Translations under genes and position numbers: made by a program | Shown here: piece by piece, positions 1 through 41,291 of the stretch | Layout: every line of letters starts with the position of its first letter | Numbering within the stretch: position 1 is the first letter of the stretch | From: Chloroflexaceae bacterium | GTDB lineage: Bacteria > Chloroflexota > Chloroflexia > Chloroflexales > Chloroflexaceae | Direction of reading: 5' to 3' | Length of the DNA: 41,291 bases | Assembly: GCA_028282325.1 (NCBI GenBank) | Contig: JANQID010000011.1 | Location: 1-41,291, forward strand | The notes under the pieces: generated by a model | The model's input: the letters and a program-made list of their open reading frames with translations, nothing else | What the model was told of the DNA's origin: nothing | Database searches by the model: none

Positions 1-2098
1 GTGCGCCAATCCCGAAACCACCCCAGAGCAGCGCCAGCAGCACTACCGCCGCCGCCGTCATAACGCGCGCTTCGGTCAGGACGGCGGAAAAACGCCGCCA
101 GACTTTTGCAACCAGCTCGTGGATCAGCCACCCGGCGGCAGCGGCATACAACGGCGTCAGCGGCAGGAAAAAGCGTTGCAGCGTGAATGCCATACTCACC
201 GCCAACGCATAGATGCCAATGAACAGCAGCAGGCTCAAGCGCAAACGATGCTCAACCGCCAGCCTGTTCCGCCCGTCGCGCCAGTCGCGGATGGCCAGCC
301 CCAGCCAGCCCAAAAGTCCGACCACGGCCAGCCAATTCATCGGCCAGCCGAGCAAACGCAACTGGATCGCCCGCCCAAACTCGCTCGTATCCTCCGCGCC
401 GCCGCCGACAAAGCCGATCAGGTTGCGCCGCCAGTTGTCGAAGAAACGCGCCGGATCGCTGAGAACCACGTCGGTCAGCATGATCGTGTCAGGCGCTTCA
501 TACCAGCGGCCCCAGTCAACGTCGGCATACACCGCCAGCCAGACATTCTTAGCTTGCTGATTGTAGAGCGGTTCGCCGACCTGGGCCGTGTTGATCGCCA
601 ACTGCGGCGAGACGGCCAACAGCGCGCCGAGACCATACGCCAACAGCCCGCGCAGATCGATGGGGAAACGACGTCGATCTGGCGCGGGCGGCGCCAGCCA
701 GACGCAGTGGATCACCCCCCAGACGAGGAGCGCCAGCCCCAGATGGCGCATCAGAAAAGCGCAACCGCCGACAAAGCCCGCCACCCCGATTAGCCAGAGC
801 CGCCGCCGCGCGCGGGTCGCCGCAACCAGCGCTGCCAGTGCCAATGCCGTGCAAGCGGCAAACGGCATATCCGTGCCGAGATAGAGCGCATACTGAACCA
901 CCAGCGGGCTCAAAGCCAGCCCGACGCCCGCCAGCCATACCCCACCGCCGGACAACGACCGTGCCAGCCAGACGCCGGACGCCAGCAAAACGCCGCCGCT
1001 GAGCGCCGCGACCAACCGACCGGCCAGAAACGGGTTGCCGTCGGTCAGCGGGTGCGCAAGCCAGAGCAACAGCGGGTAGCCCAGGTTGTAAAAGCCATCG
1101 GCCAGGAAAACGCTCTCCAGGCTTGCCGACCGGATGGCAAACACCCGAAAGTCGTTTTCTACGCCAGGCCGCGACAATGTCAGGTGATCGCGCGCGGCCA
1201 GCCAGACTGCACCCAGCCAGATCGCCAGCGCCGCCGCCGCGAGTATGGTGCACCACGCAGGGCGTCGCGCCACCAAAGACGGCCCATCGCGGATCGTCAG
1301 CGCCGCCGCCAGACCGAGATCGATCAGCGGCAACAGCCAGCGCAGGGGGTAGGGGTACAACGGCGGCTGGAGGCGATAGAGGAAGAGAAAGAGCAGACCA
1401 ATGCCCAGAAACGTCCAGAATGCCGCTCGGAGTCGTCGCCGCCGCACATCGACAGCCGGAGACCAGGCCAACAGCGCCAGCAACGCACCAGCCAGCGCAC
1501 CATACGCAACCTGCGACGGATACGGCGCAATCGGCCCGCCCGGCGCGACGACGTAGGTAATATGATCCACCAGAACGCCGACAACCCGGCCATCGTCGGG
1601 CAATGTCACCGTGTCGGATTGGATCTCAACAAAAAAATCGCTGGCCTTGAGCACACCGCCGTGTATCGCGAAGCTATGCTCCTCCCAATCGCCGGTGGTC
1701 GAAAATGCGGCAAGCTCCTCGCGCCCGTTCAACATTATGCGCACACGCGGCGGCGCACTTTCCAAACGCCAACCGCGCAATCGCACTGTCACCTGGGCGG
1801 GCAAGCCGGACTGGGGGAAAAGCAACGCCGAACTGGCGCGACTCCAACGCGCGGTTCCATCGGAGCCAATCAACGCGGGGTCTGCCGGGTTCGCGGTAAA
1901 AGCCGGGTCGTGAAAACCCTGTACATATGCCGCATCGTACCCGCCGACATCCACGCTATGCCGAGCGGGGATCTGATAGAGCAGGGTGATGAGCAGCGCG
2001 CCGAGCAACGCCAACCAGAACGCTGCTGTCCATTTGCCGACGAGCGCCAAACGCCTGGCCCCAGGCTCGCGGCGGTCAGTGCGCGCCTCATCGTTCAT
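1..2098 (-). CDS. Multi-pass membrane glycosyltransferase, GT39/ArnT-like (3' end beyond window)
   Basis: The minus strand is open without a stop from the ATG at 2098 to the window edge, at least 699 codons, so the C-terminus is missing. The protein begins with a short basic cytoplasmic stretch, then a membrane segment at about residues 23-41. A soluble beta-rich portion follows (about 50-190), and from about residue 200 there are many hydrophobic helices rich in Leu, Ala and Trp. This resembles dolichyl-phosphate-mannose-type or ArnT-like glycosyltransferases that transfer sugars from lipid carriers outside the membrane. The motif GTDMPFAACTALALAAL in the middle fits the conserved helix after the second acidic motif of such enzymes. 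Its ATG overlaps the stop of the HEAT/SH3 gene as ATGA, so translation is probably coupled. Acceptor and donor cannot be told from sequence. Family assignment rests on topology and local motifs only. Confidence 0.72.
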   Translation of the reverse strand, partial: MNDEARTDRREPGARRLALVGKWTAAFWLALLGALLITLLYQIPARHSVDVGGYDAAYVQGFHDPAFTANPADPALIGSDGTARWSRASSALLFPQSGLPAQVTVRLRGWRLESAPPRVRIMLNGREELAAFSTTGDWEEHSFAIHGGVLKASDFFVEIQSDTVTLPDDGRVVGVLVDHITYVVAPGGPIAPYPSQVAYGALAGALLALLAWSPAVDVRRRRLRAAFWTFLGIGLLFLFLYRLQPPLYPYPLRWLLPLIDLGLAAALTIRDGPSLVARRPAWCTILAAAALAIWLGAVWLAARDHLTLSRPGVENDFRVFAIRSASLESVFLADGFYNLGYPLLLWLAHPLTDGNPFLAGRLVAALSGGVLLASGVWLARSLSGGGVWLAGVGLALSPLVVQYALYLGTDMPFAACTALALAALVAATRARRRLWLIGVAGFVGGCAFLMRHLGLALLVWGVIHCVWLAPPAPDRRRFPIDLRGLLAYGLGALLAVSPQLAINTAQVGEPLYNQQAKNVWLAVYADVDWGRWYEAPDTIMLTDVVLSDPARFFDNWRRNLIGFVGGGAEDTSEFGRAIQLRLLGWPMNWLAVVGLLGWLGLAIRDWRDGRNRLAVEHRLRLSLLLFIGIYALAVSMAFTLQRFFLPLTPLYAAAAGWLIHELVAKVWRRFSAVLTEARVMTAAAVVLLALLWGGFGIGA

Positions 2099-3246
2099 GG
2101 CGTCGGCGTAGCAAAAATGTCTGCGGGCGTAGGCGTGGGGGAATCTTCGACGGGAACGCTGCCTGTAGGCGGAGAAAGCAATGCCTGATTCACCCAGCCG
2201 GAGGCACTGCCGTCGGGGTTATTGATCCACGAGCCATCGGTATAGCGCTCGCCGAGACGCACCCGATACCACTGTCCGTCAACCGTGCGCGCTACGAAGA
2301 TCACTTCATCGCCACGCTGGACCTTGCCGACCGGCTCATTATTGATATCGGGAGACGGGCGTACATTTGCGTCTTGCAGCGCCGTACCGGTGACTTGAGC
2401 GGTCGCCGTCACAACCGACGGCGCTACGGCGGGCGTCTCAACCGTCAGCGAAGGAACAGCGACCGCTGCAGGCGCGGAAGTAGGCTCTCGCGTGGGCAAT
2501 GGCGTACGCACCCTGACGTTGACAACGCCGGGCGCGACCACGCCCAGACGATCGAATTCGTCGCGCAACGTTGTCACCACGCTGAACGCCAACACGAGCG
2601 CGAGAATCATCAGCACTGTCACCACCGCCGTCTTGAACAACTCAACGCTCTGCGACCAGACGCTGCGGTTACGGATCTCGTCGAGGGCGCTTTGCGCTGC
2701 GCCGGACACCGACTCGCCCCAACTCGTTCGCCCTTGATCCGACTGGGCAACTCGTCGCAACTCCAGGAGCGCCCGCACGTCGCCCAACTGCGCCAACGCC
2801 TGAACGACACTCCAGCGTACATTGCTGTTCGGGTGCTGAAGCGCCGCGATCAATGCGCCGGTCGCGCGTCCATCGCCGATCTGGCCAAGCGCTTCGGCTG
2901 CACGATACGCCGCAAGCCAGGGACGTTGCCCGCTCAACGCCTCGTTCAGCAGCGGCACAGCCGGCGCACCTACGGCAATCAGCGCATCGACGGCCTCGGC
3001 GTGCAGCGGGCTTTGCGAAGCGCCCAGCGCATCGATCAACTCCAGCATGCGATCACGCGACGGCACGGGGGCATCCCGATCACGCGCTCGATCACGTCGC
3101 CGCCGGGCCGTCGGCCACCGCCGTGTCAGACGGCCCAGACCTTCGATCACCTGGCCCATCTGGGTCTGATCGCTCTGATCCGGCGTCGAGTCGCTCGCTG
3201 ATTGCGATACAGATGATTGAGACGTTGGCTGCTTTTCTGTGGGCAT
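2095..3246 (-). CDS. HEAT-repeat protein with membrane segment and C-terminal SH3b domain
   Basis: A 383-residue protein. Residues 1-60 are polar and low complexity, ending in an Arg/Asp-rich patch. Residues about 65-195 carry HEAT/PBS-lyase-type helical repeats, with recurring patterns such as AVDALIAVGAPAVPLL, AAEALGQIGDGRATGALIAAL and VVQALAQLGDVRALLEL. A single membrane helix lies at about 205-224. A Pro/Thr/Val-rich linker leads to a bacterial SH3 domain (about 285-370, with NVRPSPDINNEPVGKV and GDEVIF). The likely topology is a cytoplasmic HEAT scaffold with the SH3b domain outside, where such domains often bind cell wall. It lies 6 nt after coaBC and is coupled by ATGA to the glycosyltransferase, suggesting an envelope role. 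The exact function is unknown. Confidence 0.85.
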   Translation of the reverse strand: MPTEKQPTSQSSVSQSASDSTPDQSDQTQMGQVIEGLGRLTRRWPTARRRRDRARDRDAPVPSRDRMLELIDALGASQSPLHAEAVDALIAVGAPAVPLLNEALSGQRPWLAAYRAAEALGQIGDGRATGALIAALQHPNSNVRWSVVQALAQLGDVRALLELRRVAQSDQGRTSWGESVSGAAQSALDEIRNRSVWSQSVELFKTAVVTVLMILALVLAFSVVTTLRDEFDRLGVVAPGVVNVRVRTPLPTREPTSAPAAVAVPSLTVETPAVAPSVVTATAQVTGTALQDANVRPSPDINNEPVGKVQRGDEVIFVARTVDGQWYRVRLGERYTDGSWINNPDGSASGWVNQALLSPPTGSVPVEDSPTPTPADIFATPTP

Positions 3247-3252
3247 AGGTTG

Positions 3253-4500
3253 TTACTCGTCGGTATCCGCCGGCATCTCCGAAGCCGGCAAGCGAGCATG
3301 CGCCAACCAGCGGTTAAAGCGCTGAACCACTTCATCGATAATTGTCGCCGCCGCCTGGGGTTTGGTCTGGATCGGCAATGTGTAGATCTCCACCCCATCG
3401 AGGATGGTCACTTGAATGTCCGGCCGGCCAATGCTGGCAACGGCGTCGTTGGCGATAATCAGGTTGAGTCCTTTGCGCTCCAGCTTCACGCGCGCGTTGG
3501 CGATCAAATCATCGGTCTCGGCGGCGAATCCGACCTTGAACAGATCGCGCCGGTGCGCCATCTCGCCGAGGATGTCCGGATTCAGCGCCAGATGCAGGAT
3601 CATGCCCTCTTCGCCGGTTTTCTTGATTTTATGATCGATCATATGGCCCGGACGAAAATCGGCCACGGCGGCATTCATAATCAGAATATCGGCGCCGGTG
3701 CAGGCATCAAGAACCGCGTCGCGCATATGTAGGGCGGTATCAACGCGGACAACCTCGACCGCTGCGGGCGGCGTCAGCGCGGTCGGCCCGCTGACCAGCG
3801 TCACGTGCGCGCCGGCGTCGCGTGCGCAGGCCGCCATCGCATAGCCCATCTGCCCCGACGAGCGATTGCCGATGAAGCGCACCGGATCGATCGGCTCGTG
3901 GGTACCGCCGGCAGTAACCACCACCCGTCGCCCGCGCAACGGCCCGTGGCGGCGGCCCAACAGCGCCCGAATCTCGCCCTCCAACGCCGCCGGTTCCGGC
4001 AAACGCCCCCGACCGGTCACCGGCTCGGCCATCAGCCCTTCGTTCGGCTCCAGCACCAGCATGCCGCGTCGGCGTAGCGTCGCGATGTTCTCCTGGGTCG
4101 CGGCATTTACGTACATATTCGGATTCATCGCGGGCGCACAGAGCACCGGCGCACGGGTCGCCAACACCGCCGTTGTCAACAAATCATCGCTGATGCCGGC
4201 CGCAAGGCGAGCCAGGGTATTCGCCGTCGCAGGCGCGATCACGATCAGGTCGGTGTGGGCGCCCAGCGAGACGTGGCCTACCACGCCATCTTCCGGCAGC
4301 GCCCACATATCGGTCAGCACCGGACGCCGGGTGAGCGCCTGGAACGTCGCGGGGCCGACGAACTGCTGCGCCGCCGCAGTCATCACCACATCGACGCGCG
4401 CCTCAGCCAGCGTCAGGTTGCGGGCCAGTTCGGCGACCTTGTAGGCGGCGATGCTGCCGCACACGCCGAGCAAGATCTGTTTGTCACGCAGAATATTCAT
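3253..4500 (-). CDS. coaBC: Bifunctional phosphopantothenoylcysteine decarboxylase / phosphopantothenate-cysteine ligase
   Basis: A 415-residue cytoplasmic enzyme for two steps of coenzyme A synthesis: ligation of cysteine to 4'-phosphopantothenate, then decarboxylation to 4'-phosphopantetheine. The N-terminal CoaC flavoprotein half shows GVCGSIAAYK (residues 12-21), the active-site His at 76, the flavin-binding PATANT segment (90-95) and PAMN (123-126). The CoaB half begins near 190 with VVVTAGGTHEPIDPVRFIGN, then NRSSGQMGYAMA, AAVADFRP and the KIKK motif (291-294). The CoaC clamp region that usually carries the catalytic Cys reads LMAEPVTGRGRL here, with no Cys; some bacterial lineages have Cys-less variants. 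An ATG start is used, and a good sigma-70-like promoter lies about 60 nt upstream. It heads the unit with the HEAT/SH3 and glycosyltransferase genes. coaX is nearby on the other strand. Confidence 0.96.
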   Translation of the reverse strand: MNILRDKQILLGVCGSIAAYKVAELARNLTLAEARVDVVMTAAAQQFVGPATFQALTRRPVLTDMWALPEDGVVGHVSLGAHTDLIVIAPATANTLARLAAGISDDLLTTAVLATRAPVLCAPAMNPNMYVNAATQENIATLRRRGMLVLEPNEGLMAEPVTGRGRLPEPAALEGEIRALLGRRHGPLRGRRVVVTAGGTHEPIDPVRFIGNRSSGQMGYAMAACARDAGAHVTLVSGPTALTPPAAVEVVRVDTALHMRDAVLDACTGADILIMNAAVADFRPGHMIDHKIKKTGEEGMILHLALNPDILGEMAHRRDLFKVGFAAETDDLIANARVKLERKGLNLIIANDAVASIGRPDIQVTILDGVEIYTLPIQTKPQAAATIIDEVVQRFNRWLAHARLPASEMPADTDE

Positions 4501-4562
4501 AGACCCATGCCTGGTCAGATCACTACAGCACAGCTACATTTTGGCAGACAGTAAGCCGCGGC

Positions 4563-4591
4563 ATTGTAGCATCAGGACTGATGAGCGTCAA
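4563..4591 (-). promoter_or_regulatory. Sigma-70-like promoter of coaBC
   Basis: On the minus strand TTGACG (4591-4586) is followed after exactly 17 nt by TACAAT (4568-4563), which also has the extended TGn just upstream. The expected start of transcription lies about 55 nt before the coaBC ATG. This is inferred from consensus only. Confidence 0.6.
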
Positions 4592-4678
4592 TACAACCAC
4601 TATACAATACAATGGTACAATAATTGCAACAACGTCGGATAATTCAAGCTACATCATCGGCAAAAATCAATAACCTGC

Positions 4679-4769
4679 CAGGTGTGGCGCGTCAGGTTTT
4701 GCGCAGGCGTCCTAATCATGCGCTTTTACACCTGACACATGTAAAAAGTGCGCGAACGCCTGCGCGCCA
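4679..4769 (+). repeat. Nested inverted repeats ahead of the DinB-like gene
   Basis: A 10-bp perfect pair (4701-4710 with 4756-4765, GCGCAGGCGT type) encloses a second hairpin with stem TTTTACA/TGTAAAA (4724-4730 and 4740-4746) and a GCGC/GCGC pair (4720-4723 with 4750-4753). Two further pairings compete: TGGCGCG (4685-4691) with 4763-4769, and CAGGTGT (4679-4685) with 4728-4734. The last shares the ACACCTGACA core of the repeat at 23626. The right end lies just before the Shine-Dalgarno sequence of the next gene, so it could affect translation, or be a dispersed repeat. Confidence 0.5.
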
Positions 4770-4783
4770 CCAGGAGCAGCAGA

Positions 4784-5275
4784 ATGATTCAGAGCATCGA
4801 AGCGTTTATTGCCTATTTCGATAGCATTCGCCGTCGAACAATTACATTCTGTCGAGCAATTCCCGCCGACCGTATCGATTTGGCGCCCAGCGACGGCGAG
4901 TTTACGTGTGGCGACATTCTGCGCCACTTCGCAGCGTCCGAGCAAATGTTCACCGGCGTCGCTGTAGAAGGCCGCTGGTCGTATCCCGGACACGAGCGTC
5001 CATTAGCGCCAGATCTTGAGTCGGCGCTGGCCTATCTGGACGCCACTCACACCGCGGCGACGACGCGACTGCGGACGTTGAGCGACGCCAACCTGATGGA
5101 AAAGCGCCCTGCGCCCAAAGACGCACAGATCCGGGTCTGGCGCGTACTTATGATGATGACCGAACACGAAATCCACCATCGCAGTCAGCTCGCGACATAC
5201 CTCACGCTAATGGGCGTCGAGCCGCCGCAGATCTTTGGACAGAAGCTCGAAGATATTCTAAACGCAACCGGGTAA
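4784..5275 (+). CDS. DinB-like four-helix protein (putative metal-dependent thiol enzyme)
   Basis: The 163-residue product matches the DinB/YfiT superfamily, which are four-helix bundles with a three-His metal site. Visible metal-ligand candidates are the His in DILRHFAASEQ near residue 47 and the pair in EHEIHHRSQLATYL near residues 128-135. The C-terminal helix with HHRSQLATYLTLMGVEPP is typical. The ATG at 4784 is chosen over an in-frame GTG at 4748 because AGGAG sits a few bases upstream of it and because family homology begins there. Family members include thiol-dependent transferases and uncharacterised stress proteins, so the substrate is not known. It is monocistronic in appearance, with nested inverted repeats directly upstream. 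Confidence 0.85.
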   Translation: MIQSIEAFIAYFDSIRRRTITFCRAIPADRIDLAPSDGEFTCGDILRHFAASEQMFTGVAVEGRWSYPGHERPLAPDLESALAYLDATHTAATTRLRTLSDANLMEKRPAPKDAQIRVWRVLMMMTEHEIHHRSQLATYLTLMGVEPPQIFGQKLEDILNATG

Positions 5276-5346
5276 AACCGCCGACTTGCCGGGTTTGTTT
5301 CAGCCGCATCCCGATAGCACGCAGCGGGTCATGGTACAATAGCGTA

Positions 5347-6114
5347 ATGATGTATGATCGCTACGCTGCATTCTACGACAGCAGCGGCCAGGTACGATAC
5401 GCCCTGCTTATCGCTCCCTATATCAATCAGTTGCTGCATCACCACGTGGTGAACATCCGCCGAGCGCTGGACATAGCCTGCGGCACAGGCACGTTGGCAT
5501 TGCTATTGGCCGATGAGGGATGGGATGTCATCGGGCTCGATCTCGCGGAACAGATGCTGTATCAGGCCCGCGCCAAGGCCGCTAATGCGATTATTGCAGG
5601 GCGCGCTACGTTCATACAGGGTGATATGCGTCGCCTGGCGGACTACGTCCCGCCTGCCAGCCAGAATCTGATCACGTGTACATACGATAGCCTGAACTAT
5701 ATGCTCACCGAAGCGGATCTCGCCGCGTGTTTCAGCGGGGTCGCACACGCGCTTGCGCCTGGCGGTCTGTTTCTCACCGATATGAATACCCGCTATTTTC
5801 TGGAATACGACTGGGAAGCGTGCGAGATCATCGAGCAGAGCGGATATATCCAGGTCAGCCAGAGTCGCTTCGATGCAACGTATGCAACGAACACTCTCAC
5901 GCTGACAGGATTCATCGGCGATGATAGCAATGGCTACGAGCGCTTCGACGAAGTGCATATCGAACGGGCGTATGCGGAGGACGACGTGCGAACGCTGCTG
6001 AGCCAGGCAAATCTGCATATCGAAGCGGTCTATGATTGTTTTACGCTCCAGGAGCCTGAAGCACACGCCCAACGACTGATGTGGGTTGTGCGCAAGCCTT
6101 GCGAGCAACCCTGA
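5347..6114 (+). CDS. Class I SAM-dependent methyltransferase
   Basis: A 255-residue cytoplasmic methyltransferase. The glycine-rich SAM loop is ALDIACGTGTLALLLA (about residues 40-55), motif II is VIGLDLAEQML with the acidic residue that holds the ribose, and the post-motif FIQGDMRRL supplies the acidic residue near the adenine. The strand-4 region LITCTYDSLNYML and FLTDMNTRY follow. The C-terminal half is beta-rich, as in the YcgJ/Tam-like small-molecule methyltransferases, but the substrate is unknown. Two ATG codons lie at 5347 and 5350. No Shine-Dalgarno is visible and a TGGTACAAT extended -10 element ends at 5340, so the transcript may be leaderless or nearly so. Confidence 0.88.
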   Translation: MMYDRYAAFYDSSGQVRYALLIAPYINQLLHHHVVNIRRALDIACGTGTLALLLADEGWDVIGLDLAEQMLYQARAKAANAIIAGRATFIQGDMRRLADYVPPASQNLITCTYDSLNYMLTEADLAACFSGVAHALAPGGLFLTDMNTRYFLEYDWEACEIIEQSGYIQVSQSRFDATYATNTLTLTGFIGDDSNGYERFDEVHIERAYAEDDVRTLLSQANLHIEAVYDCFTLQEPEAHAQRLMWVVRKPCEQP

Positions 6115-6212
6115 GCCATCGGCTCATCAAGGCGTTTCCAGGACTTGGCTCGTCGTCGAGACAGGGATAATTTCGGTCTAACCTTATCGAATGCTTGCAC
6201 ATTGAGGAATGT

Positions 6213-7181
6213 ATGAAACGAGTCGTCGTTATCACGACCGGCGGCACCATCGCGATGAAGCGCAGCCCTATCGTCGGCGGAGCCGTCCCTTCACTCAAAG
6301 GCGACGATTTTCTCGCTCTGCTGCCGCGCGACGGAGTGGATCTCGTCTTTGACGAATTCTCTAATTTGCCTAGCAGCCATCTTACTCCGATGAAAGCCCT
6401 GGAATTGGCACATCGGATCGATTCGCTGCTATCGCAAGATGATATCGCCGGCGTTGTCGTCACACACGGCACCGACACCCTGGAAGAGAGCGCTTACCTC
6501 GTCGATCTGACAGTCAAATCAACCAAGCCGATCGCATTCACAGGTTCAATGCGTACAGCGACGAATCCCGGCTACGACGGCATAACCAATCTGGCCAATG
6601 CAATACGCGTCGTCGCAAACGACACAGCGTACGATCTCGGCACGCTGGTAGTATTCGATGCGGAAATTCATGCCGCCAGCGCAGTGCAGAAGGTGTATGC
6701 CCAGGCCCAACATGCATTCCAGTCGCCCGGAAGCGGACCGCTGGGCCGCATTGAGGGCGAACGAATCAATATAATGAACCGACCGCTGCAGCGGCAACAT
6801 ATCCCGTGCTCAAGAATTGAAGAGCGCGTCGATCTCATCCGGCTCGTTCAAGGCGCCGATGATCGTATGATGCGTCACAGCATCGAAGACGGCGTGGCCG
6901 GCATCGTCATTGAGACGTTCGGCAGCGGGCGAGTGCCGCCCTGGTGGATGCCGCTGATCAACGAAGCCCATACTCGCCGCATCGTCGTGGCGATCACATC
7001 ACGCTGTCTGGTCGGCGGGCTGGGCGATGAATACGGCTATGTCGGAGCCTACCACGACCTCCGGCATATGGGCGTGGTTATGGCGCACAACCTCAGCGGA
7101 CCGAAAACTCGGATCAAGCTGATGGCGGCGCTGGGCGCGGCGCGCAATATCAAGGAGCTTCGAGCCTGGTTTTCTGAATAG
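6213..7181 (+). CDS. L-asparaginase (asparaginase/glutaminase family)
   Basis: A 322-residue protein hydrolysing L-asparagine to aspartate and ammonia. The first catalytic threonine lies in TTGGTIA (residues 8-14) and the second in THGTDTLEE (84-92), the classic pair of family signatures. FTGSMRTATNPGYDGITN and the GIVIETFGSGRVPPWWM segment of the C-terminal domain are also present. No signal peptide is seen, so it is probably cytoplasmic. The ATG at 6213 is preferred to an upstream TTG at 6195 because GAGGA precedes it and the family's N-terminal strand starts immediately. The coaX gene begins 19 nt after the stop, so the two may be cotranscribed. Confidence 0.93.
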   Translation: MKRVVVITTGGTIAMKRSPIVGGAVPSLKGDDFLALLPRDGVDLVFDEFSNLPSSHLTPMKALELAHRIDSLLSQDDIAGVVVTHGTDTLEESAYLVDLTVKSTKPIAFTGSMRTATNPGYDGITNLANAIRVVANDTAYDLGTLVVFDAEIHAASAVQKVYAQAQHAFQSPGSGPLGRIEGERINIMNRPLQRQHIPCSRIEERVDLIRLVQGADDRMMRHSIEDGVAGIVIETFGSGRVPPWWMPLINEAHTRRIVVAITSRCLVGGLGDEYGYVGAYHDLRHMGVVMAHNLSGPKTRIKLMAALGAARNIKELRAWFSE

Positions 7182-7200
7182 AATATAGAGTGCAAGCGCT

Positions 7201-7983
7201 ATGCTGCTTGTTGTCGATATCGGCAATACCAACATCAAGTTCGGCATCTATCAGAACGACCGCCTGATCGCCCATTGGCGCGTGGCTACGGATCGCCTCA
7301 AGCTCGCCGACGAGTACGCCGTGCTGGTACACAACTTGCTTGAGATGACCGGGCTGGAGATGTCACAGGTCAACGGGTGCGCTATCTCATGCGTGGTTCC
7401 GCCGCTGACGGCGCAGTTCCGCGAGTTGGCCCAGACGTATATGCGGCTCGAACCGGTGATCGTCAACACAGAGGTCTATACCGGTTTGCGTTATCACATC
7501 GACAGCCCAACCGAACTGGGCGGAGATCGTATCACGAATAGTCTGGCCGCTTATCGTATGTGCGGCGGTCCGGTGATTACCATCGCGCTGGGAACCGCCA
7601 CGGCGATGGATGTTGTCAACGCCGATGGCGAGTACATTGGCGGGGCGATCGCCCCCGGCATCGGCATTAGCGCCGACGCGTTGTTTCGCAACGCGGCTCG
7701 CCTCTACCAAGTCGAGCTCATTCGACCGCCCAAAGTCCTCGGTACAAACACAATCCATCAAATCCAATCCGGGTTAATCCTGGGCTATGCGGGATTGATC
7801 GAAGGACTGATCTATCGCGCCCATGACGAACTGGGAGGTCCTTGTCCCGTGGTGGCGACCGGTGGTCTGGCCGAAGTTATCGCCAGCGAGACATCGGCTA
7901 TCACGCGCGTGGAGCCGTATCTCACGTTGGATGGGCTACGCCTCATTTACGAGATGAATCAAAATATGCAATCTGTCAGATAG
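7201..7983 (+). CDS. coaX: Type III pantothenate kinase
   Basis: A 260-residue ASKHA-fold kinase catalysing the first step of CoA synthesis, ATP-dependent phosphorylation of pantothenate. The N-terminal phosphate-binding loop is VVDIGNTNIKFGIY (residues 4-17). The pantothenate-binding/dimer motif ELGGDRITN is near 102-110, and GTATAMDVV near 125-133 carries the catalytic region. GGAIAPGIGISADALF and VVATGGLAEVI are further conserved blocks. Type III kinases need a monovalent cation and are not inhibited by CoA, unlike CoaA. Together with coaBC at 3253 this gives three of the CoA pathway activities in one neighbourhood, although on opposite strands. Confidence 0.96.
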   Translation: MLLVVDIGNTNIKFGIYQNDRLIAHWRVATDRLKLADEYAVLVHNLLEMTGLEMSQVNGCAISCVVPPLTAQFRELAQTYMRLEPVIVNTEVYTGLRYHIDSPTELGGDRITNSLAAYRMCGGPVITIALGTATAMDVVNADGEYIGGAIAPGIGISADALFRNAARLYQVELIRPPKVLGTNTIHQIQSGLILGYAGLIEGLIYRAHDELGGPCPVVATGGLAEVIASETSAITRVEPYLTLDGLRLIYEMNQNMQSVR

Positions 7984-7986
7984 AAG

Positions 7987-8017
7987 AAGCGGCAAGCCAT
8001 TAGCAAAAGCGCCGCTT
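7987..8017 (+). terminator. Possible weak terminator after coaX
   Basis: AAGCGGC (7987-7993) pairs with GCCGCTT (8011-8017) across a 17-nt loop, just past the coaX stop and followed by a short T/C stretch. The stem is short, so read-through into the next gene is likely. Confidence 0.3.
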
Positions 8018-8035
8018 TCTAGTTTCGAGGTGTCC

Positions 8036-8758
8036 GTGAGCGTTCTCCCGTCGATTGAAGAAAAAGCCTCTTACGTCGAGCATATGTTTTCCCGTATCGC
8101 CTCCAACTACGATCGAGCAAATCGGGTAATGACATTTGGCATGGATCAATCATGGCGGCAAAAGGTGGTTGATCTGGTCGCACCGCCGTTCAACGGCCGC
8201 GCACTTGATATCGGCGCCGGCACCGGTGATTTCCTCCCGCTGCTGGCCGAGTGGATACCGCGTGGCGTCGTCGTCGGCGCCGATTTCTGTCTGCCAATGA
8301 TGCAGGCCGGTCAGCCTAAAATCGATGCGATTGCCAACGGGGCGGTGGCGGCGTTCGTCCAGGGCGATGCGCTGCAATTGCCCTTTTCCGACGATTGCTT
8401 TGATGCTATCACTACCGGCTTTATGATGCGCAACGTCATCGACATTCCGGCCACATTTCGCGAGCTATGGCGCGTCGCTCGACCAGGCGGCGTCATCGCG
8501 TGCCTGGAAGTTGCTCGACCGCGCTACGCGCTCTTGCGGCTGGGGCACCGCGTATATTTCGAGGGTCTGACGCCCTGGATCGGTGCGCTGGTAGGCAGCG
8601 ATCGCCAGGCCTATGCCTATCTTCCCCAATCGGCCCGGGCATTCCCAAGCCCGCCGGAACTGGCCCAGATTATGCAAGAATCCGGTTGGTGCCACGTGTA
8701 TTACACGTTGCAAAGCATGGGCGCGGTCGCTATCCACATCGGCGTGAAACTTATGTAA
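8036..8758 (+). CDS. ubiE: Demethylmenaquinone methyltransferase, MenG/UbiE family
   Basis: About 240 residues; the enzyme performs the last C-methylation of menaquinone. The family signature YDRANRVMTFGMDQSWR lies near residues 26-42, followed by the SAM loop ALDIGAGTGDFLPLLA, VVGADFCLPMMQ and the post-motif FVQGDALQLPF. MMRNVIDIPATFRELWRVARPGG takes the place of the usual GLRNV block. The C-terminal part keeps YAYLPQSARAFPSPPELAQIM. Two GTG codons lie at 8030 and 8036; the second has GAGG at a proper distance and is preferred. It fits a menaquinone-using respiratory or phototrophic electron chain. The family assignment is strong. That the quinone is menaquinone is inferred from lineage. Confidence 0.92.
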   Translation: MSVLPSIEEKASYVEHMFSRIASNYDRANRVMTFGMDQSWRQKVVDLVAPPFNGRALDIGAGTGDFLPLLAEWIPRGVVVGADFCLPMMQAGQPKIDAIANGAVAAFVQGDALQLPFSDDCFDAITTGFMMRNVIDIPATFRELWRVARPGGVIACLEVARPRYALLRLGHRVYFEGLTPWIGALVGSDRQAYAYLPQSARAFPSPPELAQIMQESGWCHVYYTLQSMGAVAIHIGVKLM

Positions 8759-8822
8759 CGCTGTCGGCGTCATATCGCTATGCTACGACACTGGAAACCG
8801 CAACGACATAAGGAATGTACTG

Positions 8823-9719
8823 ATGGCCCACTACGATGATATAGATGATGAGCCATCACCATCGCGAAGGAACGAGACAATGATGGATCGGCGTCTGCGC
8901 AAAGCCCGCGGCGAAGATGTCGATGACAACCCCGACGGCAATTACGATGTATACGATAACGACTTTCCCGGCGGTCTTGATCGATCGCCCAGCGTAGTTT
9001 ATCGCGGGAGCGGCGGAGGCTGCGTCCAGGCAACGTTCTATCTGGTCCTGGGCGGTCTTGTCGCACTCTTGATCTTCATATTCTTTTTCAACCAGACGCT
9101 CAGCGGCATTGGCAATTTCTTCCAGAGCACAACGCCAAAACTGAGCGAGCTGGTGAGCACGCCAACGCCGATCATTCGCAGCGGTGCGGCTATCGTCCAG
9201 CAGATCAGGCAACTGAACCGCCTGGAGACTACCTCGTACACCATCGAGCGCGTGATCGAGGCAACCCAGCCCAGCAACGTCCCGATTGTCGGCGATTGGC
9301 TCGAAGGTGATAAGCTGCTGCTGATCGCGCATGGAACCATTGTCGCCGGCATTGATCTGAGCAATCTCGCGCCCGAAGATGTGCTCATCTCGGCAAATGG
9401 CAAAGTTGTTACGCTGCGGCTGCCACCGGTCGAGATTTTCAGCGCGAGTCTGGATAACACCAAGACTCGCGTGTATGACCGCAGGCAAGGATTTTTCACA
9501 GCGGCCAATCCACAACTGGAAACGCTGGCCAGACAAGAAGGCGAGGCCAGAATCCTCCAGGCAGCTTGCGAGGACGGCATCCTTCAGCAGGCAAGCCAGG
9601 ATAGTCAGCGATCGTTAGCGCAATTTCTTATGTTGTTGGAATTCGAAACGGTTGAGGTGGTTCCAGCGCCGGTTCCGTCATGCGTCGCGCCTGACACGAC
9701 AGATATTCCCGCACCATAA
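8823..9719 (+). CDS. DUF4230-like single-pass membrane protein
   Basis: A 298-residue protein. Residues 1-65 are highly acidic and polar, followed by one membrane helix at about 69-90 (FYLVLGGLVALLIFIFFF). The extracellular part starts with a conserved IVQQIRQLNRLETTSYTIERVIEA segment, then DKLLLIAHGTIVAGIDLSNL and a VTLRLPPVEIFSASLD strand region. It ends with a helical stretch rich in Glu/Arg/Gln and Ser. This pattern is that of the DUF4230 family, whose function is not established. The start ATG is preceded by AAGGA. It stands between menG and a small receiver-like gene on the same strand. The acidic N-terminus would be cytoplasmic. Confidence 0.8.
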   Translation: MAHYDDIDDEPSPSRRNETMMDRRLRKARGEDVDDNPDGNYDVYDNDFPGGLDRSPSVVYRGSGGGCVQATFYLVLGGLVALLIFIFFFNQTLSGIGNFFQSTTPKLSELVSTPTPIIRSGAAIVQQIRQLNRLETTSYTIERVIEATQPSNVPIVGDWLEGDKLLLIAHGTIVAGIDLSNLAPEDVLISANGKVVTLRLPPVEIFSASLDNTKTRVYDRRQGFFTAANPQLETLARQEGEARILQAACEDGILQQASQDSQRSLAQFLMLLEFETVEVVPAPVPSCVAPDTTDIPAP

Positions 9720-9830
9720 AGATTATGCGTCATTATAGTGCGAAGTAGGAGCGACAGATGTTTCGCCCTTACCTCATCGCCACATACGCCGGGCAAGGCT
9801 GGCGACGCATCCGCCGGGTTTTCGCATATT

Positions 9831-10217
9831 ATGACAAACGTGGCTCACATTCTTATTGGAAGCTTCAGCAGCGGCTCCAGCGATTTCCTCGCACCGCTAC
9901 TTGTTGATCAAGGCTACAGCGTTGACCTGATCCACGATCAATATGCACTATCGCAAATCGCCCCTAAGCATATCGATCTCCTGCTGCTCGACGTTACCGC
10001 CGCCGATGACCTGGCGATGCTGGCGCACTTGCGAACGTTTATCGATCGCGCAATTATTGCTATCACACCTCATTGCAATGACCAACTGCTGGTCGCGGCG
10101 CTTAACAAAGGCGCCGATGATGTCATCCAGAGCCCCTTTCGTACCGACGAACTCTTCGCTCGCATTCGCGCGTTGCTCCGCCGCCAGGGATGGAACGCCA
10201 CCTCAACCGGAAACTAG
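9831..10217 (+). CDS. Stand-alone response-regulator receiver domain, degenerate
   Basis: The 128-residue product from the ATG at 9831 has the CheY-like fold pattern: a first strand HILIGSF, the third strand LLLLDVTAADD carrying the phospho-acceptor-like Asp, a fourth strand AIIAITPHCND, and the C-terminal signature DDVIQSPFRTDELFARIRALLRR. Two active-site features are missing. The acidic pair after strand 1 is replaced by GSFSSGS, and the invariant Lys before PF is Ser. It is therefore probably an atypical or pseudo-receiver that does not use normal Mg-dependent phosphorylation. No output domain or kinase gene is near. The start is uncertain because an in-frame GTG lies at 9738, but the fold begins at the ATG. 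A short hairpin (10205-10224) overlaps the stop. Confidence 0.75.
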   Translation: MTNVAHILIGSFSSGSSDFLAPLLVDQGYSVDLIHDQYALSQIAPKHIDLLLLDVTAADDLAMLAHLRTFIDRAIIAITPHCNDQLLVAALNKGADDVIQSPFRTDELFARIRALLRRQGWNATSTGN

Positions 10218-10229
10218 GCCGGTTCGCGC

Positions 10230-10466
10230 TTACGTTTCCTTTCGCCGCACTTCCGTGACTACATTCATCAGGTATACGACCTGCACCTGCTCTCCCGGCT
10301 GGGGATTGTTATAGATGTCTTCTTTGCCGATCCGCGCGCGGCGTATCTGCTGATCGTCAAGATGTTGATAAGCCAGATCGTAATAATATGTGCCGTGGAT
10401 GTCGATCAGCTGAATCTGAACTATGACGGCGGGCTTTGAACCAGACATGATCATAGCGTCGTTCAT
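10230..10466 (-). CDS. Conserved-looking 78-residue protein coupled to the M16 pair
   Basis: Its ATG overlaps the TGA of the upstream M16 peptidase gene as ATGA, a strong sign of translational coupling. The product has no membrane segment or signal peptide. It is predicted to be largely beta-strand (AVIVQIQLIDIHGTYYYDLAYQ, then GEQVQVVYLMNVVTEV) with a charged middle (DDQQIRRARIGKEDIYNNPQPG). I do not recognise the family. The pattern suggests a small beta-barrel or OB-like domain, which is a guess. Its place as third gene after an active and an inactive M16 subunit suggests an accessory role for that protease. Confidence 0.65.
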   Translation of the reverse strand: MNDAMIMSGSKPAVIVQIQLIDIHGTYYYDLAYQHLDDQQIRRARIGKEDIYNNPQPGEQVQVVYLMNVVTEVRRKET

Positions 10467-11764
10467 TCCTCTTCAGCAGGGCCAGCGATAGCAACCGCGT
10501 AACGCTCGGTTGAAAGATACGCGCGCGCTGTCTCCACAATAGCCTCGCGACTGACCGCGTGGATTATCTCCGGATAGCGCATCACATAATCCAAGCCCAG
10601 ATCATAATGTTCGATGGTCAAAAGTGCACCGGCCAGACCGTCGTTCGTTTCCAAACCCAGCGCCAGGCTGCCGGTCAGATACGCTCGCACATCGTCGATC
10701 TCTTCATCGGTCGGGCCGTGTTGGCAAAATTGCTCGATCTCATGCAGAATCGTCGTGATCGCTTGATCAACATTTTCGGGATTGACACCGGCTGCCGCTC
10801 CCCATAATCCGGCCTCCAGATCCGCCTCCAGGCTACTGTAGACGTAGTAGGCCATACCCTGCCGCTCACGCACATTTTCGCCCAGCCGCCCGCCGATGCC
10901 CAGTTGGCCCAGAATCACATTGCCAATCATCGCCGCATAGTACGCCGGATCGGAGCGTTTGAGGCCATGCACGCCCCAGATAATGTCGGATTGCACCTTG
11001 CCGGCCATAGGAATATGCTGCCGCTGCACGCCATCCAGCGGCGCAACGGGCGGCCAATCGAGCGTCGGCGGCACGCTGCTCGGCTTCCAATCGCCGAACA
11101 AACGCTCGATTTCGTCAACAATGACAGGCGGCTCGACATCTCCTACAATCACCAACACTGCGGATGACGGATGATACTGTTGGTGAAAGGCTGCCAGATC
11201 ATCGCGACTCAACGCCTGGATCGTCGCCATCGTTCCGCTCGTCAAACGGCCATACGGATGCTGCGCCGGATAGAGCATCGAGCGGATTGCCCGACTGGCC
11301 TGGACACGCGTCTCTTGCTCATCTTCACGCAAGCCCATCAGAAACTGGTTGCGCAGCTTCTCGACTTCGTGGAGCGGGAATGTCGGGCGGAGGAGCATAT
11401 CGGCCAGGATCTCCAACACCAGCGGGAGGTCTTCGGCGAGCGCCCTGGCGCCAAAACCGGTGGTATGCAACCCACCGCCGGCATGAACGCTACACCCGCG
11501 TTCTTCGGTTTCGGCGACGATCTGCTGAAATGTGCGGCTCTGCGTGCCACGAATCAACGCCGCACCGGTGAAGGAGGCCAGGCCCGACTGCGCGGTCGAC
11601 TCGTACACTGCACCCACGCTCAGAAAGCCGCGCACGCTCACCGTCGGACTACTGGAGGCGCGCAATACCAGCGCCGTCATACCGTTCGGCAATATATGGC
11701 GCGTTGCTGCGGCAAGCCCGGCGGCGGCATTGTTTGCAGTTGAAGCAGAGCGAACAAACGTCAT
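10463..11764 (-). CDS. M16 family peptidase-like protein, non-catalytic partner
   Basis: A 433-residue protein with the two-domain M16 fold: HILPNGMTALVLRASSSPTVSVRGFLSVGAVYE at the N-terminus and later LSRDDLAAFHQQYHPSSAVLVIVGDVEPP. The zinc-binding HxxEH motif expected near residue 60 is replaced by SGLASFTGAAL, so it cannot bind the catalytic zinc as in active members. In the M16B subfamily an inactive, often Arg-containing subunit pairs with an active one to form the closed chamber. The active partner is the gene immediately upstream with a 12-nt gap. The downstream 78-residue gene overlaps its stop codon. No signal peptide is seen. Confidence 0.92.
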   Translation of the reverse strand: MTFVRSASTANNAAAGLAAATRHILPNGMTALVLRASSSPTVSVRGFLSVGAVYESTAQSGLASFTGAALIRGTQSRTFQQIVAETEERGCSVHAGGGLHTTGFGARALAEDLPLVLEILADMLLRPTFPLHEVEKLRNQFLMGLREDEQETRVQASRAIRSMLYPAQHPYGRLTSGTMATIQALSRDDLAAFHQQYHPSSAVLVIVGDVEPPVIVDEIERLFGDWKPSSVPPTLDWPPVAPLDGVQRQHIPMAGKVQSDIIWGVHGLKRSDPAYYAAMIGNVILGQLGIGGRLGENVRERQGMAYYVYSSLEADLEAGLWGAAAGVNPENVDQAITTILHEIEQFCQHGPTDEEIDDVRAYLTGSLALGLETNDGLAGALLTIEHYDLGLDYVMRYPEIIHAVSREAIVETARAYLSTERYAVAIAGPAEEE

Positions 11765-11776
11765 TGTATTGCTCCT

Positions 11777-13060
11777 TTAGTCTGCGGTTGGAATAAAATG
11801 ACCCACGACTCGGCGCTGTTCGGTGAGATACGTTTGCGCGGCCCGGCGCACATCATCGGTGGTTACGGCGGCCAGTTCATCGAGCAAGGAATCCACGCGC
11901 GCGTAGCTGTCAAGAACTTCCCACATACCCAGTTGGAACGCCTGATTGGTGACGCTCTCGCCGCTGTAGGCGACCTGCGCCCGCAGTTGCTTGCTGATTT
12001 TGGCCAACTCGTCGGCGCTCACGCCATCCTGCTGGATTTTCTCGATCTCGCCAATCAGCGCGGTCTCGACTTCATCCGCCGTCCGATCATCGTGTACGGT
12101 CGCGTGCAATTCAAACAGAAACGGATCACGCGTGGGCATATACGAACTGCTCGCACTACTGGCCAATTCGGTCTCGACCAGCGCCTGATAGATGCGCGCA
12201 CTACGGTTGGTCTGAGCCCCTCCGCCGGAGAAACTCAACGGCTTCGCGCCGCTCAGCGTCGCATCGAGAACCGCCAGCGCGGCAAAATCCGCATGGCGAC
12301 AATCGGGAACTAGATAGCCCATCTGCACATACTGCGCCGGGCCGGGACGCCGAATCACTACGCGGCGCTCGCCCTGGGGCTCCGGCTCAACAGCACGAAC
12401 ACTCGGCAGCGCCGGGCCCGCCGGCAAGTCGGCAAAATATCGCTCGACCTGCTTCATCACTTGATTGGTATCGAAATCGCCGATCAGAACCAGGATCGCG
12501 TTATTGGGCATATAGTAGGTCTGGTAATAATCGTAAAGCTCATCGCGAGTCATCGCGAGCAGGTCGCTCTTATAGCCGATCACCGGATGATGGTAGGGAT
12601 GCACTGTGAAGGCCGCCGCCTTAACCGCCTCGTCGAGCCAGGTCTCAGGATAATTCGCATACCCCTCCAATTCGGAAAGGATGACCGTACGCTCGCTGTC
12701 CGTTTCGTCCGGCTCAAATAGCGAGTTGATCATACGATCCGACTCGATGTGCAACCCTAGCTCAAGGCGGTCAGCCGGCAACGTCTCATAATAAGCTGTA
12801 AAATCCGTCCAGGTGAACCCGTTGAAAACGCCGCCGTTACGCGCGACCGTGCGATCCAGCGTACCGGCAGGAATTGACGGCGTGCCCTTGAACAACATAT
12901 GTTCCACCCAATGACTGACCCCGGTGAGTCCGCTCGGTTCATTGCGCGACCCGACGCGATACCAGATCCAGCATGTCGCCACCGGGGCGCTATGCACTTC
13001 ACGAGTTAGCACCAGCATCGTATTGGGCAAAGTGTGCGCTTGCACACGTATGGAGGTCAT
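11777..13060 (-). CDS. M16 family zinc metallopeptidase, catalytic subunit
   Basis: 427 residues from the ATG at 13060, which has AAGGAG 6 nt upstream; a longer frame to 13114 is less likely. The inverted zinc motif is HWVEH (residues 50-54), with the third ligand Glu130 in ERTVILSE downstream, as in mitochondrial-processing-peptidase-like M16B enzymes. The C-terminal domain has the typical MPNNAILVLIGDFDTNQVMKQVERYF block and FSGGGAQTNRSARIYQAL. It should degrade or process unfolded peptides together with the HxxEH-less partner encoded just downstream. No signal peptide is visible, so it is probably cytoplasmic. It is the first gene of a three-gene unit. Confidence 0.95.
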   Translation of the reverse strand: MTSIRVQAHTLPNTMLVLTREVHSAPVATCWIWYRVGSRNEPSGLTGVSHWVEHMLFKGTPSIPAGTLDRTVARNGGVFNGFTWTDFTAYYETLPADRLELGLHIESDRMINSLFEPDETDSERTVILSELEGYANYPETWLDEAVKAAAFTVHPYHHPVIGYKSDLLAMTRDELYDYYQTYYMPNNAILVLIGDFDTNQVMKQVERYFADLPAGPALPSVRAVEPEPQGERRVVIRRPGPAQYVQMGYLVPDCRHADFAALAVLDATLSGAKPLSFSGGGAQTNRSARIYQALVETELASSASSSYMPTRDPFLFELHATVHDDRTADEVETALIGEIEKIQQDGVSADELAKISKQLRAQVAYSGESVTNQAFQLGMWEVLDSYARVDSLLDELAAVTTDDVRRAAQTYLTEQRRVVGHFIPTAD

Positions 13061-13263
13061 ATTCGCTCCTTCATCACATCCAACAGCGCATCCTGCTTGT
13101 TGGCGTTGCGACAATGCAACAAAGCGATCAGGCGCGCAGATTCACGCGCCGATCAGGATTACGATCTTCAGTATATCGATATGTATGACATACGAATTAT
13201 GATACCACGTTCGGCGCTCATTTCTCGCTATGTGCAGCAGCGCATACGCCTATCGTCAATCTA

Positions 13264-13300
13264 AAGGAAAAGAGCTGGATCATTAATTGATCCAGCTCTT
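13264..13300 (-). terminator. Strong intrinsic terminator for the CbiT-like gene
   Basis: A perfect 13-bp inverted repeat (13270-13282 with 13288-13300, AAGAGCTGGATCA) with a 5-nt loop is followed on the minus strand by TTTTCCTTT. It lies about 50 nt after the stop of the minus-strand gene at 13349 and would insulate it from the M16 operon. Confidence 0.8.
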
Positions 13301-13348
13301 GTTGATCGATGATTCAGCACTCACGCATTGCTCTGCATAGCGTACGGA

Positions 13349-13912
13349 TCAGGCGAAAGCAAATGTTTTCACATCCTCATACTGCCAGGCCAGCACAAAC
13401 TGAGTCGAGGCGGCCACGTTATCATACTCGTTAGCTTCGATCTGAATCTCCATAACCCAAGCATTGGGCAGACTCTCGCGCACGATTTCGAGACTCTCTG
13501 GAGAAGTCAGATTAAGCACTATACGACCGCCGGGAAGCAAGCGTTGCCGCGCCGTATCCATAACCGCTCGCATTCGGACGCCGCAATCGGCGATGAAGAC
13601 CGCATTCGGATCAGGCCAATCAGCGCACACCTCCGGCGCGACGCCATCGGAGATCAGCAGATTGGGCGCAAGCAAGCGACGCAATCGTTGATGAATATGT
13701 CCATACTCCGGTGAGAGTCGATCCAGCGCATAGACCCACGCCGCCGGTTGATACAAGGCAGCGCCAATACCGATCTCTGTACGGCTCGCATCGATCTCCC
13801 ACAGCACCTCGTCGGGTTCCAGCACCAACTCGCCCAGGCTGAGCAAATCAACTTCTTCTCGGGTGCGTAGCCTGGTCGAAGTTTCTGGTCGGCTAATCAA
13901 CCGAACATCCAT
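13349..13912 (-). CDS. CbiT-like methyltransferase-fold protein with broken SAM loop
   Basis: The 187-residue product from the ATG at 13912 aligns in pattern with CbiT/CobL C-terminal precorrin methyltransferases. It has TREEVDLLSLGELVLEPDEVLWEID at the start, PDPNAVFIADCGVRMRAVMDTARQRLLPGGRIVLN in the middle and a final STQFVLAWQY strand. In CbiT the first strand is followed by a GAGTGS loop that binds SAM. Here it is DASRTEIGIG, so SAM binding as in the family is doubtful. No other cobalamin genes are in the window. An upstream in-frame ATG at 14008 would add an Arg-rich stretch unlike the family and is disfavoured. It could be a repurposed methyltransferase fold. A strong terminator follows. 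Confidence 0.7.
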   Translation of the reverse strand: MDVRLISRPETSTRLRTREEVDLLSLGELVLEPDEVLWEIDASRTEIGIGAALYQPAAWVYALDRLSPEYGHIHQRLRRLLAPNLLISDGVAPEVCADWPDPNAVFIADCGVRMRAVMDTARQRLLPGGRIVLNLTSPESLEIVRESLPNAWVMEIQIEANEYDNVAASTQFVLAWQYEDVKTFAFA

Positions 13913-14233
13913 CCTGCTCAAACGCCGCCACGAACACTCTCTTCGGCGGTGCTGTATCTCCTCACATCTTCGACGGTGCAAAAACTCACGTCTGCGTTGG
14001 TTGTTCACGACGTGTCGCCTCCTGATGCTATGTGCTGCAATTCATCGCCAAGAACGAGTCCCGACCGCGTGATTATGAGGCATGCGCTATCGGGGTTTGA
14101 TAAGGATAAAAGTATACCACTGTTCCACAACTTGCTTTGTCATGTAGGCAACCGACGACACTGGCAGAAGTGTCAACGGAGCAACGCTTCAACCATCATC
14201 CGTATCAACCATTGACAAATGCAATCTTGCACC

Positions 14234-15232
14234 TCAAGCATTGAGGTCGATCACGACACGGCCCTGTATCTGGCCTTTGATGATCTGCTGGCTCAAATCG
14301 GGCACTGCTTCAAGCGACACCACCTGAGTCATACGTGCTAGGAGTTCCCTGGGCATATCACGCGCTAGCCGGTTCCACGCCTCACGCCGGCGGGGTTGCG
14401 GACACGATACCGAATCAATCCCCAGCAGGTTCACGCCACGCAGCAGGAACGGCATCACCGTCGATGCAAATTTGACGCCGCCCGCGTTGCCACAAACAGC
14501 AATGCTGGTATGGTATGCCATCATCGACAACAGGCCAGCCAGCGTATCACCGCCGACGCTATCCACCGCGCCGCTCCAGCGTTCGGATTCGAGCGCGCGT
14601 TTTGCGCTGGAAATTTCTTCACGCCCCACGATAGTTTTTGCGCCCAACGCTCGCAGGTAATCGTGCGTTTCAGAACGTCCGGTCGATGCAGCCACGTTAT
14701 ATCCGATATGCGCCAGGACTGCCACTGCAACGCTGCCCAATCCGCCCGCCGCGCCGGTGACAATCACCTCCCGGCTATCCGGCTTCAACCCATGGTCTTC
14801 GAGCGCCATCACCGCCAGCATCGATGTAAAGCCGGCCGTGCCGATCGCCATCGCCTCCTGGGTCGTCATACCATCGGGCAAGTGAACCAGCCAGTCGGAT
14901 TTGACGCACGCCATCTGTGCATAGCCGCCCCAATGACGCTCGCCGACAAACCAGCCCGTCAGTATAACTTTGTCGCCGGGTTGATAGTCGGGCGAGCGCG
15001 ACTCGACCACTGTTCCGGAGAAATCGATCCCCGGCACCATTGGAAAGTTACGCACAATCTTGCCAGTTCCGGTGACGGCCAGACCATCCTTATAGTTCAA
15101 GTCCGAATACTCGACTGCGACCAGTACATCGCCATCGGGCAGATCGCTCCTGGTCAATTGCTTCATTGCAACCTGCAAGCCCGCATCATCCTGGTCAAGC
15201 ACCAGGGCCTTAAACGTCTCGGTCTGCACCAT
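14234..15232 (-). CDS. Zinc-free MDR oxidoreductase, AcuI/YhdH family (acrylyl-CoA reductase-like)
   Basis: 332 residues from the ATG at 15232, with AGGAGG 8-9 nt upstream; a longer frame to 15328 is unlikely. The protein belongs to the medium-chain dehydrogenase/reductase superfamily. SDLNYKDGLAVTGTGKIVRNFPMVPGIDFSGTVVES is the YhdH/AcuI signature, and VIVTGAAGGLGSVAVAVLAHIGY is the NADPH-binding Rossmann loop. Catalytic zinc ligands are absent, as in quinone oxidoreductases. Known members reduce acrylyl-CoA to propionyl-CoA. In a Chloroflexia setting this would suit 3-hydroxypropionate or propionate metabolism, which is an inference. The gene is about 105 nt downstream of htrA on the same strand. 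Confidence 0.9.
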   Translation of the reverse strand: MVQTETFKALVLDQDDAGLQVAMKQLTRSDLPDGDVLVAVEYSDLNYKDGLAVTGTGKIVRNFPMVPGIDFSGTVVESRSPDYQPGDKVILTGWFVGERHWGGYAQMACVKSDWLVHLPDGMTTQEAMAIGTAGFTSMLAVMALEDHGLKPDSREVIVTGAAGGLGSVAVAVLAHIGYNVAASTGRSETHDYLRALGAKTIVGREEISSAKRALESERWSGAVDSVGGDTLAGLLSMMAYHTSIAVCGNAGGVKFASTVMPFLLRGVNLLGIDSVSCPQPRRREAWNRLARDMPRELLARMTQVVSLEAVPDLSQQIIKGQIQGRVVIDLNA

Positions 15233-15337
15233 ACTGAAAGCTCCTCCTGCACGCCTTGGCAAGCCTGCGACATATTGCGTCCACTCATAGATGCCGCACA
15301 GTATAGCGAGTGTCGCCGAGAAGGTCAAAACACGCCG

Positions 15338-16564
15338 CTAGACTTCATCGAGCACGACCGTCACCCGCTGCTCCTCGCCGTCGCGAATAATGGTCACCTC
15401 GACAGCTTCGCCGACGCGGGTCTGCGTTTCCAGGAAGACGATCAAGTCACGCCGGGTCTCAATGGATGCACCGTTGATCGCCGTGATGATGTCGCCGCCG
15501 ATGGGCAAAATGACATTGCCTGCGCGCACCTGACGTAAGGCCCCGTGCAGCCCGGCCTGATCCGCCGGGCCATCCGCTGCAACGCTGGCGATCACCAGGC
15601 CGCTCTCGGTGGCTACGCGCATCCCTGCACGCTCGAGGATCTGGATGACCTGCGGCGTCAGCTCAAACACCTGTACGCCAAGCGAAGGGTGCGGGTAGCG
15701 ACCATCGGCGATCAGCGCGGTTACGACTCGATCCACTGTACGCGCCGGAATAGCAAAACCGATGCCGGCCGATGCACCGCTGGGGCTGAGGATAGCTGTG
15801 TTGACGCCAATAACCTCGCCTTCCAGGTTGATCAACGGTCCACCTGAGTTGCCCGGGTTAATGGGTGCGTCGGTCTGAATGACCTCGCCGATAAACCGCT
15901 CGTTGGGACTTTCGATGACACGACCAAGCGAACTGACCACGCCAACCGTCAGCGTTTGTTCAAGCCCGAAGGGGTTGCCGATTGCCATAACAAACTGGCC
16001 AACACGCAACGACGACGAGTCGCCGATCGTTGCCGGAGAGACTGAATCCGGGGGGGCATCGATGCGAATCACAGCCAGATCGTTCGACGGATCGGCGCCA
16101 ACCACCTGCGCAGGCAGGACTTGCCCATCCGCCAGTGCAACTTGAATCTCGTCGGCGTTTTCAATCATATGGAAGTTGGTAACGATATGCCCCTGACGAT
16201 CGTAGAAGAAGCCTGATCCAGAACCTTCACGGGGCGTGGGCCGAAAAAAGAAATCATACTCCACCGAACGGCTGGTGATGTTTACCACACTTGGTCCCAC
16301 GCGCCGGTAAACATTTTCGATGCGGGTTTCGAGATCACCCCCCGCACTTGATGTCGATGGAGCGGGCGGCGCCGATTCCTGCACAGCGGTCGCGGCAACC
16401 GGCGCCGGCGGCTCATCTGGTATGAGAGATGCATTGTTTCCAAAAAATGCAAGGGGCGCGCTCAATGTCCAGCCGAGTGCGACGCCGATAAAACAGCCTA
16501 GACTCAGCACTGCCAGAATCACCAGCCAGCGCCAAACTCCACGACCTTCTCTCTGCGATTGCAT
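15338..16564 (-). CDS. HtrA/DegP-type serine protease with one PDZ domain
   Basis: A 408-residue protein anchored by an N-terminal membrane helix (about residues 11-33), then a Pro/Ala-rich linker. The S1C trypsin-like domain carries the catalytic triad His132 (TNFHMIENA), Asp162 (DPSNDLAVIRID) and Ser240 (GNSGGP). A single PDZ domain covers about 295-395, with LGVQVFELTPQV and GGDIITAINGASI. It acts outside the membrane in degrading damaged proteins. It lies 21 nt downstream of the CbpA-type co-chaperone gene, so the two probably form a protein quality control unit. Confidence 0.95.
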   Translation of the reverse strand: MQSQREGRGVWRWLVILAVLSLGCFIGVALGWTLSAPLAFFGNNASLIPDEPPAPVAATAVQESAPPAPSTSSAGGDLETRIENVYRRVGPSVVNITSRSVEYDFFFRPTPREGSGSGFFYDRQGHIVTNFHMIENADEIQVALADGQVLPAQVVGADPSNDLAVIRIDAPPDSVSPATIGDSSSLRVGQFVMAIGNPFGLEQTLTVGVVSSLGRVIESPNERFIGEVIQTDAPINPGNSGGPLINLEGEVIGVNTAILSPSGASAGIGFAIPARTVDRVVTALIADGRYPHPSLGVQVFELTPQVIQILERAGMRVATESGLVIASVAADGPADQAGLHGALRQVRAGNVILPIGGDIITAINGASIETRRDLIVFLETQTRVGEAVEVTIIRDGEEQRVTVVLDEV

Positions 16565-16585
16565 ACATTCTCCATTGCTCGTGCA

Positions 16586-17554
16586 TCAAGCGGCTTGACG
16601 CTGCTGGGCCAGATTCCGCAACGTATCAACCTCATTCGTGCTCAACGGTTCGGGCAGCACTAACTTGACCCGTGCATACATATCGCCGCGTTCATCAGCG
16701 CTTCCCAGACGAGGCATGCCTTTCCTGCGCAATCGGAAGGTGAGATCGGCTTGCGTGCGCGGCGGAATTTCCAGCTTAACACGACCGTCGATGGTGCGTA
16801 CATACGCCTCGCCGCCGCTGACGGCCGTGAAAATATCCACCGGGATCTCGCAGCGCAGATCGTCGCCATCACGCTCAAAACTATCGTGCGGCAGCACATG
16901 CGTCACCAGGTAGAGATCGCCCGCCGGCCCGCCCGCAGCCCCTGGCTGGCCCTGACCGCTGAGCCGAACACGCGAACCGGTCCGCACGCCCTGTGGGATG
17001 CGCGCCTCGATCCGGCGAGCGCCAACCTGGATGCCGCGCATCGTACCGTGAAACGCCTCTTCGAGAGTCAACTCAGCGACAACTTCCACATCACGCCCGC
17101 GCCGTGCCTGGGTCGTTCGTTCCTGCGCGCCCGGCCCGCCAAATATCGAACTAAAGAAATCGGAGAATGTACTCTGGCCACCAAACAGGTCTTCCAGATC
17201 TTCGGGCGATAAGTTCTGCGCGTAAGCAAATCCGTCCGGATCGGCCTGTCCGCCGCTCCAATCGAATCCGCCCATCCCGCCGCCATACTTCTGCCAGTCA
17301 CGATACTGCTGGCGCATCTGATCATACTTCCGGCGTTTTTCCGAGTCGCTCAACACCTGGTACGCCTCGTTGATCTCCTTGAAACGTTCCTCAGCGGTTT
17401 TATCACCAGGCTTCACATCCGGGTGATACTGGCGAGCCAGCGTACGGTAGGCTTGTTTGATTGCTTGTTCGTCGGCATCCGATGAGACCCCGAGCGCATC
17501 ATAATACTCTTTAAATTCTGGCGCCATAGTTTGCATCTCTATAAACTCATTCAA
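16586..17554 (-). CDS. cbpA: DnaJ-family co-chaperone lacking the zinc finger (CbpA type)
   Basis: Up to 322 residues. The J domain occupies about residues 15-80, with YYDALGVSSDADEQAIKQAYRTLARQYHPDV and the HPD motif at 44-46 that stimulates the Hsp70 ATPase. A Gly/Asp/Phe-rich linker (GGGMGGFDWSGGQADPDGF) follows, then two C-terminal substrate-binding beta domains. The four CXXCXGXG zinc repeats of true DnaJ are absent. Three in-frame ATG codons (17554, 17536, 17527) are possible and no start is clearly favoured; family homology begins after the last. It heads the unit with htrA. Confidence 0.93.
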   Translation of the reverse strand: MNEFIEMQTMAPEFKEYYDALGVSSDADEQAIKQAYRTLARQYHPDVKPGDKTAEERFKEINEAYQVLSDSEKRRKYDQMRQQYRDWQKYGGGMGGFDWSGGQADPDGFAYAQNLSPEDLEDLFGGQSTFSDFFSSIFGGPGAQERTTQARRGRDVEVVAELTLEEAFHGTMRGIQVGARRIEARIPQGVRTGSRVRLSGQGQPGAAGGPAGDLYLVTHVLPHDSFERDGDDLRCEIPVDIFTAVSGGEAYVRTIDGRVKLEIPPRTQADLTFRLRRKGMPRLGSADERGDMYARVKLVLPEPLSTNEVDTLRNLAQQRQAA

Positions 17555-17883
17555 ACCAGAAGGAAATCCCAGGCTTCAACAAGCCCGGAGCAGCCCTCCT
17601 CTTTGATCGCGTCGTCGTAAAAATCTCACCCTACTCACCGTACCAGTGTAGCGTATCTATGTTAATTCTGAAACAGCGCTATGTTAGCAAAGTGTAAAAA
17701 ACCCACCCGACTAACAACAGAAATCAGAAATTTGGCTCACAGGAGTATAATATATATGAGAGATACGCTGCATACTCCGTTTACAATACCTCTATCTCTC
17801 GACCCATTGCACATCATATTATATTGCGACGAGCTACGCTATGGCAGCATAGCCTCGCGCACAGTTACAAGGAGGCGACTGGG
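17555..17883. other. Divergent intergenic region between cbpA and the small frameshifted gene
   Basis: About 330 nt without a convincing gene and AT-richer than the flanks. A TATAAT hexamer lies at 17746-17751 on the plus strand, without a good -35 element at proper spacing. A near-perfect Shine-Dalgarno AAGGAGG is at 17869-17875 for the next gene. No CIRCE-like heat-shock operator was found for cbpA. Confidence 0.4.
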
Positions 17884-18076
17884 ATGATAACCCTTGAACT
17901 CACGGCAAAAGAAGCCGACGTTGTACCGTATTCTCGACAGCTATCTTGGCGAGCTACGTATGGAGATGCACCATACGGACGCATATGCATTCCGCGAGCA
18001 GTTGAAACGGCGCGAGGATTTCCTGCATAAAGTGCTGAAACTGTTGGCAACCGAATTGGATATTGTTCACATGTAA
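17884..18076 (+). pseudogene. Small helical protein gene with a +1 frameshift
   Basis: An ideal Shine-Dalgarno AAGGAGG is 8 nt before the ATG at 17884. The first frame encodes MITLELTAKEADV, then loses sense. From about 17921 the next frame reads LYRILDSYLGELRMEMHHTD and continues with AYAFREQLKRREDFLHKVLK to a TAA at 18074. Joined, the two halves make one amphipathic helical protein of about 63 residues resembling small proteins common in Chloroflexota that start with LTxxEA and continue with SYLxxLRxEIxxTD. The total span is 64 codons plus one base. The frame change falls at GACGTTGTAC, 17918-17927. It may be a recent mutation, a sequencing error or a programmed frameshift; no slippery run is obvious. 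A strong hairpin follows the stop. Confidence 0.72.
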
Positions 18077-18102
18077 TGTCAGGTTATCATATGAGGTAAA
18101 AT

Positions 18103-18143
18103 GCCAGGAGCGCGGAGGCTTGAGTTACCTCCGCGCTCCTGGC
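18103..18143. terminator. Bidirectional hairpin terminator
   Basis: A perfect 16-bp stem (18103-18118 with 18128-18143, GCCAGGAGCGCGGAGG) with a 9-nt loop lies between the stop of the plus-strand small gene and the stop of the minus-strand gene at 18181. A T-rich run follows on the minus strand (ATTTTACC), so termination of the minus gene is best supported. Confidence 0.75.
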
Positions 18144-18180
18144 GTGTTCCTATCAAATCTAGCTTATCACTTCCCGGTCG

Positions 18181-18564
18181 CTAGCTCAATCGGTAAATCA
18201 CCTGTCCATCAGCATCCGTCAGTACATATCCCTGGCTTGTGAGCAGCATACGATTGCCGTCAGATTGAGACAGCGCTACTTCACGCGCTTCTATGACCTC
18301 GCCGCTGTCAAAAACGAGATAACGCAGCGGCATAGGCTCAGGTCGGAACACGCTAGCCGCTTGCGCATATGCTTTGGCAGTATGCGGCAACACTGTATTG
18401 CGGCTTGACCGCAGCAGCATTCCCAAAGCGACCATACTTATAAACACGGCAAGAGTGGCAACCAGCCACATCGGCAGCCACACAGCAACGATGAACAGCG
18501 CCGCCATTGCAGCAACGACCGCCCATCCCCAAAGCCGATGATCATGCGTCGTCACAGAAATCAT
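18181..18564 (-). CDS. Small two-helix membrane protein of unknown function
   Basis: 127 residues from the ATG at 18564, which has AGGAGG 7 nt upstream; an upstream in-frame ATG lacks such a site. Two hydrophobic segments (about residues 11-30 and 32-50) form a helical hairpin with almost no loop. About 75 soluble residues follow, with a beta-strand pattern (LRYLVFDSGEVIEAREVALSQSDGNRMLLTSQGYVLTDADG). I do not recognise the family. The hairpin plus small soluble domain layout is common among envelope proteins of unknown role. Its stop is followed by a very strong hairpin. Confidence 0.7.
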   Translation of the reverse strand: MISVTTHDHRLWGWAVVAAMAALFIVAVWLPMWLVATLAVFISMVALGMLLRSSRNTVLPHTAKAYAQAASVFRPEPMPLRYLVFDSGEVIEAREVALSQSDGNRMLLTSQGYVLTDADGQVIYRLS

Positions 18565-18813
18565 CGCTCTATCCTCCTGCTCGCACGGCTCCACCGCCGA
18601 GCATAACACTAAGAAACTGTCTACACCCTAACAGAAAGCCGACCGGAGCAATCTGCTATGGCCCGCTTCATACGCATTTTCGACTGACAATGATTCACAG
18701 ATTCTCGTGTGTCCGCTACATAGCGCTCAAATCGTTTGCGCCAATTCCATCGTAGCGCAAGAGTATTTGGGGTATATTAACGATACAGTAGCGAAGTATT
18801 AGAAGAGCAACAA

Positions 18814-19335
18814 TCAGGCCAGACAATCATAATCGTTATGCACCGTCTCGTTCGAATCACGACAATGCTCGCAAAGGCCACGCAACTCAAGCACGTGTGT
18901 ATGCACTTCAAAGCCGCGCTTATGCAACGCAGACCGCACATCGGCCAGCGCCGAACAACCAGCGATCACCAGGGTCTTTCCGCAACGCTCGCAGACGACG
19001 GGATGGTAATGCCCCGGCAGCAAACGAACATAGGCATGATCAGGAGCATCGGCCTGTACGCGCGCAATCCAACCAACACTGCGCAACCAATCCACAGTGC
19101 GATAAATCGTTGGGCGACTGCTGAAGCCCTGTTCGGCCAGTGCACTCACCACGGTTTCGGCGGTAAACGGCGTGTCGACAGCAGCAATCCAATCGAGGAT
19201 AGCACGCCGCGGACCTGTGATGCGTTGGCGTGCGGCGATCATAGATTCCTCGGCCAGCTTACGCCATATATTAGAAGGCAAATCAACGATATGTTTGGAG
19301 ATTGAGGCTCCGCCAGGCGGGTCAGTAAGTAGCAT
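18814..19335 (-). CDS. Fur-family metal-responsive transcriptional regulator
   Basis: 173 residues. The winged helix covers about residues 38-95, with the recognition helix FSSRPTIYRTVDWLRSVGWI (71-90). The dimerisation half has GHYHPVVCERCGK with Cys115/Cys118 and a second pair Cys155/Cys158 in CEHCRD, forming the structural zinc site. His109 and His111 match the regulatory-site HxH region. The sequence is compatible with Zur or Fur and does not decide the metal. Start ATG is at 19335 with a GAGGAA-like site. No metal-transport genes are near. It may be autoregulated, but no clear Fur box is visible. Confidence 0.9.
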   Translation of the reverse strand: MLLTDPPGGASISKHIVDLPSNIWRKLAEESMIAARQRITGPRRAILDWIAAVDTPFTAETVVSALAEQGFSSRPTIYRTVDWLRSVGWIARVQADAPDHAYVRLLPGHYHPVVCERCGKTLVIAGCSALADVRSALHKRGFEVHTHVLELRGLCEHCRDSNETVHNDYDCLA

Positions 19336-19640
19336 GTACTTGTTCCTCGCTGCCGATCAGGCGCTACTGCGCTTGCTGATGGCACGCAACACACGAAGAC
19401 GTACTAAAGAACAACGCCTTCGTCAACAATGCACCACGCAATACATACATGGCGCCGATACAATGACACATAGTCTCGCCTATAGTGGGGACACTTTAGC
19501 AGGAGATAGGACGCCTGTCAAGCCTGGAAAGTCATCGGCGCGCTAAGAAGATATGTTCTCTAGCGCGCCGTATAGATACCGTGCGACGTTGCGCCCGCTA
19601 TGGGCGACACACACACGTATGCCTCACTCGAAGGAGCATG
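19336..19640. other. Intergenic region upstream of the Fur-family gene, with hairpin
   Basis: About 300 nt without a supported gene. The main feature is a perfect 10-bp inverted repeat CGGCGCGCTA (19536-19545 with 19561-19570) whose loop itself contains AGAA/TTCT. It lies about 70 nt past the stop of the minus-strand ORF at 19641 and may end its transcript, although it has no clear T run. Confidence 0.5.
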
Positions 19641-19967
19641 TTAATTCCAACCAAACTCGCGCGCATACAGTTGGCCTGTATACGGTAGAGATTCCAGCGA
19701 GCGGATGAGCCGGGCAATCTGCTCGCACGTTGAGTGCGAGGGCGGATCTTTTGTAGAAACGGCCGCCGCGAGGGCATCATCAAGATCAGACGCAACTGAA
19801 TGAATCGAATCACATTCCTCAATAACCGCACGCTCACTTAGATGTTGCACCCAACGCTGCAATTCAACCGCCTGACGCATATTCCAGGAACTTCCGGTGA
19901 TGGACTGACCGTATGCACTGATAAAAGCAACCTCATCTCGAATAGTTGTAACTGTCATCATTGACAT
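19641..19967 (-). CDS. Hypothetical protein, about 108 residues
   Basis: The frame is open from 20033, but the ATG at 19967 is the most likely start: it follows AAGG closely and avoids an unlikely Cys/His-rich leader. The product is soluble and mostly helical (RQAVELQRWVQHLSERAVIEECDSIHSVASDLDDALAAAV, then CEQIARLIRSLESLPY). No family is recognised. There is no signal peptide and it is flanked by long intergenic stretches. Codon use looks like that of the neighbours, and coding status is moderately supported. Confidence 0.5.
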   Translation of the reverse strand: MSMMTVTTIRDEVAFISAYGQSITGSSWNMRQAVELQRWVQHLSERAVIEECDSIHSVASDLDDALAAAVSTKDPPSHSTCEQIARLIRSLESLPYTGQLYAREFGWN

Positions 19968-20571
19968 ATACCTTCGTATGTGAATAACATCACAGCAAGA
20001 GTTAACTACAGTATAGTGCATTGATCCTACCATCTGCCAGTAAGAAAGACGGTAAGTTTACGGGAGAAATGATGCAGAAGCTGAGAGAGATTAGTCGCGC
20101 CAGAGCGCTGGAACAACTAAGATCTTTTTTCACAATGTATGTCAAGATCAATAACTAAAAGGAATAAAACTATGATCGTCATTTGTAACTGGCCTCGCTA
20201 CAATGCATGAAAATTCTCATGACGCTGTGCAAACTCTCAAACCACAAATCAACGGCATTGTGAGCTGTGCAAAGGTTTGAGAGACGTAGGGTGCGATCAA
20301 GAATTCATATCACATTTGCATCAAAACTATATCAGATTTATTCTTGACGAAGTGCGCTCTTCATACTACATTGGGATAATGTAGTATGCCATTTGATAAA
20401 AATTTCACGAATGGCCGGGGAAGCATTGCCAAATGTCACATGCTCTAAATATTCACACTCGTAATAGTCGGAGCATCTTATCTTCCCTGGAAGAGGGCGT
20501 GGAAACGTACAATGTCAGTACGAACGCTGCGCGGGAGGGAAAACAGCGGCGTGGAACAGGAGGTAACAACT
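19968..20571. other. Long AT-rich intergenic region with palindromes
   Basis: About 600 nt in which I see no gene. It holds two copies of GCTGTGCAAA (20225-20234 and 20264-20273) that each run into an arm of a 10-bp inverted repeat, CTCTCAAACC at 20234-20243 and GGTTTGAGAG at 20274-20283. A promoter-like element with a perfect palindrome lies at 20344-20388. Base composition is clearly more AT-rich than the flanks. Confidence 0.5.
20344..20388 (+). promoter_or_regulatory. Promoter-like element with an 11-bp operator-like palindrome
   Basis: TTGACG (20344-20349) is followed after 17 nt by TACATT (20367-20372), a plausible sigma-70 pair. Overlapping the -10 hexamer is a perfect inverted repeat, CATACTACATT (20362-20372), loop GGGAT, AATGTAGTATG (20378-20388). 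A palindrome over -10 and the start site is the usual place for a repressor operator. The next gene on this strand starts at 20572. Confidence 0.5.
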
Positions 20572-20796
20572 ATGCCTGACACACTTCTTGATCAGTTGCG
20601 GAACGTGGGTTTCTCAATTTCATTTCAGCAGGATGGATGGTTCGTTTCGACGCCTGCAGGTCGATGGGGACCATTCACAAGCGAGTCATCAGCGCTGGTT
20701 TACGGTATAGGAGAGTTGCTGCGCGCATATCAAACCGAGAAGGTATCTACAGACTATCTTGGAGCATCGTGTTTGTCTTGCTGCTGGTTGCGTTAA
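20572..20796 (+). CDS. Small hypothetical protein (74 residues)
   Basis: The ATG at 20572 has AGGAGGT 8 nt upstream, a strong translation signal; the frame is open from 20512 but that part is not needed. The product starts MPDTLLDQLRNVGFSISFQQDGWFVSTPAGRWGPF, a short beta-rich domain with conserved-looking aromatic and Gly residues, then a helix (SALVYGIGELLRAYQT). It ends with a Cys-rich tail (ASCLSCCWLR) whose frame may be shifted. No family is recognised. It lies downstream of the palindrome-bearing promoter and is followed by hairpins. Confidence 0.55.
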   Translation: MPDTLLDQLRNVGFSISFQQDGWFVSTPAGRWGPFTSESSALVYGIGELLRAYQTEKVSTDYLGASCLSCCWLR

Positions 20797-20803
20797 CAAC
20801 AGC

Positions 20804-20836
20804 ATCGGCGTCCTAATTTAAAGTAGGGGCGCCGAT
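20804..20836 (+). terminator. Hairpin just after the small gene
   Basis: ATCGGCGTCCTA (20804-20815) pairs with TAGGGGCGCCGAT (20824-20836) with one G:T pair and one bulge, 8 nt after the stop at 20796. No T run follows, so termination would be weak or the hairpin may stabilise the mRNA 3' end. Confidence 0.45.
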
Positions 20837-20894
20837 CACATTGATCGACATCCAGAGACAAACAGAGCCTGATTTTGTCAGTGCAGACAAGCCT

Positions 20895-20926
20895 GGGGAT
20901 GGCTTGGTCATCCCCAAGATTTTCTC
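20895..20926 (+). terminator. Intrinsic terminator
   Basis: GGGGATG (20895-20901) and CATCCCC (20909-20915) form a perfect stem with a 7-nt loop, followed by AAGATTTTCTCTTTT. This is a regular rho-independent shape and probably the real end of the transcript from 20572. The rest of 20797-21201 holds no gene I can support. Confidence 0.6.
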
Positions 20927-21201
20927 TTTTCGTTTGCAACAAGACGCAGTTCCAGTCAATGCGTCGTTTCTGAGCGCACACTGTCTTTTCTCGACTTCAG
21001 AACAGTCTCCGCTTACTCTGGTTATCCCCAAACGAATTTCGTAGTTCTCCTCTCAAAAACAGTCGAAAATCGCTCCTTTTGGTACATACAGATCAGAAGG
21101 GCTTTTTATCGACAGCCTATTGATCACATTCATAATCCGCGATCATTCATGTGGATGGGGATTATCAGGCGCTGTCGATGCTATGATGAGGAGGATGTGA
21201 C

Positions 21202-22068
21202 GTGCCAACCGCTCTGATCTTTACGCTGCGCCCTGATCGCGAAGCTGTGGTGCCTTCTAACCTGGGCCGGGCCACTCATGCGGCCATACTCCGCTTGATC
21301 GCCAAAGATGATCCCGAACTGGCTGAAAATATCCACGAAAACGACGGCCCCAAACCGTTGACGGTCTCAAATGTTCATGGCTTGCGTCGCCGTGGCGCAT
21401 CAGCGCAAGTATCGACTTCCACGACTTACCATTTGCGAACCACGCTATTGTCATCCAGGTTGGAGGAATTGGCGCAGTCCTGGCAGCCAACAACGATTCA
21501 AGCGCTTGATCTTGACGGCATGCCATGGATAGTAGAACAAGTCATTACCGCGCCGGCGGATAACTCCTGGGCGGATCGGACAACCTATGATCGCATTGTC
21601 GCAATGTCTCAGTTGTACGATTTCAACAACCCCTATCGATGGACATTCGAATTCGCCTCACCGGTCACATTTCGCCAACACGGGATCAACCAACCATTGC
21701 CAACCCCTGATCTTGTGTTTGGCAGCCTGCTCGATAAATGGAATGTATTTGCTGCAAAACCATTGCCCAACGATATTCGCCGTCTCATAGGAGAACGGCT
21801 CGCGATCAGTCGCTTTGAATTGAGTTCGGTCGCCGAAACGACCAAGAATGGCGCATTGCAGATTGGTACAATCGGGCGCTGCACCTATACGATGACCAAG
21901 CGCGATCATCACTTGACGCCATATATCGATACGCTGGCGCGATTTGCTTTCTACAGTGGTATCGGAGCGGGGACAACGCGCGGCTTTGGGCAAGTTCGCT
22001 TGCTAGAGTTATCCACAACGCCGCCGCCGAAAGGCTTTCAAAGGACGCGCCAGATTGGCGGCGACTAG
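21202..22068 (+). CDS. cas6: CRISPR-associated endoribonuclease Cas6, orphan
   Basis: 288 residues, GTG start with AGGAGG 8 nt upstream. The product matches Cas6 RAMP proteins, which cut CRISPR precursor RNA inside the repeats. The N-terminal ferredoxin-like domain has RATHAAILRLIAKDDPELAENIHE, with His26 in the region where many Cas6 proteins carry the catalytic His. The middle reads RWTFEFASPVTFR and LPTPDLVFGSLLDKWN, a well-known Cas6 block. The C-terminus has the Gly-rich RAMP loop FYSGIGAGTTRGFGQVRLLE. No other cas gene and no repeat array lie within the window on either side. It may serve arrays elsewhere or be a relic or repurposed RNase. A structured palindromic segment (22069-22107) follows the stop. 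Confidence 0.88.
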   Translation: MPTALIFTLRPDREAVVPSNLGRATHAAILRLIAKDDPELAENIHENDGPKPLTVSNVHGLRRRGASAQVSTSTTYHLRTTLLSSRLEELAQSWQPTTIQALDLDGMPWIVEQVITAPADNSWADRTTYDRIVAMSQLYDFNNPYRWTFEFASPVTFRQHGINQPLPTPDLVFGSLLDKWNVFAAKPLPNDIRRLIGERLAISRFELSSVAETTKNGALQIGTIGRCTYTMTKRDHHLTPYIDTLARFAFYSGIGAGTTRGFGQVRLLELSTTPPPKGFQRTRQIGGD

Positions 22069-22307
22069 CCAGAGAGTGCGCCAGACAAAGTACGCATCCC
22101 TGGCTGTATACCCGCAGTAACAGAAAAAACCGACAAGCGTGGAAGATGAAACTTTTCGATCAAGTTGTCCAACTTGTACGTGAATCCATCTCGCAGAGGA
22201 TTGCACAACACGCAATCTGGGTATACCATAGTACCATCCGGGGAGTCACTGTCGCCATCATCGTCATACTGGTCACGGCAACGTGTAAGCCAGAAAGGAG
22301 ACGTTGT

Positions 22308-22595
22308 ATGCCGACGTACATTATGCTGAGTCGGTTGACCGATCAAGGTGCGGAGACCATCAAGGAGAATCCTGCCCGCATCAAGGCCGTCGATGAAGAG
22401 ATGGAAGCGCTTGGGTTGAAGATTGTAAGCCAGTACGCAGTTCTCGGACCATACGACTTCGTCAACATCGTAGAGGCGCCGGACAATATGACCATCGCCC
22501 GCGTATCAGCCGAACTCGGCTCGCGCGGCAGCGTTCGTGTGCAGACACTGCCCGCAGTGCCTATTGACGAGTTCATCGCCAACTTCAAGTCGTAA
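22308..22595 (+). CDS. GYD domain protein
   Basis: 95 residues from the ATG at 22308, preceded by GGAG; a longer frame to 22146 would add an unrelated hydrophobic leader and is disfavoured. MPTYIMLSRLTDQGAETIKENPARIKAVDEEMEALG and the signature LGPYDFVNIVEAPDNMTIARVSAELGSRGSV identify the GYD family, named after its Gly-Tyr-Asp motif (here GPYDF). Members form small ferredoxin-like oligomers and their function is not settled. The gene lies about 240 nt after cas6 with no clear terminator between, so cotranscription is possible but not shown. Confidence 0.9.
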   Translation: MPTYIMLSRLTDQGAETIKENPARIKAVDEEMEALGLKIVSQYAVLGPYDFVNIVEAPDNMTIARVSAELGSRGSVRVQTLPAVPIDEFIANFKS

Positions 22596-22725
22596 GCGCA
22601 ATCTGTCTCAACCGTTCACAATGTCGTGAGTTTGTCCTGAAGTGAGTGCAATGTAGCGCCACGTTGACCGATGGCCGGGCTCCCCTGTTAACGTCATACG
22701 TCCGCTTTTCGCAACGGCGGTTTGA

Positions 22726-22956
22726 TGCTCTTTCCGAAAGAGGCGGCTGCGCTCATCGCAGGTCGGGCGGCTCGACCCAAAGCTAGCGCCGCGTTAGGAT
22801 CATGCCCGCCGCCAGCGCACCGTTGCCGATCTCTTTCCGCGCCTGGCCGACCTGATTTCGCAACGCTTCCCGCTGGACTCCGCCGCCGCTTACCGGCTGA
22901 TCGATGAACATCCCCATGCAGTGAGCCAGGTCATCCTGATATACCCGAATATGTGA
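22726..22956 (+). pseudogene. C-terminal remnant of a zinc-type alcohol dehydrogenase
   Basis: In one frame the stretch encodes RRLRSSQVGRLDPKLAPR, then an in-frame TAG at 22795-22797, then DHARRQRTVADLFPRLADL and a further segment ending AYRLIDEHPHAVSQVILIYPNM before TGA. The SSQVGR block and the closing strand match the C-terminus of MDR-superfamily dehydrogenases of the type often found next to PTPS/QueD-like genes. The TAG stands where those proteins have Trp (TGG to TAG is one base). The rest of the dehydrogenase is missing: upstream sequence shows no Rossmann fold. This is therefore a truncated, decaying gene. The next intact gene is the PTPS homologue. Confidence 0.7.
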
Positions 22957-23087
22957 GCCTGCCCACGTTCCACACTTGCACGAATCGCAAAGAGCATATA
23001 ATCTTTATTCTCTCGCACTATCGCGAAGGAGCGTCATTTCTCTGAGCGCTCCGGTATCTCTTGCGTATATCCTAGAAGGAGCAGTTC

Positions 23088-23462
23088 ATGTACGAAATTG
23101 GAGTGAATGCCCGGTTTGAAGCTGCGCACAAGCTGTCCGGAGACTTTGGACTGGCAAACCGTATGCACGGCCACACGTATTTGCTGGAGGTCGTCGTGCG
23201 TGGCGAGCGACTGCGCAATGACGGAACCCTCTACGATATCCGTCACCTGTACAGCAACGTCAAACATATTGTTCGCGATCTCCACTTTCGTGATCTTGGC
23301 GAAGTGCCGGGGCTGACGGAAATCAACACCACCGCCGAAAATGTCGCCGAGTATTGCTGGGAACGCCTGGCTTCCGCACTACGCGGACAGGGGCTGCATT
23401 CACTCGTGGTACGAATCTGGGAGAATCCTCAAGTTTACGCCGCCCGCGACGATTTGCTGTAA
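23088..23462 (+). CDS. 6-pyruvoyl-tetrahydropterin synthase / QueD-family protein lacking the catalytic Cys
   Basis: 124 residues with AAGGAGCAG upstream of the ATG. The zinc ligands His14 (FEAAHKL), His27 and His29 (MHGHTY) are present, as are LYDIRHLYSNVK, TTAENVAEYCWERL and the C-terminal Glu in RIWENPQVYA. The catalytic Cys that normally lies four residues before the HGH motif is Ala23 here (GLANRMHGH). It therefore belongs to the fold but may not be a standard QueD or PTPS. In several bacteria such proteins occur beside a zinc-type dehydrogenase, and its remnant is just upstream. Substrate unknown. A hairpin at 23498 probably ends the transcript. Confidence 0.85.
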   Translation: MYEIGVNARFEAAHKLSGDFGLANRMHGHTYLLEVVVRGERLRNDGTLYDIRHLYSNVKHIVRDLHFRDLGEVPGLTEINTTAENVAEYCWERLASALRGQGLHSLVVRIWENPQVYAARDDLL

Positions 23463-23497
23463 CGCTCGTCGGCAAAAACGCCCAGAGCAGAGAAGCG

Positions 23498-23526
23498 CCG
23501 CCCCGGACATGGTTGTCTGGGGCGGC
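23498..23526 (+). terminator. Terminator after the PTPS-like gene
   Basis: GCCGCCC (23498-23504) and GGGCGGC (23520-23526), with an inner ACA/TGT pair, are followed by TTGGTTTC about 35 nt past the stop. Confidence 0.5.
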
Positions 23527-23625
23527 TTGGTTTCAAAAGATGCACATTGCATTTATCACCGTCGGCGACCCGCGGTAGTAATAGCCGATATCCGATAGGG
23601 TGGGCGATTGCGGGCGGGGTGGTTG

Positions 23626-23696
23626 AGACCTGTCAGGTGTAGCGGTCAGCAGACCTTCGCCGTTTAATGGCCTTTTCCGCCACACCTGACAGGTCT
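23626..23696. repeat. Palindromic dispersed repeat with ACACCTGACAGGTCT arms
   Basis: A perfect 15-bp inverted repeat (23626-23640 with 23682-23696) extends imperfectly to about 20 bp on each arm, with a 31-nt loop. Each arm is itself a hyphenated palindrome (ACCTG-T-CAGGT). Part of the core (ACACCTGACA) recurs near 4728 upstream of the DinB-like gene, so it is probably a family of mobile or spreading palindromes. Confidence 0.65.
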
Positions 23697-23741
23697 TCGG
23701 CGGAGGGCGGCAGCATACTCCCGCACTCCGCATACGCCTGG

Positions 23742-23766
23742 CGGGCGAAAGGTGTTTCGCCCCTAC
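23742..23766 (-). repeat. 25-bp dispersed palindromic repeat, copy 1
   Basis: This is the exact reverse complement of the 25 bp at 29513-29537 and 29852-29876. Its core GGGCGAAA-CACC-TTTCGCCC is a hairpin with an 8-bp perfect stem. It lies 22 nt past the 3' end of the M20 peptidase gene, on that gene's transcript, and could act as a terminator. Confidence 0.75.
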
Positions 23767-23788
23767 ATTATCTCGCCGCCCTTATCGG

Positions 23789-25165
23789 CTATCGTTTATC
23801 GGCTATGCACGTCAGCATCGCCGCGCCGGTCTTGATCCCCAGGATGAAGCGATCCAACTCCAGGTTCTCGTTCGGCGCGTGGTTCGACTGATCGGCGTTG
23901 GCATAGGGCACACCGAACGCCGGAATGCCCAGCACTTTGGTAAACACGTAATCGGGCAGGCTGCCGCCCAGCGACAACACCGCCAGCGGCTCCTCGCCCT
24001 GCGCCGCTGTGATCCCGCGCATAATCGGCGCGGCGAACGGCGAGTCGAGCGGCGTGCGCGATGGATCCATCGAGCCGTGGATGATCAGCTCGACATCGGG
24101 CGCGTGGCGCTGCACATGGGCCTGCAAGCGCTCGATGATCTCCGCCGCCGTCTGAGCCTCGACCAGGCGAATGTCGCACTTGGCAATGGCTTTGTGCGGC
24201 AGGACCGTCTTCGACTTCGGCCCGACATAGCCGCCGTGCAGCCCGTTGATCGTCAGCGTCGGCCAGGCACAGAGCCGCTCGGTGAAGCCCCGCTCGTGCG
24301 GCGCGTCGAAGGCCGTCAACCCCAGCGACTGCTTGATCGCCGCTTCGTCCGCCGGCAGTTGCGCCAGCGCCGCGCGCTCCATCTCACTGAGCGGCTGCAC
24401 GCGGTCGTAGAAACCGTCGATCGTGATCTCGCCGCGCGCATTCTTCATCGTCTCCAACAGATGCACCAGCGTCCAGAGCGGGTTCGGCGCGACGCCGCCC
24501 CAGTTGCCCGAATGCAGGTCACGGTTCGCCCCATGCGCCCGCAACTCGAACGCGACGATGCCCCGCGCGCCGAAGAGCACGCGCGAGCGCCCGCTTTCAT
24601 CGACCGGGCCGTCGGAGGTGATCACCAGGTCGGCAGCGAGCAGATCGCGCCGCTCGCGCGCGAAGACCGGCATCTGCGGGCTGCCAATCTCCTCCTCACC
24701 CTCCAGCAACAGCTTGACATTGCACGGCAGCGTACCGCGACAGGCCAGCAAGCTTTCGATGGCCAGGATCTGCGCGAGATGCTGGCCCTTGTTATCGCCG
24801 ACCCCGCGCGCATAGAGCCGCCCGTCGCGAATGGTCGGCTCGAACGGCGGCGAAATCCAGGCGTCGAGTGGATCGGGCGGCTGCACATCGTAGTGGCCGT
24901 AGAGCAACGCCGTCGGCTTGCCCGGCGCGTCGGCGCGCTCGCCGAACACCATCGGCCAACCCGCCGTGGGGATGATCTGGGACGTCATGCCCAGCCGCTC
25001 GATCACCCCGGCGATATAGGCGGCGGTCTCGGCAATGCCGACGCCCTGCGCGCTGATGCTCGGATGGCGCACGTAATCGACCAGGCGGTCGATAAACTCC
25101 TGGCGATGCGCATCGATATACGCAAACACATCGGCGAGATCACGGTCTGGATATGCGGAAGTCAT
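23789..25165 (-). CDS. M20 family metallopeptidase (dipeptidase)
   Basis: A 458-residue cytoplasmic enzyme that cleaves short peptides or acylated amino acids. Zinc-site motifs are all present: LLYGHYDVQPPD (His91, Asp93), GVGDNKG (Asp124, bridging), EGEEEIGS (catalytic Glu157 and ligand Glu158), TSDGP (Asp185) and the C-terminal DQSNHAPNEN (His). The lid/dimerisation domain includes RDLHSGNWGG and GGYVGPKSKTVLPHKAIAKCDIRLV. The length suits the carnosinase-like M20 subgroup. It is a single gene, divergent from the C39-like peptidase gene, with the 25-bp palindromic repeat just after its stop. Confidence 0.95.
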   Translation of the reverse strand: MTSAYPDRDLADVFAYIDAHRQEFIDRLVDYVRHPSISAQGVGIAETAAYIAGVIERLGMTSQIIPTAGWPMVFGERADAPGKPTALLYGHYDVQPPDPLDAWISPPFEPTIRDGRLYARGVGDNKGQHLAQILAIESLLACRGTLPCNVKLLLEGEEEIGSPQMPVFARERRDLLAADLVITSDGPVDESGRSRVLFGARGIVAFELRAHGANRDLHSGNWGGVAPNPLWTLVHLLETMKNARGEITIDGFYDRVQPLSEMERAALAQLPADEAAIKQSLGLTAFDAPHERGFTERLCAWPTLTINGLHGGYVGPKSKTVLPHKAIAKCDIRLVEAQTAAEIIERLQAHVQRHAPDVELIIHGSMDPSRTPLDSPFAAPIMRGITAAQGEEPLAVLSLGGSLPDYVFTKVLGIPAFGVPYANADQSNHAPNENLELDRFILGIKTGAAMLTCIADKR

Positions 25166-25304
25166 TGCGGTTTGATTCTCCTTTCAACGTGTACTGTTGC
25201 ACCGGCACCGGCAAAAGCTGGTACAATTTCGTAACAAGAACTATACCCGACAAACGTCTCGCATCATCACAACATGATCGAAACCATGCGCAAGGAGCCG
25301 GCTT

Positions 25305-26387
25305 ATGCTCTCTGCCGTGACGCTACACCACTGGTATCAAAACCATATCACGACCTGGGAACGCGAACAACCCGCGCCCGGCGATCCCGCCGACGTGCAG
25401 GCCGTGTTGACCAGCCCCGTCTTCGAACTGGACACGCCCGCGAATGAAATTATCGCCTCCTGGGGCGCAACGACGCCGACTCGCACCTGGATCGAGGTGC
25501 AGATCCGCGCCCGGTTCGGCGAACGCTGGAGCAAGTACTACCGCATCGCCACATGGGATCACACGCTCCACGGCAGCCGCCGCAGCAGTTTCAACGCCCA
25601 GGAAGACGCCGACGGGCAGGTTGCGACCGACACCTTGATCCTGAAAACCGACGCCGATGGCGTGCAGGCCCGCATCTTGCTGTGCCACAGCGATCATGCC
25701 CGATCATTGCCGACGATCACCGCGCTGGCGATCTGTTGCTGCGCGATCGCCGTCGATGACGGGCGCTTGCCGATGCTGCGCCCGGAGTCTACCAGCGCGC
25801 TACACACCAAAACGCTGCGCGTGCCCTACTTCTCGCAGCATCAGTATGCGCGAACGACGGAATGGTGCAGCCCGACCGCGCTGGCAATGGCGCTGGGCTA
25901 CTGGTACGCGCGCACATTCGACCCGCGCCTGGAGACGTTCACAATCTCGTCGAGCGTGCCCGCACTGACCGCGCCTCTGGTCTACGATCCCGCCTACCAG
26001 GGCGTGGGCAACTGGGTTTTTAACGCTGCCTACGCGGCGATGCTCGGCCTGGAGGCCTACGTCACACGGATGCACAGCATTGACCAGATCGCGCGTTGGA
26101 TCGAGGCCGACGTGCCGATCATCGCCAGCCTGTCCTGGTCGCCGGGCGAACTCGACGGCGCCTCGATCGCCGAGAGCAGCGGCCACATGCTGGTGGTGAC
26201 AGGCGTGGACGGCAAGCGCGTCCACGTCGCCGACCCGGCCGCCCCCATCGTCGACGAGGTCGCGCGCACCTATCGCGTCGATCAGTTCACAGCGTGTTGG
26301 CAGGGGCATTCCAACGGCATCGTGTATGTGATCTACCCGCCGGCCTGGCTCATTCCTACGCCCGGCCCGCAGGATGGATGGAGCTAA
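25305..26387 (+). CDS. C39-like cysteine peptidase domain protein
   Basis: 360 residues. The N-terminal 165 residues are an uncharacterised beta-rich region (WIEVQIRARFGERWSKYYRIATWDHTLHGS) that looks like a carbohydrate- or substrate-binding domain. The C-terminal part is a papain-like C39_2 domain: VPYFSQHQYARTTEWCSPTALAMALGYW with Cys188, SSGHMLVVTGVDG with His294 and VHVADPAA with Asp310 as the probable triad. No signal peptide is seen, which is unusual for this group and suggests a cytoplasmic role or non-classical export. A TGGTACAAT extended -10 element lies at 25219-25227. The GT4 gene follows after 28 nt. Confidence 0.88.
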   Translation: MLSAVTLHHWYQNHITTWEREQPAPGDPADVQAVLTSPVFELDTPANEIIASWGATTPTRTWIEVQIRARFGERWSKYYRIATWDHTLHGSRRSSFNAQEDADGQVATDTLILKTDADGVQARILLCHSDHARSLPTITALAICCCAIAVDDGRLPMLRPESTSALHTKTLRVPYFSQHQYARTTEWCSPTALAMALGYWYARTFDPRLETFTISSSVPALTAPLVYDPAYQGVGNWVFNAAYAAMLGLEAYVTRMHSIDQIARWIEADVPIIASLSWSPGELDGASIAESSGHMLVVTGVDGKRVHVADPAAPIVDEVARTYRVDQFTACWQGHSNGIVYVIYPPAWLIPTPGPQDGWS

Positions 26388-26415
26388 TGTGATTTGAGAA
26401 CGATAACGGTATAAG

Positions 26416-27666
26416 ATGCGGATTCTGTTCCTCGCGCCCTACCCGCCCTACCCGCCGCGCGGCGGCGGCATGCTGCGCATTTACAACCTGCTGGCCGGGC
26501 TGGCCAAACGCCACGCCGTCACCTGCCTGACATTCGCCCCCAACGACGATGCCGCCGCCGCCCTGGGGCCGTTGCGCCAGGTCTGCCGCGTCGAGACGGT
26601 CGCGGGGCCACCGCAGCGCCGGTTGGCCCGACGCGCCACGACGACGCTGGCATCGCCATTGCCGGACATGGCGCTGCGCAACGCCGCGCCAGCGTATGCC
26701 GCCGCGCTCGAACGCCTGCTCGCCACCGAGCGCTTCGACATCATCCAGGCCGAGAGCATCGAGATGGCGAGCTATGGCGCGCTGTGCCAGCGGGCCGGAA
26801 ACGGCGCAACCCTGATCCTCGACGAATTCAACGCCGAGTATGTGCTGCAACGTCGCGCCGCGCTCACCAACCTGCCCCGACCGGGAGCATGGTTGCCGCG
26901 TCCCGCCGGGCTGGTCGGCGCAGCTTACTCGCTGATCCAGTGGCGCAAGCTGGCCGCCTACGAACGCCGATTGACGCGCATGTATGATCGCGTGCTGGCG
27001 GTGTCGGACGAAGATCGTTGCGCGTTGCTGCACCTCAATCGCGCCGCCGACCTGAGCGTCGTGCCCAACGGCGTCGATACGGCCTACTTCGCACCCCGCC
27101 TCGACGCGCCGCCGCCGCCCAACGCCGATCTCACATTCACCGGCACGCTCGATTTTCGCCCCAACGTGGACGCTGTTACCTGGTTCGCCCGCGTCGTGCT
27201 GCCGCTCATTCGTGAGCACCGCCTCGACGCCCGCTTTGTGGTGGTAGGGCGTAACCCGGCCCCCAACGTGCGCGCACTCCACAACGGCCAGAGCATCGTC
27301 GTAACCGGCGAGGTCGCCGATGTGCGCCCGTTCATCGCAAGCGCGGCGGTTTATGTTGTGCCGATACGAATGGGCGGCGGGGTGCGGCTGAAACTGCTGG
27401 AAGCGCTATCGATGCAGGCCCCCGTCGTGAGCACGACGATGGGCGCGGCGGGCATTCCCGAACTGCGCGACGGCGTGCATGCGCTGCTGGCCGACTCGCC
27501 CGACGCCTTCGCTGCCGCCGTCATCCGCCTGCTCGACACACGTCTGCTGGGGGCGGGGCTGGGGGCTGCCGGGCGCTCTCTGGCACGCGAACACTACGAC
27601 TGGAGCGCCATTGTCCCCCGGCTGGAAGCGGTTTATCAGACAGCAACTCAACGACAGGAGCTTTGA
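26416..27666 (+). CDS. GT4-type glycosyltransferase
   Basis: 416 residues with the GT-B fold. The N-terminal domain starts with MRILFLAPYPPYPPRGGGMLRIYNLLAGLAKRH, the acceptor-side Gly loop. The C-terminal domain has LSVVPNGVDTAYF, LTFTGTLDFRPNVDAVTWF, VVVGRNPAPNVRAL and the donor-binding block MGGGVRLKLLEALSMQAPVVSTTMGAAGI with the conserved Glu (LLEAL). It probably adds a sugar from a nucleotide donor to a lipid or polysaccharide acceptor at the inner membrane face. The stop overlaps the start of the next methyltransferase (TGATG), so the two are coupled. Confidence 0.94.
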   Translation: MRILFLAPYPPYPPRGGGMLRIYNLLAGLAKRHAVTCLTFAPNDDAAAALGPLRQVCRVETVAGPPQRRLARRATTTLASPLPDMALRNAAPAYAAALERLLATERFDIIQAESIEMASYGALCQRAGNGATLILDEFNAEYVLQRRAALTNLPRPGAWLPRPAGLVGAAYSLIQWRKLAAYERRLTRMYDRVLAVSDEDRCALLHLNRAADLSVVPNGVDTAYFAPRLDAPPPPNADLTFTGTLDFRPNVDAVTWFARVVLPLIREHRLDARFVVVGRNPAPNVRALHNGQSIVVTGEVADVRPFIASAAVYVVPIRMGGGVRLKLLEALSMQAPVVSTTMGAAGIPELRDGVHALLADSPDAFAAAVIRLLDTRLLGAGLGAAGRSLAREHYDWSAIVPRLEAVYQTATQRQEL

Positions 27667-28310
27667 TGAGCATTCGCGACGCCTACGACGCCTGGTCGGA
27701 AACCTATGACACCGACCTGAACAAAACCCGCGCTCTCGACGAGGAAGTAACCCGATCCGTGCTGGCCGGCGCGCGCTACACGTCTATTCTGGAGATTGGC
27801 TGCGGCACCGGCAAGAACACGACACTCCTGGCCACGCTCGCCGACACGGTGCATGCGCTCGACTTTTCGCCCAGCATGCTCGCCAAAGCGCGCGCCCGTC
27901 CGGGGCTGGAAAACGTCACGTTCGCGCTCGCCGACCTCGCCCAACGCTGGCCGTGCACCGACGCGAGCGCCGACCTGGTCGTGTGCAACCTCGTGCTGGA
28001 ACATATTGAGAGCCTGGGGTTCATATTCGGCGAGGCCGCCCGCGCGCTGGTCGATCACGGTCGATTGTTCATCTGCGAACTGCACCCGTTTCGGCAGTAT
28101 CAGGGCACGCAGGCCAATTTCAATGCGGACGGCGCGACGACCCAAATCGCGGCGTTTGTCCATCACATCTCCGACTTTCTCACCGCCGCGCGTCGCAACG
28201 GCTTCGTTCTCCAGGATCTGGGCGAGTGGTGGCACACGGAGGACGGCGACAAGCCACCGCGGCTGGCGTCGTTTCTGTTCGCGCGTTCCGCCCGCAGCGA
28301 GCCGAGCTAA
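27666..28310 (+). CDS. SAM-dependent methyltransferase coupled to the GT4 gene
   Basis: 214 residues, ATG overlapping the stop of the glycosyltransferase gene, with AGGAG upstream. The N-terminus AYDAWSETYDTDLNKTRALDEEV is typical of small-molecule or sugar methyltransferases. The SAM loop is ILEIGCGTGKNTTLLA, then VHALDFSPSMLAKA, FALADLAQRWP and the strand-4/5 region LVVCNLVLEHIESLGFIFGEAARALVDHGRLFICEL. HPFRQYQGTQANF near the end fits a substrate pocket. Coupling suggests it modifies the same glycan or lipid as the GT4 enzyme, which is inference. Confidence 0.92.
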   Translation: MSIRDAYDAWSETYDTDLNKTRALDEEVTRSVLAGARYTSILEIGCGTGKNTTLLATLADTVHALDFSPSMLAKARARPGLENVTFALADLAQRWPCTDASADLVVCNLVLEHIESLGFIFGEAARALVDHGRLFICELHPFRQYQGTQANFNADGATTQIAAFVHHISDFLTAARRNGFVLQDLGEWWHTEDGDKPPRLASFLFARSARSEPS

Positions 28311-28595
28311 TACCATTCGCGATGGAGGATTTTATAGCGATGGTCAGCACGGTTGCGCCCGGAGTGTTGCACCTGCATTCCGGCTTCAGTTAGAAGTCGT
28401 AGACAACGCGAGTTACGCGCTCTGCCGAAGGCTCAAGCAGCTTTCTTGCTGGGGCCAGAACCGAAAAGATCGCCACCGCGCAAGTTCTGTAAATAAGGAT
28501 TGCCAGTCCTCGATTATCTTTAGGCTGATCTCTCTATAAGGCAGCAGTATAGCTGCCGCAATCCGGGCTCATCACTTATCACCCAAGACGCCGCT

Positions 28596-29471
28596 ATGAC
28601 CCGACGCCTGCTGATCTACGATTGCGACAATACGATGGGACTGCGGCGCCAGGAGATCGACGACGGCCTGACGCTGCTCTACCTGCTCGGACGGCCCGAC
28701 ATCGAGCTGCTGGGCGTCACCACGACCTTCGGCAACGGCCCGATCGACGCGGTCTACAACCAGACCACGCAACTGCTGCGCGAGCGGCAGCGCCCGGACC
28801 TGCCCGTGTATAAAGGAGCAGGGCAGCGCAACCAACCGCCAACCGCCGCCGCTGCGTTTCTCGCCGAAACTGCCGCCGCGCATCCTGGCCAAATTACCCT
28901 GCTTGCCACCGGGCCGCTGGGCAACTTGCGCGCCGCCGCGCTGCTCGACCCCAACTTCTTCGCCAACCTGCGCCAGATCGTCTGTATGGGCGGCTACCTG
29001 CACCCGCTGCGCATCGGCTGGCGTTCGATGCCGGAGCTGAACCTGGCGGCGGATCCGGAGGCGTCGCTGGCGGTATTGCGCGCGCCCTATCCGGTCACGC
29101 TGATGCATGCCCACGTCTGCCTCCAGGCGACATTCGGCTGGGGCGACCTGTTGCGCGCCGGCTATTGGGATCGCGCGACGCGCCGGATTGTGCGCAACTG
29201 GTTGCTGGCGTTCAGCCTGTACCACGGCGTCCCGGTGTTCTACCTGTGGGATTTGCTGCCCGCCGTGTATGTTTCCCACCCAGAGTTGTTCGACCACAAC
29301 CCGACCGGCATTCGCTCGACGGCAGCCTATCTGGAGAGCGGCACGCTGATTACGACCGTCGCGAGCGCGCAATCGTCGATCAATATGCCTTCACGCATCC
29401 GCGACCGGCGGCGCTTCAAACAGACGCTCGCCGCAGCATGGGAGCGCGAACGTAGCATAAGCTTCACATAG
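28596..29471 (+). CDS. Inosine/uridine-preferring nucleoside hydrolase family protein
   Basis: 291 residues. The family hydrolyses N-glycosidic bonds of nucleosides for purine/pyrimidine salvage, using Ca bound by N-terminal Asp residues. The start LLIYDCDNTMG followed by QEIDDGL is a modified form of the DxDxGxDDA signature: Asp9, Asp11, Asn12 and the DD near 22-23 are kept but spaced by an insert. LLATGPLGNLRAA, MGGYLHPL, PELNLAADPEASL and the late WDLLPAVYVSHPELF with the distal Asp support the assignment. The insertion in the metal loop is unusual and could change specificity. The region from 28311 to 28595 before it has no supported gene. Confidence 0.85.
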   Translation: MTRRLLIYDCDNTMGLRRQEIDDGLTLLYLLGRPDIELLGVTTTFGNGPIDAVYNQTTQLLRERQRPDLPVYKGAGQRNQPPTAAAAFLAETAAAHPGQITLLATGPLGNLRAAALLDPNFFANLRQIVCMGGYLHPLRIGWRSMPELNLAADPEASLAVLRAPYPVTLMHAHVCLQATFGWGDLLRAGYWDRATRRIVRNWLLAFSLYHGVPVFYLWDLLPAVYVSHPELFDHNPTGIRSTAAYLESGTLITTVASAQSSINMPSRIRDRRRFKQTLAAAWERERSISFT

Positions 29472-29512
29472 CCGATGTCCGATAGACGATAGGGCGCGGG
29501 GGCGCAATGCCT

Positions 29513-29537
29513 GTAGGGGCGAAACACCTTTCGCCCG
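29513..29537 (+). repeat. 25-bp dispersed palindromic repeat, copy 2
   Basis: Identical over 25 bp to 29852-29876 and, inverted, to 23742-23766. The two plus-strand copies bracket the tandem larger repeats at 29567-29844, as a unit would flank an insertion. Confidence 0.75.
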
Positions 29538-29566
29538 GATCTGGTGCAGCGGGCGAACGCGGGGAC

Positions 29567-29703
29567 GCTACCAAACCATATTGGAGGCGCCGCATACGGT
29601 CATTCTGAGCGCAGCGAAGAATCTCAGGTTTCAATAACGCCGAGACCCTTCCCCTTCGCTGCGCTCAGGGTGATATGCGGCGTGTGCATCATCATTTGGT
29701 AGC
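29567..29703. repeat. MITE-like palindromic repeat, tandem copy 1
   Basis: 137 bp starting GCTACCAAA and ending TTTGGTAGC, so a 9-bp perfect terminal inverted repeat. Internal arms CATTCTGAGCGCAGCGAAG and its rough complement CCCCTTCGCTGCGCTCAGGG fold back, so nearly the whole element is a long imperfect hairpin. No reading frame is carried. Confidence 0.8.
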
Positions 29704-29844
29704 TACCAAACCATATTGGAGGTGCCGCATACGGTCATTCTGAGCGAAGCGAAGAATCTCAGGTTTCAATAACGCCGAGACCCTTCCCCTTCGCTGCGCT
29801 CAGGGTCAGGGTGACATGCGGCGTGTGCATCATCATTTGGTAGC
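29702..29844. repeat. MITE-like palindromic repeat, tandem copy 2
   Basis: 143 bp, the same element as copy 1 with few changes and a short internal duplication (CAGGGTCAGGGTGA). It shares two bases with copy 1, giving a TTTGGTAGCTACCAAA palindrome at the joint. A third, more diverged and inverted copy lies at 34454-34586. Confidence 0.8.
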
Positions 29845-29851
29845 AATGTCT

Positions 29852-29876
29852 GTAGGGGCGAAACACCTTTCGCCCG
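29852..29876 (+). repeat. 25-bp dispersed palindromic repeat, copy 3
   Basis: Exact copy of 29513-29537 in the same orientation, 8 nt after the second MITE-like element. Confidence 0.75.
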
Positions 29877-29893
29877 TCAATAGGCAAACGAAG

Positions 29894-29922
29894 ACCGGGC
29901 AGGTTTGGCAAACCCGCCCGGT
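29894..29922 (-). terminator. Hairpin downstream of yhbY
   Basis: ACCGGGC/GCCCGGT and the inner GGTTT/AAACC form a 12-bp stem with one mismatch and a 3-nt loop, about 30 nt after the yhbY stop on the minus strand. It is a likely transcript end, although without a long T run. Confidence 0.5.
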
Positions 29923-29929
29923 TCCACGT

Positions 29930-29964
29930 CACCCGTCACCTGTCACTCATCACCCGTCACTCAC
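29930..29964. repeat. Five tandem 7-bp units at the yhbY 3' end
   Basis: Units CACCCGT, CACCTGT, CACTCAT, CACCCGT and CACTCAC follow each other without a gap. The last yhbY codons and stop lie inside the array, so copy-number change would alter the protein's C-terminus. Confidence 0.65.
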
Positions 29965-30267
29965 CTCGCCGGGCAAAGCAATCTGGCGCTTGTCGGGGTC
30001 GGTCTGCTCGCGATAGAGAATGGCGATATGACCGATAATGCCGACAACATGCCCGCTGCTCGCCTCGGCGATGGACCGAGCCAATGCTTCCTTCTCGTCG
30101 CGGAAATCCAGAAATTTCACCTTGATCAGCTCATGGGCCTCCAGCGCCCGGTCGATCACGGTTTGCACCTGCGCGGTGACGCCCTGCTTGCCGATTTGCA
30201 CCACCGGATTCAGGTGGTGCGCCTGGCGTCGCAAGAACGCGCGCTGGCGTTTCGTCAGGGGTTGCAT
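29950..30267 (-). CDS. yhbY: CRS1-YhbY (CRM) domain RNA-binding protein
   Basis: 105 residues from ATG 30267 with GGAG upstream. The CRM-domain signature LTKRQRAFLRRQAHHLNPVVQIGKQGVT opens the protein, followed by ALEAHELIKVKFLDFRDEKEALARSIAEASSGHVVGIIGHIAILYRE with the conserved GxxG-like region. YhbY homologues associate with pre-50S ribosomal particles and help ribosome assembly. The C-terminal ten residues are encoded by tandem 7-bp repeats, so this end is probably variable. The 82-residue gene upstream on the same strand is 51 nt away and may be cotranscribed. Confidence 0.92.
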   Translation of the reverse strand: MQPLTKRQRAFLRRQAHHLNPVVQIGKQGVTAQVQTVIDRALEAHELIKVKFLDFRDEKEALARSIAEASSGHVVGIIGHIAILYREQTDPDKRQIALPGEVSDG

Positions 30268-30318
30268 CAAGCCAGAATCTCCTCAGCCGTCGAACATCAT
30301 CCGATCACGTCTCCGTCC

Positions 30319-30567
30319 CTACAACGATCGTACGTTCCCGTGTATTGCATCGAGCAAGCCCGACCGGGCTTCGACTTCGCACATACGCAGCGACGCAAAC
30401 TGCGACGCGCCGCGCATCAATTCGATGGCCCGCTCGGTGGGCAAATACTCCAGGCTTTCCAGGCTATACCCAAACTGGCTTAGGTACTCCTCGATATACG
30501 CGCGTTCCAGGCTGGTCTGAAAGCCCCACGCAATCGGCTCTGAAATCAGCTCTCGTTGGGTTGACAT
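30319..30567 (-). CDS. Small hypothetical protein (82 residues)
   Basis: The ATG has GAGGAGG 6-7 nt upstream, an excellent translation start. The protein is soluble and helical, with aromatic-rich segments (SLERAYIEEYLSQFGYSLESLEYLPTERAIELMRGASQFASLRM). I do not recognise a family. It precedes yhbY by 51 nt on the same strand, and a TACAAT -10 hexamer lies about 60 nt upstream. Coding status is well supported by the start signal. Confidence 0.7.
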   Translation of the reverse strand: MSTQRELISEPIAWGFQTSLERAYIEEYLSQFGYSLESLEYLPTERAIELMRGASQFASLRMCEVEARSGLLDAIHGNVRSL

Positions 30568-30806
30568 CGCTAACCTCCTCGTTGCGACAACACGGTTCGC
30601 GCTTCCCAGCCGAACCCTGTCCCATTATTGTACTTCATCGTACGGAGCACATATCGACGCACAACAACGAATAACGCACTCCTTTGACTCTCCCAAACAA
30701 GCGGCGCACGTTATTCATTAATGATCAGTATAACCGATACGAAAGTCGCAGATCGGGAAAGATCGATTACGTTCGGCGAAGAAGCCGCTACAGTTGGTAG
30801 CATCGG

Positions 30807-30914
30807 CTAAGGGGATGGGGCGCTATCACTCAGAATGTAGCGATCATACTTCCCTTGATCGCCCGCTTGCCAGATAGCGAAGGCATCGGCAAAGGAGGCC
30901 TCGCGCTTGAGCAT
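30807..30914 (-). CDS. Possible 35-residue ORF downstream of glnA
   Basis: ATG 30914 to TAG 30807 encodes a coherent, polar peptide beginning MLKREASFADAFAIWQAGDQ and continuing KYDRYILSDSAPSP. Its composition is protein-like rather than random. It has no normal Shine-Dalgarno; a strong hairpin ends 5 nt before the ATG instead. It could be the tail of a decayed gene or a short regulated ORF. Function unknown. Confidence 0.3.
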   Translation of the reverse strand: MLKREASFADAFAIWQAGDQGKYDRYILSDSAPSP

Positions 30915-30919
30915 CAATT

Positions 30920-30949
30920 GGTCGGGACGAACAACCTTGCGTCCCGACC
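30920..30949 (-). terminator. Perfect 10-bp hairpin after glnA
   Basis: GGTCGGGACG (30920-30929) pairs with CGTCCCGACC (30940-30949) across a 10-nt loop, about 70 nt past the glnA stop. There is no T run on the minus strand, so it may be a terminator of modest strength or a translation-blocking hairpin for the 35-codon ORF. Confidence 0.45.
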
Positions 30950-31016
30950 ATTCACTTGCCGCGCGCCGGAAGCGCACACACCTGTCGACTATCGCATGTT
31001 CGGCTACCGGCTCTGC

Positions 31017-32444
31017 CTAAAACCGGCTCCAGAGGTACTGATTAGTCACCTCGTGGTGGAACTGGATCTCGGCGCGTTTGATCAACGAGCCAAGCTGGTG
31101 CGGACAACGTTCCGCCACCATCTGCTTCAGATCGGCGTATTTGGCGTGAGCTTCCGCGCCGAGCAACCCGGCGAGGAAGGCGCTGTCGCGGAAGAACCGG
31201 ATGGCGTCGTTGATATTGTCCGGCAGCGTCTCCAGCCCCTGACGTATATCGGTCGTCGGCTGCGAGCCTTCGAGGCCGGTGCGCAGCAATGTATAGATCG
31301 CCATATACGGATTGGCGTCGGGGGAAATCGAACGCACCTCCACCCGCGCCGAACGCGCGTTGCCAATTGGTATGCGCACCATCGCCCCGCGATCCACCGG
31401 CGAAGCCTTTATCTGGTTGGGCGCTTCATAGTGCGGATCAAGCCGTCGATAGGCGTTGACGCTGGAGTTGAGGATCAGGCAGAGATCCTTGCCGATGTTC
31501 AGAATACGATCCACAAAATTCCAGGCATACTCCGACAATCCCTCCACGCCGTCCGGATCGTAGAACAGGTTCGTCTCGCCGCGCGAAACCGACATGTTCG
31601 TATGCATTCCGTTGCCATTCACATTGGTAACTGGCTTGGGCACGAAGCTGGCAGTCATATCCAGACGGTTGGCCACTTGACGACAGATCAACTTGTAGAG
31701 CAAAATCTGGTCGGCGGCGATAGACGCCTCGGTATAGCTATAGTTCAACTCGAACTGCGACGGCGCAACCTCAGGGTGATCCTTCTCATTCGCAAATCCC
31801 ATCGCGCGATGGGCTTCCGCCGCCGTATCGATGAAGAGGCGCAGCGGATCGTCGGGCAGCGAGTGGTAGTAACCCGACGTGCTGGCGAACGTGAATTCGC
31901 CCAACTCGCGATAGCGCTGCTCGGCGTTGCGGCCCTTGAACAAAAAGCCCTCGATCTCGTTGGCGATGTTGCAGGTCAAACCCTCACGCTCGTACAAGCC
32001 GTTGACATAGGCCTTGAGGATCGAGCGCATATCGGAGGGATAAGGCGAGCCGTCGCGCTCCTGCACCTCGCCAAAGAGCAACACCTTGCCAGGGCCGAAT
32101 ACATCGGACGGCAGCCAGTAGAACGCCGCCCAATCGATGCCCAGGCGCAGATCGGACTCGGCCTGCGGCGAAAAGCCCCGGATCGACGAACCATCGAAGG
32201 TCAGGTTGTCCGCTGATTTGAGCAGGAACTTCTTGTCGTAATCCAGCATATGCAGGCGACCTTCAAGGTCGGTAAAGCACACCGTCACTGCTTTGATGCG
32301 CTTCTCATCGTTCAGATAGCGCATCCGCTCCTCGCGGATCTGGTCAATCGGCGCACGCGCCATACGCTGCGCTTTGACCTCAAGATTCACTTCCTCGAGC
32401 TGCTCATAGGGGATTTCAAGAAAATCACGTAATATGCCTGTCAT
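31017..32444 (-). CDS. glnA: Glutamine synthetase (type I-like)
   Basis: 475 residues from ATG 32444; the frame is open to 32759 but that part is not homologous. The enzyme makes glutamine from glutamate, ammonia and ATP. Motifs seen: FDGSSIRGF (about 83-91), NEIEGFLF, the metal/ammonium site HPEVAPSQFELNYSY, the ATP-site NVNGNGMHTNMSV and the Arg-rich ARVEVRSISPDANPYM. The Tyr adenylylation region (NLY-LP) of enteric enzymes is absent, so control by adenylylation is unlikely. The ATG has no close Shine-Dalgarno; AGGAGG lies 16 nt upstream. A TGGTACAAT element at 32523-32531 on the minus strand could be the promoter. It is divergent from the ferredoxin gene. Confidence 0.93.
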   Translation of the reverse strand: MTGILRDFLEIPYEQLEEVNLEVKAQRMARAPIDQIREERMRYLNDEKRIKAVTVCFTDLEGRLHMLDYDKKFLLKSADNLTFDGSSIRGFSPQAESDLRLGIDWAAFYWLPSDVFGPGKVLLFGEVQERDGSPYPSDMRSILKAYVNGLYEREGLTCNIANEIEGFLFKGRNAEQRYRELGEFTFASTSGYYHSLPDDPLRLFIDTAAEAHRAMGFANEKDHPEVAPSQFELNYSYTEASIAADQILLYKLICRQVANRLDMTASFVPKPVTNVNGNGMHTNMSVSRGETNLFYDPDGVEGLSEYAWNFVDRILNIGKDLCLILNSSVNAYRRLDPHYEAPNQIKASPVDRGAMVRIPIGNARSARVEVRSISPDANPYMAIYTLLRTGLEGSQPTTDIRQGLETLPDNINDAIRFFRDSAFLAGLLGAEAHAKYADLKQMVAERCPHQLGSLIKRAEIQFHHEVTNQYLWSRF

Positions 32445-32565
32445 ACCGCGGTGTTTTGCAACCTCCTGTACCAAACTAGAAGCGACGATGGCATCCAATG
32501 TCCGGCGCTGACGATGCGGCCCATTGTACCACCGTTTCACCGAGCAACCATACAGAGCAACATTT

Positions 32566-32573
32566 GCTATAAT
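32566..32573 (+). promoter_or_regulatory. Extended -10 promoter element of the ferredoxin gene
   Basis: TATAAT (32568-32573) is consensus and preceded by TGC, giving an extended -10, about 40 nt before the ATG at 32614. No good -35 hexamer is at 17 nt, which extended -10 promoters tolerate. Confidence 0.55.
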
Positions 32574-32613
32574 AAGCGTAGATTGTGTCAGGATCAGATT
32601 ATGAGGGAGAACT

Positions 32614-33138
32614 ATGCCCAACGTAACCATCAACGGCGAAACCTTCACGGCGCAAACAGGAGAACGGTTGGTTGATCCAGGTCGCCGGAACGGCGCACAT
32701 ATTGGCTTCTTCTGCGACGGTCGCGGCATCTGCCAGACATGCGCATGCCGCGTGGTCAAGGGAAACGATCAGCTCAGCGAACCCAACGAGGTTGAGCGGA
32801 TCTGGCTGAGCCAGGCCCAGCTTGACGCCGGCGAACGATTGGCGTGCCAGACGCAGATCACCGGCGCGGGCGCAATCGAGATCGAGACGCGCGCGGAGGA
32901 TATGCGCAATCAGCTCTCCGCCGCGCTGCGCGGCGATCTGAGCGGCGTACGCGTCGATGTGGCAACGCTGGGATCGATGGCGTTGGGCTTCCCGGTAAAC
33001 CTGGCGCGCACGCTGCCTCACGCGGCCAGCCGCTTGCCGAATCTCGAAGGCATCAACGCCTACTTCAGCGATGTTTTCCGTGTGCTAGGGCGCATGACCG
33101 CCGGTGGCGCAAAACGCGACGGCGAGGACAAAGCGTAA
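32614..33138 (+). CDS. 2Fe-2S ferredoxin-domain protein with C-terminal helical extension
   Basis: 174 residues. Residues 1-90 are a plant-type ferredoxin: cluster ligands Cys34, Cys40, Cys43 and Cys78 in FFCDGRGICQTCAC and RLACQTQ. Residues 95-160 form an extra amphipathic/helical part (RNQLSAALRGDLSG, ATLGSMALGFPVNLARTLPHAASRLPNLEGINAYFSDVF) that ordinary ferredoxins lack. 2Fe-2S proteins with a similar second domain occur in chlorosome envelopes (CsmI/J/X-like). If the host is a phototrophic Chloroflexia this is a reasonable hypothesis, but it is not shown. Start: ATG with GGGAG upstream and an extended -10 promoter. Ferrochelatase follows on the same strand. Confidence 0.85.
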   Translation: MPNVTINGETFTAQTGERLVDPGRRNGAHIGFFCDGRGICQTCACRVVKGNDQLSEPNEVERIWLSQAQLDAGERLACQTQITGAGAIEIETRAEDMRNQLSAALRGDLSGVRVDVATLGSMALGFPVNLARTLPHAASRLPNLEGINAYFSDVFRVLGRMTAGGAKRDGEDKA

Positions 33139-33410
33139 GCGATATAGCTTCCCCTGCGAGCATCGGCGACTCGCACCCGGCTGCATATAGATAAATCAGA
33201 TAGAGGTCGTACAATTTGGATCGATCATTTCCGGCGCAATCCTCCCGCTGAAACGATACGCAGATCCTCATTCCCCCGCCAAAATTGCGGTATACTCTCC
33301 GTGACGCTATGCCCGTGAACCAACGCAAGAGGACAAAGCCGTCTGCGCGTTCGTCGCTCGACGCTTCGCCGCCCTGCTGATCGCCGCTCAATGTGAATTA
33401 GGATGCGCTC

Positions 33411-34352
33411 ATGAATGATCAGAACGGACCAAAGATGATCGGTGTGCTGCTGCTGGAATATGGCGAGCCGGCCAGCCTTGATGACATTCCCGAATACCTC
33501 AGGTTGCACTACGGCGGGTATACGCCGCCGCCAGAGGCCATCGCCTACCTCGAAGAGCGCTGCCGCCAGGTCTGGGGCGGCCCAAACCGGGTTTCCGTTC
33601 CCGATCAGATCGCCGCCGCCCTCGCGGACGAGTTGGCGCGGCGCGACCCCGAACGGTATCGAGTCGCCCTCGCCGCCCGGTATTGGAATCCCTATGTAGA
33701 AGAAGCGCTGCCGCAACTGGCGGAGGCCGGGTATCACACCATTGTGATGCTGCCCTTGTCGCCGTTCAGTTCACATATGGCGATGCGCAGCATACACAAT
33801 GCGTTGGAGCGCGCCCGGCAGAAATGCACGATCGAGCCGAAGCTGTCGCTGATCGCCGACTGGGGGCGGCTGCCGGGCTTCCTCGACACATTTACCGCGC
33901 GCACCCGCGCCGCGTTGGAGCAGTTTCCCGCCAAGCAGCGAGACGAGGTGACGGCGGTATTTTGCGCTCACAGCGTAGCCGAAAGCGCCCAGAAGCCGGA
34001 GACCGAGTATCGCCAACAGCTCGAAGAGAGCAGCGCGGCAGTGATGGCCGCGACCGGGCTGCGAACGCAGCGCCTAGCATTTTATAGCGCCGAAGGGCCT
34101 GGACAGTGGCTAGGGCCGGATGTCGTCGAGTTGCTGGACCAGCTCCACGCCGAAGGCGGCGGCGCGGCGCTCTACATTCCCATCGGCAACGTGTACGATA
34201 ACGTGGAGTTGATCTACGAACTAGAAACGCGGATCCCGCAGCGGGCCGCGGAACTCGGCATTCAGACCGGCTACAGCGCCATGCCAAACGCCGCCCCGGA
34301 ATTCATCGCCGGTCTGGCCGACCTGGTTGTGCAAACGGCGGAAAGTGCGTAG
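33411..34352 (+). CDS. hemH: Ferrochelatase family (heme or coproheme synthesis)
   Basis: 313 residues, inserting Fe2+ into a porphyrin at the end of heme synthesis. The N-terminus GVLLLEYGEPASLDDIPEYL replaces the usual GVLLLNLGTP block. The metal-binding His lies in AVFCAHSVAES (about residue 183), and the catalytic acid in YIPIGNVYDNVELIYELE. There is no membrane segment, and the C-terminal Cys cluster of some ferrochelatases is absent. Whether it uses protoporphyrin IX or coproporphyrin III cannot be told. AGGA lies before the ATG and a TATACT element at 33291-33296 may be the promoter. The region 33139-33410 between ferredoxin and this gene holds no other supported gene. Confidence 0.92.
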   Translation: MNDQNGPKMIGVLLLEYGEPASLDDIPEYLRLHYGGYTPPPEAIAYLEERCRQVWGGPNRVSVPDQIAAALADELARRDPERYRVALAARYWNPYVEEALPQLAEAGYHTIVMLPLSPFSSHMAMRSIHNALERARQKCTIEPKLSLIADWGRLPGFLDTFTARTRAALEQFPAKQRDEVTAVFCAHSVAESAQKPETEYRQQLEESSAAVMAATGLRTQRLAFYSAEGPGQWLGPDVVELLDQLHAEGGGAALYIPIGNVYDNVELIYELETRIPQRAAELGIQTGYSAMPNAAPEFIAGLADLVVQTAESA

Positions 34353-34453
34353 GGCGTGCCTCGGCGGTGCGGCGGATGCGCCGCACCGCCGTATGCGAGG
34401 AATCGATGCTGGTCTGCAACGTGCATAAACGTGATCTCGCCGTTCCGCATGAT

Positions 34454-34586
34454 GCTACCCATGTCGCATGTCACCCTGAACGGAGCCGCAGGCAGCGTGA
34501 AGGGTCGCGGCGTTGTCTGAGATTCTTCGCTGCGCTCAGAATGACACCATGTGGTGCCTCCAATGCGGTGCCTCCAATATTGGTAG
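34454..34586. repeat. Diverged inverted copy of the MITE-like repeat
   Basis: Read on the minus strand it starts CTACCAATATTGGAGGCACC and contains CATTCTGAGCGCAGCGAAGA, then a CGACCCTTC...CAGGGTGACATGCG right arm and GGGTAGC end, matching the 29567-29844 elements with many changes. It has a short internal duplication of GGTGCCTCCAAT. It separates ferrochelatase from the restriction island. Confidence 0.65.
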
Positions 34587-34628
34587 ATACCATACCTCGT
34601 CTGTTCAGCGAACACGATCCGGCACGTC

Positions 34629-34727
34629 TCAGTCCATCTCGAAGACCCAGGGATGTTCCTGGAAGGGGCCTGCACCGGCCTGCGGCGCAAGAACCGCCCC
34701 CTTTATGTCAAAACGAACCTGGCTCAT
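34629..34727 (-). CDS. Possible 32-residue ORF overlapping the hsdR stop
   Basis: The ATG overlaps the hsdR TGA as ATGA, typical of coupled genes. The peptide starts MSQVRFDIKGAVLAPQAGAG and ends EHPWVFEMD. It is too short to assign. It may be the start of a gene truncated by the repeat at 34454-34586 or a short accessory protein. Confidence 0.4.
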   Translation of the reverse strand: MSQVRFDIKGAVLAPQAGAGPFQEHPWVFEMD

Positions 34728-37700
34728 TGCTGCGCTCCCTGGAATGCCCCATACACCACATCCAGCAGCGCGGCGGCGAAGCCCGTACGCACGCGCTCGT
34801 TGCTCAGGATCTGGGTGATCATAGTCTGGTAGCTGTCCATCCCGCCGACCACCTCGTTCATCATGACCGTCTCGAAATCGCCCAGGGCGAACTGCTCTTT
34901 GCTGTTGTGGCGCGCCTGCTGCGCCAACGTCGGGTTGGCGATCATACGCTCGCTGATGTGCGTCACCAGCCCGATCATGTCAGCCTCGCTTAGCTCGCCC
35001 TCGAACAGGTCGTTCATACGCTGGATGATCTCGGCCAGCTTTGCCTTCTGCGGGTCGCGGCTCTCGCCCGATCCGACCTCGCCCGGCGGGGTTAGCTCAT
35101 AATCGCCGTCGCCCTCTTTCAGGTTCAGCCATCGCGCCCCCTGGTCCTTCAGCCGGTAGTGGGTGAGCTGCACCCCGGAGAGGTCGATCTCTTCGCCGAG
35201 CCGGTCGGCGGCCAACAGCGGCAGCAGCAGCCGGAAGAAGATCGCCCGCTTCTCCAACTCGGTATCGGCGTAGTTAATGATCTGCGATAGGAAGTCGTAG
35301 AGCCGCACGAAGCTCGCCAGATCCTTACGGAACAGATCCAACTCATCCAGGCGCTTCTTATCGCCGGCGTCGCGGGCGTCGCTCCAGCGCTTGCGGAAGC
35401 GATCGACCGCCGGGGCCAGCGCCGCCTGGAGCGCGGCCTGCTTGCCTTTGGGATCGAGGTAGACCTTCACAAAGGTCTCGATCTCAGACTCCGCGTAGAT
35501 CCGGGCATCGTCGAGTTTGGCCTGAAGTGTGTGGATCAGGTTGGGGTCGGTGACGCCGGCCAGTTCGGCGCGTTTGTAGTAGGGCTTGAAGGCGTCCAGG
35601 ATCTGTTCCGGGTCGTTGACGAAGTCGAGGATGTACGTCGCATCCTTGCCCGGCGCGGTGCGGTTTAGCCGCGAGAAGGTCTGCACGGCGGTGATGCCGT
35701 CGATTCGCTTGTCGACGTACATCGCGCAGAGCAAAGGCTGGTCGAAGCCGGTCTGGAATTTGTTGGCGACGATCAGCACCTGATACTCGTCGCCCTTGAA
35801 CGCCGCGCGGATATCGCGGCCCTTCAGCCCCGGGTTCATGCTTGTCTCGCTGAAGGGCTCTGGCCCGCTCTCGGGGTCGTGGACCTCGCCGGAGAAGGCC
35901 ACCAGCGCGGCCAGGTCGTGGTAGCCCTGCCGGCGGATGTAGGCGTCGAGGGCCAGTTTGTAGCGCACGGCCTCCTTGCGCGAGCCGGTGACGACCATCG
36001 CCTTCGCCTGGCCGCCCAGCAGGTGCTGGATATTGGCGCGGAAGTGCTCGATGATGATCTGCACCTTCTGGCTGATATTGTAGGGATGCAGCCGTACCCA
36101 GCGCATCAGCCCGCGCACCGCTGCGGCCTGCTCGACCTCGGTGTCGTCGTATTCACGCCCGTTGTGAGCCAGACGGAAGGCCAGTTTGTAGGGGGTGTAG
36201 TTCTGCAGCACATCGAGGATGTAGCCCTCCTCAATCGCCTGCTGCATCGTGTAGACGTGGAAGGCCGCCGGCATGTTCTGCTCGGAGGGCGGCGCGTCGG
36301 GATGAGGCCGGCGCCCGAAGCGCATCAGGGTCTTGGCCTTGGGCGTGGCGGTGAAGGCGAAGAAGCTGATATTCGGATGCGCGGCGCGATCCTCCATCTC
36401 GGCCAGCAGCAGGTCTTCGACGCTGACCTCTTCGCCTTCCTGGATCTGCTCGGCGGTGAGCACCTTGCTGAGGGATCCAGCCGCTGAGCCAGTCTGCGAG
36501 GAGTGCGCTTCGTCGGCGATCACGGCGAAGCGCCGCTCGCGTAGCGAACCCTCCTTCTGGATCGCCTCCAGTGCGAAGGGGAAGGTTTGCAGGGTGACGA
36601 TGATGATCGGCGCCCGGTCGAGCAACGCGCGGGCCAGTTGCTCGGATTTGACTCCGGCCCGGGCCTCGATCTTTGTCACCACGCCCTGCTTGTGCTCAAA
36701 CTGGTAGATCGTCTCCTGGAGCTGGGCATCGAGCACGGTGCGGTCGGTGACGACGATCACCGAGTCGAAGACCTTGCGGTCCTGTTCGTCGTGCAGGCTG
36801 GCGAGGCGGTGGGCCAGCCAGGCGATCGAGTTGGACTTGCCCGAACCGGCGGAGTGCTGGATGAGGCAGCACTGCCCCGGTCCCTCGCTGCGCGCCGCCG
36901 CCACCAGCGCCCGCACGGCGTCCCACTGGTGGTAGCGCGGGAAGATCAGGGATTCGCTAGTGACCTTGCGACCGCGATCGTCTTCGCGTTCCTGCTGCTC
37001 CAGATGCACGAAGTTGGCCAGGATGTCGAGCAGGCTGTCGCGGGCCAGCACCCGCTCCCAAAGGTAGGCGGTGCGGTAGCCGTCGGGGTTGGGCGGATTG
37101 CCCGCGCCGCCGTCGTGGCCCATGTTGAAGGGCAGGAAGCGTGTGGCTTTCCCCTCCAGCCGGGTCGTCATCCAGACTTCGTCGGTGCTGACGGCGAAGT
37201 GGACCAGCGCCCGGCGCTTGAACTGGAGCAGCGGCTCGTCGCGATTGGTGGCCGGGTCGCGCGGGGGCCGGTCGCGGCGATACTGGGCGATGGCGTCGCG
37301 CACGCTCTGGGTGAAGTCGGTCTTCAACTCGGCAGTGGCGACGGGGATGCCATTGACGAAGAAGACCAGATCGATCGCGTCGTTGGTCTCGTTGCGGCTG
37401 TAGTGTAGCTGGCGCACCACCCGGCAGCGCACCTGCGCGTAGCGGGCCAGGGTGGTCGGGTTGAGGCCCTGAGCCGGCTGAAACTGGCACATCGCGAAAC
37501 GGGCGTTGATCTGCTTGAAGCCGCGCCGCAGCACCGCCAGCGCGCCTTCCTGGTCGAGCATGGCTGCGAGCCGGGTGAGCAGGACCTTGCCGGTATCGCC
37601 GTTGTGCAGCCGGCCCAATTTGGCCACCTCGTTCGGTTGGGTCTCCTCCAGCCAGCCGAGCACGTCTTCGGGATACAGCGCCAATTCGCGGTCATAGCCG

Positions 37701-37783
37701 TCGCTCATTCCCTCCAGCCAGCCGTGGGTCGTGAGGCGGGCGACAATCTCGTCCTCGAAGGTTCGCTCGCGGTGTTTGCTCAT
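34724..37783 (-). CDS. hsdR: Type I restriction enzyme, R (motor/endonuclease) subunit
   Basis: 1019 residues. The N-terminal PD-(D/E)xK nuclease domain has Asp138 and the Glu152-x-Lys154 pair (AIDLVFFVNGIPVATAELK). The SF2 helicase core starts with Walker A QHSAGSGKS (309-317), then IADEAHSSQTG (DEAH, 424-427), FFAFTATPKAKT, VANKFQTGFDQPLLCAMYVDKR and QTFSRLNRTAPG. The C-terminal helical region that binds the MTase complex is present, so the subunit looks complete. It cleaves unmodified DNA far from the recognition site after ATP-driven translocation. It is the last large gene of the island hsdS / antitoxin-like / hsdR fragment / fic / hsdR; hsdM is not in view. Its first 23 codons are duplicated at 39303-39371. 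Confidence 0.95.
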   Translation of the reverse strand: MSKHRERTFEDEIVARLTTHGWLEGMSDGYDRELALYPEDVLGWLEETQPNEVAKLGRLHNGDTGKVLLTRLAAMLDQEGALAVLRRGFKQINARFAMCQFQPAQGLNPTTLARYAQVRCRVVRQLHYSRNETNDAIDLVFFVNGIPVATAELKTDFTQSVRDAIAQYRRDRPPRDPATNRDEPLLQFKRRALVHFAVSTDEVWMTTRLEGKATRFLPFNMGHDGGAGNPPNPDGYRTAYLWERVLARDSLLDILANFVHLEQQEREDDRGRKVTSESLIFPRYHQWDAVRALVAAARSEGPGQCCLIQHSAGSGKSNSIAWLAHRLASLHDEQDRKVFDSVIVVTDRTVLDAQLQETIYQFEHKQGVVTKIEARAGVKSEQLARALLDRAPIIIVTLQTFPFALEAIQKEGSLRERRFAVIADEAHSSQTGSAAGSLSKVLTAEQIQEGEEVSVEDLLLAEMEDRAAHPNISFFAFTATPKAKTLMRFGRRPHPDAPPSEQNMPAAFHVYTMQQAIEEGYILDVLQNYTPYKLAFRLAHNGREYDDTEVEQAAAVRGLMRWVRLHPYNISQKVQIIIEHFRANIQHLLGGQAKAMVVTGSRKEAVRYKLALDAYIRRQGYHDLAALVAFSGEVHDPESGPEPFSETSMNPGLKGRDIRAAFKGDEYQVLIVANKFQTGFDQPLLCAMYVDKRIDGITAVQTFSRLNRTAPGKDATYILDFVNDPEQILDAFKPYYKRAELAGVTDPNLIHTLQAKLDDARIYAESEIETFVKVYLDPKGKQAALQAALAPAVDRFRKRWSDARDAGDKKRLDELDLFRKDLASFVRLYDFLSQIINYADTELEKRAIFFRLLLPLLAADRLGEEIDLSGVQLTHYRLKDQGARWLNLKEGDGDYELTPPGEVGSGESRDPQKAKLAEIIQRMNDLFEGELSEADMIGLVTHISERMIANPTLAQQARHNSKEQFALGDFETVMMNEVVGGMDSYQTMITQILSNERVRTGFAAALLDVVYGAFQGAQQ

Positions 37784-37866
37784 AGCGCAACTCCCCGTCG
37801 CTGCAGAATGTGCGCGAAGTACAAATCTCGTCGGTAGAATTGTCGTTTGCGGGCAAAAAGTACAAT

Positions 37867-39048
37867 TTACCCGTCGGGTCGGTTGAGTATCTGCAAGATC
37901 GCTTCGGCGACAAAAATGCGGCCATAGCTGGTTTCATTGTACGGACGCAGGATGCCCGCCTCGACCAATCGCTCGATACCGCGACGGGCGCTGTGATACG
38001 TCACCTCCAGCGCATCGGCGGCCTGAGGAATGCTCAGGAATGGTGTCTCGAACAGCAGATCGACGAGGCCGATCAGCACCGCCGAGCTGCGTGCCTGGGT
38101 CACCTGCCGACGCCATTCCTGCTGGATCTCCTGCAGACCTCTGGCGCGGTTGATTGCGTCGCGCGACTGTTCGGCAACGCCTTGCAAGAAGAAGTCGAGC
38201 CAGCCGACCCAATCCCCCCGCTCGCTCACCGCGAGCAGCCGGTCGTAGTATTCGTTGCGCCGGCGATCGAAGTAGGCGCTGAGTGAGAGCAGGGGGGCCG
38301 GGAGCAGTTGCCAGTGATGGAGCAGCAGCGAAATCAGTAAGCGCCCGATCCGCCCGTTGCCGTCGCGAAATGGGTGAATCGCCTCGAACTGGTAGTGGAT
38401 GAAAGCGATCCGCATCAACGGTGGATAGTCGTCGGCACTGTGGAAGTAGCGCTCCAGTGCGTCGAGACATGCCTGCAACTCAGATACCGGCGGCGGGATG
38501 TACTCGGCTTCCTGGAGTTGGCCCCGCGCCCGCCCGATCCAGTTCTGGATGCGGCGGAACTCGCCGGGCGCGGCTTCCTGTCCCCGCACCCCGTCCATCA
38601 GTCGCTCGTGCAACTCGCGAATCAGCCGCAGGCTGATCGGCAAGGTTGCCAGCCGGTCAAGGCCATAGCGCAGGGTGTGAACATAGTTGAGCACTTCGCG
38701 CACATCAGATTCGGGCGGCAGCGATTGCATACCCGATAGAGTGAGCTGACCCGCCTCGTAGGCATACAGGTCGGCGATGTTGGTCTGGGTGCCTTCGATC
38801 CGCGACGAGAGCACCGCCTCGCGCCGGACAAAGGGGCCAATCAGCAGTTCCGGGTTCGGCAGCATCCGCCCCAGCCCGGCCAGCTCGCCAAGCGCCCGAT
38901 CGGCCTCGGAAAGGATGCGTACCAGCGATGGATCGAGCGCCAGTGCAGGCGGCAGCGGATGCGGCACAAATGCCCAGTACTCAGTCGCATCCTGGCGTGC
39001 GGCGACCACCCGGCCGGCTGTGCTCTGGGCAAAACGATCGAGATTCAT
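37867..39048 (-). CDS. Fic family protein (probable AMP-transferase) with N-terminal Fic_N and C-terminal wHTH
   Basis: 393 residues. The catalytic motif HPFRDGNGRIGR (225-236) is complete, so it should transfer AMP (or another NMP) from a nucleotide to a target hydroxyl. SSRIEG (81-86) is the class-II inhibitory helix motif in the same chain, whose Glu blocks productive ATP binding. A winged-helix-like region at about 320-392 (FLSIPQAADALEVTYHSARRGIERLVEAGIL) suggests DNA binding or autoregulation. It sits between hsdS and hsdR, 83 nt before hsdR, in the position where type I systems often carry accessory genes. Target unknown. Confidence 0.93.
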   Translation of the reverse strand: MNLDRFAQSTAGRVVAARQDATEYWAFVPHPLPPALALDPSLVRILSEADRALGELAGLGRMLPNPELLIGPFVRREAVLSSRIEGTQTNIADLYAYEAGQLTLSGMQSLPPESDVREVLNYVHTLRYGLDRLATLPISLRLIRELHERLMDGVRGQEAAPGEFRRIQNWIGRARGQLQEAEYIPPPVSELQACLDALERYFHSADDYPPLMRIAFIHYQFEAIHPFRDGNGRIGRLLISLLLHHWQLLPAPLLSLSAYFDRRRNEYYDRLLAVSERGDWVGWLDFFLQGVAEQSRDAINRARGLQEIQQEWRRQVTQARSSAVLIGLVDLLFETPFLSIPQAADALEVTYHSARRGIERLVEAGILRPYNETSYGRIFVAEAILQILNRPDG

Positions 39049-39124
39049 CGCAGCACCTCGGCGCAGACGGCCTGATGGCTCTCACCCCCAGGAAGCAGGA
39101 GTTGGGTCTGGATTCTGAGCGTAG

Positions 39125-39302
39125 ATTGTTCATTGGGAGTAGGAATGAACACTGGAGTGCCATGCACCTCTATGTCATTCCGACTCCTTCGACTGCGCGG
39201 CTCCCGCCCCTCGGCAAGCTCAGGAACCGCCTGTCGAGGGGCAGGGTAAACTCCGTGGAGGAATCTGCACTGCGACTCCGTGCAACTCACCGAAGACCCC
39301 CG
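39125..39302. repeat. Repeat-derived segment between fic and the hsdR fragment
   Basis: Non-coding mosaic with an inverted CTCCCGCCCCTCGGC / GTCGAGGGGCAGGG-type pair and a GGGTAAACTCCGTGGAGGAA block that recurs, partly inverted, at 41082-41147. It joins the hsdR fragment at about 39302, where coding homology stops. Confidence 0.5.
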
Positions 39303-39371
39303 CAGCCAGCCGTGGGTTGTGAGGCGGGCGATAATCTCGTCCTCGAAGGTTCGCTCGCGGTGCTTGCTCAT
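39303..39371 (-). pseudogene. 5' fragment of a second hsdR (23 codons)
   Basis: The 69 nt encode MSKHRERTFEDEIIARLTTHG plus two codons and match the true hsdR start (37715-37783) at 66 of 69 positions. Two changes are silent and one gives Val to Ile. The frame runs on into the repeat at 39302 and downstream, giving a spurious 108-codon ORF to 39045. The ATG overlaps the TGA of an alternative antitoxin frame (TGATG), as though this was once the normal hsdR start. Confidence 0.85.
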
Positions 39372-39414
39372 CAGGCGCTCACTCCCTGATTCCTTTCGCC
39401 CCGGTCAACTGCGG

Positions 39415-39546
39415 TCAGGACGATTGCCAGGCGCAATTTTGCCTGCGATAGGTCAGAAAAACGCGCCATCCCGCTGGTAAGGAAACTGTTTCGAGTAACC
39501 GAATATCGCCGTGCTCATCAATGATCGCTTCAATCGTACGAAGCAT
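39415..39546 (-). CDS. Antitoxin-like small ORF (43 residues)
   Basis: ATG 39546 has AGGAGGT 6 nt upstream. The peptide starts MLRTIEAIIDEHGDIRLLET and continues VSLPAGWRVFLTY, which matches the N-terminal beta-hairpin pattern of small plant-type antitoxins (DUF2281/AbrB-like, RLLEPVxLPAG). The usual acidic helical C-terminus is absent: the frame ends early, and another frame continues to overlap the hsdR fragment. It may be truncated or frameshifted. It lies between hsdS and the hsdR fragment in the same orientation, and no toxin gene is recognisable beside it. Confidence 0.5.
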   Translation of the reverse strand: MLRTIEAIIDEHGDIRLLETVSLPAGWRVFLTYRRQNCAWQSS

Positions 39547-39583
39547 GATCGACCTCCTGTCGCTTTGGCGCCACCCGTTTATT

Positions 39584-40927
39584 CTAGCACCCTATCCCCC
39601 GCACGTCGATCTGCCCCGTCACCGCCGCCGCGATCAGCGCCGTGCGATGCTCCCGCAACACCGCGCTGAAGGCCTCGGCTTTGGCGATGAGGGTGTCGAT
39701 CTGGGCGGTTTCACTTGTGATCTGATTGAGGAGAACTATTTGCTCAGGTACGGGCGGAAAGACGAAAACAAGATTTCGAATCGTCGACTGAGAGATATTC
39801 TGCATCGACTGACTGGCACCTGTGGCATCTACTTCCATTTGAACCCGCACCATAGGTGTACGCAATATCAATGTCACATATTCAGGCGTCGATTGCTTTG
39901 GATCTATACGTAGACGATAAAGCTTGTCACAAAGCAGGAGGTTTGGATGGTCTTGTGAAACAACAGCAGCACTTCCAACCAATTCTCGTGTATTGGCTCG
40001 TGATATGAGAACATCACCGAGGCAAACGATAAGGCTCTCGATTGGCTCTAGATCATCCGGCAGTGCTTTGTTCTCAGTAGGATCGAACGTGTTGCCATTA
40101 ACACAACCTACCTTCAATATTCCCCACTCGTTGCCTTCCGCAGGCCTATTCTCACATTGAGGACTCCAGCCCTGGTCGAGACTCAATAGGCAGTACTTCA
40201 GCCGCTTCACCTCCCAACCCGCCGGCACCGCCCCCAGCCACGCCACCCCACTGTCGCGCATCGGCGCGGCGGGGTCGAGGCCCTTCGTCACCGCGTGGCT
40301 GATCAGCGCCCGGCGCTTCTCTTGCAGCAGCGCCACTAGCGCCGCCTGCTTCGCGATCAGCGCGTCGATCCGCGCCGTCTCCGCGTCGAGGAAGGCAGCG
40401 ATGGCACACTGCTCGGCGAGGGGGGGGAGGGGTAGTCGTAGTTTTACGAGGTCAGAGGAATTGATTGCTGGATAACTAATACCGACTGAATATGCGACTA
40501 CCTTATCTAAAAAGCATGGAGCCTTCACAGCATAGGCGAGAAACTCTGCATCGACGCCTTTCTGGGGACGAAGCACAGCAAAACCTGTTGACACGACTAC
40601 ACCCGAGAGTGAAAGGTCGATTCTTGCGATTGCCTTCAGATATGTCCTGACTGTGGAAATAATAATGTCTCCGGTTCGTGCAATGCGCCGGGCACGGGAA
40701 GGTGATTTCTGAAAAACGACAGGTTGGACGTTTGTCACACCATGCGTTTCATCTACATCTGAGATCTCAACATACCTGAATTCAAAATCAGGATGGGTGC
40801 TCTCTGGCAATACTTCATCATTGTGAGATGCCAAGTACTTGAGTGGCTTGGTTTCCCAATGATCAGGCACGTCGCCTACCCACTCCACACCCGAGTCCTT
40901 ATACGCCGGATAGCGCGGGAAGCTCAT
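39584..40927 (-). CDS. hsdS: Type I restriction-modification specificity subunit
   Basis: 447 residues that dictate the two halves of the DNA target for the HsdM/HsdR complex. Two target-recognition domains are visible. TRD1 spans about residues 15-175, beginning YKDSGVEWVGDVPDHWE. TRD2 spans about 225-400, beginning with the repeat of that motif, RDSGVAWLGAVPAGWE. Each is followed by a helical spacer: PLPPLAEQCAIAAFLDAETARIDALIAKQAALVALLQEKRRALI and VPEQIVLLNQITSETAQIDTLIAKAEAFSAVLREHRTALI. The TRD-coding DNA is visibly more AT-rich than the spacer-coding DNA, as expected after TRD exchange. Its ATG overlaps the stop of an upstream ORF as ATGA. Confidence 0.95.
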   Translation of the reverse strand: MSFPRYPAYKDSGVEWVGDVPDHWETKPLKYLASHNDEVLPESTHPDFEFRYVEISDVDETHGVTNVQPVVFQKSPSRARRIARTGDIIISTVRTYLKAIARIDLSLSGVVVSTGFAVLRPQKGVDAEFLAYAVKAPCFLDKVVAYSVGISYPAINSSDLVKLRLPLPPLAEQCAIAAFLDAETARIDALIAKQAALVALLQEKRRALISHAVTKGLDPAAPMRDSGVAWLGAVPAGWEVKRLKYCLLSLDQGWSPQCENRPAEGNEWGILKVGCVNGNTFDPTENKALPDDLEPIESLIVCLGDVLISRANTRELVGSAAVVSQDHPNLLLCDKLYRLRIDPKQSTPEYVTLILRTPMVRVQMEVDATGASQSMQNISQSTIRNLVFVFPPVPEQIVLLNQITSETAQIDTLIAKAEAFSAVLREHRTALIAAAVTGQIDVRGIGC

Positions 40928-41133
40928 AGCGATACCTCGTTCGATTTCACAAGCGCCTTCATACCCAACCCCTGCTGCTCCCTGTGCTCAAGGACGGACA
41001 GAATATCGCCGCGTATCGCCGTGGCCCGCATAGTAGCACATTGCATGGTACACCAATGAATCCCAATATCATTCCGCCCGAAGTGGAGGAATCTGCCGTG
41101 CGACTCGCTGCCATGCAGTACAGACCCCTCCAC
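40924..41133 (-). CDS. Unidentified ORF overlapping the hsdS start
   Basis: A minus-strand frame ending at 40924 overlaps the hsdS ATG by ATGA. Its last 30 residues (RATAIRGDILSVLEHREQQG and KALVKSNEVSL) look protein-like. The part before about 41030 is repeat-derived, so the true upstream sequence may have been cut by the repeat. It could be the tail of hsdM or of another small gene, and I cannot identify it. Confidence 0.3.
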   Translation of the reverse strand: MEGSVLHGSESHGRFLHFGRNDIGIHWCTMQCATMRATAIRGDILSVLEHREQQGLGMKALVKSNEVSL

Positions 41134-41291
41134 AGAGTTTACCCTGAGCGCAGCCGAAGGCGTCGGGGTGACAATGTGCTTCGGTGCACGGTGCTTCGGT
41201 GCAGACCCCTCCGCTCCGTTCCGCTGCGCTCCACTGCGGTCGGGGTGACAATGTGAGATTGACCCGCTTTCAGTGGAGGAATCTGCCGTGC
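41082..41291. repeat. Repeat cluster at the right edge
   Basis: AGTGGAGGAATCTGCCGTGC occurs exactly at 41082-41101 and 41272-41291 in direct orientation, the second touching the window edge. Between them are two copies of CGGGGTGACAATGTG and a tandem TGCTTCGGTGCA. The CCTCCACAGAGTTTACCC stretch is the inverse of the repeat at 39245. No gene is carried. Confidence 0.7.

Follow-up and report, generated by a model that had tools for sequence, protein, structure and literature searches.

Additional genes are known to occupy the interval between hsdS and hsdR in the type I restriction loci of several bacteria. The rlo genes of Campylobacter are embedded between these two genes (PMC5183652), DarTG2 lies between them in enteropathogenic Escherichia coli, at a site called a potential recombination hotspot (PMC12255303), and TgvAB is found in the same interval in Vibrio cholerae (PMC11411939). 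The locus described here resembles all three in having accessory, often defensive genes in the hsdS-hsdR gap. Leftover hsdR starts, leftover hsdS ends, and layers of cargo separated by such stubs are not described in the available portions of these reports. No such stubs were described in the searched literature on hsdR remnants, embedding, and illegitimate recombination, many subscription papers, including the primary paper on Campylobacter rlo, being outside the search. The slot itself is already known, and gene-end stubs are without a description found in the searchable literature. Genes embedded between hsdS and hsdR serve as a clue to new defence systems, and stubs of the flanking genes offer a readable signature of past additions that is open to automatic search. 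These scars seem to record the addition of extra defence genes between hsdS and hsdR, and they may give relative age within a locus. They also point to homology in the restriction genes themselves, and not to a dedicated recombinase, as the driver of the build-up.

A duplicated hsdR start in a Chloroflexaceae type I locus

The window, the whole stretch of 41,291 nucleotides that was analysed, contains a type I locus on its minus strand in the order hsdS (40927-39584), a gene relic, an hsdR-start stub, fic (39048-37867), and hsdR (37783-34724). The intact hsdR (34724-37783) encodes a type I restriction subunit of 1019 aa with HSDR_N nuclease and helicase domains (Pfam HSDR_N, SWI2_SNF2, ResIII, and T1R_D3-like, above cut-off), and the specificity subunit gene hsdS (39584-40927; Pfam Methylase_S) is on the same strand in the same operon. 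The hsdM gene is located at 476-2260 on the minus strand of contig C135. A 17-base piece of repeat is common to the C89 end and the C135 start and suggests that the window's contig and C135 adjoin, which would give the order hsdM-repeat-hsdS. The contig-end repeat at 41272-41291 of the window also opens contig C135 (L052, G000:C135, 1-2260).

A sequence-only reading of this DNA had reported a 69-bp near-identical copy of the hsdR start in the same orientation, and this is borne out. By blastn, the stub at 39303-39371 (minus strand, 23 codons) is identical at 66 of 69 positions to 37715-37783, the first 69 bases of the intact hsdR on the same strand. A repeat search of the window aligns 37710-37783 to 39298-39371 (93% over 74 nt), and in a tiled test the first tile is the sole hsdR tile repeated upstream (E=1.5e-28). 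No copy was found near other type I loci of the genome, where the same reading had advised looking, and nucleotide and protein searches of the whole 4.6 Mb genome revealed no third copy of the unit. The stub and the intact start differ at codons 3, 14, and 18, two of the differences being synonymous and one a V-to-I change, and their flanks are unlike on both sides. The three differing sites and the different flanks make an assembly duplicate unlikely. The duplicate hsdR start is confirmed as real.

Between stub and fic lies a block of about 250 bases (39049-39302) that is partly repeat, with a core found again at 41083-41128 and where contig C135 begins. The truncated end of the stub borders directly on this block, which could mark a separate deletion. 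From the ATG of the stub, a predicted frame of 108 codons (39045-39371, minus strand) extends to a stop that overlaps the fic start (ATGA). A Pfam search with this frame gave no match. Through the overlap, the stub could act as a leader cistron for fic. A general rule that the stub frame enters the next gene is true in the window and fails in L094, L134, and L024, and was dropped.

The fic gene (37867-39048, minus strand) encodes a 393-aa protein of the SoFic type with Pfam domains Fic_N and Fic, which is matched by the PADLOC SoFic profile (E=2.6e-120) over residues 23-390. Its catalytic motif, HPFRDGNGR at residue 225, fits HPFx(D/E)GNGR, and its inhibitory motif, SSRIEG at residue 81, is N-terminal and fits (S/T)xxxE(G/N), which places the protein in class II. 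SoFic is reported to be an AMPylating abortive-infection toxin (PMC12249575), and the window's protein shares with it the two domains, the class II motif, and the SoFic profile match. In contrast to SoFic, which is followed by the 47-residue antitoxin AS1 (PMC12249575), fic in the window is followed after 83 bases by hsdR. Judging from its family, the Fic protein is probably a self-inhibited AMPylating abortive-infection toxin beside a restriction enzyme. A partnership between fic and the antitoxin-like reading frame upstream was considered and rejected, as relatives pair that frame with PemK and Fic has an inhibitory motif of its own.

The relic between hsdS and the stub consists of two pieces on the minus strand. 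The 5′ part of an antitoxin gene (39476-39561; 78-81% nucleotide identity to G010, G055, G022, and G023) has been joined through a deletion to an internal piece of a pemK-type toxin gene (39388-39461; 77-79% nucleotide identity to the pemK genes in G055 and G010), the toxin protein of G010 being a Pfam PemK_toxin. The MazE/PemK-type pair is thus not intact in the window, both members surviving as fragments only. The sequence-only reading had given the upstream order as hsdS, antitoxin-like ORF, and hsdR start; hsdS, relic, and stub do lie in that order, and what was called an ORF is the antitoxin 5′ part joined to the pemK piece.

Full-length relatives of this hsdR, 76-84% identical, occur in five genomes of the window's family. 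In G010 the antitoxin, the PemK-type toxin, and hsdR are contiguous, and in G023 the antitoxin and a pemK remnant precede hsdR, both loci being without fic and without the fragment. In G055 the order is hsdS, antitoxin, pemK, other sequence, and hsdR. The comparison with relatives lacking fic that the earlier reading had proposed therefore yields the contiguous antitoxin-pemK-hsdR order without the fragment (in G010, and in G023 with a pemK stub), whereas the relatives with fic that it had also called for did not appear: fic was found beside this hsdR in none of the relatives searched, family genomes included. Because the relatives keep this order, the stub in the window may be read as an older hsdR start in its old context. 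The segment 39561-39303 reads as a collapsed remnant of antitoxin-pemK-hsdR, in which the copy would be what is left of the resident hsdR start, still in position. Among related loci, pemK is truncated in three (L022, L024, and the window at 39388-39561), and the full antitoxin is kept in G023 and G022. In G022, about 25 codons of an hsdR start stand alone (L024, 1298-1372), followed by an NTPase-like gene instead of hsdR; this orphan start ends within about 3 codons of the end of the window's stub.

Gene-end stubs in other type I loci

The survey for comparable stubs covered 155 type I loci, with 80 from GTDB species, 69 from the window, its family, and its class, and 6 from E. coli. hsdS is upstream in 117 of the 155, and 71 of those 117 have an hsdS-hsdR gap of more than 300 bp; addition by hand of the contig-edge locus L134 brought the sample to 72. 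A stub was recorded where the N-terminal 60 residues of HsdR from that locus matched in the gap at E<1e-3. Stubs of the hsdR start are present in 5 of the 72 gaps, namely those of the window, L094 (Sulfurovum), L134 (Opitutae), L147 (Psychrobacter, with three), and L202, which belongs to a single-contig complete chromosome (G030) from the window's own taxonomic order. All of them are on the same strand as their locus (5/5 loci). About 1,150 control segments (about 16 tiles per HsdR) gave one marginal match and a continuation of an L147 stub, and the difference between gap stubs and controls is significant with the marginal match counted (Fisher P=4e-6). Tiling at the DNA level agrees with the survey at the protein level. 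The hsdR-start stub is thus a recurrent scar, occurring in unrelated bacteria. The recorded stubs span at most about 10% of the gene, which is shorter than expected from random break points.

In E. coli, two hsdR families that have hsdS immediately beside them, followed through 110 and 73 genomes, occupy one place each and have no stub, and viral and plasmid loci contain no further stubs. Several candidates were set aside: L171 and L226, whose several copies are scattered, stand in both orientations or lie downstream, and resemble dispersed repeats; L135 and L179, in which the gene is cut or its start mis-set; and weak single matches near E=1e-4. The downstream matches of L126 are mostly repeats.

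Stubs also occur at the hsdS side. The C-terminal 60 residues of HsdS are matched again (E<1e-10) in the gaps of L091, L110, L128, and L147; internal HsdS tiles gave nothing below 1e-3 in the gaps, and no hsdS stub was found in the gap of the window. L147 (2683-9980) is layered, with three hsdR-start stubs and two hsdS-end stubs between cargo genes. Its first part runs hsdS, an FRG-domain gene, an hsdR stub (303 bp), a gene, an hsdS stub, and a gene; there follow an hsdR stub, a gene, an hsdR stub adjoining an hsdS stub, two genes, and hsdR. The adjoining pair stands side by side at 7259-7411 and 7435-7497. A search for a near relative of L147 among plasmids returned short or partial matches only.

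The differences between stubs and intact genes, pooled over the window, L134, and L147 with L094 left out, amount to pS 0.50 vs pN 0.11, a synonymous bias carried mainly by one locus, L147. Stub 1 of L147 alone is biased at P=8e-10, and the window alone, with two synonymous differences and one nonsynonymous, gives P=0.13. Such a bias is expected if the copies diverged as working genes before the pieces met, and neutral local decay would not give it, so the Psychrobacter stubs at least appear to be the ends of other functional alleles.

Proposed addition of cargo at the hsdS-hsdR interval

Plasmids of Roseomonas mucosa (L235-L238) illustrate how the interval varies within a species and form a natural series in which cargo exchange can be followed. 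Their hsdR genes are about 95-96% identical and the hsdS end is conserved, whereas the cargo differs: hsdR is preceded by a GIY-YIG gene, by a DUF4268 gene, by a 100-bp gap, or directly by hsdS, and the beginning of the DUF4268 cargo can still be aligned to the 100-bp gap. Cargo has thus been swapped or lost within the species, mostly without hsdR stubs. This suggests that the hsdS-hsdR gap is a cargo slot whose contents are usually exchanged cleanly. On the favoured reading, cargo sometimes enters along with a new hsdR start instead, and the previous start is left behind.

For the window, the most likely reading is that cargo and hsdR were joined ahead of an older hsdR. To the whole reading, a cargo slot in which an incoming hsdR start joined near the resident start and stranded the old one, we assign a probability of about 55%. 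From the order in relatives, the slot would first have held an antitoxin-PemK pair directly before hsdR. Incoming DNA with its own hsdR start would then have been joined within the resident hsdR, at about codon 23, its other end recombining by homology within or beyond hsdR, and the old start would have been left as the 69-bp stub. The fic gene may have arrived in the same event as the new hsdR start. Of the earlier proposal that an older hsdR was replaced by a fic-hsdR cassette or had one placed in front of it, the older start in its old context stands, while the arrival of fic in that event remains conjectural. The mostly synonymous differences of comparable stubs elsewhere, chiefly in Psychrobacter, agree with the addition or replacement of a cargo-hsdR segment.

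Two routes would give this layout. Homology-facilitated illegitimate recombination produces one homologous and one non-homologous junction, and this junction pair, formed with linear DNA, would explain the stub. Alternatively, a circular piece with cargo and an hsdR start may have integrated by a single crossover. A mirror event on the hsdS side would leave hsdS-end stubs. Integrative elements such as SXT at prfC integrate into the 5′ end of a gene, and there too a new 5′ end takes over from the old one, which is left stranded; the window differs in having no integrase, and stub lengths vary. The shortness of the stubs is unaccounted for by a simple additive model, the breaks falling near the gene end. 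A more tentative extension, which we consider doubtful, is that the slot is stackable, with modules of hsdS end, cargo, and hsdR start added serially, perhaps as circles from the interval integrated by gene-end homology, so that stubs would give the order of defence-gene gain. The adjoining hsdR and hsdS stubs of L147 look like the junction of such a circle.

The main competitor, possible if on balance unlikely, is local duplication, in which the hsdR start, alone or with fic, was duplicated in tandem, the first copy decayed, and fic or the repeat came between by other means, with no imported allele. The copies are 95.7% identical, against about 75-85% for other genera, and at site 40 the stub has a derived base while the intact gene agrees with the relatives, as a decaying local copy would show. 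Gene ends duplicated in tandem are also known at L128 (220-bp units) and L053 (fic start). Against this, extra steps are needed to put fic between the copies and to remove a first fic, and the repeated stubs of L147 diverge at synonymous sites. The sequence-only reading had called the copy a precise molecular record of how fic joined the system, which is too strong for the window alone, as import and local duplication cannot be told apart on three differences.

The addition of cargo and hsdR ahead of an older gene has also to be weighed against a former pair of complete tandem hsdR genes, the first cut down to its start by a deletion ending at the repeat block. The block does abut the truncated stub end; yet a tandem pair of these hsdR genes is absent from all five full relatives, stubs elsewhere are short with no evident repeat at their end, and the explanation is improbable. 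Insertion of fic by a transposon or integrase-borne element that duplicated its target would account for direct repeats flanking the cargo, and is very improbable: 37700-39400 contains neither a recombinase gene nor terminal inverted repeats (a search around fic found one internal 14-nt pair only), and repeat lengths vary between loci from about 30 to 300 bp, whereas a target duplication would be of fixed length. The draft state of the genome, in 140 contigs, would allow for an assembly artefact, but this is scarcely credible given the three differing sites, the flanks that differ on both sides, and the comparable stub in the single-contig chromosome G030.

Other gene-end repeats

Several loci show repeats or junctions at gene ends of other kinds. 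In L128 (8499-9992), the hsdS end and the sequence following it stand in near-identical tandem units of 220 bp, plain copies which indicate that local duplication happens too. In L053 (4893-6372; G018), a fic relative that is 58-60% identical to the window's fic has its first 45 codons repeated just upstream in a plain tandem duplication of about 286 bp, and the duplicated fic start is joined to the apparent 3′ end of the preceding large gene. In L084 (Rhodococcus), the 3′ end of hsdR is repeated with 290 bp of flank at 83% identity (12826-13366 and 21414-21943), forming a repeat of 543 bp about 8.3 kb downstream of the hsdR end. In L166 (9556-12062), at the mutS-ygbA site of E. coli OW1E2, an AAA ATPase gene and a hypothetical gene occupy the expected place of hsdR, and the sequence common with KL53 sets in within the final 85 bp of hsdR.
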